Source of the DNA: Chloroflexota bacterium | Lineage (GTDB): Bacteria; Chloroflexota; Dehalococcoidia; Lucifugimonadales; Lucifugimonadaceae | Assembly: GCA_002721675.1 (NCBI GenBank) | Contig: PBLC01000014.1 | Span: 1-49,409 of the forward strand | Direction: 5' to 3' | DNA length: 49,409 nt | Part shown: piece after piece, positions 1-49,409 of the stretch | How the letters are laid out: each line of letters opens with the position of its first letter | Position numbering within the stretch: the stretch's first letter is position 1 | The notes under the pieces: model-generated | The model's input: the letters and a program-made list of their open reading frames with translations, nothing else | Database searches by the model: none | What the model was told of the DNA's origin: nothing | Made by a program: the position numbers and the translations under genes

Positions 1-1
1 A

Positions 2-892
2 AAAAGGGATAATAAAGAATTATTTACTTCAGAAATGTTTAATTCATCTTATGTTGGTCCTCAAAGTTTTGCATCAACATATGGTGAGCATAGAGATAAA
101 TTAGAGTTAAGTGATAATGATTTTGAAGAACTCTTTAAATTCTCTGAAAAAAATGGAATAACATTTTTTGCAACTCCATTTGATCTAAAAAGTGCAGATT
201 TCTTGAATGAAATGGGGCTTAATTGCTTCAAGATTGCATCTGGAGATCTAACTACCTTTCCATTAATAGAAAAGGTAGCCAAATTTGGAAAACCAATGAT
301 TATAAGTACTGGGGCTGCTGATTTTTGGGAGGTTAAAAAAACTTTTGATTTTGTGATTGATATAAACCCGAATGTGGTGATTATGCAATGCACATCTATA
401 TATCCAGCAAAGCCAATAACAATAAATCTTAATGTAATCAGTACCTATAGAGATGAATTTCCTAATACTGTAATAGGTTACTCTGGCCATGATTCAGGTA
501 TTTCAATACCTGTTGCAGCTTATGCGTTAGGCGCAAGGTTTATAGAAAAGCACTTTACTCTAGATAGATCCCAAAAAGGAACCGACCATCAGTTTTCGTT
601 AACTCCCAAACTATTAAAAGAACTTATTGATGAATTAGAAAATGTAAGACTCTCATTAGGTGATCCTGAGAAAAAATTGTTATCAGAGGAAAAACTTGCG
701 AGATTTAAAATGGGGAAAAAAATAGTTGCTAAAAAAGATTTAACTAAAGGCTCTATTATTAATTTAGATGATTTGTCATTTAAGTCTCCTGGAGACGGTA
801 TCTCGCCAAATGAACTAGAAAAAGTACTAGGTAAAAAACTAACTAAAGATTACAAACTAGATGAAACTCTTCAGGTTGAAGATATAGAATAA
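2..892 (+). CDS. NeuB-like sugar-acid (nonulosonate-type) synthase, 5'-truncated by the window edge
   Basis: NeuB-family enzymes condense phosphoenolpyruvate with an aldose (ManNAc, ManNAc-6-P or a relative) to give a 3-deoxy-2-keto sugar acid in the cytoplasm. The TIM-barrel motifs ATPFD, KIASGD, QCTSIYP, GYSGHD and EKHFTLD followed by GTDHQFSL are all readable. The last 60 or so residues form the SAF (antifreeze-like) lid found in sialic, legionaminic and pseudaminic acid synthases. The frame stays open upstream of the first ATG (position 35) to the window edge, so that ATG is not the true start and the N-terminus is missing. It leads an operon with a phosphatase, an SDR, a CMP transferase and a transketolase. 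The family is certain; the exact acceptor sugar is not. Confidence 0.9.
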   Translation, partial: KRDNKELFTSEMFNSSYVGPQSFASTYGEHRDKLELSDNDFEELFKFSEKNGITFFATPFDLKSADFLNEMGLNCFKIASGDLTTFPLIEKVAKFGKPMIISTGAADFWEVKKTFDFVIDINPNVVIMQCTSIYPAKPITINLNVISTYRDEFPNTVIGYSGHDSGISIPVAAYALGARFIEKHFTLDRSQKGTDHQFSLTPKLLKELIDELENVRLSLGDPEKKLLSEEKLARFKMGKKIVAKKDLTKGSIINLDDLSFKSPGDGISPNELEKVLGKKLTKDYKLDETLQVEDIE

Positions 893-896
893 ACTA

Positions 897-1418
897 ATGG
901 AAAATTATTTAGATCACATAAATGAAATTCCAGAAAAAACTAAAAATTTATTCAAAAATATAAAACTTGTAGCCTTTGATTTTGACGGAGTTTTTACAGA
1001 TAACTACGTCTACTCAAATGATAAAGGCGAAGAAATGGTTAAATCATCCAAATTAGATGGTTTTGGGTTAAGTAAATTAGATAGCCTAGGAATAAAAAAG
1101 GTAATACTCTCTACTGAAACTAATGAAAGTGTAAAAAAAAGAGCAGAAAAATTAAATATAGATTGTAAATACGGTTTAGTGCACAAGGAAGAAAAGTTAA
1201 AGGAGATTTCTAAAAATCAAAAAATTGATTTAAAAAATATAGCATTCGTAGGTAATGATATAAATGATATTGGTTCCTTGAAGATTTGTGGTCTGCCAAT
1301 TGTTGTTAGGGATTCGCACCCAGAAATAATTAATTTCGCTAAATATGTAACTGTTCTCAAAGGTGGAAATGGTGCAGTTAGAGAGGTTTGCGATATAATC
1401 GAAAGATTAAATCAATGA
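897..1418 (+). CDS. KdsC-like HAD phosphatase of sugar-acid biosynthesis
   Basis: This 173-residue protein has the compact cap-less HAD fold of KdsC, which removes the phosphate from KDO-8-phosphate. Visible motifs are DFDGVFTD (nucleophile and acid Asp, near residue 28), LST (motif II), HKEEKL with the motif III Lys, and GNDINDI (motif IV). It starts four bases after the NeuB-like gene, so the pair is probably co-translated. A phosphatase beside NeuB suggests the synthase makes a phosphorylated product, as in KDO-8-P or Kdn-9-P routes, rather than free sialic acid. This is inference from context. KdsC-like proteins are sometimes fused to CMP-sugar synthetases, which fits the gene two places downstream. 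Confidence 0.82.
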   Translation: MENYLDHINEIPEKTKNLFKNIKLVAFDFDGVFTDNYVYSNDKGEEMVKSSKLDGFGLSKLDSLGIKKVILSTETNESVKKRAEKLNIDCKYGLVHKEEKLKEISKNQKIDLKNIAFVGNDINDIGSLKICGLPIVVRDSHPEIINFAKYVTVLKGGNGAVREVCDIIERLNQ

Positions 1419-1428
1419 CTTTCTAGAT

Positions 1429-2232
1429 ATGGATAATAAATCAAAAAATATCTTTGACATAAAAGATAAGATCATTATTTTAACAGGTGGGAGCGGAAAG
1501 CTTGGCTCTGTTTACGCAAATCACCTTATAGGTAATGGTGCGGTGATTTGTAATTTTGATATAAATCAGCCATCGGATAATCTTAATAAATTACCAGATA
1601 AAAATTATTTTTTCTTTAAAACTGATCTAACAAAAAAGGAAGATATATCTAAATCACTGAATCAAGTGATTAATCAACTTGGAGTTCCTGATGCCTTGAT
1701 TAATAATGCTGCCTTAGATTCACCTCCAGGATCTAAAGAAGATCAGAATGGACCTTTCGAAGATTACCCAGAGATCGCCTGGGATAAAATAATGGAGGCT
1801 AATTTAAAAAGTGTCTTTCTGAGTTGTCAGATAATTGGTGCCGAGATGGCCAAAAATAACTCTGGTTCTATTATAAATATTTCATCTCATTATGGAATTA
1901 TCTCTCCCGACCAAAGAATTTATGAATATAGAGAAAAAGTCTTTAATAAACCTATATCTTATTCAGCTTCAAAATCTGGAATCCTTAATATGACTAGATA
2001 CTTAAGCACATATTGGGGCAATAAGAATGTCAGAGTAAACACTCTAACTTTAGGAGGTGTTTTAGATAATCAAGATAAAGAATTTATAGAAAATTACTCT
2101 TCAAAAGTTCCTCTAGGAAGAATGGCAAATGAATCTGAATACAATGGGGCAATACAATTCCTAATTAGTTCGGCATCATCATATGTAACTGGAAGTAATA
2201 TGATAATTGATGGTGGCTGGACAGCTTGGTAA
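1429..2232 (+). CDS. SDR-family oxidoreductase, PtmA-like, in the sugar-acid operon
   Basis: A 267-residue classical short-chain dehydrogenase. The cofactor loop TGGSGKLG lies at residues 19-26, NNAA at 92-95, the catalytic Ser in NISS near 152, and the YxxxK pair is Y178/K182. The C-terminal GSNMIIDGGW is typical of the family. SDRs of this kind (PtmA) sit beside NeuB and CMP transferases in flagellin-glycan loci, where they adjust a hydroxyl or keto group of the sugar precursor. The substrate here is unknown. An extra loop at about residues 98-117 distinguishes it from minimal SDRs. The gap to the preceding gene is ten bases. Confidence 0.8.
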   Translation: MDNKSKNIFDIKDKIIILTGGSGKLGSVYANHLIGNGAVICNFDINQPSDNLNKLPDKNYFFFKTDLTKKEDISKSLNQVINQLGVPDALINNAALDSPPGSKEDQNGPFEDYPEIAWDKIMEANLKSVFLSCQIIGAEMAKNNSGSIINISSHYGIISPDQRIYEYREKVFNKPISYSASKSGILNMTRYLSTYWGNKNVRVNTLTLGGVLDNQDKEFIENYSSKVPLGRMANESEYNGAIQFLISSASSYVTGSNMIIDGGWTAW

Positions 2233-2234
2233 TT

Positions 2235-2984
2235 ATGGGCAATAAAACTATAGCACTTATACCTGCGAGATCAGGCTCAAAAAGGGTTAAAAACAAGAAT
2301 ATAAATATATTAAAAGAGCATCCATTAATTGCTTATACAATACAATCTACATTAGATAGCAATATATTTGACGAAATAATTGTCTCTACAGACTCAGAAG
2401 ATATAAAAGAGATAGCAGAATATTATGGTGCTAATGTTCCATTCATGCGTCCTAAAGAATACGCAGAGGATACCTCTCCAGATATAGAATGGGTAAAACA
2501 TTCATTAAATTATCTAAAAGATAACGGTACAGAATATGAAATCTTTAGTATTTTGAGACCAACAAGTCCATTCAGAAAACCTGAAACCATTTTGAGAGCT
2601 TTTGATTTATTCAATTCTGCAAAATGCGATTCTCTTAGAGCTGTAGAAAAGTGCCTTCAACATCCATGCAAAATGTGGAAAATAGAAAATGATTATATGG
2701 TTCCATTTGTTAGCCTTGAAGAAAAAGGGCCTCTAGGGCAGCCATTACATAGTTCGCAGTATCCTTCTCTGCCAGAGGTATATGTTCAGAATGCTAGTTT
2801 AGAAATTGCATACACTGAAACAGTAAATAAATATAATAATATATCTGGAGACACTGTAATTCCTTTTATTACAATAAATGATGAAGGATTTGATTTAAAT
2901 ATTGAGGAAGATTGGGAATTAGCAAATATTCTAATCTCTAACGGCACAGCGACACTACCTGTAATAAATAAAAGGCCATATTAA
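2235..2984 (+). CDS. CMP-sugar-acid cytidylyltransferase (NeuA-like)
   Basis: This enzyme activates a 2-keto-3-deoxy sugar acid with CTP to give the CMP-linked donor used by glycosyltransferases. The nucleotide-binding loop ALIPARSGSKRVKNKN opens the protein, followed by PLIAYTI, VSTDSEDI and the LRPTSPFR segment, all typical of NeuA and legionaminic/pseudaminic homologues. The ATG at 2235, three bases after the SDR stop, gives the usual family N-terminus (MGNKTIALIPAR). A TTG nine bases further upstream is less likely. It overlaps the transketolase start by one base (TAATG). The acid it activates should be the product of the NeuB-like gene. Confidence 0.85.
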   Translation: MGNKTIALIPARSGSKRVKNKNINILKEHPLIAYTIQSTLDSNIFDEIIVSTDSEDIKEIAEYYGANVPFMRPKEYAEDTSPDIEWVKHSLNYLKDNGTEYEIFSILRPTSPFRKPETILRAFDLFNSAKCDSLRAVEKCLQHPCKMWKIENDYMVPFVSLEEKGPLGQPLHSSQYPSLPEVYVQNASLEIAYTETVNKYNNISGDTVIPFITINDEGFDLNIEEDWELANILISNGTATLPVINKRPY

Positions 2985-4483
2985 TGAACCTATCTTATAT
3001 AAACAAAGAAAGTTTTGAGTCTTTACGATCAATTGAAATAAACCCTTTACATAAAAATAAAATTTTTTCTGATTTATGCAGAATAAATATACTTTATATG
3101 ATATGTAATGCTGGATCAGGTCATATTGGTTCTTCCTTTAGTTCTATTGATGTTATGTCATGGGTGATGGGAGAAATAAGCAATAAAGAAGAAAATGTAT
3201 ATTTCTTCTCTTCTAAAGGTCATGACGCTCCAGCAATGTATTGTGCAATGATATCTTTAGGGCAATTAAACTTCTCATTAATTGATAAATTAAGAAAAAT
3301 TGATGGTCTGCCCGGCCACCCAGATATAAATACTCCAAATATTTTTACCAACACTGGATCTTTAGGAATGGGAATCTCTAAAGCAAAAGGAATAATAAAA
3401 TCAAACAGATTGAAAAACAAAAATTGTAAAGTTTTTGTTATGACTGGGGATGGAGAACTTCAAGAAGGTCAAATATGGGAATCTATGACCAGATTAGTCC
3501 AAGAAAAAATGGAAGAATTAGTAATCCTTGTTGATAGTAATAAATTTCAGTCCGACAGAAAAGTTAGTACCACTAGTGACTTAAAAGATCTAGAAGGCAA
3601 ATTTAAATCATTTGGACTTAATACCGTTCGTTGTGACGGTAATGATGTTGAAGAATTTTCAAAAGCATTTAATAGTGTTTCAAAACAAAATGAACCCTCT
3701 GTAATAATTTTAGACACTGTGAAAGGAAGTGGAGTTTCCTTTATGGAAGGAGCAAAGTTAAATGATGATGAATTTTATCAGTTCCATAGCGGATCAATAG
3801 ACCATGAAACTTATAACAAGAGTATAAAAGAATTGACGGAAGGATTAAATAAGTACATTGATTCGAATAACATAGATTACAGTTTTAACTTTTCAAATAA
3901 AGAAGTTAAAAATAAGAAGAAAATTAATAATGGCGGCGAAAATCTTATTAATGCTTACTCGAAAGCTCTCATTAGGGAAGCATCTCATAATGAAAAAATA
4001 ATAGCATTAGATGGGGATTTAATTTTAGATACTGGATTAATTGAATTTGAAAAGAAATTTCCAAATAGATTTTTTGAGTGCGGAATTGCTGAGCAAGACA
4101 TGGTTTCTCAGGCAGGATCGTTTGCAAAAGAGGGCTATATACCATTTGTTCATTCATTTTCTAGTTTTTTAACTAGCAGACCAAATGAACAGATCTATAA
4201 TAATTCCACAGAAAAAACCAAAATAGTATATGTGGGCTCTCTTGCTGGTTTACTTCCAGGTGGACCAGGACACTCCCATCAGGCAGTGAGAGATATAGCA
4301 AGTATGTCAGGTATTCCTAATTTAGAAATGATACAACCCTTAAATGAAATAGAAACAGCATTGGCAGTAAAATACGCAATAAATTCAACTAACAATATAT
4401 ATATAAGATTATGCTCTTTACCTATTGACCTGCCTTTTGAATATCCAAATAAAAATGAAATGAAAAGGGAGAGGGCACAGTAA
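2984..4483 (+). CDS. Transketolase, cofactor and pyrimidine domains; ends early at a frameshift
   Basis: The 499 residues cover the first two transketolase domains. GSGHIGSS and the GDGELQEGQIWE thiamine-diphosphate/Mg site belong to the N-terminal domain, and CGIAEQDMVSQAGSFAKEG with LPGGPGHSHQ to the pyrimidine-binding domain. Transketolases move a two-carbon ketol unit between sugar phosphates. Full-length or paired proteins also need a C-terminal domain, and that domain is encoded immediately downstream in another frame. The reading frame leaves the family pattern after EYPNKNEMK, at an AAAA run (4463-4466), and stops 15 bases later. Position as the last gene of a sugar-acid operon suggests it makes the aldose backbone rather than serving the pentose phosphate pathway. 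That role is inferred. Confidence 0.8.
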   Translation: MNLSYINKESFESLRSIEINPLHKNKIFSDLCRINILYMICNAGSGHIGSSFSSIDVMSWVMGEISNKEENVYFFSSKGHDAPAMYCAMISLGQLNFSLIDKLRKIDGLPGHPDINTPNIFTNTGSLGMGISKAKGIIKSNRLKNKNCKVFVMTGDGELQEGQIWESMTRLVQEKMEELVILVDSNKFQSDRKVSTTSDLKDLEGKFKSFGLNTVRCDGNDVEEFSKAFNSVSKQNEPSVIILDTVKGSGVSFMEGAKLNDDEFYQFHSGSIDHETYNKSIKELTEGLNKYIDSNNIDYSFNFSNKEVKNKKKINNGGENLINAYSKALIREASHNEKIIALDGDLILDTGLIEFEKKFPNRFFECGIAEQDMVSQAGSFAKEGYIPFVHSFSSFLTSRPNEQIYNNSTEKTKIVYVGSLAGLLPGGPGHSHQAVRDIASMSGIPNLEMIQPLNEIETALAVKYAINSTNNIYIRLCSLPIDLPFEYPNKNEMKRERAQ

Positions 4484-4872
4484 TTTCTGAGGGGGAAGAA
4501 ATAGTAATATTTTGTTATAGCCCCTTAATATTTGCAGAGCTTTGGAAAGCAAAAGAACTCCTTATAGAAAATAATATAAACCCTAAGTTAATTTCTTTTC
4601 CTTGGCTTAATAAATTTTCATCAAACTGGATAAAAGAGCAAATAAAAGATTTCAGGCATTTAATTACAATTGATGACCATTATATTGAAGGAGGCTTTGG
4701 AGAAAAATTTATTGTTAATATAGTTAAAGATCTAGATATTTCCTCAATAAAACTATCCAGTATAGGTGTAGATGAAATTCCGCAAAGCGGCACAAATGAA
4801 GAAGTTATTGATTATCACGGACTATCATCAAGTAAACTTAGGCAAAAGATAATTAATTTAATTAAAAGTTAA
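4468..4872 (+). pseudogene. Transketolase C-terminal domain, out of frame with the main gene
   Basis: Reading from 4468 gives GEGTVISEGEEIVIFCYSP and then about 115 more residues without a stop. They include LITIDDHYIEGGFGE, the classic transketolase C-terminal-domain signature. There is no start codon or ribosome site of its own. Adding one A to the AAAA run at 4463-4466 joins it perfectly to the upstream protein (MKKGEGTVIS). It is therefore the displaced end of that gene, through a one-base deletion or a sequencing error. Because nothing else in the domain has decayed, the lesion is recent or artefactual. Its stop overlaps the stop of the convergent flavoprotein gene by 15 bases. This fragment explains the otherwise gene-free stretch 4484-4857. 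Confidence 0.88.
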
Positions 4873-6033
4873 ACTTTTAAATTTCCTTAACATTTTACCC
4901 TTCAAGTAAGACTTAATTTTTGTCTTAAATGCCATCATTACAATTTTTGAATGCCAATCAAAATTGATGTCTTTAGAAATAAGATCAGATTCTTCTATGT
5001 GACTTAGAATGTTCTTTATATCATCACTATTTAAACTTTCGTAAAATTGCCTAGCAAAAAATCCAATCCTTAATTCATTCTTAAATATATTGTTCCATTT
5101 CCTGGAGTAAGAATTAAAATGCTCTTCTGAAAAATCTCTAGTTAATAAAGAATCATTTATAACCTCAGCTGCAACATCTGCTGATCTCATAGCAAAATAT
5201 ATTCCTCCTCCAGTTGTAGGTTTTACTTGACCTGCTACATCACCAACTAATAATGATCGATTTCTTGATTTTTTATCGACTGGACTTATAGGAATGCCCC
5301 AAACTTTTGTTTTTTCCTCTATATCAAAATTAAATTTCTGTTGCATATCTGAAAGAAATTCAAGGCCATTATTTCGTAATTTTTCTTTGCCTAATACTCC
5401 GCAATATCCTTTATTTTTAGATGTTGGGACTACCCAGCCAAAGTGCCCTTTAGGGAGAGGATCTCCTGAAAAAACGTTTACCTTATCAACATCAACGTTA
5501 TTTAATTTAGTCTGATATCCATATATATAATGCTTACTCAAACCAAACCCAGCGCGTTTTGCTAACTTTGAGCCATATCCTGATGCTATCACCAATACAT
5601 CGGAATTATACTTCTCGATATCCCCATTATATTTTGCATAAACTTCAACACCATTTTCAGATATCTCGAAATTGCTAACCAATCTTTGTAGTCTTAGTAT
5701 AGTGCCAGAATCTTCAGCCTCAAGGGCAATATTTCTTATAAATTTCTCCCTATCAATAATTAAAGCCTGAGTTGTATCTTTTTCAATTGTTAAAAAATAA
5801 TCTTTGTCACAATGTATATTTGCAGATCTAGATCTATTAAGAACATAATTTGAAACTTCTGGATAATGATTTAGCATCTCTGTGCCAACTATTCCTGTGC
5901 ACAACTTATCTCCTACATTCAACCTGTAATCAAGCAATGCGACAGAAAATCCTCTGCGAGATAAATTTCTTGCAGTCTGAGCACCTCCTGGCCCACACCC
6001 TATAACGATTACATCTGTTTTCAAACTATTCAT
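4858..6033 (-). CDS. Geranylgeranyl-reductase-family FAD-dependent oxidoreductase
   Basis: A 391-residue flavoprotein with an N-terminal Rossmann loop (VIGCGPGGAQTARNL, residues 10-24) and the second FAD site LLVGDVAGQVKPTTGGGIYFA that marks the geranylgeranyl reductase family (ChlP, and archaeal lipid reductases). Members saturate isoprenoid chains of chlorophyll, menaquinone or ether lipids; some oxidise other substrates. No pigment or quinone gene lies nearby, so the substrate cannot be named. A role on quinone side chains or carotenoid-type lipids is plausible. It is divergent from trxB with a 94-base spacer, and its tail overlaps the transketolase fragment on the opposite strand. Confidence 0.8.
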   Translation of the reverse strand: MNSLKTDVIVIGCGPGGAQTARNLSRRGFSVALLDYRLNVGDKLCTGIVGTEMLNHYPEVSNYVLNRSRSANIHCDKDYFLTIEKDTTQALIIDREKFIRNIALEAEDSGTILRLQRLVSNFEISENGVEVYAKYNGDIEKYNSDVLVIASGYGSKLAKRAGFGLSKHYIYGYQTKLNNVDVDKVNVFSGDPLPKGHFGWVVPTSKNKGYCGVLGKEKLRNNGLEFLSDMQQKFNFDIEEKTKVWGIPISPVDKKSRNRSLLVGDVAGQVKPTTGGGIYFAMRSADVAAEVINDSLLTRDFSEEHFNSYSRKWNNIFKNELRIGFFARQFYESLNSDDIKNILSHIEESDLISKDINFDWHSKIVMMAFKTKIKSYLKGKMLRKFKSLTFN

Positions 6034-6114
6034 AATTAATAAATTTCATATTTTAAATCATGACATTCTCCCTGAATAATCCAAAAAATAACTATGAAAC
6101 AAATTGGTTTTATA

Positions 6115-6120
6115 TATAAT
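6115..6120 (+). promoter_or_regulatory. Candidate -10 box for trxB, leaderless arrangement
   Basis: A perfect TATAAT sits seven bases upstream of the probable trxB ATG, with no Shine-Dalgarno sequence between. Transcription would begin at or next to the A of ATG. No convincing -35 box is visible. The same geometry recurs before dnaG, htrA, ktrB and the Hyi-like gene. Confidence 0.5.
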
Positions 6121-6127
6121 AATTTCC

Positions 6128-7054
6128 ATGGACAAGAAGAAAACTGAATTATTAATCGCGGGGCAAGGAGCCGCGGGTTACTCTGCTACCTTATACTCGG
6201 CCAGATACCAAGTACAAACTGTTCTAGTTGGAGCAGAATTTGGAGGAGAAACCGCTATAGGCGGAATGATCGAAAATTACCCCGGAATAGAGGCAGATGG
6301 TTTCGATTTAATGATGAATATGAAAAACCAAGTCATGAATTATGATATTGAATTATTTGAAGAAAATTTAGAGGAAATTTCTAAAACTAACACGGGTTTC
6401 TTAGTAAAAACTAACAGTGCGGAGATAGAAACTAAAGCAGTAATCTTGTGTGTAGGTAGAGAAAGAAGAAAGTTAAATTTATCTAATGAGGAATCATTAG
6501 TTGGGAGAGGCGTTTCTTACTGTTCTACATGTGATGCCCCTCTATACAAAGATAAAATTGCGATTGTAGTAGGAGGAGGAAATGCGGCAGTAGAAGGAGC
6601 CATACTCTTAAGTAAATACGCGTCTAAGGTTCACTTAATTTATAGAGGCTCATCTCTATTTCGTCCTGAAAAAATTTTATTAACTCAACTAGAAAAATGT
6701 AAAAATTTAGAATTGCATTTAGAATCAGAAGTTAAAGAGATAAAAGAAGGGAATGGTGGAGTTGAAGGAGTGGTTATTAATAAGAAAGGCCAAATTTTAG
6801 ATATAAACTCAGAGGGATTATTTATAGAAATAGGAGCAGATCCAAGGCTAGAGATTCCTAATCAATTAGGCCTTGATATTGATAAAGAAACGAATGAGGT
6901 ATCAGTAAATAAACTTATGGAGACAAGCGTTGAAGGTATCTTTGCAGCAGGTGATCTAACAAATGCTTCTGGGCCACTAAAACAAACAGTAACGGCTGCA
7001 GGCCAAGGTGCTATTGCTGCACTGTCAGCTTACACTTTTCTAGGCTCTAAATAA
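6128..7054 (+). CDS. trxB: Thioredoxin reductase
   Basis: A 308-residue low-molecular-weight thioredoxin reductase that passes electrons from NADPH through FAD to thioredoxin. The FAD loop reads GQGAAGYSATLYSARY (GxGxxG with Ala for the usual Pro). The redox pair is in SYCSTCDAPLY, the NADPH loop is VVGGGNAAVEGA, and the closing FAD motif is IFAAGDLTNASGPLKQ. The ATG at 6128 was chosen because the upstream TTG extension is hydrophobic, is not seen in the family and overlaps a promoter-like TATAAT. It heads a run with thrB and lysC, and the thioredoxin-fold lipoproteins at the far end of the window could be indirect clients. Confidence 0.93.
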   Translation: MDKKKTELLIAGQGAAGYSATLYSARYQVQTVLVGAEFGGETAIGGMIENYPGIEADGFDLMMNMKNQVMNYDIELFEENLEEISKTNTGFLVKTNSAEIETKAVILCVGRERRKLNLSNEESLVGRGVSYCSTCDAPLYKDKIAIVVGGGNAAVEGAILLSKYASKVHLIYRGSSLFRPEKILLTQLEKCKNLELHLESEVKEIKEGNGGVEGVVINKKGQILDINSEGLFIEIGADPRLEIPNQLGLDIDKETNEVSVNKLMETSVEGIFAAGDLTNASGPLKQTVTAAGQGAIAALSAYTFLGSK

Positions 7055-7065
7055 ATCACAATATA

Positions 7066-7983
7066 ATGTTAAAAAGTAAAGAAATAACACTCAAAGTTCC
7101 TGCAACAACTGGTAATGTAGGGTCTGGTTTTGATTGTATAGGTCTTGCGGTAGATATTTGGAATTCATTATCGATTTCATTTAACAGTGACAACTTAATA
7201 ATTGAAAATACGGGGGTAAGTAAAGACTCTTATGATTCTATAAAAGTTGAAGATAATCTTATTATTACTGGAATTCTTGAAGCATACCCAAAATTTGATA
7301 TTTCAAAAATAAAAATCTTCAGTGAAAATCAAATTCCGTATTCTAACGGATTAGGTAGCAGCGCTGCTGCTCTATGTTCAGGATTATTAATTGGCAACTA
7401 CTTAAATGAGAATAAATTTTCCCTAGAGGATCTAAATGAAAAAGCAATAAGAATAGAAGGTCATCCTGATAATGTAACCCCATGTTTATTTGGCGGGCTA
7501 ACTATATCCGTATTTGATGATGTAAATAATAAATGGATAGTTAGGAAAATAAATACCCCAAAAGAGTTAAATATAATGATTTTTACTCCAGATTTTATAT
7601 CTAATACAAATACTAGTAGAAAAAAACTATCGAAATCTGTCTCTAGATTATCAGCGGTTTATAATATTAGCCGAGTAGCCTTGCTAATTGATTCATTACA
7701 TAGAAATGATCTTACTTTATTTAACCAAGCAACTAAGGATTCATTACATCAAGACACAAGACTTCAAGATTTTCCAGAAATGAAATCTATAATGAATGCT
7801 GCCATAGAAGGAGGTGCATTAGGTACTATAGTCTCTGGGTCTGGTCCATCTATAATGATTTTTTCCAACGGAAATGAATTTACAATAGATTATGAAATAA
7901 AAGAAGCTGCTAGGAAACATAATTTAGAAGGAAATACCATTATTACAAAACCTTCAAATCAAGGAATATTGTTATCCAAATAA
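7066..7983 (+). CDS. thrB: Homoserine kinase
   Basis: ThrB phosphorylates homoserine with ATP, the committed step to threonine. The 305 residues show the GHMP-kinase pattern: VPATTGNVGSGFDCIGLA at the N-terminus, the phosphate loop PYSNGLGSSAAALCSG in the middle, EGHPDNVTP, and the C-terminal glycine loop VSGSGPSIMIF. It lies between trxB (gap 11 bases) and aspartate kinase (gap 12 bases), so two steps of the aspartate family pathway are together. Neither gap has a clear Shine-Dalgarno sequence. Confidence 0.93.
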   Translation: MLKSKEITLKVPATTGNVGSGFDCIGLAVDIWNSLSISFNSDNLIIENTGVSKDSYDSIKVEDNLIITGILEAYPKFDISKIKIFSENQIPYSNGLGSSAAALCSGLLIGNYLNENKFSLEDLNEKAIRIEGHPDNVTPCLFGGLTISVFDDVNNKWIVRKINTPKELNIMIFTPDFISNTNTSRKKLSKSVSRLSAVYNISRVALLIDSLHRNDLTLFNQATKDSLHQDTRLQDFPEMKSIMNAAIEGGALGTIVSGSGPSIMIFSNGNEFTIDYEIKEAARKHNLEGNTIITKPSNQGILLSK

Positions 7984-7995
7984 CATAAAATCACG

Positions 7996-9216
7996 ATGAA
8001 AATAATTGTTCAAAAATATGGTGGTACTTCTCTATCTAATCAAGAAAAAATATTAAACGTTGCTAAGAAAATTAAAGAATCTTTATTAGAAGGTCATAAA
8101 TTAATTGTTGTAGTATCAGCAATGGGAGATTCTACTGACAATTTAGTAAAATTGGGGTCAGAATTTTTAGATGATCAGTCCGATTTAGAAAATCTTCGAG
8201 ATTTTGATCAATTATTATCTACTGGAGAAATAGTTAGTGCATCCTTAATGAGTTTAGCTTTAAGAAAAATAGGGGTGAAATCAGTGAGTTTAAGTGGGTC
8301 TAGAGCAGGCATAAATACTAATTCACTTCATGGATCTGCAAGAATATCATCTGTAAATACAAAACTTATTCTTGAACAATTCGAAAATAAAGATGTTATT
8401 ATTGTAGCTGGATTTCAAGGAGTCTCAGACTCAGGAGAAACAACTACATTGGGAAGGGGAGGATCTGATACTTCTGCCGTTGCATTAGCAGCTGCACTAA
8501 ATGCTAAAAGATGCGAGATATATACTGATGTTGATGGAATTTTCTCTGCAGACCCAAGAATAGTTCCAAATAGCAAACTGATAGAAAATATATCTTACGA
8601 GGAGATGTTAGAAATGGCTTCTCTTGGAGCAAAAATGCATCCAAGATCAATAGAAATAGCAGCTATAAATGAAGTCACTATGACCATTCAGCATTCAGAA
8701 AAAAATACTAAGGGTACTATTTTAAAAAAAGAAGGTGAAAAAAATATGGAAATAAGAAATGCAGTCACAGGAATACCTACTTCAAAAGGTGTTAGTAAGG
8801 TGACATTAAATAATATTAAAGACAAGCCAGGAATAGCATCTTCTATCTTCGAGCCTCTAAGCGCAATGGGTATAAATGTAGACGTTATTGTTCAGACAGC
8901 TAGTTCAGAAGGGACGACAAATCTAAGTTTTACTCTCGACGATAAGGATCTTAAGCCTTGCCTAGATGAGTTGATAAAAAGCAAAGTCTCAGATAGGAAA
9001 AATATTCAAACACAAAGTAGTTTAGGCAAAGTAAGTATTGTTGGAACAGGAATTCAAAATCAACCAGGATATGCTTCGAGAATGTTTAAGGTTTTATCTA
9101 ATCAAAATATAAATATAGAGATGATCACAACCTCTGAAATTAGAATAACATGTATAATTAAAGAATCAGACTTAGAAGCGGCAACTCAATCACTTCATGA
9201 AGAATTTATAGATTAA
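7996..9216 (+). CDS. lysC: Aspartate kinase
   Basis: Aspartokinase phosphorylates aspartate, the entry to lysine, threonine and methionine. The 406-residue length, the opening IIVQKYGGTSL, FQGVSDSGETTTLGRGGSDTSAVALAA (in two blocks) and TDVDGIFSADPR are standard. Two ACT domains follow from about residue 265, including the NIEMITTSEIRITC segment, so feedback inhibition by lysine and/or threonine is expected. An internal start for a separate beta subunit, known in some bacteria, would be possible at the in-frame ATG near 8745 but was not confirmed. Its stop overlaps that of the convergent sirtuin gene by 11 bases. Confidence 0.94.
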   Translation: MKIIVQKYGGTSLSNQEKILNVAKKIKESLLEGHKLIVVVSAMGDSTDNLVKLGSEFLDDQSDLENLRDFDQLLSTGEIVSASLMSLALRKIGVKSVSLSGSRAGINTNSLHGSARISSVNTKLILEQFENKDVIIVAGFQGVSDSGETTTLGRGGSDTSAVALAAALNAKRCEIYTDVDGIFSADPRIVPNSKLIENISYEEMLEMASLGAKMHPRSIEIAAINEVTMTIQHSEKNTKGTILKKEGEKNMEIRNAVTGIPTSKGVSKVTLNNIKDKPGIASSIFEPLSAMGINVDVIVQTASSEGTTNLSFTLDDKDLKPCLDELIKSKVSDRKNIQTQSSLGKVSIVGTGIQNQPGYASRMFKVLSNQNINIEMITTSEIRITCIIKESDLEAATQSLHEEFID

Positions 9217-9991
9217 CAATCTCCTCATATAATCTTGGAAGTATATCAATTGAAGATCCCTTTAAAATTATCTCACACTCAGAAGATAACTTCGTATCAT
9301 TAATATTAATCTCGATCAGTTTGGCTCCATCAGATTTTGCTATCCAAGAAAGTCCAGCAGCAGGCCTAACTGTAGATGAACTTCCTACAACAATTAGCAA
9401 ATCACAATCTTTAATTGCATTCTTAGAATCTCTTAATATTAATTCAGGGATAGGTTCCCCAAACATAACAGAATCATATTTAATTATTCCTCCACAATGA
9501 TCACAAGGTGGTGGTTTTTTTACAATTGGTGGTAAAAATTTATATCTTTTTTCGCAACCAACACACCTTAAATAATTTCTATTACCATGAATCTCAATAA
9601 CATTATTACATCCAGATTCGATATGCAGTCCATCAATATTTTGAGTTATTACATAATCTATTTTTCCTAATTTTTGAATATCACAAATTGCAAAGTGTGC
9701 ACCGTTAGGTTTTGCTTTTTCAATGGCCTTTCTTAATTCCATAACATAAGGGGATCTTTGATGATTAATTTCTCTATTCCACCAAGAATCATCATCTTTA
9801 ATAAAATCAGAAAATGCACTCATTTTAGGCTTACCAAACCTAGCCCATAGTCCCTCTGTACCTTGAAAAGTAGGTATGCCGCTATCTACAGAAATCCCTG
9901 CTCCTGTCATTAAGACTATCTTATTAGATTCAGAAATTAACTCCGCTGATTTAATAATATTGGATTTAATTTTATCTAAATTTTGAGTCAA
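9206..9991 (-). CDS. Sir2-family NAD-dependent protein deacylase
   Basis: Sirtuins remove acyl groups from lysines with NAD+. Seen here: GAGISVDSGIPTFQG (residues 30-44), TQNIDGLH, the catalytic His in IEIHGN, a zinc site of two CxxC pairs (CVGC and CDHC), and VVGSSSTVRPAA. The usual FRG of the NAD pocket reads FQG, with Gln at residue 43 where Arg is near-universal; the codon is CAA, one base from CGA. The gene is last in an epimerase-recF-sirtuin operon and its start overlaps recF by 20 bases. Family is certain; full deacylase activity is slightly open because of that residue. Confidence 0.88.
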   Translation of the reverse strand: MTQNLDKIKSNIIKSAELISESNKIVLMTGAGISVDSGIPTFQGTEGLWARFGKPKMSAFSDFIKDDDSWWNREINHQRSPYVMELRKAIEKAKPNGAHFAICDIQKLGKIDYVITQNIDGLHIESGCNNVIEIHGNRNYLRCVGCEKRYKFLPPIVKKPPPCDHCGGIIKYDSVMFGEPIPELILRDSKNAIKDCDLLIVVGSSSTVRPAAGLSWIAKSDGAKLIEININDTKLSSECEIILKGSSIDILPRLYEEIVNL

Positions 9992-11102
9992 TTATTTCTC
10001 CATTACTCACATAAAAAATTTTACCCATAGATTTAGAATTTTTTACTAATAATTTTTCGTCTGGAACGGTTAAAAGAACCTGGTCATAATTAGATACATA
10101 CTCCATAACAGTGCCTCTTCGAGATTCATCAAGTTCAGAAAGAATATCATCTAAAGCAATAATTGGAGAACTATTAATATTATTTTTTAAAGCATTTGCT
10201 TCACCTAATTTTAAAGCTAATGTGATTGTACGAATTTGGCCTCTCGAAGAAAATTCCGAAGAAGGATTATTATTTATATTAATTTCAAAATCATCTTTAT
10301 GAGGCCCATATAATGTTGCCCCTAAAGAAATCTCTTTTTTAATATTCTCTAAAAATTTTGCCTTTAATGATTCATTGTTCAAATTATCTAAATCATCATA
10401 AGATGGGACAAAATTAATATCTAAATTTTCATTATTGGATATAAAATAAGGAAAAATTTTTAATGTTTCATTCTTAATTTCATTAAGTTTTTGTTTTCTT
10501 TGCTTACTTATAATTAACCCATCTTCAATTATCTTCTCTGTCCAAAATTCTAATTCTAATTTTGAAGATTTTCGTATCTTTATATCCTTCAAAACTTTAT
10601 TCCTGCTTTGCAAAACTTTATTGTATCTTTGTAGCGCTTTAAGGTAAGAAAAATCCTGTTGAGATATATGAATATCTAGAAATCGTCTTCTAGAAATTGG
10701 ACTCCCTGTTATGATACCTAGGTCCTTTGCCTCAAATAAAACTACATTTAATTTACCAATAAAATCCAAAGAACTTACATTAGAACTGTTAAAAGAATAA
10801 GATTTAGATGCTCTTTTAGAATATGAATCTAACTCAACATTTAGAATAAGATCCAAAGCGCTATTGTTATAGTGAGCTATACCTCTTATGAATGAAGACA
10901 AAGATTCTGAATTTTGATTTATTAAATTAATTCCTTTTGATGTTCTATAGGATTTGCCTATAGAGAGGGCGTAAACAGCCTCAAGAAAGTTACTTTTCCC
11001 TTGGCCATTTTTACCAATAAAATAATTTGAGCCTCTCTCAAGATTTAAAGATACGTCATTGAAATTTCGAAAATTATTTATCTGAAATTTAGAAATATAA
11101 AT
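9972..11102 (-). CDS. recF: DNA repair/recombination ATPase RecF, apparently started by AUU
   Basis: RecF is an SMC-like ATPase that loads RecA at gapped replication forks with RecO and RecR. Walker A is FIGKNGQGKSN, followed by LEAVYALSIGKSYRT; the signature region is SSRGQIRTITLALKLGEA and Walker B is IALDDILSELDESRR. No ATG, GTG or TTG precedes Walker A in frame; the first is a TTG at 10901, which would delete the ATPase site. An ATT at 11102-11100, five bases after GAGG, gives (M)YISKFQINNFRNF. This puts FRN at residues 11-13, as in E. coli RecF. I therefore assign AUU as start, giving 376 residues. The GAGG overlaps the epimerase stop, implying translational coupling. Confidence 0.85.
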   Translation of the reverse strand: MYISKFQINNFRNFNDVSLNLERGSNYFIGKNGQGKSNFLEAVYALSIGKSYRTSKGINLINQNSESLSSFIRGIAHYNNSALDLILNVELDSYSKRASKSYSFNSSNVSSLDFIGKLNVVLFEAKDLGIITGSPISRRRFLDIHISQQDFSYLKALQRYNKVLQSRNKVLKDIKIRKSSKLELEFWTEKIIEDGLIISKQRKQKLNEIKNETLKIFPYFISNNENLDINFVPSYDDLDNLNNESLKAKFLENIKKEISLGATLYGPHKDDFEININNNPSSEFSSRGQIRTITLALKLGEANALKNNINSSPIIALDDILSELDESRRGTVMEYVSNYDQVLLTVPDEKLLVKNSKSMGKIFYVSNGEIIDSKFR

Positions 11103-11109
11103 ATTAACC

Positions 11110-12087
11110 TCAACTTAATTTTTCTAAAGATTCTTTATTTTCTTTATACCAATCAACAGTTTTAGAGATACCAGATTCGATCCCTTCTAGAGGATCCCAA
11201 TTAATCAATTTTTTAGAATTTGATATATCCGCCGATGTTCTATTTACATCGATTTCATTCTGAGGCTTAAATATGATTTTTGCTTTTTTACCTAATTTTT
11301 CTTCAATTACTCTTACAACATTAATTAATTTTTCTGGATTTGATCTTCCCAAATTTGTCAAGTTAAAACCTTTTAATTTTGAACTATCATATGTACCTTT
11401 GCATATATCAGAAATATGAGTGAAGTCTCTTTCTTGGTTTCCATCTCCGTATATTGTTATAGGTTTATCTTTATAAATTAAATTAATGAATTTCAATATG
11501 CTCATGTCAGGCCTTCCTGCTCCTCCATATACTGTAAAATACCTCAATACAGAAATATTTAATTTATATAAATTAGAAAATAACTTGCATAGTTTTTCTG
11601 CATTTAATTTTGAACTTGCATATGGAGAAATTGTATCTAGAGGGTCATTTTCTTTAGAAAAATGTTCTGCAGGAATATTGCCATAAACACTTGAAGTTGA
11701 AGAAAATACTAAAGATTCTGCACCAATTGATTTAAACAACTGAAGTATATTAAAGGTGCCTCTTAGATTTACGTTATAATACTGATCAGGATTTTCAATG
11801 GATTTCCTAACTCCGGCAAGACCAGCCAAGTGAAATATACTTTTTACATTCTCAATTTTACTTAATTTATTAGCAACAGATTCAATCTGATACTTATCTG
11901 AAATATCTGCCTTAACAGTCTCAATACCAATTCTTTCTGACTCTTTATATCTCCAAATATTCAATGGGTCAGAATTATTACTAATATCTATACCAATTAC
12001 ACCATGGCCACTATCAATTATAAATTTAGAAAGATTAAATCCAACAAATCCCAAAGAACCAGTAATTACATATATACTTTTACTCAT
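11110..12087 (-). CDS. NAD-dependent epimerase, probably UDP-glucuronate 4-epimerase type
   Basis: An extended SDR of 325 residues. Seen are the NAD loop TGSLGFVGFNL, FHLAGLAGVR, SSTSSVYG, the catalytic YASSK, and RYFTVYGGAGRPDMS followed by GDGNQERDFTHISD. The VYG..GRPDM and RDFT signatures are those of UDP-glucuronate 4-epimerases (making UDP-galacturonate), although UDP-glucose 4-epimerase and dTDP-glucose dehydratase relatives share the fold. The product would feed surface polysaccharide. It is the first gene of an operon with recF and a sirtuin, an unexpected functional mix typical of compact genomes. Confidence 0.82.
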   Translation of the reverse strand: MSKSIYVITGSLGFVGFNLSKFIIDSGHGVIGIDISNNSDPLNIWRYKESERIGIETVKADISDKYQIESVANKLSKIENVKSIFHLAGLAGVRKSIENPDQYYNVNLRGTFNILQLFKSIGAESLVFSSTSSVYGNIPAEHFSKENDPLDTISPYASSKLNAEKLCKLFSNLYKLNISVLRYFTVYGGAGRPDMSILKFINLIYKDKPITIYGDGNQERDFTHISDICKGTYDSSKLKGFNLTNLGRSNPEKLINVVRVIEEKLGKKAKIIFKPQNEIDVNRTSADISNSKKLINWDPLEGIESGISKTVDWYKENKESLEKLS

Positions 12088-12131
12088 AACTTATTCATTT
12101 TATTCATGAGTCTTAAGAAATACTAAAAATT

Positions 12132-12854
12132 ATGAAATTAAAAACTAAATTGATTTCCTTTGATCTATGGGAAACATTGATAACAGATAGGCCGCAAGGA
12201 AAGAAAATAAATTCAAGATCAGTTCAGAGAGTAAAAAATTTATCATTATATTTAAATAATAAAGGTCATAATATATCTGACAACCAGATAAAAAAAAGTT
12301 TAAATATACTTAGCGAGAAATGCACACAAGATCATAACAGAGGAAAAGATATTGATTTTCATAATAGAATAGGGAAATTATTAGAACTTCTTAATTTAAA
12401 TCAAGATGATTTAATTAAAAATGAAATTGGAGATATCCTTGATAGTTGTTTCCTAAGATATCCTCCTAAATTGTTTCCTAAATCAATAGAATTATTAAAA
12501 TTATTATCTAAAGAATACAAATTATGTCTTACATCTAACACAGGTATAACATCACCAAAGACATATTATAAATATCTTGAAATAATCGGAATAAAAAATC
12601 TATTTGACAAGATATACCTATCAAATGAGGTAAAAGTTGCCAAACCTTCAGTAAAGATTTTTAAACTAATTATAGATGACTTTAAATTAGATCCAGATAA
12701 GGTTGTTCACATTGGGGACAATATTTTCACAGATATATTTGGAGCAAAAAAAGTTGGATTTAGAACAATTTATGTAAATAAACGCAAGAGTGTAAATAAT
12801 AATTTAGCATTCAAGCCAGATAACACGATAACAGATATATCTGAATTATTTTGA
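12132..12854 (+). CDS. HAD-superfamily hydrolase
   Basis: A 240-residue haloacid-dehalogenase-type hydrolase with FDLWETLITD (motif I, the usual second Asp of DxD replaced by Trp-Glu, i.e. D-x-W-E-T as in some YjjG-like proteins), LTSNTG (motif II), a motif III Lys in VKVAKPS, and IGDNIFTDIFGAKKVGFRT (motif IV). A helical cap lies between motifs I and II. It is a likely small-molecule phosphatase, perhaps of a nucleotide or sugar phosphate. No partner gene points to a substrate. Its stop overlaps the convergent DUF1461 gene by nine bases. Confidence 0.75.
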   Translation: MKLKTKLISFDLWETLITDRPQGKKINSRSVQRVKNLSLYLNNKGHNISDNQIKKSLNILSEKCTQDHNRGKDIDFHNRIGKLLELLNLNQDDLIKNEIGDILDSCFLRYPPKLFPKSIELLKLLSKEYKLCLTSNTGITSPKTYYKYLEIIGIKNLFDKIYLSNEVKVAKPSVKIFKLIIDDFKLDPDKVVHIGDNIFTDIFGAKKVGFRTIYVNKRKSVNNNLAFKPDNTITDISELF

Positions 12855-13496
12855 TGAGGAAAATAATTTTTTTAATAAAAAATAAACTATAACGTTTAAT
12901 AAAAAAGAAGTTCCTAATATCAAAACTGCCACATCTCTAAAAAAATCTTCTGGAAACATCATCAATAAATAATCTTTATTAGGGTCAAGAATCCAGAGAT
13001 CATTATTAAAAGCTATTTTATGAAAAATAATAAATATTTCTTGAAAAAATAATAAAAAAGAAGTTCCTAATAATATGAGAATAGATGAAAACAGTATTAT
13101 CGAATACAAAATTACTTTATTAGGATGCACGCCAAAATATGAATACAATAAAAATATTAATACACAAAAAACAATAGATAGTATTTTACCCAAATTAAAA
13201 ATGAGATTCATTATAGACTTTACATCTTTCATGTGGTGCACTTCTTTATCTGAATAAATGTCAACATCCAATAATTCATCTTTATTAAAAAAATAAGTTT
13301 TTATATTAAGATTCACTTCCTTAATTTTTTCTAAATTTAAAGAAGTTCTTTGATCGATAGAATAAGTAGCAATATTATAATCGTAAATAAAGTCGTATCT
13401 AACTATAAAATTTAGTGAACCGCTTATAATTATAAAAATAAATAGAAGAGAAGTTATTATGGTAAGTGTTAACCTAAATGGTGTAAGTAAATTCAT
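12846..13496 (-). CDS. DUF1461 (TIGR01906-like) integral membrane protein
   Basis: The 216-residue protein has a first membrane span (TIITSLLFIFIIISGSL), an external loop with HHMKDVKSIM, two central spans near residues 105-150 and a last span near the C-terminus. The H..DV motif after the first loop and the late FPEDFFRD match the DUF1461 family. Function is unknown in all members I know of. The ATG at 13496 is preferred to an upstream TTG because it gives a normal signal-anchor start. It is divergent from mazG with only 21 bases between, so promoter elements of each must lie at least partly inside the other gene. Confidence 0.72.
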   Translation of the reverse strand: MNLLTPFRLTLTIITSLLFIFIIISGSLNFIVRYDFIYDYNIATYSIDQRTSLNLEKIKEVNLNIKTYFFNKDELLDVDIYSDKEVHHMKDVKSIMNLIFNLGKILSIVFCVLIFLLYSYFGVHPNKVILYSIILFSSILILLGTSFLLFFQEIFIIFHKIAFNNDLWILDPNKDYLLMMFPEDFFRDVAVLILGTSFLLNVIVYFLLKKLFSSSK

Positions 13497-13517
13497 AAAA
13501 TAACAATAACGCAAATT

Positions 13518-14168
13518 ATGAAATCATCAAACATTCAAATTGAAAAAAGTTTTATTAACCTGGTAACCACTATAGAAAAGTTGAGATCTGACAATGGTTG
13601 CCCTTGGGATCGCGAACAAACTTCTGAGTCATTATCTCAATATATCCTTCAAGAATGCTACGAAGTCCTAGAATGTATAGATAATAATGATTCCGAAGCT
13701 TTAAAAGGTGAACTAGGCGATTTACTTTTTCAGATACTAATACAAAGTTTAATCCGAGAGGAAAAAAAGGAATTTAGACTATCTGATGTAATAAAATCTA
13801 TTAATAATAAATTAATAAAAAGGCACCCTCACGTTTTTAAAGATAAAAAAAATGATATCAATTCAGAAAAAGTTTTAAAAAACTGGGGCAAAATGAAAAA
13901 GTCAGAAAGTAAAAACGATGAATTTTATATAAAAAATATAACCAATACACTTCCATCCCTTTCATTTGCTTATGAGTTATACAAAAAATCTCTAGACATA
14001 GATATTGATTTAAATAAAACAAAAAAATATGATCATTGTTCAAATGAAGAGATTACTAATATCTTATTTGAATTAACTTCTGCAGCCGCCAAAAAAAATA
14101 TAGATTTAGAAAATGAATTCAGGAAATACATCAAAGCCAAACAATTAGATATAATCAAAAAAATATGA
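13518..14168 (+). CDS. mazG: MazG-family nucleoside triphosphate pyrophosphohydrolase
   Basis: MazG hydrolyses NTPs or dNTPs to the monophosphate and pyrophosphate, as house-cleaning and in stress responses. The N-terminal domain is well conserved: GCPWDREQT, the metal-binding ECYEVLECID and ELGDLLFQ, and KRHPHVF. The C-terminal half is more divergent and Lys-rich. The 216 residues are shorter than E. coli MazG (about 263). It starts a long co-directional run and overlaps lysA by four bases (ATGA). Confidence 0.87.
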   Translation: MKSSNIQIEKSFINLVTTIEKLRSDNGCPWDREQTSESLSQYILQECYEVLECIDNNDSEALKGELGDLLFQILIQSLIREEKKEFRLSDVIKSINNKLIKRHPHVFKDKKNDINSEKVLKNWGKMKKSESKNDEFYIKNITNTLPSLSFAYELYKKSLDIDIDLNKTKKYDHCSNEEITNILFELTSAAAKKNIDLENEFRKYIKAKQLDIIKKI

Positions 14169-15499
14169 ACGAACAATCTTTAGAAAAACTAAAACATATT
14201 TTCCCTGTAGGCACAGGAATAAATAAGACCGGAAACTTAGAAATAGGAGGATTTGATCTAACCAAATTGGTATCAGAATATGGTTCTCCTCTTTATATTT
14301 ATGACGAAAAAACAATTAGAGATAGTGCCAGATCTTATTTAAATGGATTTAAATCTAGGTATGATAATGTTCATGTTTCTTATTCTTCAAAAGCCTTTAC
14401 TAATCCTGAATTAGTAAAAATATTAAACGAAGAAAATTTGGGTATAGATGTTGTTTCTGGTGGAGAACTAGAAGTTTTGATTAGATCTGAATTTCCTATG
14501 AAAGAGGTTAATTTTCATGGAAATAATAAAAGCGAACATGAACTAACTAAAGCTGTAAATAACAATATAGGGCTCATCACAATTGATAGTTTTTATGAAT
14601 TAGACTTATTGGATGAAATTTGTAAGAAAAATAACATTTTGCAAGATATAACTCTTAGGCTATCCCCTAGTGTAGATCCTCATACTCATGAGTTGACCTC
14701 AACGGGAATACTTGATACTAAATTCGGCTTCTCAATAGAAACTGGAGCCGCAAAAGAAGCATTGAATGTGGCTAGCTCAAAAGATAATTTAAATCTTAAA
14801 GGAATACATTTCCATCTTGGCTCCCCGATATTTGAATTAAAGCCGTACTCTGAAGCAATTGACTACGTTTTTGAATTTATAAAGAATAATTATCCTAAAA
14901 ATAAAAAATTAGAAATTTTCAATGTAGGTGGAGGCTTTGCTGTTGCTTATACGCAGAAAGATCCAATTGTAACTGCAGATCAGTATGCAGAGACCATATG
15001 TGAATCAGTTAAAAATAATGTTTCAAATCTAGGTATAGACTATCCAAAATTGGTAATAGAGCCAGGAAGAGCAATTGTTGCTAGATCAGGGGTAGCAATA
15101 TACACAGTAGGAGGTATAAAAGATATACCAAACCTTAGAACTTATGTAAGTGTAGATGGAGGAATGGCTGATAATATTAGGCCAGCCTTATATGGTTCTA
15201 CTTACACTGCTTTATCAGTTAATAAAGCAAAAATTAATCATGACAAATTAGTAACTATTGCAGGAAAATATTGTGAAACGGGAGATAAACTAGTAGAAAA
15301 CGTACTTCTTCCTAACCCTGAACCTAAAGATTTAATTGCTATACCTGTTTCTGGGGCATACAACAGTTCTATGTCAAGTAATTACAATGTAAGTTTACGG
15401 CCATCAATAATACTAATTTCTGAAAGAAAAATTAAAATCATTAGAAGGCGCGAAACTTATGACGATGTTCTTCTTACAAGTGAAATCCGGAGGGAATAA
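14165..15499 (+). CDS. lysA: Diaminopimelate decarboxylase
   Basis: LysA decarboxylates meso-diaminopimelate to lysine with pyridoxal phosphate. The PLP lysine is in VSYSSKAF, followed by GVDVVSGGEL-type residues (IDVVSGGELE), HFHLGS, NVGGGFAV, EPGRAIVA, YCETGDKL and SGAYNSSMSSNYN. The length (444) is normal. With aspartate kinase elsewhere in the window, this indicates lysine synthesis through diaminopimelate. The last codons contain CGGAGGG, which doubles as a strong ribosome site for the next gene. Confidence 0.95.
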   Translation: MNEQSLEKLKHIFPVGTGINKTGNLEIGGFDLTKLVSEYGSPLYIYDEKTIRDSARSYLNGFKSRYDNVHVSYSSKAFTNPELVKILNEENLGIDVVSGGELEVLIRSEFPMKEVNFHGNNKSEHELTKAVNNNIGLITIDSFYELDLLDEICKKNNILQDITLRLSPSVDPHTHELTSTGILDTKFGFSIETGAAKEALNVASSKDNLNLKGIHFHLGSPIFELKPYSEAIDYVFEFIKNNYPKNKKLEIFNVGGGFAVAYTQKDPIVTADQYAETICESVKNNVSNLGIDYPKLVIEPGRAIVARSGVAIYTVGGIKDIPNLRTYVSVDGGMADNIRPALYGSTYTALSVNKAKINHDKLVTIAGKYCETGDKLVENVLLPNPEPKDLIAIPVSGAYNSSMSSNYNVSLRPSIILISERKIKIIRRRETYDDVLLTSEIRRE

Positions 15500-16524
15500 T
15501 CTTTTACTGGGAAACATTAGGGCAAAAAGAATTAACTAAAAATTTATATAAAATCTACGATGAAAAAAAAGTACCTAATGCGCTAATTTTATATGGAGAA
15601 AAGGGGCTTGGTAAAATGTCCCTTGCTAAAGATTTTTCTAGGCTAATTAATTGCGAAGAGAATTCATCTGATAAAAATAAAATATGTACATGTATGTCAT
15701 GCGACAAAATAAATAATCTATCTCATCCAGATTTTACAATAATAGAAAGATCTTCTATTTGCTCAGATATAAAATGTGGGAGTTGTAAATCCTCCAAAGG
15801 TCAACAAATAAGAGAGTGTGTTATATCTGAAAACATTATAAGTAAATCGAGATTTAAACCTTTTATGGGTAAGCATAAAGTTGTAGTAGTTAATCAGGCA
15901 AACTATCTTTCAAAAGTATCTTCAGAAAGTTTACTAAAAACATTAGAAGATATTGATAGCAACTTCTTAATAATATTTTTAATAGAAAATCTTTCGGATA
16001 TTGCAGAGACAATTATTTCAAGATGCCAAATATGGAAATTAAATAAAATATCCAAGCAAAATACCTTAGAAATATTATTAGAAAAGTATTCTGATAGAGA
16101 AAAAGATGTTGCAGAAATAATGTCATTTGGATCACCAACTTTAGGCGAGGCGTCTGATATGCTAGATGATCCCATTTTCTTTGAAGAGAGGCAAGAAGTA
16201 CTTAGGAGAATAGTAAAAATTTTTAACTCACCAATGTCTGATAAATTGAATTATTCAAAAGAACTGACATTACTTTACAGAAAAGACAAAGAAAGAGTCT
16301 TGCATGAATTAAAAATATGGAAAAATTTATTTAGAAAAATATTAAGGACCGAAGATACTGATGAAAATTTGGAAACTATATCTATTCTAAAATCAATTAA
16401 AGAGAAGAATAAGTTAAAAATTAAGAAAAATATTGAAAATATTTTAAGCACAGAAAATAACCTCAAATTTAATGCTATTCCTTCATTAGTTTTTGATAAA
16501 TTTATAATCAACTTGGAGGCATAG
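15499..16524 (+). CDS. holB: DNA polymerase III delta' subunit (clamp-loader), apparently started by AUC
   Basis: HolB is the non-ATP-hydrolysing part of the clamp loader. Reading upstream of the first ATG (15616) restores FYWETLGQKELTKNL and VPNALILYGEKGLGKMS, the normal N-terminal helix and Walker-A-like loop. Further on come Cys-rich zinc-binding segments (CTCMSCDK, IKCGSCKS), a degenerate Walker B, LLKTLEDID and the SRC motif (ISRCQIWKL). The frame has no ATG, GTG or TTG between an in-frame stop at 15481 and 15616. An ATC at 15499, five bases after GGAGG and overlapping the lysA stop as TAATC, sits where ATG would be expected. I assign it as start, giving 341 residues. ATA at 15496 is the alternative. 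Confidence 0.8.
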   Translation: MFYWETLGQKELTKNLYKIYDEKKVPNALILYGEKGLGKMSLAKDFSRLINCEENSSDKNKICTCMSCDKINNLSHPDFTIIERSSICSDIKCGSCKSSKGQQIRECVISENIISKSRFKPFMGKHKVVVVNQANYLSKVSSESLLKTLEDIDSNFLIIFLIENLSDIAETIISRCQIWKLNKISKQNTLEILLEKYSDREKDVAEIMSFGSPTLGEASDMLDDPIFFEERQEVLRRIVKIFNSPMSDKLNYSKELTLLYRKDKERVLHELKIWKNLFRKILRTEDTDENLETISILKSIKEKNKLKIKKNIENILSTENNLKFNAIPSLVFDKFIINLEA

Positions 16525-17175
16525 GTGATAATTACAATTGATGGCGCAGCAGGTACTGGAAAAACTACAGTTGGAATAATGACTGCAAATAGACTAAATT
16601 TTGACTTTCTAGATACAGGTAAAATATACAGAGCATTTACTCTAAAATTAATAAAAGATTCAATAAGGTTAGAAACAAAAGAAATTGTTAAGCATCTTGA
16701 TAAAACCAAAATTGATTACACATATAAAGAAAAAAAGGAATATGTTTATTTAGATAAAATTGATGTAACAGATGAAATTTTGTCAAAAGAAGTAGAGAGT
16801 AATGTTTCATTAATTTCCAAAATCCCTGAAGTAAGAAACAAAATGACTTCACTGCAAAGATCAATTGTGACTGATAAAAATTTTGTTGTTGCTGGTAGAG
16901 ATATTGGAACTGTTGTTTTACCTAAAGCAGAATTAAAAATTTTCTTAACCGCATCTATTGAGGAAAGAGCAAGGCGAAGGTTTGCTGAAAGAGAAAAACA
17001 AAACTATTCAGATATACTTGAATCCATGAAAAATAGAGATGTTATTGATTCTACGAGAGAAATTGCCCCTTTAAAGGTTCCAGAAAATGCTCTAATTATT
17101 GACACAGAAGGTGTTGATATCATAGAAGTAAGTAATAAAATTATCAAAGAAATAGATAATGAATATTCTATATAA
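16525..17175 (+). CDS. cmk: Cytidylate kinase
   Basis: Cmk phosphorylates CMP and dCMP. The P-loop reads IDGAAGTGKTTVG, followed by DTGKIYRAF (the usual DTGAMYR), VAGRDIGTVVLP (nucleotide-specific RDIGT) and the Arg-rich lid EERARRRFAE. The start is GTG immediately after the holB stop. It overlaps the acyltransferase gene downstream by 17 bases, a cmk-plsC pairing also common in Gram-positive and Chloroflexota genomes. Because two clusters in the window release CMP from CMP-activated donors, its recycling role is relevant here. Confidence 0.92.
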   Translation: MIITIDGAAGTGKTTVGIMTANRLNFDFLDTGKIYRAFTLKLIKDSIRLETKEIVKHLDKTKIDYTYKEKKEYVYLDKIDVTDEILSKEVESNVSLISKIPEVRNKMTSLQRSIVTDKNFVVAGRDIGTVVLPKAELKIFLTASIEERARRRFAEREKQNYSDILESMKNRDVIDSTREIAPLKVPENALIIDTEGVDIIEVSNKIIKEIDNEYSI

Positions 17176-17833
17176 CATATCCTGCATAACTCTTAAATTG
17201 AATCTAAAGATATGGACTAAATATAGAGTAATGAACACTAACCTTATTCCAAAAAAAGGAAATCTCCTTATAATATCTAACCATCAATCAAACATAGATG
17301 CTGGGCTTCTAGGAGCATCAATAAACAGGAGACTGAAATTTCCAGCAAAAATAGAGTTATTTAAAAATCCATTAATGGATTTTTTTTTAAGAGCGTATGG
17401 AGCCTTTCCTATTAAAAGAGGAGTTGCGGATATAAATTCATTCAAAAAAATGAAAGAAACTTTGAGTATAAAAAATGGATCTATATCAATATTTCCAGAA
17501 GGTACAAGAAGTAACGGAGAGTTATTATCTGGAAAACCTGGAGCAGCAAAATTAGCTTATAATCTAGATCCTTTGATTCTCCCTGTCGGAATCGTAGGAA
17601 CTAGCCATCTGAAAGGCTTGTTTAGAGTATTTAACCCTAGTGGCAATATAACTGTTACAATAGGAAAACCTTTCAAGATAAATAAAGCATCAGAATTAGT
17701 AAATGAAAAAGGATTCTTTAAAGATTTAACAGATGAGATGATGTTAAGAATTTCTGAATTATTACCTCTTGAAAAAAGAGGGGTGTATAAAAACAACACC
17801 AAGAAAGATTACCTTTTAACTAAAGATAATTAG
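17159..17833 (+). CDS. plsC: 1-acyl-sn-glycerol-3-phosphate acyltransferase (PlsC family)
   Basis: PlsC adds the second acyl chain in phosphatidic acid synthesis at the membrane. The four family blocks are present: NHQSNID (catalytic NHxxxxD, near residue 41), GAFPIKRG, FPEGTRS and PVGIVGTSHL. The 224-residue length is usual. The first 20 residues may form a shallow membrane-contact helix. Overlapping the cmk end indicates translational coupling. Confidence 0.88.
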   Translation: MNILYNISCITLKLNLKIWTKYRVMNTNLIPKKGNLLIISNHQSNIDAGLLGASINRRLKFPAKIELFKNPLMDFFLRAYGAFPIKRGVADINSFKKMKETLSIKNGSISIFPEGTRSNGELLSGKPGAAKLAYNLDPLILPVGIVGTSHLKGLFRVFNPSGNITVTIGKPFKINKASELVNEKGFFKDLTDEMMLRISELLPLEKRGVYKNNTKKDYLLTKDN

Positions 17834-17837
17834 AAAT

Positions 17838-19649
17838 ATGTGCGGAATAGTCGGATATATAGGAAAAGAAAACGCTTCAAAAATATTAATTGATCTTACA
17901 AGATCTTTGGAATATAGAGGATATGATAGCGCTGGTATAGCTATATATGACGACAAAGAAAGCAAATTCCTTGTTAAGAAAACTATAGGCACAATAGATA
18001 AGATACAAAAAGAAGTTCTTAATCAAATAAACGGAACTACTGGTATCTCTCATACTAGGTGGGCTACGCATGGGAAGATTAATGAAAAAAATGCACATCC
18101 TCAAATAAGTTCAAACGGCAAGATTTTAATTGTTCATAATGGGATAGTTGAAAATTACCAAGAAATTAAAAATGATTTAACAAAAAATGGCTACGATTTT
18201 ACCTCAGAAACTGACTCTGAAGTTATAGCAAATTTAATTGAATTCAACCTAGCAGAATCAGAAATAAAAGATGCATTAGAGAAGGCCATGGATTCTATAA
18301 CTGGATCTTCTTCTATAGTAGGGATTAACAGAGATAATCCAAATGATATCTTTTTGATTAAAAAAGGGAATTCAGGTGGACTTGTAATTAGTGAAAATAA
18401 ATCTGGTGAGAAAATAATATGCAGTGACCCTACAATAATAACTAAATTCAGTGACTCATATAGGTATCTAGTAGACAACGAAATAGCAATAATTTCAAAG
18501 CATAAAAATAATTTTATTAGAGAGAATAAAAAACCTAACAAAAGAGTTGTGAATATAAAAACCAATACTATCTTAGAGGATGATGAAACCTATCAATACA
18601 AAATGGAAGAAGAAATTTTCTACCAGAAAAAATCTATAAAAAGGATAATTGATGATAAAAATGACCTTATTATAAATAAATTAAATGAATCCAATATAAA
18701 ATTTGAAAATATCCAAAGAGTTCTTGTAATAGGAATGGGTAGTTCATTCAATGCTGGCTTACTTGGATCATATTATTTTGAATCTATTTCTTCCTTAAAA
18801 AGTGAAACAATTAATGCATCAGAATTTATAGATTCAAAAAGAATAATAGACAGTAATGATTTGGTAATTGGAGTAACTCAGTCTGGAGAAACTGCTGAGA
18901 CAATCAAAGCTTTAGAATATGCGAAATCTAAAGGTGCAAAAACTATTTCGGTAACAGAAAAAAATATATCACAGGCATCAATAATTTCTGATGCTAATGT
19001 AAATATAGGTTGTGGGCCAGAGTATGCTGTGGCCTCAACTAAAACTTTTACTGCGACTGCGCTCACTCTATATATAATTTCTGTATATCTTTCTAGAAAT
19101 AATGAAAATAAGAAAAACCTAGAAAATAACCTTCTAGGGCTCGATTCTAAAATAGAGTCACTATTGCTCGATACCAAAGACACTAAAGAAATAGCCAAAA
19201 TACTTTCATCAAAAGAGCATATATTGTATCTGGGTAGGGGCATTATGCATCCAATTGCTATGGAAGGGGCCTTGAAGATGAAAGAAATTTGCTATATTCA
19301 TTCCGAAGGTTACGCTGCCGGAGAAATGAAACATGGAGTTAATGCCTTAATTGGAGATAACATGCCATCAATTGTACTTTGCCCTCCAGATGAAACTTAC
19401 CCAAAGATGATCAGTACAATAAATGAGATACAAGCAAGAAATGGAGATGTTATAGGACTTATAGATAAGAATGATGTTAGTGCTAATAAGTTATTAAGTA
19501 ATTACTTAACAATAGAAAGTCATAACTTTTTCTTAGATCCAATATTATACGTTATTCAGCTTCAATTAATATCTCTTTATTCATCTCTAAGACTAAAAAT
19601 TAATCCTGATAGACCAAGAAATCTGGCAAAAACAGTAACGGTTGAATAG
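17838..19649 (+). CDS. glmS: Glutamine--fructose-6-phosphate aminotransferase (isomerizing)
   Basis: GlmS makes glucosamine-6-phosphate, the entry to peptidoglycan and amino sugars. The nucleophilic Cys follows Met in MCGIVGYIG. Other landmarks are the glutaminase ISHTRWATHG and HNGIVENY, two SIS sugar-isomerase domains (MGSSFNA, TQSGETAET, GRGIMHPIAMEGALKMKE), and the C-terminal DRPRNLAKTVTVE. The length is 603 residues. No glmS ribozyme-sized leader exists, because only four bases separate it from plsC. That ribozyme is in any case a Firmicutes feature. Confidence 0.96.
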   Translation: MCGIVGYIGKENASKILIDLTRSLEYRGYDSAGIAIYDDKESKFLVKKTIGTIDKIQKEVLNQINGTTGISHTRWATHGKINEKNAHPQISSNGKILIVHNGIVENYQEIKNDLTKNGYDFTSETDSEVIANLIEFNLAESEIKDALEKAMDSITGSSSIVGINRDNPNDIFLIKKGNSGGLVISENKSGEKIICSDPTIITKFSDSYRYLVDNEIAIISKHKNNFIRENKKPNKRVVNIKTNTILEDDETYQYKMEEEIFYQKKSIKRIIDDKNDLIINKLNESNIKFENIQRVLVIGMGSSFNAGLLGSYYFESISSLKSETINASEFIDSKRIIDSNDLVIGVTQSGETAETIKALEYAKSKGAKTISVTEKNISQASIISDANVNIGCGPEYAVASTKTFTATALTLYIISVYLSRNNENKKNLENNLLGLDSKIESLLLDTKDTKEIAKILSSKEHILYLGRGIMHPIAMEGALKMKEICYIHSEGYAAGEMKHGVNALIGDNMPSIVLCPPDETYPKMISTINEIQARNGDVIGLIDKNDVSANKLLSNYLTIESHNFFLDPILYVIQLQLISLYSSLRLKINPDRPRNLAKTVTVE

Positions 19650-19665
19650 TTCTGCAGAGGGATTT

Positions 19666-20607
19666 ATGAGTGCCATTCAAAGTTTCAAATTTAAAAGAGG
19701 GTCAGGATACTCTAGGGACGACATTCATTTTCTATATTTTGAGAAACCTGTCCCAAAGCGTAGAACAGGCACTTGGACGACAGGATATGTTCAACCACAA
19801 GGGAGTGATGATTTAATTATATTCATGAATATTGGTGTAGCTGGAAAAACTGGACATGACTTTAATAATAAGTTTGATCCTGAAACTAATACAATAGTTT
19901 GGTTTGGAAAACCAAAATCGCATTCTGGTCAACCAACTTTTAAAAAAATACTTTCAAAAGAATTAACTCCTCATTTTTTTGCAAGATGGGATACAAAAAA
20001 TAAGTTTGTTTATCTAGGAACTGGATCTGTTGTTGATTATAAGGATAGTGTTCAGACAAGTCATGGTTCAGCAATAAAGTTAATAGTTTCGTGTGATGAG
20101 GCAAAAGAGATATTAAGTTATTCAATACCTGAGATAGGCAACTCATCATACGCTGAAAATTTAAACAACGAACAAGTCATTGAAACGCTGCCTTCTCAAC
20201 AAAATATAGTGAAAGTCCCTTCATCTTTTTTGCTTGAAAAACATCTAGAGGATTACATAGAAAAGTTTTGGAGAGATACAATTTTTGGCGATAGATATGA
20301 AATTTACGACAATGGAAGACAGTTTCCTACAGAAACTGGACCATTAGATTTATTAGCACAAAGTAAGGATAAAAAAGAGTTTTTAGTTATTGAGCTAAAA
20401 AGAGATAAAACTAGTGATGTTGCTGTTGCCCAAACCCTGCGATATATGGGATATATTAAAAAAACATTAGCAACAAACAATGAAATAGTAAAAGGATGCA
20501 TTATAGGATTAAAAGAGGATCAAAATCTTATTAATGCTATCTCAATGGTTGATGAAATTGACTTCTATAGATACAACCTAAGTTTCTCTTTAAAACTGGT
20601 TTCATGA
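19666..20607 (+). CDS. Putative nuclease: DUF3427-like module plus NucS-like PD-(D/E)XK domain
   Basis: A 313-residue two-domain protein. The first 150 residues (YSRDDIHFLYF, then YVQPQG, a long polar strand-rich stretch ending in FVYLGTG) resemble the DUF3427 module that accompanies restriction helicases. The C-terminal domain resembles NucS/DUF91: a helix with LEDYIEKFW, then GPLDLLA (Asp near 228), VIELKR (Glu 243, Lys 245) and VAQTLRYMGY (Gln 256), the complete PD-(D/E)XK catalytic set. A DNA-cleaving role, perhaps modification-dependent or in mismatch handling, is inferred. No methylase or helicase is adjacent. The ATG at 19666, after GAGG, was chosen over a TTG inside glmS. Confidence 0.6.
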   Translation: MSAIQSFKFKRGSGYSRDDIHFLYFEKPVPKRRTGTWTTGYVQPQGSDDLIIFMNIGVAGKTGHDFNNKFDPETNTIVWFGKPKSHSGQPTFKKILSKELTPHFFARWDTKNKFVYLGTGSVVDYKDSVQTSHGSAIKLIVSCDEAKEILSYSIPEIGNSSYAENLNNEQVIETLPSQQNIVKVPSSFLLEKHLEDYIEKFWRDTIFGDRYEIYDNGRQFPTETGPLDLLAQSKDKKEFLVIELKRDKTSDVAVAQTLRYMGYIKKTLATNNEIVKGCIIGLKEDQNLINAISMVDEIDFYRYNLSFSLKLVS

Positions 20608-20617
20608 AGATAGAAAT

Positions 20618-21217
20618 ATGAATAATTTATTTAAATATTTCATCATTTCTGCAATATTGATAGGATTAATTTCAGTTGGATATTTTACCTATTTAAGATT
20701 AAATGAAGATAGTTTGAAAACAGAAACCATGATAATAGATAATTTAACTCCTGAAAAAAACCAAGAATGGATATTCTTTACCGACAGAGTAATGGGTGGA
20801 ATTTCTTCTGGAAAATTAGAAATAGGATCAGAAAGTGGTTCAAAATTTTATCGTATGACAGGAGATGTAAGTACCGCAAATAACGGAGGATTTATTCAAT
20901 TTAGAGCAGATTTAACCAGGTTATCTAATACCGATAAAATTTTTAATGGGGTTAAGATAAAGGTAAGAGGGAATGATGAGAATTATAATATTCATATAAG
21001 AACTAATCGTACTGTGCTTCCATGGCAATATTATTCACTAGAATTTTATGCACCTAAAGAATGGACAGAAATAGAATTACCTTTCGACTCATTCAAAAGA
21101 TCAAATTTTTATCAACCTAAGGTTTTTAAAAGTTCAGATATTAGAACCCTAGGAATAGTTGCATATGGAAGGGACTATGTTGCTAATTTAGATGTAGGGC
21201 TTATAGAATTTTATTAG
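20618..21217 (+). CDS. CIA30-family protein with one N-terminal membrane anchor
   Basis: A 199-residue protein with a membrane span at residues 8-27 and then a jelly-roll domain of the CIA30 family (complex I intermediate-associated protein 30). The diagnostic motifs are WIFFTDRVMGGISSG and NNGGFIQFRADL, with late IELPFDSF and VGLIEFY. In eukaryotes CIA30 helps complex I assembly. Bacterial members bind small ligands or act on metal or electron-carrier proteins, and their function is mostly unknown. The anchor would place the domain outside the cytoplasm. It is sandwiched between a nuclease and dgt with no obvious link. Confidence 0.75.
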   Translation: MNNLFKYFIISAILIGLISVGYFTYLRLNEDSLKTETMIIDNLTPEKNQEWIFFTDRVMGGISSGKLEIGSESGSKFYRMTGDVSTANNGGFIQFRADLTRLSNTDKIFNGVKIKVRGNDENYNIHIRTNRTVLPWQYYSLEFYAPKEWTEIELPFDSFKRSNFYQPKVFKSSDIRTLGIVAYGRDYVANLDVGLIEFY

Positions 21218-21225
21218 AGGAAAAA

Positions 21226-22308
21226 TTGGAAAAAGAATCAAGAAAAAAAATATCTGACCATCAAAAAGAATTAGAATCATTACTATCACCCCATGCAATA
21301 ACATCTAAAAACACAAAAGGGAGAGTAAAGCCTGAAAAACAAAAAAATGATATTAGAAATGTCTTTCAAATTGATAAGGACAGAATCATTCATACTAATT
21401 CATTTAGAAGGCTGAAACATAAAAGTCAGGTATTTATAGCACCCCTGGGTGATCACTTTGTAACTAGACTTACTCACACTATTGAGGTAGCTCAGATTAG
21501 CAGAACAATTAGTAGGGCTTTAAGGTTAAATGAAGATCTTACTGAAGCTATTGCTTTAGGTCATGATTTAGGCCACTCTCCATTTGGGCATGTAGGAGAA
21601 ACTGCATTAAATAAGATTTCTACTGATGGTTTTCATCATAGTAGGCAAAGTGTAAGAATTATAGAAAAATTGGAAAAGAATGGAAAGGGTTTGAATTTAA
21701 ATTATGAAGTTATTGATGGAATAAAGAGGCACTCAAAACCACAAGGAAAATTTTTTGCAAAAGAATTTATCGAAGGCCTTTCTCTGGAAGGCCAAATAGT
21801 TAGAATATCTGATTTTATTGCATATGTTACTAGCGATATAAATGATGCTACAAGAGCAGGTTTGCTAAATATAAAAGATTTACCAAAAAATATTATCCAG
21901 ATAATTGGAGAGAAGCACTCAGATAGAGTAAATACCCTTGTAACTAATATAATTGATAACTCATCTGATTGCATGGGAAACAAAGATAAATCCGACCCAT
22001 GGATAAGAATGTCAAAGGAGTTAATTGATACAGTTACCGAATTAAGAAATTATATGTTTGAAAATATCTACTTGCCTGTATCAAATTCTTCAGCGGCAAT
22101 TAGTTCTATGAGAATAATAGATATTTTGTTTGACTACCTAATGAATAATTCAGAATTGATCCCAGATTATTTATTAGAGGTATCAGATGGCAACTTAGAA
22201 AAATCTGTAATCGATTACATTACAGGGATGACAGATGATTTCGCACTTAGGTTTGCAGAAACATTAGATCCATCATTAGCGTCAGATGTGTTTGAGGGCA
22301 GGCTCTAG
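21226..22308 (+). CDS. dgt: Deoxyguanosinetriphosphate triphosphohydrolase-like protein (HD domain)
   Basis: A dNTPase of the HD superfamily that hydrolyses dGTP or other dNTPs. FRRLKHKSQVF, THTIEVAQISRTI and LGHDLGHSPFGHVGE carry the H...HD metal ligands; the later ISDFIAYVTSDINDA supplies the final Asp. At 360 residues it belongs to the shorter, bacterial dGTPase-like type 2 group. The start is TTG, five bases after GAGG. Placement directly before dnaG and rpoD is a pattern I associate with Chloroflexota and some actinobacteria. Confidence 0.88.
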   Translation: MEKESRKKISDHQKELESLLSPHAITSKNTKGRVKPEKQKNDIRNVFQIDKDRIIHTNSFRRLKHKSQVFIAPLGDHFVTRLTHTIEVAQISRTISRALRLNEDLTEAIALGHDLGHSPFGHVGETALNKISTDGFHHSRQSVRIIEKLEKNGKGLNLNYEVIDGIKRHSKPQGKFFAKEFIEGLSLEGQIVRISDFIAYVTSDINDATRAGLLNIKDLPKNIIQIIGEKHSDRVNTLVTNIIDNSSDCMGNKDKSDPWIRMSKELIDTVTELRNYMFENIYLPVSNSSAAISSMRIIDILFDYLMNNSELIPDYLLEVSDGNLEKSVIDYITGMTDDFALRFAETLDPSLASDVFEGRL

Positions 22309-22328
22309 ATTATTTCTCTAAGAGTTGG

Positions 22329-22358
22329 TTGTCCTAGCCTTGTTCAATTTGATATGAT
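22329..22358 (+). promoter_or_regulatory. Candidate promoter of dnaG, leaderless arrangement
   Basis: TTGTCC (22329-22334) and TATGAT (22353-22358) are separated by 18 bases, a fair match to a housekeeping sigma-70 promoter. Only six bases separate the -10 box from the dnaG ATG, and there is no Shine-Dalgarno sequence, so the mRNA would start at or beside the start codon. This would be an internal promoter uncoupling dnaG-rpoD from the upstream run. Confidence 0.5.
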
Positions 22359-22364
22359 TAACCA

Positions 22365-24137
22365 ATGACCGTATCAAATAACAATCAACATGATGTTGTT
22401 GATTTAATTAAATCTCAACTAAATATTACTGATGTAGTCTCAAAATATGTTGATTTAAAAGGTAATTCAAGATTAATGAAGGGCTTGTGTCCATTTTATC
22501 CTGAAAATACTCCTTCTTTTGTTATTTACCCAGAGAGTCAAACTTTCAAATGTTATTGTGGATCTTGTGCAGGAACCTCTGGGGGAGATATTTTTTCTTT
22601 TATTATGAAGATAGAAAATATTAACTTTGTAGAAGCACTGAATATATGTGCAGAATTGGCAGGAGTTAAATTAAATAATTATAAATCTAAAAAAACTACT
22701 AGCATTAAAAAAGATTTAAATCATGCCCTTGAATCAGCGGCAGATTTTTTTAAGAATTCTCTTAATAGCAGGTATGGGTTGCCAGCAATTAATTATCTTA
22801 AGGATAGAGGGTTTTCAGAAGAACAAATTAAAGAATTTAATTTTGGGCTAAGTCCAACTGGATTATCTACTTTAGTTGACCATTTAAAAAAGGTGGGTGT
22901 AAAAAGCAATGCAGCAGTTGAATCAGGACTTGTTCAAAAATGGGCAGATAATACTTGGCATGATTTTTTCGTAGATAGATTAACAATTGAAATTAGAGAT
23001 GAAGACGGTGCTCTTGTAGGATTTGGCGGAAGATCTCTTAGCAATAAAACCCCAAAATATATAAACACTCCTCAAACAGAACTTTTCAATAAATCTGAAC
23101 TTCTTTTTGGACTCGATATTGCAAAAGAAGCAATATCAAATAGCAAAGAATGCGTAATTGTAGAAGGATATATGGATGTCTTTGCCGCCCACTCAGAAGG
23201 ATTTGATAATGTTGTGGCATGCATGGGGACATCACTAACATTTGATCAACTAAAAAAAGCTAATAAATATACTAATAAAATAGTTCTATGCCTAGATTCA
23301 GACGTTGCTGGAAGAAGGGCTTCAGTTAATAATCTAATAAAATTAATAAGTTCAAATAATGATTTATCTAATATGCACAAATATATTTCTATTGCCTCAA
23401 TAGATTCTGGCAAAGATCCTGATGACCTTATTAGGCAAAATCCACTAGAATGGAAAGAAATAATATCAAATTCCACTTCTCTATATAAACATTTAATAAA
23501 TAGCCTAGATCTAGTATTTGACCTAACAAATGAAGTTCAGAAAACTGAAGCTGCAAATGTAGTATATAAACTTGTATTTCAAAATACAGATAGTCATTCT
23601 CAAGATGAAACTTTAGGCCTTCTAGCAACCAAGTTAAATATAGAAAGAGAAAAACTTCCCTCTCCTAAAATTATAAGTAATAAGTTATCCCTTAATTCGA
23701 CTACAAATAATATTAAAAATAATCAAAATCCTATCGAAAAACATATTATAGCCTTGATTTTACAAAATAAACTCCTAAAAAATTATATTAAACAACAATC
23801 AAATGAACTTTTTGAGGATCCTAAATTAAGAGCAATTTTTGACATTTTGAAATCAGATGACGACGTTGAATTAGAAACTGATGATATATTAAATGAAATA
23901 ATATTAGACTTAAAATCTTATTCTTTGCCCAATACTAATGAAAAAGATTTGATAACTGAACTAAATGATTGTATAAACAGACTATACAATCATCACTTAA
24001 AGAGGAAAAAAATCGAGCAGCAAAAGGCTATTGAATTAGGTCTAGAATCTAATGAAGACACAATAGACAGTGTAATAAAAGATAGTTTAAGCACTAATAA
24101 ATTATTAAAGGAAATACAATCTAACCAGAAACGATGA
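22365..24137 (+). CDS. dnaG: DNA primase with a variant zinc finger
   Basis: DnaG makes RNA primers for replication. From the N-terminus: a zinc-binding domain (residues 35-80), the RNA-polymerase core with FGGRSL, the TOPRIM fold ([32 protein letters not shown]) and a divergent C-terminal helicase-binding domain. The length (590) is normal. The zinc finger normally has Cys-x2-His and Cys-x2-Cys. Here it reads C42-P-F-Y45, with Tyr replacing His, and then CYCGSC (C63, C65, C68) with a small insertion, so an extra Cys may take the place of the His. Overlap with rpoD is four bases. Confidence 0.93.
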
Positions 24138-25651
24138 CACAGGACGATCCATTAAATTCAATATCAGTATCATTTACTTCAGATTCTAATGACGAAGAGA
24201 GTAACCAAGATGCCTCAAGAGTATTAAGGAAATTACTTCCAGGGGCAACTTCTGAATTCGGCGATTCTTGGGATGAACCAACCCAAGATCAAGTAAACGA
24301 AATTGAAGAAGATCCAACATGGGAAGCAAGTATTAGCGAGGCAGATATAACTGATGACCCTGTAAGAATGTATTTAAGAGAAATAGGTAAGGTAAATTTA
24401 TTAAATGCGCAGGGTGAAAAAGATTTGGCTAAGCAAGTAGAAAATGGAAAAATAATAAAAAATTTTATGAGAGAGAACGCTGATCAAGATAATCCAAATA
24501 TTTTTATGTTAAAAAATTTCTTAAAAAAAATTGGATCCAACACTGATCTTATAGAAGAATTAAAAGAAAAAATTGGACCTGAAGATGCTGAAGATTTGAA
24601 CGTAAAAAATATTCTAACTGGAGGCATTGAAGATTTCCTTAATAGTTCCACTAAATCTGAAGATCAAGAACAAATGATAAGGGAAATGTCTGACTCATTA
24701 AATTTATCAGAGGAAGAAATACATATTAATATTTCTGACCTATCAGCAGGAATACAAATATTTCCTGATTGGTTGTTTGAGCATATGTTTGATGATGAAG
24801 ATCAGATAAAGGTATTAAAGAAGAAAACTAAAAGAAAAAATATACCTATAGGAAATTTTACAGATGAAGATCTTGAAGGATTATTAAAAAATCACATATC
24901 TAAATTAGAATATAATGCCAAACAATGTAGTGAACACCTAGTTCAGGCAAATTTAAGGTTAGTGGTAAGTGTAGCTAAAAAATATATTGGAAGAGGTATG
25001 TCCCTGCTTGATTTAGTACAGGAAGGAAATATTGGATTAATTAGGGCTGTTGAAAAATTTGAATTTAGAAAAGGATATAAATTTAGTACATATGCCACAT
25101 GGTGGATAAGACAAGCAATAACACGGGCGATTGCAGATCAGGCAAGAACTATCAGGATACCCGTTCATATGGTTGAAACAATCAATAAATTGCTAAGGGT
25201 AAGTAGAAAATTAGTACAAGAATATGGAAGAGAACCTACTACAAAAGAAATCGGGCAAGAAATGGATCTACCTCCATCTAAAGTTAGAGAAATTCTAAAA
25301 ATTTCGCAAGAACCTGTCTCTTTAGAAACTCCTATAGGAGAAGAAGATGATTCTCATTTGGCTGACTTTATAAAGGATGAAAAATCGCTGTCTCCTGTTG
25401 AAGCGGCATCAAATAATTTACTAAAGTCGCATGTAGGAATGGTGCTAGAGAGTTTAAATCTTAGAGAGCAAAGAGTTTTGCAACTAAGATTTGGGCTAGA
25501 AGATGGAAGAAGCAGAACTCTTGAAGAAGTAGGAAGAGAATTTGGTGTAACCAGAGAAAGAATTAGACAAATAGAAGCAAAGGCACTTAGAAAACTAAGG
25601 CATCCCACCAGATCTAAGAAATTAAAAGATTTTATAGATCAAAGTTATTAA
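24134..25651 (+). CDS. rpoD: Primary RNA polymerase sigma factor (sigma-70)
   Basis: The housekeeping sigma factor, 505 residues. After a very acidic N-terminus of about 75 residues in place of a standard region 1.1 come region 1.2 ([14 protein letters not shown]), a long non-conserved insert, region 2 ([31 protein letters not shown]), region 3 and region 4.2 ([21 protein letters not shown]). The canonical WWIRQAI and RERIRQIE helices imply ordinary -10 and -35 recognition, consistent with the TATAAT-like boxes in the window. It is the last gene of the replication/transcription string, followed by a 90-base AT-rich spacer. Confidence 0.96.
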
Positions 25652-25702
25652 GTAATTAGTTAATAATTAATTATAAATAATTTACCAAATTAACTTTTAT
25701 TG

Positions 25703-25718
25703 TTAATATCAATATTAA
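25703..25718. repeat. Small AT-only inverted repeat after rpoD
   Basis: Arms TTAATAT and ATATTAA are separated by two bases, inside a 90-base A+T spacer between rpoD and the next gene. With no G/C stem and no T-tract it is a poor terminator. It could be an operator-like dyad, or chance in such AT-rich DNA. Nothing else is discernible in the spacer. Confidence 0.3.
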
Positions 25719-25741
25719 TTAAGCACAAATAATTTTATGAA

Positions 25742-26068
25742 ATGATAATAGCTTCAATAAGAGACATATTAATAATATTTGGAATAATTTCTAGTTTTAT
25801 CTTTTTGCTTACTACAACAATATTAATATTGATTATCTTTATTAGAGTAAAAAAGATAATTGGTTATATAGAAGGATCAATAAATGAAATTGATTCTTTA
25901 AAAAATAAGATCAAAGAAACTGTTCCAAAACCTTTTGCAAATATTATTAATGGAGCTCTAACACTCAAAAAATTTACTGACTCTGTAGCAAAGAGAAGCA
26001 AAAAGAAGAGGAAAAAAGTAGCTAGAAAAAATTCAAAAAAAGGAAAGAAGGATAGCACTAATGAGTAA
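25742..26068 (+). CDS. Small single-span membrane protein with a basic tail
   Basis: A 108-residue protein: a long N-terminal membrane segment (residues 8-33, IIFGIISSFIFLLTTTILIL), an amphipathic helix with IEGSINEIDSLKNKI, then a strongly basic Lys/Arg tail. The layout recalls DUF948-like general stress proteins, which in many bacteria precede a YtxH gene exactly as here. The basic tail could contact nucleic acid or the inner leaflet. The function is unknown. Overlap with the next gene is eight bases. Confidence 0.6.
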   Translation: MIIASIRDILIIFGIISSFIFLLTTTILILIIFIRVKKIIGYIEGSINEIDSLKNKIKETVPKPFANIINGALTLKKFTDSVAKRSKKKRKKVARKNSKKGKKDSTNE

Positions 26069-26309
26069 TGATAATGATTCAGGATTTTCGAGCGGATTCA
26101 TAATTGGAGGCATAATGGGACTGATTGGTGGTTTAATTTTTGCTCCTAGGCCTGGTGATGAAACTAGGGCAATTCTTACTGAGGCAAGTAATGAATGGCG
26201 AGATAAAGCTAAAGATCTAACTGAATTTGCAAGAGAAAGAATAATAGAGGCAACTAATGAAGGGAAAAGGGTTGCAGATTCTCTTAGAGAAGAACTTGAA
26301 GAAGATTAG
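26061..26309 (+). CDS. YtxH-family small envelope protein
   Basis: An 82-residue protein whose glycine-rich membrane helix (GFIIGGIMGLIGGLIFAPRPGDETR, in two blocks here) ends in the APxxGxETR motif of YtxH proteins. It is followed by a charged amphipathic helix rich in Ala, Glu and Arg. YtxH is a general-stress or cell-envelope protein of unknown mechanism. It forms a pair with the upstream membrane protein. Its stop overlaps the pheA stop on the other strand by four bases. Confidence 0.75.
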   Translation: MSNDNDSGFSSGFIIGGIMGLIGGLIFAPRPGDETRAILTEASNEWRDKAKDLTEFARERIIEATNEGKRVADSLREELEED

Positions 26310-27142
26310 CCATTAAAAATTGGGTATGACCCTAAGATCTTCAAATTACATATCTTTTCAATTTTAGTTAGGCATTCAGAAAGTTTTTCATCTTTTAGAT
26401 TACCTTCTACATCAATGAAAAAATAATAATTTCCTAGTTTTTCTTTGGTTGGCCTAGATTCTATCTTTGTCATATTTATCTTACTCACTGCAAAAGGCTC
26501 TAAAGCATTGTATAAAGATCCAGGAGAATCACCGTTGAAGGATATGACTAGCGATGTTTTATCTTTATGTGTAATTTCTTCACGAAAATCATTACTAATT
26601 ATCACAAATCTGGTTACATTATTCTTTACAGACTGAATATTTTCATCTAATAGAATAACTTCCTTATTATCTTTCAACCAAGGAGGTCCTATAAATGCAC
26701 CTGGAGCATTATACTCTTCTAAATCATTAATAGAATCGGCTGTACTATTAGAAATTTTCAACTCTACATTTGCATAATTATTATTTATATATTTATAACA
26801 CTGACCTAAAGCTTGTGGGTGACTGAAAATCACTTCAAAATTATCATTATTAAATTTTTTAAGTGTATATATTGAATGATTAATATTTAAATTAAGTTCA
26901 TCAACAATACTATAGTTATTTTCTTCATCAGCAAGAAAATCTAATACCTCAACAATTGATCCTTGAATACTATTCTCAAGAGGTACAATAACCAAATCAG
27001 AAGTTTTATCTTTCAATGAACCCAAAACCTCATTGATAGAATTGAAAGGGACTTGATTTAGTTTTGTAGAATACAATTCTGAAGCTCTAGAACTATATGT
27101 GCCTTTAGGCCCAAGATACCCAATATTTGAACTATTGCCCAT
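26306..27142 (-). CDS. pheA: Prephenate dehydratase
   Basis: PheA decarboxylates and dehydrates prephenate to phenylpyruvate in phenylalanine synthesis. Motifs: GYLGPKGTYSSRA at the N-terminus, VPLENSIQGSIVEVLD, SHPQALGQC, NVTRFVII (the catalytic Thr-Arg-Phe) and a C-terminal ACT domain with ESRPTKEKLGNYYFFID, so feedback inhibition by phenylalanine is expected. No chorismate mutase domain is attached. It is the last gene of the potassium-uptake operon and overlaps it by 11 bases. AAGGAAAAG just upstream serves as ribosome site. Confidence 0.93.
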   Translation of the reverse strand: MGNSSNIGYLGPKGTYSSRASELYSTKLNQVPFNSINEVLGSLKDKTSDLVIVPLENSIQGSIVEVLDFLADEENNYSIVDELNLNINHSIYTLKKFNNDNFEVIFSHPQALGQCYKYINNNYANVELKISNSTADSINDLEEYNAPGAFIGPPWLKDNKEVILLDENIQSVKNNVTRFVIISNDFREEITHKDKTSLVISFNGDSPGSLYNALEPFAVSKINMTKIESRPTKEKLGNYYFFIDVEGNLKDEKLSECLTKIEKICNLKILGSYPIFNG

Positions 27143-27827
27143 TTTCTTTTCCTTGAAAAAATCTTGTCATTGATTCTTCATTTCTATTAGAAGAAATAAT
27201 TAATATAGTATCGTCTTCCTCGATATCTATGTTCTCGGTTGATTGATAAGGATTACCTTTACTATCTATTTTACCTAAAATTATTGCCCTAAATGGAATT
27301 TTCAATTTAGATAAGTCATCACCAATTATTTCTGACCCTGAAGGTATTCTTATTGACCATACTGATGTTCCTTTTAATTGAATATCCATTAGGCGTATTG
27401 GCAAAGTCACTCCAGCAGTATTAAGTATTATCTCTATTATAGATTTTTCTCTCAATACTAATTCACTTATCCCATAAGCATTAAATAAAGGGACATTTTC
27501 TTTACTATTAACAATAGATATTACTTGAGATAATTCAAATTTTAATTTTGCAATTTCACAGGAAATTAGATTGACTGAATCGCTATCTGTCATGGAAACA
27601 AATATAGCTTCAGAATCTTCTCTGTTAATACCAACAAATTCTAAAAATTCAGGAGAAATAGGATTACCTAAATATGCGATTGGGCTGTCAGATTTATAGT
27701 TTAAATCATTAACTAATTCTCTATTTGAATCAATAAATATCACATCATCTAAATTATGATCTAAAAGATCCTCATATAAAGCCCTAGACTCATCGTTAAT
27801 TCCATTAATAATAATATTTTTCTTCAT
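27132..27827 (-). CDS. RCK-type potassium regulatory protein (degenerate TrkA-like)
   Basis: A 231-residue protein with an RCK-N Rossmann domain and an RCK-C domain (SVWSIRIPSGSEIIGDDLSKL, read in two blocks), the architecture of TrkA/KtrA subunits that gate potassium channels. The nucleotide loop is degenerate: IINGINDESRAL has lost the GxGxxG of KtrA. That suggests it does not bind NAD(H) or ATP in the usual way. It is the third RCK-like gene in the same operon. Starts and stops of neighbours overlap (TAATG on its 5' side). It may heteromerise with the canonical subunit, which is inferred. Confidence 0.75.
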   Translation of the reverse strand: MKKNIIINGINDESRALYEDLLDHNLDDVIFIDSNRELVNDLNYKSDSPIAYLGNPISPEFLEFVGINREDSEAIFVSMTDSDSVNLISCEIAKLKFELSQVISIVNSKENVPLFNAYGISELVLREKSIIEIILNTAGVTLPIRLMDIQLKGTSVWSIRIPSGSEIIGDDLSKLKIPFRAIILGKIDSKGNPYQSTENIDIEEDDTILIISSNRNEESMTRFFQGKENGQ

Positions 27828-28231
27828 TAAAATTTCTCTAAATGCTTTATTATTTTATTTGAACTTAAATTATGAGAATCTAGTATTACAAATCCTGAAT
27901 TCTGATATATATCTGAAATAGACATATCATCTAAAACTATAAATATAGAGGTTGATAAATTAATCTTACATTTTTGAGCAACAAATAAACTCACTGCATC
28001 TTCTCCTGCATCTACTACTACTATATCTGATTCTTCTAAGCCAGCATCTAATAGAGTGTCCATTTTTTGTATATCACCTGATTGAAAACTAATATTATCC
28101 TCTTTAAATAAATCCCAAGAATGAAATTTATAAGAATCAGAATCTAAAAATACTAATTTTTCAACCTTTTCATTTAAAGATTCACCAATTTGCCTCGCGA
28201 CAACACTAGATCCTATAATTAACGCTCTCAT
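27827..28231 (-). CDS. Single-domain RCK-N (TrkA-N-like) protein
   Basis: At 134 residues this is only the N-terminal Rossmann half of a TrkA protein: MRALIIGSSVVARQIGESL, an acidic strand end (LVFLDSDS) and VVVDAGEDAVSLFVAQKC. The glycine loop is altered (GSSVVA) but the fold is recognisable. Its C-terminal RCK domain is missing, and the next gene supplies one, so the two may work as a pair. The start follows the Usp-like stop without a gap. Confidence 0.65.
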   Translation of the reverse strand: MRALIIGSSVVARQIGESLNEKVEKLVFLDSDSYKFHSWDLFKEDNISFQSGDIQKMDTLLDAGLEESDIVVVDAGEDAVSLFVAQKCKINLSTSIFIVLDDMSISDIYQNSGFVILDSHNLSSNKIIKHLEKF

Positions 28232-28672
28232 CTATTCTTGACCTCGCCAAATCATAATTGAAGAATTTAAACTATTTATTATCTTACTTAAATAAGATTC
28301 TTTATTAAATCTGTTGGAATTAGATTGAATAATTTTCTCGGGCACAATTACTAAATCTATTGAATTTAAAGAAGTTTGTTCAATTATTCCATAACTAACG
28401 TCTCTGACCTTTAGCAAACCTCCACTTTTTCTTGATTTTGGAATTCTTTTTATATTAAGTTCTGATTCAAAACTCTTTAGCGATTGCTCTGCATTTTCAA
28501 AATCCTTTTTAAAATACTCATTCTCAGTATCAATAGGATATTGGAGAGGAATTTCAACCAAGGAGACATAAAAAATTTCTACACCCTTTGCCTTAATTAA
28601 AGACTGAATATCATCTATCATTAATTTATTATTTACATTTATTTTGTCTAATATAATTAAAATTTTATCCAT
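28232..28672 (-). CDS. Universal-stress-protein-like (Usp) protein in the potassium operon
   Basis: A 146-residue alpha/beta protein opening with KILIILDKINVNNK and ending in SSIMIWRGQE, matching the first and last strands of the UspA fold. The ATP loop GxxGS is not clear, as the relevant stretch reads PEKIIQSNSNRF. Usp domains often partner transporters, including the KdpD potassium sensor, so regulation of Ktr/Trk by nucleotide or stress is a fair guess. The family call is moderate because the sequence is divergent. Confidence 0.5.
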   Translation of the reverse strand: MDKILIILDKINVNNKLMIDDIQSLIKAKGVEIFYVSLVEIPLQYPIDTENEYFKKDFENAEQSLKSFESELNIKRIPKSRKSGGLLKVRDVSYGIIEQTSLNSIDLVIVPEKIIQSNSNRFNKESYLSKIINSLNSSIMIWRGQE

Positions 28673-28677
28673 AAAAA

Positions 28678-29361
28678 TTACTCATCAGATTTAATATTTG
28701 ATGGACCAACAATATCTGAAATTTTTTCATCAGGGCCTGCAATTATAAGTGTATCGTTAGATGTTAATGTTTGATTCTCATCAGGATTCAGGATTATATC
28801 ATCCCCTCTTTGAATAGCTATCAGGGCTAGCCCATACCTATCTCTTAAATTATTAAAATTACTATTCTTTAAAGTCTGACTAATGAACCTCGCAGGAACT
28901 TTAATTTTACTTATCCCATAGGTTGAGGTGAGTTCCATATATTGTTGAATACCAGGTAAAAATAGGTTATGAGCTAATGTTCTTCCCATATCAGTTTCTG
29001 GATAAACAACCTTATCCACTTCAATTCTTTCAAGTGTGTCACCTTGAAGCTTTGAAACAGCTCTTGCTATAACTATTCCAATATTAAGAGATTTAAGCAA
29101 AACACTTACCATAATACTTGCTTCAGTATTAGACCCAATTGCAACTACGGCATATTCGAATTTTTCTATACCTAATTCTTTCAAGCTGGATTCATCGGTA
29201 GCATCGGCTGCAACTGCATAAGTTACTTGACCTGCCAACTCCTGAACCTTGTCAGAATCAATATCAATAGCTAGGACATCATGCCCCATTTGGTACAAAG
29301 TAGTAGCTACAGTGGTTCCGAACCTACCTAATCCTATTACAGCTACTTGAGTTATTTTCAA
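28678..29361 (-). CDS. ktrA: Potassium uptake regulatory subunit KtrA/TrkA
   Basis: A canonical 227-residue RCK protein with VAVIGLGRFGTTVATTLYQMGHDVLAIDID (read as loop GLGRFG plus acidic strand end), ADATDESSL and a C-terminal RCK-C domain (KVPARFISQTL). It forms the cytoplasmic gating ring that binds ADP/ATP or NAD(H) under the KtrB channel. The start is TTG after a GGGGG-containing ribosome site. It lies 12 bases after ktrB. Confidence 0.88.
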   Translation of the reverse strand: MKITQVAVIGLGRFGTTVATTLYQMGHDVLAIDIDSDKVQELAGQVTYAVAADATDESSLKELGIEKFEYAVVAIGSNTEASIMVSVLLKSLNIGIVIARAVSKLQGDTLERIEVDKVVYPETDMGRTLAHNLFLPGIQQYMELTSTYGISKIKVPARFISQTLKNSNFNNLRDRYGLALIAIQRGDDIILNPDENQTLTSNDTLIIAGPDEKISDIVGPSNIKSDE

Positions 29362-29373
29362 TTAAACCCCCTT

Positions 29374-30849
29374 TTATCCTATTCTAACCTTCTCTTGAAA
29401 GAATCTATAATCAACGGGCTTTTGCGACCCAGCCAGCAATAATGCTAATGTCATAGGTCCTAACCTCCCTATAAACATAATAAATGAAAATAATATCTTT
29501 GAAAGGTCACTTATATCTTGGCTAGATCCGGTAGACATTCCGTTAGTGCTAAAAGCTGAAATCGTATCAAAAACTAAATGTACAAAATTATGACTTTTGC
29601 CTGCATAAGAGAACTCAATAAATAAAGTTATTAACACCGTAATTCCGATTATAAAAATACTTAAAATCAATATAACCATAGCCCTTACGCCAATATCATA
29701 AGGAATTTCTCTTCCAAAGAATGAAATATTATTAGATCCTCTTATGTGACTCATTATCATTAATACTGCAAGTATAAAAGTAGTAATTTTTATACCCCCT
29801 GCTGTTGATGCAGGCCCTCCCCCTATAAACATTAAAAAAGTGCACACTAAATTCGTATAATCGTTAGATTGAGACATATCAAATGAATTGAAGCCAGCTG
29901 TCCCTGTAGACATAGAGGTAAAAATACTATTTATAATTTTTTCGGTTAATGTCATAGAGCCCAAAGTATTAGGATTAGAAAACTCAAAAAGATAAATTAA
30001 AATAGACCCACCAATTGCAAGAACCAAAGAACCTACCAATATCAATTTTGTTTCTAAACTAAGAACTACCCTAAATCTTCTAAAACCTTTACTACCTAAA
30101 ATTCTCCGGTGGTGAACAAGATCATACATGACAAAATATCCAATTCCGCCAAAAAAGAACATAACTGCAGTCACGATTAAAACTAAATTATTGATTAAAC
30201 CTCTAGAGAAAGGTTCAAGATTGGTACCAAACCCAAAAATTGTAAAACCTGCATTGTTAAAAGAGGAAATTGAATGAAATATAGAATACCAAGCATTTTC
30301 CTGAATATTGCCAAAACCGTAAGAATAAGAAAATAAAATAAAAAATATAAATATTCCTATTATTTGAAATGATAGTGAAGATAAAACAACTTTCCAAACC
30401 AAATTTCCAATAGAACCGAGGTTATCAGCGCCTAAACCTTCCCCAATTTGAACACTTCTTCTAAGCCCAAGAGATTGGCCTGCTGCTATTAGAAAAAACG
30501 CAGCACCTGTCATAAACCCAATCCCTCCAATTACAATCAAAAAAGCTATAACAATCTGACCAAATAAAGACCAACTAGTTGGGGTATCCAAAACAGTTAA
30601 ACCAGTAACGGTTGATGCAGATGTCGCCGTAAATAAAGAATCAACAAATGAAACGGGTTCATTATGAGAAAAGGGTAGAAAAAGTAAAATTGCTCCAAAT
30701 AATATTAAAGCCAAGAATCCATAAACAACTATCAGAGGAGATGAAGCCCCTCTCTCTGAGGCACTTCTAACTTCACTTTTTACAATAATGGGCTTTAGAT
30801 TGCCGTCCCTTGGTCTAAAACTTGTTGATTTTGATGATTTTGAAGGCAT
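29374..30849 (-). CDS. ktrB: Potassium transporter KtrB/TrkH
   Basis: A 491-residue membrane channel subunit. Its four pore loops carry filter sequences STVTGL, NNAGF, GTAGF and STNGM, each with the selectivity glycine, spread over about ten membrane spans. A 35-residue basic and Ser-rich cytoplasmic N-terminus precedes the first span and is longer than in Bacillus KtrB. It starts the operon and is divergent from htrA. A TATAAT six bases upstream of the ATG suggests leaderless transcription. Confidence 0.9.
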   Translation of the reverse strand: MPSKSSKSTSFRPRDGNLKPIIVKSEVRSASERGASSPLIVVYGFLALILFGAILLFLPFSHNEPVSFVDSLFTATSASTVTGLTVLDTPTSWSLFGQIVIAFLIVIGGIGFMTGAAFFLIAAGQSLGLRRSVQIGEGLGADNLGSIGNLVWKVVLSSLSFQIIGIFIFFILFSYSYGFGNIQENAWYSIFHSISSFNNAGFTIFGFGTNLEPFSRGLINNLVLIVTAVMFFFGGIGYFVMYDLVHHRRILGSKGFRRFRVVLSLETKLILVGSLVLAIGGSILIYLFEFSNPNTLGSMTLTEKIINSIFTSMSTGTAGFNSFDMSQSNDYTNLVCTFLMFIGGGPASTAGGIKITTFILAVLMIMSHIRGSNNISFFGREIPYDIGVRAMVILILSIFIIGITVLITLFIEFSYAGKSHNFVHLVFDTISAFSTNGMSTGSSQDISDLSKILFSFIMFIGRLGPMTLALLLAGSQKPVDYRFFQEKVRIG

Positions 30850-30855
30850 AATAAC

Positions 30856-30861
30856 ATTATA
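30856..30861 (-). promoter_or_regulatory. Candidate -10 box for ktrB, leaderless arrangement
   Basis: TATAAT on the minus strand, followed by six bases and the ktrB ATG. A weak TTACGA lies 17 bases upstream. AAGGAAA is upstream of this box and therefore outside a transcript starting at the ATG. It shares the 57-base spacer with the opposite htrA promoter. Confidence 0.5.
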
Positions 30862-30894
30862 TGATTTTCCTTAAATATTCGTAATTCTCTATGA

Positions 30895-30900
30895 TAAAAT
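30895..30900 (+). promoter_or_regulatory. Candidate -10 box for htrA, leaderless arrangement
   Basis: TAAAAT (or the overlapping TATGAT at 30890) stands six bases before the GTG of htrA. The bases between (ATAGCA) have no Shine-Dalgarno character. The spacing is identical to that of ktrB and dnaG. Confidence 0.45.
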
Positions 30901-30906
30901 ATAGCA

Positions 30907-31980
30907 GTGAATAAGACATATAAAAGTTTATTGCCTATAACTCTACTATTTTTACTATTATTCTCATGTAGTTCTAACATGGGCAGAGAAGTGCTCGTAA
31001 CTACCCCTGAACCTGAAACATACCTTCCAAGTTTAAGTGAAACTATTGAATATGTTTCTCCTTCTGTAGTAGCTATAAATATTTCAACAGTAGCCTTAGA
31101 TAGATTTTTTATACCAAGAATCAGATCTGCAGATGGAAGCGGTGTGATAATTTCTGAAGATGGATACATTGTCACTAATGATCATGTAATAAAAGATGCG
31201 AGAGAAATTTCAGTTATTTTGAATGATGAGTCAATATATCAAGGAAAAATTATTGGAAGAGTTCCTTATAGTGATATTGCTCTAATAAAAATAAATACTG
31301 ATCAAGAATTGATGCCTATAGAATTTAGTAGTTCTAAAGAATTAAAGGTTGGTGACTGGGTTATTGCTTTAGGTAATGCTTTCGGATTGGCCGGAACGCC
31401 TACTGTTACAGCAGGAATCGTTAGCGCCAAAGAAAGGGTAATAGAAACTGAAGATGACAGAACATTAACAGATATGATTCAAACTGATGCTGCAATTAAT
31501 GAGGGAAATTCTGGCGGACCTCTTGTCAATCTTTCAGGAAAATTAGTAGGAATAAACAGCACTATTATGAGAGGCGCTGAAGGGATAGGATTTGCTATAA
31601 GTTCTGACCTTGTACTTAGATACATAAACGATTTATTAGAATTTGGAGAAGTTCAAATTCCTAGGGATGGAATAGAGGGAAGAACTTTGGATCCTAATTT
31701 TATTAATACATTGTGTGAGGTGGGATATAATTTATGTGAACTAGATGAAAATTTCAAAGGAGTGGCAATTCTCGAAATAGCCTCAGGTAGTCCAGCAGTC
31801 AATTCAGGATTATTGCCAGGAGATATAATTATCTCTATAGAAAATAAGCCAGTTAGAAGTTATGGCGAGTACATAAGTTGGACATACAACTTTAAACCTG
31901 GAGATACTATTAGATTAAATATAATAAGAGGGCAAGAGGAAATAGAAGTTTCGCTAGTGTTAGAAAAAGAAATAGATTGA
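30907..31980 (+). CDS. HtrA/DegP-type serine protease, lipoprotein
   Basis: A trypsin-like protease outside the cytoplasmic membrane that degrades damaged envelope proteins. The signal peptide ends in a lipobox LFSC (Cys 21), so it is probably lipid-anchored rather than soluble or membrane-spanning. The catalytic triad is visible as His in TNDHVIKDA, Asp in YSDIALIKI and Ser in INEGNSGGPLVN. One PDZ domain follows (GSPAVNSGLLPGDIIISI). At 357 residues it has a single PDZ, like DegS/HtrA types. The start is GTG. It faces the potassium operon. Confidence 0.9.
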   Translation: MNKTYKSLLPITLLFLLLFSCSSNMGREVLVTTPEPETYLPSLSETIEYVSPSVVAINISTVALDRFFIPRIRSADGSGVIISEDGYIVTNDHVIKDAREISVILNDESIYQGKIIGRVPYSDIALIKINTDQELMPIEFSSSKELKVGDWVIALGNAFGLAGTPTVTAGIVSAKERVIETEDDRTLTDMIQTDAAINEGNSGGPLVNLSGKLVGINSTIMRGAEGIGFAISSDLVLRYINDLLEFGEVQIPRDGIEGRTLDPNFINTLCEVGYNLCELDENFKGVAILEIASGSPAVNSGLLPGDIIISIENKPVRSYGEYISWTYNFKPGDTIRLNIIRGQEEIEVSLVLEKEID

Positions 31981-31982
31981 AA

Positions 31983-34900
31983 CTAATTTAACTTAATTAT
32001 TTTGAAGCGCGACATGATTCCATTAAGTTTTTCTTCAAAATCAAATTCACTATCTTCATCATTAAATATTACTTCTTTGGCAAGAATCTGATTTTTAAAA
32101 AACTCTAAGTTCTGATTTACAGAATCAATTAAGTCTTGATCACCAGATATATTAATTCTTATATAATCAGACACATCAAGCCCCTTTTCTCTCCTAGTGT
32201 TTTGGACTGCCCTTATTAAATCTCTGGTTATGCCTTCTTTTCTTAAATCTTCATCAATAGAAAGATCAAGCTCAACTATAAAATTAGTCCCTTCGATTAA
32301 CTGGGAACTAGGATCATCATTAATTATTGTTTCAATTTCATATTCACTGTCTTTGAGTTCAAAATCACCGACAATCACAACTCCATTTTCTTCCTTCCAT
32401 TTTCCTTCTTTTGCCAACTGAATACATTCTTGAACTTTATTGCCAATTCGAGGGCCAAGCATTCTTGGATTAATCTTTAATTGCATAGAATCTTCACTAT
32501 TTTTGATTTTCTCAATATTTATATTTTTTATATTTACTTCTTCTTTTATCAACTCAAAATATTCTTTAACCCACTCACCTTTATTAGATTGAATCTTAAG
32601 TATATTTAAAGGCTGCCTAACTCTTATTTTATTTATCTTTCTTATAGATAATGAAGTAGAAACTATTTTTCTTATAATATCCATCTCTTCTATCAATTTA
32701 TCGTTTGATTCAATGCCTGAAACATCGGGCCAACTTTCTAGGTGAACAGAGTTATTTTCATTTAAATTCATAAATAATTTCTCCGAAACAAGAGGGGACA
32801 GAGGGGCGATTATTTTTAATAATATATTTAATACTGTATACAATGTATCGTAAGCATCAGTGGCAGATGCAGTGTCGGCTTTGGCCCAAAATCTATTACG
32901 AGATCTTCTTATGTACCAATTATTTAATGTATCAATAAACTCAGAAATAATCCCACATGCCCCAGTAATATCATAGTTGCTTAAATATTCTTTTACATCC
33001 AAGGAGGCTATTTTAGATTTAGATAAAATATATTTATCTATGGGTAAATTTGCCTTATAAATTATATTAGGATTGTAATTCTCTAAATTACAATAAAGAT
33101 TGAAAAAATATACTGAATTCCACAAAGGAACTATTACTTGCCTTAGAGAAGAATCTATACCTGAGCCAGTGCTATCCATCATTAAATTTTGGCCTCTAAG
33201 TATTGGGGATGAAACTAAAAACCATCTTAGAGCATCGGCTCCAAAATTTTTCCATACTTGTTCTGGCTCTGGATAATTATTCAATCTCTTAGATAATTTT
33301 AATCCTTTCTCATCAATAACTACTCCATGTCCAATTGCATTCAAAAAAGGAGGTTTATCAAATAATGCGGTTGATAAAACCATAAGAGTATAAAACCAAC
33401 CTCTAGTTTGAGCTATATACTCAACGATAAAATCAGCAGGAAAATGAGATTCGAACCATTCTTTATTTTCAAAAGGGTAATGAACTTGAGCAAAGGGCAT
33501 TGACCCAGACTCAAACCAACAATCAAAAACTTCTTCAACCCTTCTCATAGTACTCTTTCCTGTTGGGTCATCAGGATTTGGTCTAGTTAACTCGTCAATA
33601 TAAGGTCTGTGCAAATTCTTTGGTCTTACTCCAAAATCTGACTCTATCTCATCAAGGCTCCCATAAACATCAATTCTTGGATAATTTGGATCATCACTTT
33701 TCCAAACAGGTATTGGAGTTCCCCAAAATCTATTTCTACTGATAGACCAATCTCTTGCACCAGAAAGCCAGTTACCAAATGCTCCATCTTTTATATGGTC
33801 AGGTATCCAATTAATCTTTTGATTATTTTCTACCATATTGTCTCTAAATTTTGATACTTCTACATACCAAGAATTAAGAGTCTTATAAATCAGAGGTTCA
33901 TCTGTTCTCCAGCTATGAGGATAATTATGTTTATAATTTTCATGCCTAACTAAATATCCATCCGATTTTAATTTTTTTATAATTTTTGGATTAGAATCGA
34001 AAACTAGTTGGCCAGAATAGTCAGAGATTTCAGATGTAAATTGCCCTCTAGAGTCAACAGGACAAACAGTTTTTATATCATTTTTTTCACAAATAGTTTG
34101 GTCGTCTTCTCCAAACCCAGGCGCCATATGAACAATTCCAGTTCCTTCCTCTGTATTTACAAATTCAGCAGAAAGTACCCTGAATGCATTGGGTTGTTTT
34201 TCAAAATATTTAAATACAGGACTATACTCTAACCCAACAAGATCAGATCCAACTATTTTCCTTTCAACTTTAAATTCAGCTAATTCATTTTTATATTTTG
34301 ATAACGCAAATTCTCCTATTATTAATTTCTCAGACCCATTACTAATAAGTAAATAATCTAATTTATTATTTACAGCAACTGCTAAGTTTGAAGGCAATGT
34401 CCAAGGAGTAGTAGTCCAAATCAAAATACTGGTATTAGGGTATTCTGATTTTTCAGATAAATTAAACTTAACAGTAACCGCAGGGTCTTCTCTTTCTCTA
34501 TAAGAGTCATCAAGTCTTGTTTCAAAATTTGATATTGGAGTCTCAGCTTTCCATGAGTAAGGCATTACCCTGTCTTTCTCATAGACTAAACCTTTTTTCC
34601 ATAACTCCTTAAAGGCCCATATTACAGATTCCATATAGGATATATCCATGGTTTTATAATCGTTATCAAAATCAACCCATCTTGCTTGCCTATTTACTGA
34701 CTTTTCCCATTCCTGCGTATACTTCATGACGGATTTTTGGCAATGATCGTTAAAGTTTCCTACTCCAAATTTAATTATTTCTGCTCTTCCAGAAACTCCT
34801 AATTCTTTCTCTGATTCCATTTCGGCTGGCAAGCCATGACAATCCCAACCAAATCTACGATCTACTTTGTTGCCTAGCATAGTTTGAAATCTAGGAATTA

Positions 34901-35108
34901 TATCTTTGACAAATCCGGTTAACAGATGACCATAATGAGGCAATCCATTAGCAAATGGAGGGCCATCATAAAAAACAAACTCTGAAGATTGGCCCTTATT
35001 GAGTGTTTTATTAAAAGTTTCGTCCTTATTCCAAAAACTTAATATTTCTTGTTCAATTTCGGAAAAATTAGGTTTAGAATTTAAATCAGGAAATTGTTTA
35101 TCCTTCAT
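31983..35108 (-). CDS. ileS: Isoleucyl-tRNA synthetase, type 2 (eukaryote-like)
   Basis: IleRS charges tRNA-Ile. The 1041-residue protein has FYDGPPFANGLPHYGHLL (the HIGH motif as HYGH), the editing domain (TTTPWTLPSNLA), WFYTLMVLSTALF and KLSKRLNNYPEP as the KMSKS loop. The HYGH and K[LM]SKR.xNYP pattern and the long C-terminal part are those of IleS2, found in eukaryotes and some bacteria and usually insensitive to mupirocin; type 1 reads KMSKSLGN. Its ATG overlaps the stop of the MoaD-like gene (ATGA), so it is translated from the molybdenum-hydroxylase operon. Confidence 0.93.
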   Translation of the reverse strand: MKDKQFPDLNSKPNFSEIEQEILSFWNKDETFNKTLNKGQSSEFVFYDGPPFANGLPHYGHLLTGFVKDIIPRFQTMLGNKVDRRFGWDCHGLPAEMESEKELGVSGRAEIIKFGVGNFNDHCQKSVMKYTQEWEKSVNRQARWVDFDNDYKTMDISYMESVIWAFKELWKKGLVYEKDRVMPYSWKAETPISNFETRLDDSYREREDPAVTVKFNLSEKSEYPNTSILIWTTTPWTLPSNLAVAVNNKLDYLLISNGSEKLIIGEFALSKYKNELAEFKVERKIVGSDLVGLEYSPVFKYFEKQPNAFRVLSAEFVNTEEGTGIVHMAPGFGEDDQTICEKNDIKTVCPVDSRGQFTSEISDYSGQLVFDSNPKIIKKLKSDGYLVRHENYKHNYPHSWRTDEPLIYKTLNSWYVEVSKFRDNMVENNQKINWIPDHIKDGAFGNWLSGARDWSISRNRFWGTPIPVWKSDDPNYPRIDVYGSLDEIESDFGVRPKNLHRPYIDELTRPNPDDPTGKSTMRRVEEVFDCWFESGSMPFAQVHYPFENKEWFESHFPADFIVEYIAQTRGWFYTLMVLSTALFDKPPFLNAIGHGVVIDEKGLKLSKRLNNYPEPEQVWKNFGADALRWFLVSSPILRGQNLMMDSTGSGIDSSLRQVIVPLWNSVYFFNLYCNLENYNPNIIYKANLPIDKYILSKSKIASLDVKEYLSNYDITGACGIISEFIDTLNNWYIRRSRNRFWAKADTASATDAYDTLYTVLNILLKIIAPLSPLVSEKLFMNLNENNSVHLESWPDVSGIESNDKLIEEMDIIRKIVSTSLSIRKINKIRVRQPLNILKIQSNKGEWVKEYFELIKEEVNIKNINIEKIKNSEDSMQLKINPRMLGPRIGNKVQECIQLAKEGKWKEENGVVIVGDFELKDSEYEIETIINDDPSSQLIEGTNFIVELDLSIDEDLRKEGITRDLIRAVQNTRREKGLDVSDYIRINISGDQDLIDSVNQNLEFFKNQILAKEVIFNDEDSEFDFEEKLNGIMSRFKIIKLN

Positions 35109-35374
35109 TCTGATCCACCAGCTATAGAGGGAAGGAAATGTATTTCAGATACATTATCCAATTTATGAATTAAACCTAATCTTGTTGTTTTTCCATCAAT
35201 TACTGCAGACATCCCTGGTTTTAATTTCCCTTCATCAACTAAATATTCTTTAACACCTGGATACGCATCTTCTATGTGATCAATAAGATTCCTAAGATTA
35301 GAGCCGTCAGCTTCTATCTCTGTAGGCACGCCAAGAGTTTCTCTTATCTTATAAGGAAGAAAGATTTTTATCAT
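35105..35374 (-). CDS. MoaD/ThiS-type ubiquitin-fold sulfur carrier with two extra C-terminal residues
   Basis: An 89-residue beta-grasp protein (MIKIFLPYKIRETL at the start, MSAVIDGKTTRLG, VSEIHFLPSIAGG near the end). MoaD donates sulfur for molybdopterin as a C-terminal Gly-Gly thiocarboxylate. Here two residues, Ser-Glu, follow the Gly-Gly (86-87), so either they are trimmed first or the carrier differs from MoaD. Placement directly after the molybdenum hydroxylase genes supports a molybdopterin role. Its stop overlaps the ileS start. Confidence 0.75.
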   Translation of the reverse strand: MIKIFLPYKIRETLGVPTEIEADGSNLRNLIDHIEDAYPGVKEYLVDEGKLKPGMSAVIDGKTTRLGLIHKLDNVSEIHFLPSIAGGSE

Positions 35375-35381
35375 TAGAAAA

Positions 35382-37655
35382 TTATTTTTTTCTTTTTAAA
35401 GCTTCTGTAATTCTAGAAGGTTTCATAGGAGTGCTAAGTAGCCTCAATCCTAAAGCATCATTAATTGCATTTCCAATAGCTGGGACTGGAGGAACAATAG
35501 GAGGTTCACCTACTCCTCTAACTCCATAAGGATGTTCTTCGCTTGGCACTTCAACCATAATAGTATCAATCATTGGAAGATCTAGCGCTATAGGCATTCT
35601 GTAATCCAAGTAACTTGAGTTAAGCATTACTCCATCTTCGTTCATAAAGTACTCTTCATTCAAAGCCCAACCTATTCCTTGAGCAGCTCCTCCTTGCATC
35701 TGACCTTCAACATAAGAAGGATGAATTGCTTTTCCAACATCCTGTATAGCAGTATAGTTTATTACATCTGTCTTTCCAGTTTCTTCATCAATTTCTAGGT
35801 CAGCAATATGAACTGCAAAACCACCTCCTGCTTCTTCTAAGTCAACAGATGCGGATGAAACTATAGGTCCTCCTGGAGGATCATCAGCAATCTCCTTTAA
35901 AGTCATTTTTAACTCTGAATCTGTTTTTGATTTTACAATTCCATCAGAATATTCTATCTGATCTTCGCTAATATCCCATTTAATAGCTGCTTTCTCAATA
36001 ATCTCTTCAATCAATTTATGGGCAGCATTGTATGCAGCATATCCTGTAGCATAAGTTGTACGACTACCTCCTGTAACATCAGTAATTCCAATGCTATCTG
36101 TATCTACAACTGAAGGTCTTACATCTTCGGCAGCAATTCCTAGTACCTCGGCTGCCTGCATAGCAATTGAAGCTCTTGATCCACCAATATCAGTTGACCC
36201 TTCAGTAAGTGCTACTTTACCGTCAGGGTTAAGTGAAAGATTTACAGAAGACTTGAATCCTATATTAAACCAATACCCACTTGCTATACCTCTTCCTCTT
36301 TTCTTGCCAGGACTTGGATTTGAATCTAAAGTTGATTTCCAATGATTAGAGTTTTTTGCAGCCTCTAAACACTCTTTTAATCCAATAGTTCTGTACTTCG
36401 GACCTAAAGCTGTTCTTGTACCTTTCTCAGCAACATTCATGAGTCTAAAATCAATAGGATCGTAACCTTTGATCTCACAAATTTCATCAACTACTGTTTC
36501 TGTAGCAAATGCAACTTGAGGAGAGGCTGGGGCTCTATAAGGAGCAGAACTTGGCTTATTTACCAAAACATCATAAGCATCAATCTTCATAGATGGGACA
36601 TCATAGCAAGAAAATACACACTTAGCTGCTGCCTCAATGAAAGCCTCAGGGTATGCGCCTGCCTCAAGTCTTATATCCGCATAAGCTGCTAAAATTTTTC
36701 CTTCTGAGTCAATTCCAATTTTTACTTTTACTTTCCCTCCAGGACCTGGGCCAGTAGCATCGAATACATCTGTCCTGCTCATCATTGCCTTAACAGGCCT
36801 CCTAGTCTTTTTGGAGAGTACGGCTGCTATTGGCTCTAAATAAATAGGAATTTTTCCTCCAAAACCTCCTCCTATCTCCATAGGAGTTACTTTAACTCTA
36901 GATACATCTAGGTCCAGTACTTTCGATACACTATCTCTAACAGAAAACGATCCTTGAGTGCTAGTCCATACTTTCACCCTATCTTCTTCATCCCAAACTG
37001 CAGTACCGCTATGAGGCTCTATATAACCCTGATGAACAGTCTGCATGTCAACTTCTTTTTCTACTACCAAATCTGACTTCTTGAAGCCATCATCAATATC
37101 TCCAACTTCATGTCTTGCGTGAGCGGCAACATTGCTATTTTTAACTTTTTTTCCTAAGTGATCTCCAGTGTAATCTTCGTGCAAAATTGGAGCATCTTTC
37201 GCCATTGCCTGATCAACATTTATAACAGGCTTTAAAACTTCATAATCCACTTTAATCTTTTTAACTGCTTCAAATGCAGTATTTTGATCTTTAGCAGCAA
37301 CTCCTGCTACTACATGACCTTTATATAAAACCTTATCAAAGGCCATAACATTTTCACTTAAATGTTTTTCTGACCCCGATTCTTCTGAGTTTCCTCTCAC
37401 TACATCACCCAGCCTAGGCAAATCTTTAGACGTCATAACTGCGAAAACTCCATCCATCTTCTCAGCCTCTGAAGTATCTATTGATTTAATTTTTGCGTGG
37501 GCATAAGGGCTTCTAAGAACTGCACCTATTAGCATTCCAGGAAGTTTGATGTCTGCACCATACTGTGCTCTTCCAGTAACTTTGTCATATCCGTCGTGCC
37601 TTATAGGTCTTGTGCCAATTACTTTATAATTTTTATTCTCCGAAGTTGATACCAT
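35382..37655 (-). CDS. Molybdenum hydroxylase large (Mo-cofactor) subunit, xanthine dehydrogenase family
   Basis: A 757-residue catalytic subunit that binds the molybdopterin-cytosine-dinucleotide cofactor and hydroxylates an N-heterocycle, aldehyde or other carbon centre. Landmarks: DKVTGRAQYGADI, RSPYAHAKI, GGGFGGKIPIYLEP, APYRAPASPQ, GSTDIGGSRASIAMQ, QGIGWALNEEYF and the active-site Glu in RGVGEPPIVPP. CO dehydrogenase is ruled out, because its CSFR loop is absent and this position reads YRAPASP. The substrate is unknown. A strong GGAG ribosome site precedes it. It forms an operon with the iron-sulfur and FAD subunits. Confidence 0.88.
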   Translation of the reverse strand: MVSTSENKNYKVIGTRPIRHDGYDKVTGRAQYGADIKLPGMLIGAVLRSPYAHAKIKSIDTSEAEKMDGVFAVMTSKDLPRLGDVVRGNSEESGSEKHLSENVMAFDKVLYKGHVVAGVAAKDQNTAFEAVKKIKVDYEVLKPVINVDQAMAKDAPILHEDYTGDHLGKKVKNSNVAAHARHEVGDIDDGFKKSDLVVEKEVDMQTVHQGYIEPHSGTAVWDEEDRVKVWTSTQGSFSVRDSVSKVLDLDVSRVKVTPMEIGGGFGGKIPIYLEPIAAVLSKKTRRPVKAMMSRTDVFDATGPGPGGKVKVKIGIDSEGKILAAYADIRLEAGAYPEAFIEAAAKCVFSCYDVPSMKIDAYDVLVNKPSSAPYRAPASPQVAFATETVVDEICEIKGYDPIDFRLMNVAEKGTRTALGPKYRTIGLKECLEAAKNSNHWKSTLDSNPSPGKKRGRGIASGYWFNIGFKSSVNLSLNPDGKVALTEGSTDIGGSRASIAMQAAEVLGIAAEDVRPSVVDTDSIGITDVTGGSRTTYATGYAAYNAAHKLIEEIIEKAAIKWDISEDQIEYSDGIVKSKTDSELKMTLKEIADDPPGGPIVSSASVDLEEAGGGFAVHIADLEIDEETGKTDVINYTAIQDVGKAIHPSYVEGQMQGGAAQGIGWALNEEYFMNEDGVMLNSSYLDYRMPIALDLPMIDTIMVEVPSEEHPYGVRGVGEPPIVPPVPAIGNAINDALGLRLLSTPMKPSRITEALKRKK

Positions 37656-37665
37656 TTTTACTCCT

Positions 37666-38151
37666 TTACTTAGATTCTTTTGAAGCCTTAGACACTGCTT
37701 TCACAATTTTGTCATAACCAGTACATCTACATAAATTACCTGCCAGCCAGTGTCTTATTCTTTCTTCAGAAGGATCAGGTTCATTATCTAGCAGAGCTTT
37801 AGCTGAAACAAGGAAGCCTGGAGTACAAATACCACACTGTAAAGCAGCCTCTTCTAGAAATGCTTGTTGAAGAGGATGAAGGCCATCTGGTGTTGCCATA
37901 CCTTCAACAGTTTCAATATTTTTACCTTCTACTTCTACTCCTAAAACAAGACAAGAATCCACAATTCTTCCATCTAAGTTAACAGTACAAGCTCCGCAGT
38001 TTCCGTCGTTACAACCTTCTTTGGTTCCTGTAATTCCAACTACTTCTCGCAGTGTCTCTAAAAGGCTTACGTATGGGTCTACAAGTATATCCATCTCTTC
38101 GCCATTAATTTTTGTATTTACTGCAACCTTTTTTACTTTATTTTCAGCCAT
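37666..38151 (-). CDS. Molybdenum hydroxylase small [2Fe-2S] subunit
   Basis: A 161-residue protein with two [2Fe-2S] clusters. The plant-ferredoxin-like set is GCNDGNCGACTV plus a later DSCL; the helical-domain set is CGICTPGFL plus LCRCTGY. It carries electrons between the molybdenum and FAD subunits. The ATG follows a strong GGAGG, which overlaps the stop of the FAD gene, so the two are tightly coupled. Confidence 0.94.
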   Translation of the reverse strand: MAENKVKKVAVNTKINGEEMDILVDPYVSLLETLREVVGITGTKEGCNDGNCGACTVNLDGRIVDSCLVLGVEVEGKNIETVEGMATPDGLHPLQQAFLEEAALQCGICTPGFLVSAKALLDNEPDPSEERIRHWLAGNLCRCTGYDKIVKAVSKASKESK

Positions 38152-38152
38152 T

Positions 38153-39016
38153 TTATCCTCCTACTCTCTCTAGTGCTTTAGATATTGTTCTTCTCGTAAG
38201 AACTTCGATTAAATCTTTTCTATGTTCAACCGTTCCTCTCATATCAGCAATAGGACTTGCAATGTCCTTAGCCTTTTCAGAAACTTTTTTTATATTTTCA
38301 TCAGTTGGCTCTTTGCCCACTAATAATTCAGAAGCTTCTTTTGCAAATATTGGAGTTGGGCCTACTGCAGCTAATGCAACTCTACAAGATGAGACTTTTC
38401 CATTGCTTAATTCAAGAGATGATGCAACAGCCGCAACTGCTATATCCATCTCATTTCTAGGAATAAATCTTTCATAAGAAGCAGAGAACTTACCTTTTTT
38501 TAATGGCATCTTTAAAGAAACTAAAAATTCTCCGCTTTCCAAAGCATTTTTGCCTGGTCCTGTGCACATATCTTCAACAGGAATCTCTCTTGTTCCTTTA
38601 GGTCCAGCAATTTCGCAAGTAGTTTCATGAACAATTAAAGAGCAAATTGCATCAGCACTTGGAGAAGCGTTGCATAAATTTCCTCCTAAACTAGCTCTAG
38701 ACTGAATCTGTATTCCTCCAATTAAGAATGCTGAATCAATTATACCTGGAAATACCTCACAAACTTTAGGGTCTTCATATAAAACATGACACGGTGTGGC
38801 AGCCCCAATAATTAAATGAGAATCCGTCCATTCTAGTTTAGTGAGTTGAGGAATCTTTTTTACATCAACTATTGCGTCAAGTTCAAATTTTTCTCCTCTA
38901 GCCTGAACGAGAACATCAGTTCCCCCGGCAAGACACTTGGCTCTATCACCGTATTTCTTCAGTATCTCAGTAGCCTCTTCTATTGTCTCGGGAGCATAAT
39001 AATTAAATGGATGCAT
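38153..39016 (-). CDS. Molybdenum hydroxylase medium (FAD) subunit
   Basis: A 287-residue FAD-binding subunit with KCLAGGTDVLVQARG and SRASLGGNLCNASPSAD, the two FAD-contact motifs of CoxM/XdhB-type proteins, and the C-terminal CO-dehydrogenase-flavoprotein domain. It is the first gene of the operon and has the best ribosome site in the window (GGAGGT, 6 bases before ATG). Confidence 0.93.
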   Translation of the reverse strand: MHPFNYYAPETIEEATEILKKYGDRAKCLAGGTDVLVQARGEKFELDAIVDVKKIPQLTKLEWTDSHLIIGAATPCHVLYEDPKVCEVFPGIIDSAFLIGGIQIQSRASLGGNLCNASPSADAICSLIVHETTCEIAGPKGTREIPVEDMCTGPGKNALESGEFLVSLKMPLKKGKFSASYERFIPRNEMDIAVAAVASSLELSNGKVSSCRVALAAVGPTPIFAKEASELLVGKEPTDENIKKVSEKAKDIASPIADMRGTVEHRKDLIEVLTRRTISKALERVGG

Positions 39017-39077
39017 ATGTGACCTCCGCTAATTTAATTTAAATGTAAATTTCAAATTAATTATCTATCATCTCATT

Positions 39078-39083
39078 ATTATA
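39078..39083 (-). promoter_or_regulatory. Candidate -10 box for the molybdenum hydroxylase operon
   Basis: A perfect TATAAT on the minus strand lies about 60 bases before the FAD-subunit ATG, with no clear -35 match. The implied leader of about 55 bases contains the GGAGGT ribosome site. This is unlike the leaderless arrangement of several other genes here. The 39017-39116 spacer holds nothing else recognisable. Confidence 0.4.
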
Positions 39084-39116
39084 CACATAATGATGATTTG
39101 ATCGAGACTTTTGGCT

Positions 39117-39695
39117 TTATTTTTCTAAAAGTGCCAATAACTTTTCGCAGTTCCCTAAAGAGTCTTTTGGGTCAATACCGTGACATAGGAGAATAAAGTT
39201 ACCTTGAATCACATAATTTTTATACTTAGAATTTAAGCAATGTCCACCTACACCAGCTCCTCCGCTAGTATCTCCTCCCATGCCTCTTTGAGAACCAGAA
39301 CCAACGCATTCTCGAACATCTTTCAATCCTTCAGTGAATACAGCCTCATCTTTCTTAAGTTTTATCTCTTCTTCTGTTCCGGCTCTTTCTCTAACTAGAG
39401 CCTCACCATTAAGAGCATCATTATGAGAATCAAAAAATCTAATTTCATAATCTACAGGATCTTCAAATTTTTTGAATCCAAAATAAACTTCTTTAGCATA
39501 TGTTAATTGCTCGACAGAATATTCTTTTGATTTTTTAAACTTAACTGGAGATCCAGTGAAATCATCTAAACTATAAATAACATCGCTGGTTACAATTTTT
39601 CCAACTACCACTGGCCCATCATCACCACTTGAAGAACATCCTATGATTGATAGAAGACTAAAAGTTATTAAAATTGTTTTATATATATATTTCAT
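39117..39695 (-). CDS. Lipoprotein of an unrecognised family, paralogue A
   Basis: A 192-residue predicted lipoprotein: signal peptide with lipobox Cys 20 (IIGC-SSS). The body has a segment VIYSLDDF, YEIRFFDSHNDAL, KLKKDEAVFTEGLKDVREC, a Gly-rich loop (GSGSQRGMGGDTSGGAG) and NYVIQGNFILLCHG. It is clearly homologous to the lipoprotein two genes upstream, sharing the order of motifs and paired Cys residues around the Gly loop, which may form disulfides. I do not recognise the family. The surface location is inferred. Confidence 0.7.
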   Translation of the reverse strand: MKYIYKTILITFSLLSIIGCSSSGDDGPVVVGKIVTSDVIYSLDDFTGSPVKFKKSKEYSVEQLTYAKEVYFGFKKFEDPVDYEIRFFDSHNDALNGEALVRERAGTEEEIKLKKDEAVFTEGLKDVRECVGSGSQRGMGGDTSGGAGVGGHCLNSKYKNYVIQGNFILLCHGIDPKDSLGNCEKLLALLEK

Positions 39696-39739
39696 TTTTA
39701 TTATCTACTTATCACTTATTCTACATTTTTTAAGAAATA

Positions 39740-40222
39740 TTATTTATTTGGCCCATAGCGATTTTCTTCTTTGTTACCTTCTTCTACTAGAAACATAAAT
39801 ATTGGAAAGCACCACCACAATGTAAGTGCAAAAATGGCAAAAATAAAAATAGAATAAAGAAAAATTTGAAGTATATCCATTTGTACTGCAGTTTGATTAT
39901 CTGGAGCAATTAAAGATAGAAAAAGAAGTGAAGAATATGCTAATAGTGCGAAGGGAGCAAATCCAATAAGCCAAAAGGCACTCTTATTCACATCATGCAA
40001 TCTCCTTACAGTGACGGCCAAAGTGGGTATAAAAAGTATTAAATAATAAATAATAAGGAATATTGCTAAAGGTCTTGCTCTAAGAGATAAGAACAACAAT
40101 GGTAGAAACGTCAATTGTGTAAAAAGCCAAAAACTCCAATACTCTTTTCTAGGAGATCTTCCTGAAAAATCAAAAGGTTTTTCAAATAAGACTATTCTTA
40201 TTTGATTGAAAAAATCATTCAA
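39740..40222 (-). CDS. DUF805 membrane protein
   Basis: A 160-residue protein with about four membrane spans. DFSGRSPRKEYWSFWLF and TLAVTVRRLHDVNKSAFW are the two DUF805 signatures. The biochemical role of DUF805 is unknown; members are often near phage, stress or envelope genes. Here it lies between two paralogous lipoproteins and overlaps the upstream one by eight bases, so the three are probably one functional unit. Confidence 0.82.
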   Translation of the reverse strand: MNDFFNQIRIVLFEKPFDFSGRSPRKEYWSFWLFTQLTFLPLLFLSLRARPLAIFLIIYYLILFIPTLAVTVRRLHDVNKSAFWLIGFAPFALLAYSSLLFLSLIAPDNQTAVQMDILQIFLYSIFIFAIFALTLWWCFPIFMFLVEEGNKEENRYGPNK

Positions 40223-40799
40223 CTTCGGTGCCTTGGATTAAAGAAAGTAGGTCAACACAATGAATTCTAGATTCAGTTTCATTTTCACCTTGGCATAATG
40301 CAATCATATTTCCTATAACAAAAAATTCATTGTATTTTGGCGAAGAACAACTTCCAACTGCATGATCTCCGGCTGCACCTACTCCACCACCACTAACTCC
40401 TCCTCCTGCTCCACCACACTGCCTAGCATCCTTCAAGCCTTCAGCCCACGTTGCTTCATCTTTTTTTAATTTAGCGTCAGGCCCAACTCTTTCTTTCGCT
40501 ATGTTTAAGCCAGGCGACATAGCTAAATCATGATTAGGATAAAATCTTATCTCGTATTCAATTGCTTCTTTTGAGTCAGGTTTCTTATAAAAAACAAAGT
40601 ATGCACTTTCTGCGTCTTGCAGATCCTTAACCTTGTAAGTTTTCCCCTTTTTTACGCCTAAACTTTTCAAATCCTCTAGCGTATAAACCTTGTCTGATGG
40701 ATTAATTTGTGTAAAAGCTACATCCGAACTACCTTCTCCACCACAGGCAAATAGTCCTATCGTCAGGACAAATAATATAGATGTCATTGTAATTCTCAT
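40215..40799 (-). CDS. Lipoprotein of an unrecognised family, paralogue B
   Basis: A 194-residue predicted lipoprotein (lipobox LFAC, Cys 19). It repeats the layout of paralogue A: KVYTLEDLKSLGVKKGKTY, EYEIRFYPNHDLAM, KLKKDEATWAEGLKDARQC, a Gly-rich loop and FFVIGNMIALCQG. Four Cys after the lipobox are matched between the two. A GGGGGA site precedes the ATG. It heads the three-gene operon and is divergent from the UxuA-like gene with a 60-base spacer. Confidence 0.7.
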   Translation of the reverse strand: MRITMTSILFVLTIGLFACGGEGSSDVAFTQINPSDKVYTLEDLKSLGVKKGKTYKVKDLQDAESAYFVFYKKPDSKEAIEYEIRFYPNHDLAMSPGLNIAKERVGPDAKLKKDEATWAEGLKDARQCGGAGGGVSGGGVGAAGDHAVGSCSSPKYNEFFVIGNMIALCQGENETESRIHCVDLLSLIQGTEVE

Positions 40800-40859
40800 A
40801 AATATCCCCCAAAATAAAAATTAAATAATATTTTATCACTCATAATTTAATTAATAAAA

Positions 40860-41924
40860 ATGACAAATAAATCAAAAATAAAAATTGCTGCACAAGTAAG
40901 CCCTAACCCCAGCGAAGAAGACATTGCATTTATAAAAGAATTAGGGCTTGATTATGTGACTCTTTTTGCAGGGAGAGGAGAGGCAAGTTACGACTTTTTT
41001 ATGAAACAAAGAGAGATATTTGAGCCTCATGACTTAAAAATATATGGATTTGGGAATTCAAGTATACATAATCATGATTCTTTAGTTTTAAATTTAAATG
41101 ATAGAGATCAGGTTATAGAAGATTATAAAAAATATATTAGAGATTTGAGTAAAGCAGGAATTTTTTATTCTACTTACGCACACATGGCCAGTGGAGTTTG
41201 GAGTACAGCAAAGGAGCCAACAAGAGGAGGAGCCCTTGGAAGATCATTTAATGTGAATGCTGAAACTTTTTATCTTAACGACCGCAAAGGACCAAGAACT
41301 ATTTCAAAAGGAGAATTAACTCATTCAAAAGAATATTCTGAAGAAGAATTATGGGAAAATTTTGAATATTATATTAAAGCTGTAAAACCAACTATTGAAG
41401 ATTCAGGAGTAAAAATAGGGATTCATCCTGATGATCCTCCTGGGTTAAAGCTAGGCGGAGTTCCTCGTTGCATATTTAGCACATTTAGTGGATATCAAAG
41501 AGCATTAGAAATTGCAGACAGTCCTAATATAGGAATTTGCTTATGCGCAGGAACTTGGCTTGAGGGCGGAGATACGACAGAGAAAAATGTAACTGAAATG
41601 GCAAAATATTTTGGAGATCAAAATAAATTATTCAAGATTCATTTTAGGAATGTTGATAAACCGCTTCCTCATTTTAAAGAAACCTTCTTGGATGATGGTT
41701 ATATGGATATGTATAAGATTATAAAAGTACTAAAAGAAGTTGATTTTGATGGAATAATTATACCTGATCATAATCCAACAATGGGATCACTTGCAGACCG
41801 AAACTCAACAGATCCTCATTGGCATCACAAAGAAGAAAAGTATGGTGTGGCAAATAGAATTCCAACTGCATTTGCAATAGGGTATATGAAGGCTTTAGTT
41901 GAAAGAGTCGAAGAAGAAGAATAA
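40860..41924 (+). CDS. UxuA-like mannonate dehydratase family protein
   Basis: A 354-residue TIM-barrel protein with IGIHPDDPPG, the metal site around CLCAGTW, KIHFRNVDKP and IIPDHNPTMG, and a C-terminal GYMKAL. These are the landmarks of UxuA, which dehydrates D-mannonate to 2-keto-3-deoxygluconate in hexuronate breakdown. It is shorter than E. coli UxuA (about 394) and no KdgK, KdgA or UxuB lies nearby. It may therefore act on another sugar acid, or on a substrate linked to the downstream phosphonate cluster, which starts three bases later. The family is fairly sure and the substrate is not. Confidence 0.75.
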   Translation: MTNKSKIKIAAQVSPNPSEEDIAFIKELGLDYVTLFAGRGEASYDFFMKQREIFEPHDLKIYGFGNSSIHNHDSLVLNLNDRDQVIEDYKKYIRDLSKAGIFYSTYAHMASGVWSTAKEPTRGGALGRSFNVNAETFYLNDRKGPRTISKGELTHSKEYSEEELWENFEYYIKAVKPTIEDSGVKIGIHPDDPPGLKLGGVPRCIFSTFSGYQRALEIADSPNIGICLCAGTWLEGGDTTEKNVTEMAKYFGDQNKLFKIHFRNVDKPLPHFKETFLDDGYMDMYKIIKVLKEVDFDGIIIPDHNPTMGSLADRNSTDPHWHHKEEKYGVANRIPTAFAIGYMKALVERVEEEE

Positions 41925-41926
41925 AT

Positions 41927-43078
41927 ATGACTGTCAATATAGACGAATTTATTAAGGATGGTACCAGTGCAAGAATCGGTCTTAATGAATGGTCCAAGTA
42001 TAAAAAAGAATTATACGAAAATTTAACTAAAGCAGTAATAATAACTAGTAAAAGTTGCAAAAAATATTTATCAGATATCGATTCAGAAAAGGTATTAGAA
42101 ATAAAGGAAGAGCCTACTTTCCAGTCGATAGATAAATTATTGGAAGCGATTTACCCAATATACAAGAAAGTAATTCAACAGAATAATGAAATTATCTTAA
42201 TTGCCTTAGGAGGAGGAAGTGTTATAGACACTGCAAAAATCCTCTCTTTAATGTTAAGCAATAACATGAAAACTTCAATGGATGCCTTAGAAAAATCTAG
42301 CAGTTCTAAATTAAATGAAAAAGTTAAAATAATTTGTGTGCCTTCGACAGCTGGAACAGGGGCTGAAGTAACTCAATTTTCAACAATTTGGGATAAAGAA
42401 AAAGGGTTAAAATATTCAATAGTTTCTAACGATTTAAATAGGATAATTATATTAGATCCTGAGATATCTTTATCGCTACCAAATGAAATAATAATATCGA
42501 CAAGTATAGATGCATTATGCCAATTATTAGAATCTACATGGAGCATAAAGGCAGATAAATTTTCTATCAAATCTGCGAAATTAGGTTACCAAATTTTAAA
42601 AAATAATATAACCAAAACTATTGATAATACTAAAGATCAAGATTCAAGATTATCTATGTTGATCTCTAGTTACTTAAGTGGAATTTCTATATCTAAGGCT
42701 AACACTACCTTATGTCATTCAATTTCATACCCTCTAACTGCTTTGTTAGGAATGCCCCATGGATTAGCGTGCGGATTAACTTTGATTGAGACTATAAGAT
42801 TTAATTCAATAGAAAAAGACAAATTCTTAAAAAATACTCTAGATGCAACGAATCATAGCAGTTCAGAAGAACTAATTAATGAAATTGAAGATATATTTAG
42901 AAAAATAAATTTGGGAATCCAATTACAAATTTATAAAAAAGATTTGAAGCAAAATCTAGACAGAATTTTGCCTTTAACTATCAATCCAGCAAGAGCAAAT
43001 AATAATCCCGTAAAAGTTGAAATCGAAGATACAAGAAACATAATAAAAAGGTCTATAAATAGAATAAATAATTCTTAA
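41927..43078 (+). CDS. Iron-type alcohol dehydrogenase, probable phosphonoacetaldehyde reductase
   Basis: A 383-residue group III dehydrogenase with the NAD(P) loop ALGGGSVIDTAK (94-105), PSTAGTGAEVTQ and a C-terminal metal domain. In this family phosphonoacetaldehyde reductases (PhpC, FomC) make 2-hydroxyethylphosphonate, and the IDALCQLLESTWS segment has the ES.WS pattern I associate with them. Metal ligands expected as Asp, His, His, His read D195, Q199, H264 and H278, so one His is Gln. Context with PEP mutase and phosphonopyruvate decarboxylase downstream supports the role. A 94-base spacer separates it from the next gene. Confidence 0.75.
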   Translation: MTVNIDEFIKDGTSARIGLNEWSKYKKELYENLTKAVIITSKSCKKYLSDIDSEKVLEIKEEPTFQSIDKLLEAIYPIYKKVIQQNNEIILIALGGGSVIDTAKILSLMLSNNMKTSMDALEKSSSSKLNEKVKIICVPSTAGTGAEVTQFSTIWDKEKGLKYSIVSNDLNRIIILDPEISLSLPNEIIISTSIDALCQLLESTWSIKADKFSIKSAKLGYQILKNNITKTIDNTKDQDSRLSMLISSYLSGISISKANTTLCHSISYPLTALLGMPHGLACGLTLIETIRFNSIEKDKFLKNTLDATNHSSSEELINEIEDIFRKINLGIQLQIYKKDLKQNLDRILPLTINPARANNNPVKVEIEDTRNIIKRSINRINNS

Positions 43079-43122
43079 TTTAGCCCTAATTCCTATTTTT
43101 ATGTCTTATACTTAAATGCGTG

Positions 43123-43128
43123 TATAAT
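43123..43128 (+). promoter_or_regulatory. Candidate -10 box for the PEP mutase operon
   Basis: A perfect TATAAT lies 44 bases before the PEP mutase ATG, in the only sizeable spacer of the phosphonate cluster. No good -35 is seen. If real, the mutase and decarboxylase genes can be expressed apart from the dehydrogenase. Confidence 0.35.
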
Positions 43129-43172
43129 TTCTATTAGAATTCCAACCAAATTTATTTAGTATCGATTTTAAT

Positions 43173-44834
43173 ATGACTTTTGAATCAAAGAAGTTGCCTG
43201 GTGACAGGATCTCTTCACTTAAAAAAATTTTAGATAATAAAGGAAATGCAATTGGGCTTGAAGCTCATAGTGGCCTTAGCGGAATAGTTGTAGAAAAATC
43301 TGAATTTGATTTCGTTTGGGAAAGTAGTCTTACTGACTCTGCAAGCAAAGGGTTGCCGGACGCCTCAATTGTTAGCAATGAAAGCAGACTTCATACTATT
43401 GAAGAAATATTGAATGTAACGACTAAGCCTATGATAGTTGATGGAGATACAGGTGGGGATGAAGATAATTTTAGATTTCTAGTAAAAAGATTAGAGAATC
43501 AAGGCGTTTCGGCGGTAATTGTAGAAGATAAAATATTCCCTAAAAGAAATAGCTTTGGTGGAACAGTTGGGGCAGGCATGGAGGACCCTGATATTTTCTC
43601 GAAAAAATTATCGGTTGGAATGGAAACAAAATCTACTTCTGATTTCTTGATAATTGCTAGACTAGAAAGCCTGATTGCAGGTTTAGGCATGGAAGAAACT
43701 ATGTCTAGGGCAGAAAAGTATATTAATTCTGGAGCGGATGGAATAATGATTCATTCAAAATTAAAAACTCCTAATGAAATAATAGAGTTTATTCCAAAAT
43801 ATGAAGAATTGTGTTCAAAACTTGGAAGAAGACCATACTTAATAGCCGTTCCTACAACTTATAATTCAATTTCTGACAAAGAATTAATAGATCTTGGTGT
43901 AGATATAATAATTCATGCAAATCATTTAAGTAGAGCATCATTTCAATCTATGCTAGATACTGCCAAACTAATCTCTAAATCTGGAAGAAGCTTAGAATCA
44001 GACGAAAATATCGCCACAGTTAAAGAACTTTTTGCCGCAGTTGGTTATGACAAGATACTTGAGAGGGATTCGGAAAAAACAACTAATATATCAGCAATAA
44101 TAGCATCTGCAGGAAATCAGTCTGATGATGAAAAGCCAAGGTCACTCGTAAATATCTCTGGCAAAACTCTCGTACAACATCAAATCGAAACTCTAAGAAA
44201 AGTTGGAATAGAAGATATTGTTATAACTGTTAACAATTTAGATAAATTCAAAGATATTGAAAATTCTGGCGCTAAACTTATTGAGTCTAATTTTCCTGAA
44301 GAGAAGAAATTACTTCATTCGATTATGTCGGCTGATAAATATTTAAGCGAACATACCCTAATAACATATGGGGACATATTGTTTAATGAAAAAATTGTTT
44401 CTAATCTAGTTTCCAGCAAGGAAGATATCGTAATTGCTGTGGATTCTTCTTATAGATATCACAAACATAATGTTGATAAAAAATTAGAATTAGTTTCATA
44501 TTCTGAAAAAAAATCTGCAAGCAATAGGCGCCAATTAAGAATGTCAGAATTATATGAAGTTTCAAATCTTGGAAAAAATCTTGATTTAGAATCTGCGGAA
44601 GCTGAGTTTATTGGTGTAGCTTATTTTTCACCAAATGGAATAAAAGATTTAAAGGAATCTTTTTCAAAAATGAACAAGATGGGGACCTCAGAAGGCTTAT
44701 TAATAGATATATTAAATTTCATGATTAAAGAGGGAATAAAAATAAATTCTATGGAATTTGATGGTGGGTGGATTGAGTTACATACTAAAGACGATTTCAA
44801 AATGGCAGAAGAGGAACTAAACCTTGAGTATTAG
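43173..44834 (+). CDS. pepM: Phosphoenolpyruvate mutase fused to a nucleotidyltransferase domain
   Basis: The first 290 residues are PEP mutase, which rearranges phosphoenolpyruvate to phosphonopyruvate, the entry step of nearly all C-P bond synthesis. GLEAHSGLSG, VDGDTGG and EDKIFPKRNS (residues 118-127) fit the diagnostic EDKx5NS motif that separates PepM from isocitrate-lyase relatives. From about residue 306 a sugar-phosphate/choline-phosphate nucleotidyltransferase domain follows (SAIIASAGNQ, LVNISGKTLVQHQIETL, TYGDILF, FDGGWIELHT). Its signature loop lacks the usual G-x-R. Fused domains of this type cytidylylate phosphonates such as 2-aminoethylphosphonate in some bacteria. The 553-residue length equals two full domains. 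Confidence 0.9.
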   Translation: MTFESKKLPGDRISSLKKILDNKGNAIGLEAHSGLSGIVVEKSEFDFVWESSLTDSASKGLPDASIVSNESRLHTIEEILNVTTKPMIVDGDTGGDEDNFRFLVKRLENQGVSAVIVEDKIFPKRNSFGGTVGAGMEDPDIFSKKLSVGMETKSTSDFLIIARLESLIAGLGMEETMSRAEKYINSGADGIMIHSKLKTPNEIIEFIPKYEELCSKLGRRPYLIAVPTTYNSISDKELIDLGVDIIIHANHLSRASFQSMLDTAKLISKSGRSLESDENIATVKELFAAVGYDKILERDSEKTTNISAIIASAGNQSDDEKPRSLVNISGKTLVQHQIETLRKVGIEDIVITVNNLDKFKDIENSGAKLIESNFPEEKKLLHSIMSADKYLSEHTLITYGDILFNEKIVSNLVSSKEDIVIAVDSSYRYHKHNVDKKLELVSYSEKKSASNRRQLRMSELYEVSNLGKNLDLESAEAEFIGVAYFSPNGIKDLKESFSKMNKMGTSEGLLIDILNFMIKEGIKINSMEFDGGWIELHTKDDFKMAEEELNLEY

Positions 44835-45339
44835 TGCTGATAACTTTATTGCATTATTAAAGGATCATTCTTTTTTTAATGTAGCAGGAGTGCCCGATTC
44901 AACTTTCGGTGGACTATTCAATAAAGTTGATAGCGATACGGAAATAAATTATTTCCGAGCAAATAGAGAAGATACTGCACTCGGGATAGCATCAGGAATT
45001 TCTATATCAAATAAAAATTGTTGCGTATTAATGCAGAATTCTGGGATTGGAAACATCATCAATCCTTTAACATCATTTAATCTTCTTTATAATATCCCTG
45101 TGTTGCTAATAATTGGATGGCGAGGATATGGAGGAAAACCAAATGATGCTCCAGAACATTGGATAATGGGAGAAAAAACTGAGGAATATTTTAAAATGCT
45201 CGATATACCTATTTGCACATTTGAAAATTCTGAAGAAGCCGACGAAGAGATAAATAAAAAGTTAAATTCTGAATTAAATTCATACGACAAATCACCAAAT
45301 ACAAAGGCTTTGATTTTTAAATCCGGGGTAATTGTTTAA
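44824..45339 (+). CDS. Phosphonopyruvate decarboxylase, N-terminal (pyrimidine-domain) subunit
   Basis: A 171-residue protein with the first half of a thiamine-diphosphate decarboxylase: VAGVPDSTFGGL, NREDTALGIASG with the cofactor-activating Glu, and QNSGIGNIINPLTSF. Together with the next gene it converts phosphonopyruvate to phosphonoacetaldehyde, the irreversible step that pulls PEP mutase forward. Ppd is usually one chain of about 370-390 residues. Here it is split at the domain boundary, as in sulfopyruvate decarboxylase ComD/ComE. The TTG start overlaps the pepM end by 11 bases. Confidence 0.87.
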   Translation: MSISADNFIALLKDHSFFNVAGVPDSTFGGLFNKVDSDTEINYFRANREDTALGIASGISISNKNCCVLMQNSGIGNIINPLTSFNLLYNIPVLLIIGWRGYGGKPNDAPEHWIMGEKTEEYFKMLDIPICTFENSEEADEEINKKLNSELNSYDKSPNTKALIFKSGVIV

Positions 45340-45899
45340 TGATCACTAGAAATAAAGTCATAAAATTAATAATGAGCAAATTAAAAGATGAAGATCTTGT
45401 GATCTCTACTACAGGAATGATATCCAGAGAAATATTTTCATGCAAAGACAAGAATAGTAATTTTTATATGATTGGTTCTATGGGGCTTGCAGGTTCTTTC
45501 GCCACTGGAATAGCAATCTCTAACCCTAAAAAGAATGTAGTCATCTTTGATGGGGATGGTAGTTTATTAATGAATTTAGGTTCTGTTGCATGTACTGGGT
45601 ATTATGCTCCAAAGAATCTAACTCATATTATTCTTGATAATTATTCTTATCAATCAACAGGAGATCAGCCTTCGATATCTAAGTCCATAGATATTTGCGG
45701 AATAGCCACTGCCTCAGGGTACCAGATGGTTAAAGATTTTCCTCAATTTAAAGAGGAAGATTTAGATGGAATAAATATTTCAACTAATAGCCTTTCTATG
45801 TACAGGATTCATGTATCTACTGAAGACACTCATAACATTCCAAGAGTTAGTCACTTACCGCATGAAATTACAAAGAATTTTAAATCCAAAATATTATGA
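45339..45899 (+). CDS. Phosphonopyruvate decarboxylase, C-terminal (thiamine-diphosphate) subunit
   Basis: A 186-residue protein carrying GSMGLAGSFATGIA and the cofactor/Mg motif GDGSLLMNLGSVA ending with LDNYSYQSTG. It matches the second half of Ppd. It begins with TAATG across the stop of the N-terminal subunit, so equal synthesis is likely. The alternative reading as sulfopyruvate decarboxylase (coenzyme M) is disfavoured because PEP mutase is adjacent and no ComA-C gene is seen. Confidence 0.87.
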   Translation: MITRNKVIKLIMSKLKDEDLVISTTGMISREIFSCKDKNSNFYMIGSMGLAGSFATGIAISNPKKNVVIFDGDGSLLMNLGSVACTGYYAPKNLTHIILDNYSYQSTGDQPSISKSIDICGIATASGYQMVKDFPQFKEEDLDGINISTNSLSMYRIHVSTEDTHNIPRVSHLPHEITKNFKSKIL

Positions 45900-46333
45900 A
45901 AAATGAATTTTTAGAAAATAATAATAGGCCATTTGCTTTTATAACTATGTGTGCAGACCCAATACATCACGGACATATAAATATACTGCATGAAGCAAAA
46001 AAATATGGATCTGTAATTGTAGGTTTAATGACAGACGATGCAATGAAAAGTTATAAAGGAGAGCCGCTGTCATCATTTAATGAAAGATCAAAAGTTTTAT
46101 CCGAATTAAGATCTGTATCTGGAATCATTCCAGTTGAAAGTATTGATTTTGTGCCTTATCTAAAGGAATACAAATTTGAATACTTTTTACACGGGGATGA
46201 TTGGAAGCAAGGTGTCCAAAAAGGATCTAGAGAAAATGCTATATCTGCTATGTCAGAATGGGGAGGAAAAGTTATCGATGTTCCTTATACCGAAGGGGTT
46301 TCATCTTCAGATTTGAAGAAAGGGATTATTTAA
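45896..46333 (+). CDS. Cytidylyltransferase of the phosphonate cluster (TagD/Pcyt2-like)
   Basis: A 145-residue HxGH nucleotidyltransferase: CADPIHHGHINILHEAK (HHGH at 24-27), VGLMTDDA, ERSKVL and the late GVSSSDLKK in place of the usual ISTT-x-IK. Relatives make CDP-glycerol or CDP-ethanolamine; the N-terminal domain of fosfomycin Fom1 is the same type and cytidylylates 2-hydroxyethylphosphonate. Here it probably makes CMP-5'-hydroxyethylphosphonate or a similar donor. It overlaps the decarboxylase by four bases. It is the second nucleotidyltransferase in the cluster besides the domain fused to PepM. Confidence 0.8.
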   Translation: MKNEFLENNNRPFAFITMCADPIHHGHINILHEAKKYGSVIVGLMTDDAMKSYKGEPLSSFNERSKVLSELRSVSGIIPVESIDFVPYLKEYKFEYFLHGDDWKQGVQKGSRENAISAMSEWGGKVIDVPYTEGVSSSDLKKGII

Positions 46334-46335
46334 AG

Positions 46336-46411
46336 TGGTGGGCGATGAGGGACTCGAACCCCCGACCCTCTCGGTGTAAACGAGATGCTCTACCAGCTGA
46401 GCTAATCGCCC
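46336..46411 (-). tRNA. tRNA-Val (anticodon UAC), CCA encoded
   Basis: The minus strand folds as a full cloverleaf of 76 bases. The acceptor stem is GGGCGAT/ATCGCCC, the D arm is GCTC..GAGC, and the anticodon stem TCTCG/CGAGA has loop TTTACAC (anticodon TAC at 46376-46378). The T arm has loop TTCGAGT between GGGGG and CCCTC. The discriminator A and 3' CCA are in the DNA. Its 3' end lies two bases from the stop of the convergent cytidylyltransferase gene. Confidence 0.97.
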
Positions 46412-46428
46412 TTAATTTGCAAACTCTA

Positions 46429-46434
46429 ATTATA
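46429..46434 (-). promoter_or_regulatory. Candidate -10 box for tRNA-Val
   Basis: A perfect TATAAT on the minus strand lies 17 bases before the tRNA 5' end, in the 56-base gap after the lipoprotein gene. It suggests independent transcription of the tRNA. No clear -35 is visible. Confidence 0.4.
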
Positions 46435-46467
46435 ACTATTGTTAAAAATATTACTATAGTGAGTTCA

Positions 46468-47271
46468 CTAATTAATATATTCCTCAATCTGTTCAAGCGA
46501 AGCATAGCCTTGAAATTTAGCAACGATCATTCCTGATTTCGATACTACGTATAACCACTGGCCTTCATCAACGCCCCATTCTCTAATAACTGGATTAATC
46601 TTTTTCTTCTCAAAATCATTTTTCAACTCGACAGGATTTAAATAAGTTTCAATATGAACTATAGGCAAAGATCTATATTTTTCACTTAGTTCATAGAGAG
46701 TATCTATTTGAGGTCCGCAAGTAGGATCTATACAAAAAGCTGGACTCATAAAAGATACGATAAATAGTTCATTAGCTTTTAAAAGTTCACTAACCTTACT
46801 CTTGTAAAATAAGTCATTTAGTGGAGTTCCGGTTGAAAGGTTTTCAATAGATGTATCATCAATAGTTAGGTTATTTGATGCCGGTGCTCTATCACCTACG
46901 CTTAGAGATTCAGAAATCTCTTTTACAGAAAAAATGGCATATCCATCACCCAGACTAATTTTCCATTCTCCACTTTTTTCAAAATCAATTATCTCAGTGT
47001 ATAAACCGTTATTTAAGCCCGTATCATAATAGTCTGGAAAGCCAACAAATATTAGTTCTTTCTTAAATTTGGGGTACCCTCCTTCTCCGTTAAATGAAAC
47101 TTCTAAAGACTCTTTATTTACTAATCCATTAGTATCTGCAAAAGCAACCGAAAACCTATTTGTACCAACCTGAAGATCTTCTGTAGCTACAAAAATCTGT
47201 ACATTTTCATGAGTTGAGCATGAAAATAACAACAACGAAATAAAGGATATTAATAATATATATATTTTCAT
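46468..47271 (-). CDS. Lipoprotein with a C-terminal thioredoxin-like domain
   Basis: A 267-residue predicted lipoprotein (lipobox LFSC, Cys 18). The first 110 residues look like an immunoglobulin-type beta domain. The second half has a redoxin pattern: DRAPASNN, LFIVSFMSPAFCIDPTCGPQ, VHIETY and YVVSKSGMIVAKFQGYAS. The Cys pair is spaced CxxxxC rather than CxxC, as in SCO1-like variants with altered spacing, so it may bind metal or act as a thiol reductant outside the membrane. It starts at TAATG on the stop of the next thioredoxin-type gene. Confidence 0.62.
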   Translation of the reverse strand: MKIYILLISFISLLLFSCSTHENVQIFVATEDLQVGTNRFSVAFADTNGLVNKESLEVSFNGEGGYPKFKKELIFVGFPDYYDTGLNNGLYTEIIDFEKSGEWKISLGDGYAIFSVKEISESLSVGDRAPASNNLTIDDTSIENLSTGTPLNDLFYKSKVSELLKANELFIVSFMSPAFCIDPTCGPQIDTLYELSEKYRSLPIVHIETYLNPVELKNDFEKKKINPVIREWGVDEGQWLYVVSKSGMIVAKFQGYASLEQIEEYIN

Positions 47272-48452
47272 TAAAATCCTTCCTCATAAGAACCAAATGT
47301 GAAAGCAAAAACAGATATTCCTTTATCTTGCGGAAGTAAAGTGATCACTTTCTCTGTATATTCTGGAAGAATTAGAAGGGAGTACATTTTAGGCTCGTTA
47401 ATATTTATATAACTCCTCCCTTTGTTATCAAAACTGATATCTAACCCAGCTTCATTCTCTTCCAAAAATTTTCCATCTAATTTAACAAAAAGTTTAGATT
47501 CATTGTCGCTTGAGAAAACACCATTAACACTCTTAGATCTAAATTTAAAAGATAAATATTCGTTTTCAGAAGGAGAATTATTTCCAGAAATTACACTCTC
47601 AAAATCATTATTCCAATTTCCACTTAAATAAAATTTATTATGAGAATATTCATAGTCATCAATATAGTTATGGGGGCTTCCTATGTTGTCATAATAATCA
47701 ATATTTCCACAATAAACACCTCCGTAAGAAAGATTTCTCTCACTTCCCATATATAGCTCTCTAGTCATTCTATAAAATGGCCTCTCACCATCTGCGTTCT
47801 TATCATTCATTCCAGAATTTTCAGCATAAAAGCCACCGAAAACAGATTCGTCTATTTCTTGGTTCTCAATCTTTCCTAATTCCTTATTTGATAGATCTTT
47901 ATTTTTTTCTTCTAAAAGTTTTCGGATTTCTTTTTCAGCTTCAATATACCCACCCTCTCCAAAATGAGCGTACACAACCTGGCCTTCAGAATTAAATAAA
48001 TATTTTGCTGGCCAATATCTGTTATTGAACTCGTTCCAAATATCAAAATTATTATCTAGAACTATTGGATAATCTAAATTATTTTCTTCAACTGATTTTT
48101 TTATATTCTTAATTTTTTTCTCAAACTCAAACTCAGGAGTGTGTACGCCAATTATTACTAGGCCATCATCCTTGTACTTACTATTCCACTCATTAATAAA
48201 AGGAAAGGTTCTTATGCAATTAACACAGGTATAAGTCCAAAAATCTATCAAAACAATCTTGCCTTCGCCTACTTGGCCACCAATAGAAATTGGGTCAGAA
48301 TTAATCCATTCTGTGTTTTCATAGTTTGGAATCTCATGTTGAGGGGTAATGTATATTTCAGGCTCAGACTTAATATCTTCCGAGCAAGAAAATAAAATTA
48401 CTGCCAAAATTAATATGGATAAATATTTTTTAAGCAATTCCCAATCCAGCAT
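47271..48452 (-). CDS. TlpA/DipZ-like thioredoxin-domain lipoprotein
   Basis: A 393-residue predicted lipoprotein (LFSC, Cys 23). A thioredoxin domain has VLIDFWTYTCVNCIRTFP (active-site pair C76/C79), VIGVHTPEFEFE and the WPAKYLF cis-Pro region. The C-terminal 200 residues form a beta-rich domain like the extra domain of DipZ proteins. It probably works in disulfide exchange or cytochrome maturation outside the cytoplasm. The start is uncertain: ATG at 48452 gives an acidic N-tip, while a TTG five codons on gives a more usual signal peptide (MLKKYLSI). It overlaps the Hyi-like gene by 23 bases. Confidence 0.78.
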   Translation of the reverse strand: MLDWELLKKYLSILILAVILFSCSEDIKSEPEIYITPQHEIPNYENTEWINSDPISIGGQVGEGKIVLIDFWTYTCVNCIRTFPFINEWNSKYKDDGLVIIGVHTPEFEFEKKIKNIKKSVEENNLDYPIVLDNNFDIWNEFNNRYWPAKYLFNSEGQVVYAHFGEGGYIEAEKEIRKLLEEKNKDLSNKELGKIENQEIDESVFGGFYAENSGMNDKNADGERPFYRMTRELYMGSERNLSYGGVYCGNIDYYDNIGSPHNYIDDYEYSHNKFYLSGNWNNDFESVISGNNSPSENEYLSFKFRSKSVNGVFSSDNESKLFVKLDGKFLEENEAGLDISFDNKGRSYININEPKMYSLLILPEYTEKVITLLPQDKGISVFAFTFGSYEEGF

Positions 48453-49221
48453 ATTGTTTTATCCATTCTAAGCCTTCCTCGGTAGTTTTTTCAGGCTTGT
48501 ATTCAGCTCCAATAAACCCTTCATACCCCAAATCATCAATGAAATTAAATATATTTGAATAACCAATTTCTCCCTTTCCAGGCTCCAGTCTTCCTGGAAC
48601 ATCTGCGATTTGAAAGTGACCAATAATATCTATATGCTTCTTGATATTATTCATGATATTACCTTCCATTAACTGCATATGATAAACGTCGTACTGGAGT
48701 CCAAAGTTATCATCAGAAACATCTGAGACAACTTTTGCACCATCAGTAGAATTTGATATGAAAAAGCCTGGCTGATCAAAAGTATTTATTGGCTCAATAA
48801 GCAACTTGGTGCCAGATTGTTTAAACAAAGGTGCGGCATATGAAAGATTTTCTATAAGAGTTTGATATTGCACTGACCTTTCCAAATCATCAATCGAGGG
48901 GCCAGGGGTACAGTTAATTACCTTTACACCTAACTCAGTACAGTACATTAAAGAATTATCAACACTTAATTTAAATTTATCTATTCCTCTAGGATCAATA
49001 GCCAGATTCATTTTGCCTGTTTCATTATTATTTACATCAATATTAATAAGGACCTGAAGCATATCTAAGTCACTAATTAAAGATGATAATAAATTCAAAT
49101 CTAAAGAATACGGATGCTGTAATTCAACAAATTTGAAGCCTAGTTCATGAGACTTCTTATATCTGTCTAGAATTTCATATTCGTTAAATAAAAACTGCAA
49201 ATTTAAATCTATTTTAGCCAT
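48430..49221 (-). CDS. Hydroxypyruvate-isomerase-like TIM-barrel protein
   Basis: A 263-residue sugar-isomerase-type barrel. LLIEPINTFDQPGFF, LQYDVYHMQLMEG, GHFQIADVPGRLEPGKGEIGY and GFIGAEYKP carry the metal-binding Glu, Asp, His/Gln and Glu of the Hyi family. Hyi interconverts hydroxypyruvate and tartronate semialdehyde; relatives include 2-oxo-tetronate isomerase (OtnI). No glyoxylate or tetronate partners are nearby. It heads an operon with two thioredoxin-type lipoproteins, with no obvious link. A good promoter lies just upstream. Confidence 0.8.
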   Translation of the reverse strand: MAKIDLNLQFLFNEYEILDRYKKSHELGFKFVELQHPYSLDLNLLSSLISDLDMLQVLINIDVNNNETGKMNLAIDPRGIDKFKLSVDNSLMYCTELGVKVINCTPGPSIDDLERSVQYQTLIENLSYAAPLFKQSGTKLLIEPINTFDQPGFFISNSTDGAKVVSDVSDDNFGLQYDVYHMQLMEGNIMNNIKKHIDIIGHFQIADVPGRLEPGKGEIGYSNIFNFIDDLGYEGFIGAEYKPEKTTEEGLEWIKQYAGLGIA

Positions 49222-49227
49222 AATCTA

Positions 49228-49258
49228 ATTGTACTCTATTATTAAAATGTTTTGACAA
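49228..49258 (-). promoter_or_regulatory. Candidate promoter of the Hyi-like operon, leaderless arrangement
   Basis: On the minus strand TTGTCA (49253-49258) and TACAAT (49228-49233) are 19 bases apart. The -10 box is followed by exactly six bases and then the ATG, with no Shine-Dalgarno sequence. The spacer between boxes is longer than ideal. Confidence 0.5.
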
Positions 49259-49264
49259 AAAAAA

Positions 49265-49288
49265 GGGAGGCATTAAAGAATGCCTCCC
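49265..49288. terminator. Rho-independent terminator hairpin
   Basis: A perfect 10-base-pair stem (GGGAGGCATT with AATGCCTCCC) around an AAAG loop. On the minus strand it is followed by a run of T (the complement of AAAA before the stem and beyond), so it should end the membrane-protein transcript entering from the right edge. On the plus strand the downstream T-run is weaker. It is the only strong hairpin terminator seen in the window. Confidence 0.85.
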
Positions 49289-49308
49289 TAAAATTTATTT
49301 ATATTTTT

Positions 49309-49407
49309 TTAGTCGCCCCTATAGTTCAGTACACCTACTGCAACAAATACGAGTGATGCGCCAAGCCAAATTATTATTTCAACTATTTCACCAAGTGATA
49401 AGCCAAG
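49309..49407 (-). CDS. C-terminal end of a membrane protein, cut by the window edge
   Basis: Only the last 32 residues are present: a short Gly/Leu-rich piece, a hydrophobic helix (IVEIIIWLGASLVFVAVGVL) and the end NYRGD. The ending resembles the last span of EamA/DMT-type transporters, where a glycine-rich helix closes the protein. With so little sequence this is only a suggestion. The strong terminator 20 bases downstream supports a real gene end. Confidence 0.45.
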   Translation of the reverse strand, partial: LGLSLGEIVEIIIWLGASLVFVAVGVLNYRGD

Positions 49408-49409
49408 GA

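Follow-up and report, generated by a model that had tools for sequence, protein, structure and literature searches.

DUF6810 lipoproteins form a lineage-specific expansion in one SAR202 family, with a candidate paralog-specific loop and a conserved ABC-transporter neighbour

Analysis of two lipoproteins (LP1 and LP2) that flank a DUF805 membrane protein in the window, the whole stretch of 49,409 nucleotides analysed, places both by profile search in Pfam PF20650 (DUF6810), a family with many copies per genome whose largest cluster lies beside a conserved transporter locus. We tentatively favour the view that these proteins are anchored in the membrane and serve uptake or sensing as accessory proteins, each paralog with its own ligand. 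Extracellular ligand binding that supports uptake appears to be the most likely role, and sensing is its main rival.

The operon consists of three minus-strand ORFs at 39117-40799, in the order LP1, DUF805, LP2. LP1 and LP2 can be aligned end to end with 36% identity (E 9e-34), which agrees with the earlier note on this DNA, where two related lipoproteins on either side of a DUF805 protein were described; the motifs listed there as shared are all present in both proteins, in identical order. That note also spoke of one overlapping operon. The operon is conserved, but overlap is limited to the reading frames of LP1 and DUF805 (8 bp, also present in relatives at loci L046 and L048), and the start of LP2 lies 44 bp past DUF805. 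Compared with relatives, dN/dS was 0.03-0.13 for LP1, 0.08-0.13 for LP2 and 0.20-0.26 for DUF805; all three genes are under purifying selection, which is stronger on the lipoproteins than on DUF805.

Directly downstream of LP2, a three-subunit molybdenum hydroxylase (MoCoBD, Fer2_2, FAD_binding_5) is encoded at 35382-39016 on the minus strand, and its position beside LP2 is retained in relatives L046-L049. Beginning beside the UxuA-like gene divergent from LP1, the plus-strand segment 41927-46333 looks like a phosphonate biosynthesis cluster: it carries genes for an Fe-ADH, a PEP phosphomutase with an attached NTP-transferase domain, a TPP enzyme whose N- and C-terminal parts are separate genes, and a cytidylyltransferase-like protein. 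A protein with thioredoxin-like and Thioredoxin_10 domains is encoded at 47271-48452 on the minus strand, about 6.5 kb from the operon, and in the cultured Candidatus Lucifugimonas marina another such protein (L171:18435-19673, minus strand) neighbours the DUF6810 array and the Opp operon.

Table 1. Position in the window of the operon genes, the LP1 loop and the divergent neighbour.
Feature	Position	Strand	Basis
LP1 (DUF6810 lipoprotein, 194 aa)	40215-40799	-	ORF and PF20650 match, E 3.9e-41
DUF805 membrane protein, 160 aa, TTG start	39740-40222	-	PF05656 match, E 1.9e-20
LP2 (DUF6810 lipoprotein, 192 aa; two cysteine pairs; Gly-rich loop)	39117-39695	-	PF20650 match, E 7.4e-33
LP1 Gly-rich loop, C128 to C151 (residues 129-150), candidate paralog-specific recognition loop	40350-40415	-	
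UxuA-like TIM-barrel protein gene, divergent neighbour of LP1	40860-41924	+	context only

The PF20650 profile scored 140.7 bits with LP1 and 113.8 bits with LP2 against a cut-off of 25, with most of the profile covered, and matched all 108 aligned homologs; the middle gene scored 73.8 bits with PF05656 (DUF805; cut-off 25.7). The opinion that no described family fits the two lipoproteins is overturned by this search, which puts both far above the cut-off. LP1 and LP2 have in common with the family the lipobox, E.RF and GN...C...C. Five residues (E83, R85, N164, C169 and C181 in LP1 numbering) are invariant in 108/108 members and H90 is present in 97/108, and the KLKKDEA motif is not common to the whole family. 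Pfam gives no function for PF20650 or PF05656. DUF6810 was not mentioned by name in the literature searched, and no account of its copy numbers, cysteine rule, loop pattern or Opp synteny turned up in the SAR202 literature examined. The viral contigs searched contained no relative. At loci L171, L193, L194 and L195, the SBP gene is followed by one or two divergent DUF6810-like lipoproteins that converge on the main array; they match PF20650 mainly over its first 65 positions and possibly form a subfamily.

Copies of DUF6810 number 9 in the window's genome (G000; 0.98 Mb, 77% complete), 31 in a congener of 1.3 Mb (G002) and 18 in L. marina (G020). The family is carried by 49 of the 76 genomes of the window's own taxonomic family, in which several genera are without it. 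Outside that taxonomic family it was found in only two genomes of the order sample (247 genomes); in the phylum sample (201 genomes) it was found in the window's own genome only, and in none of 14 controls. DUF6810 is nearly restricted to one SAR202 family within the sets searched, and the records with relatives are metagenome-assembled and single-cell genomes under the titles SAR202, Dehalococcoidia or Chloroflexi, together with the cultured L. marina. Two copies in G000 (C13:541-1056 and C14:17769-18284) encode an identical protein, which reflects either a recent duplication or an assembly overlap. Lineage-specific paralog expansions have been described in the same organism group for COG4948, COG2141 and COG4638 (PMC6946804, PMC10444878); these are enzymes, whereas DUF6810 appears to be a family of lipid-anchored proteins, and the word "lipoprotein" is absent from the main text of both papers.

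The N-termini of LP1 and LP2 have a hydrophobic stretch and a lipobox (LFAC with Cys19 in LP1, IIGC with Cys20 in LP2), and an Lgt gene is encoded in the window's genome. The lipobox cysteine is invariant in 18/18 members of the untrimmed alignment, the larger alignment being trimmed at that residue. Every one of the 161 distinct full-length members has either two or four cysteines after the lipobox. In LP1 these are the invariant pair C169/C181 and the pair C128/C151; among the 108 aligned members, C128 and C151 are both present in 48, both absent in 60 and never found one alone. The two-or-four rule and this paired occurrence are good evidence for disulfides, of which each protein would have one or two. 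The cysteine-pair state changed only about four times on the tree (where the label "twoSS" means five or more cysteines), so the co-occurrence of C128 and C151 rests on few events, and the count of four mixes two positions because a small clade, which includes the C13 copy, has its extra pair elsewhere. Paralogy, lipoprotein nature and conserved cysteines, as proposed earlier, hold up.

LP1 and LP2 fall into separate ortholog groups in the tree, and LP1 clusters with its genome's C17 copy (SH-aLRT 85), not with LP2. Array positions recur as ortholog groups in different genomes, indicating that the paralogs are old. From this topology, LP1 and LP2 appear as two old members of the family and not as a recent pair. 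A recent tandem duplication was rejected for the same reason, and the earlier suggestion of a duplication with retained linkage is not supported.

The Gly-rich loop has an identity of 0.78, 0.69 and 1.00 in three ortholog groups, against 0.74, 0.83 and 0.73 in the core, and in the C17 group it is 100% identical among species. Between ortholog groups the loop identity is 0.25 against 0.44 in the core, a loop figure that gaps make look too low. Most other small clusters show the same trend as the three ortholog groups, with one exception (loop 0.37, core 0.63); a 58-member mixed cluster, which is no ortholog group, was left out of the comparison. Judged from these alignments, loop and core are conserved to about the same degree among orthologs, and the loop is unlike between paralogs; a loop that is fixed in the former and different in the latter follows the pattern that would be expected of a recognition loop. 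Many paralogs, loops that vary between them, a lipid anchor and a monoderm envelope (PMC10444878) might also be explained by structural, adhesive or phage-receptor lipoproteins of the cell surface, whose loops would be under diversifying pressure from phages, grazers or attachment surfaces. We consider this unlikely, since the conservation of loops between orthologs of different species, complete in the C17 group, is the opposite of an arms race, the dN/dS values are low and the transporter beside the arrays stays the same.

An SBP_bac_5 gene of one orthologous Opp/Dpp-type ABC-transporter locus borders the largest DUF6810 cluster in five genera; of the 11 genomes with DUF6810 that were compared, 8 show this adjacency. 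In the five array loci that were read, two permease-like and two ATPase-like ORFs run divergently from the SBP_bac_5 gene; all five transporter genes are Pfam-confirmed in the L. marina array, where the SBP gene lies at 1.808 Mb and the ATPases have oligo_HPY domains. The array SBP genes form one clade (SH-aLRT 100, in a tree without L083, a wrong ORF), which argues for one ancestral linkage kept across genera and not for many independent events. All DUF6810 genes of G036 and G027 lie within the SBP-adjacent cluster. These two genomes have about 31-32 SBP_bac_5 genes each, so that one adjacency there is not rare and the case rests on the synteny across genera. Direct adjacency is missing in 3 of the 11 genomes: none is seen in G012, the SBP gene of G007 is kept but lies near a contig edge, and in G000 the sole SBP gene near a DUF6810 copy is about 4 kb off and of another type. 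Most copies in the window's genus lie scattered and are not near any transporter. The array-type SBP was absent from DUF6810-negative genomes in a check that covered some of their SBP genes, and the neighbour-family profiles, built from the same loci, may miss distant members. Like DUF6810, the SBP_bac_5 proteins of Opp/Dpp transporters are lipoprotein-like and extracytoplasmic and are encoded at the same locus, but they have about 600 residues against about 160 and no sequence similarity to it. Profile searches of LP1, LP2 and the 108 aligned members matched no SBP family, and DUF6810 could be no more than an accessory of the SBP that this locus already encodes.

UxuA and enolase genes occur near the window operon and beside DUF6810 elsewhere, as neighbours in two genera. 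Taken with the invariant E83, R85 and N164 and the frequent H90, they could point to a family of extracytoplasmic enzymes, encoded near catabolic genes, with sugar acids or other dissolved organic matter as substrates. Such a function seems very improbable: no enzyme motif was found in DUF6810, profile searches gave no similarity to enzyme families, and the density of enolases near DUF6810 in L. marina (3.2 per 100 kb) equals the background (3.0), while the excess of catabolic genes in G002 is small and rests on few genes. An enrichment of UxuA and enolase genes near DUF6810 was not seen in L. marina, and this context was not used further.

The AF2 model of mature LP1 (pLDDT 85, pTM 0.80) predicts three strands, a helix, a disordered Gly-rich stretch, two strands and a helix, with pLDDT under 50 at mature residues 113-130, in the Gly-rich loop; a loop-short paralog was modelled with an identical order of elements (pLDDT 89.5). 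No solved relative of DUF6810 was found in the PDB by sequence profile, and Foldseek against the PDB and BFVD gave no match with E below 0.2. The best VIA matches (kinase N-lobes, PknH sensor, TM1622, TiME and BamC) did not exceed Z 5.6, so no fold was assigned. Two whole-domain matches are common to both models, the PknH sensor 4esq (Z 5.3 and 5.4; 124 and 114 residues aligned) and TiME (Z 4.3 and 4.6), and BamC recurs in part; these values, Z 4-5.4 overall, are in the noise range by the tool's own statement, and the resemblance to PknH and TiME is only a lead.

The PknH_C sensor domain (PF14032), present in mycobacterial PknH, LppH, LpqQ and Rv3705c, is small, extracytoplasmic and found in lipoproteins, with disulfides (PMC4118811), features that DUF6810 probably shares; the end-to-end fold resemblance, seen with TiME too, is weak (Z 4.3-5.4, in the noise range). 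The two differ in conserved residues and cysteine spacing and have no profile similarity, and by sequence DUF6810 is no member. Homology was rejected at this level: in a comparison with ten mycobacterial plasmid proteins, whose PknH query was checked against 4esq, the hhalign probability was 0.1, the same as with shuffled columns, and the PknH_C profile had no match among the 108 members at E up to 10. No PknH_C was found in plasmid NC_018022. The recurrence of these folds in two separate models, and the joint presence or absence of DUF805 and LP2 within the genus, would fit a sensor whose loop binds a ligand and whose membrane partners, DUF805 in this genus, are informed, by analogy with the mycobacterial PknH-type sensor domains and lipoproteins. 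We regard a sensor as unlikely, because Z values of about 5 lie in the tool's noise range, kinase N-lobes score equally high, the profile comparison did no better than column shuffles and no signalling gene was noticed at the DUF6810 arrays.

DUF805 adjoins DUF6810 in 7 of the 10 genomes of the window's genus, with a second, divergent pair in G001, and no such adjacency was seen in other genera among the places listed. Several DUF6810-bearing genomes have no DUF805 match and many DUF805-bearing genomes have no DUF6810. In G007 (89% complete) LP1 is present and both DUF805 and LP2 are absent, so that DUF805 and LP2 form a genus-level unit. At L253 (G001:C10:14800-17300) the LP2 ortholog matches in two reading frames, owing to either a frameshift or a sequencing error. 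The earlier note proposed a dedicated membrane complex of LP1, DUF805 and LP2, and the gene order and overlap conserved within the genus, the joint absence of DUF805 and LP2 from G007 and the purifying selection on all three genes are in keeping with it. But LP1 occurs in G007 without the other two, the three-gene unit was not seen outside the genus, DUF805 evolves faster (75% identity to its nearest relative, against 96 and 92% for the lipoproteins) and most DUF6810 paralogs have no DUF805 neighbour. A complex of all three is improbable; for LP2 and DUF805 it is possible in this genus and has no support beyond it.

Returning to uptake-supporting ligand binding, the DUF6810 lipoproteins would, after export, receive a lipid from Lgt at the lipobox cysteine and stay on the outer side of a single membrane, the cells of the cultured relative being monoderm. 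The mature part would fold into a single alpha/beta domain (b-b-b-a, loop, b-b-a) that the invariant C169/C181 pair locks, and in about half of the members, LP1 and LP2 included, C128/C151 would close the Gly-rich loop. Each paralog may bind a different extracellular small ligand, which would be passed to an uptake system, ancestrally the Opp/Dpp-type transporter beside the main cluster, or reported; in the window's genus DUF805 would be a recent membrane partner or a passenger of LP2. A shared scaffold, a differing loop and the position of the largest clusters beside an uptake transporter suggest that these proteins may help cells pick out or sense dissolved compounds.

A more specific reading, which we find rather unlikely, is that DUF6810 forms a repertoire of lipid-anchored recognition proteins, with one disulfide-locked scaffold, a paralog-specific loop and some 9-31 fixed specificities per genome, ancestrally tied to one peptide-type ABC transporter. 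SAR202 bacteria, an abundant group in the ocean, are believed to feed on resistant dissolved organic matter, and if this reading is true, their cells would own interchangeable capture heads for dissolved organic matter. The SAR202 paralog expansions described so far are of enzymes, and DUF6810 adds an expansion of lipoproteins without an enzyme signature. An expansion this large in genomes of about 1 Mb implies strong selection on some feature of the cell surface, and since L. marina is cultured and has 18 matches, the function of DUF6810 is directly testable.
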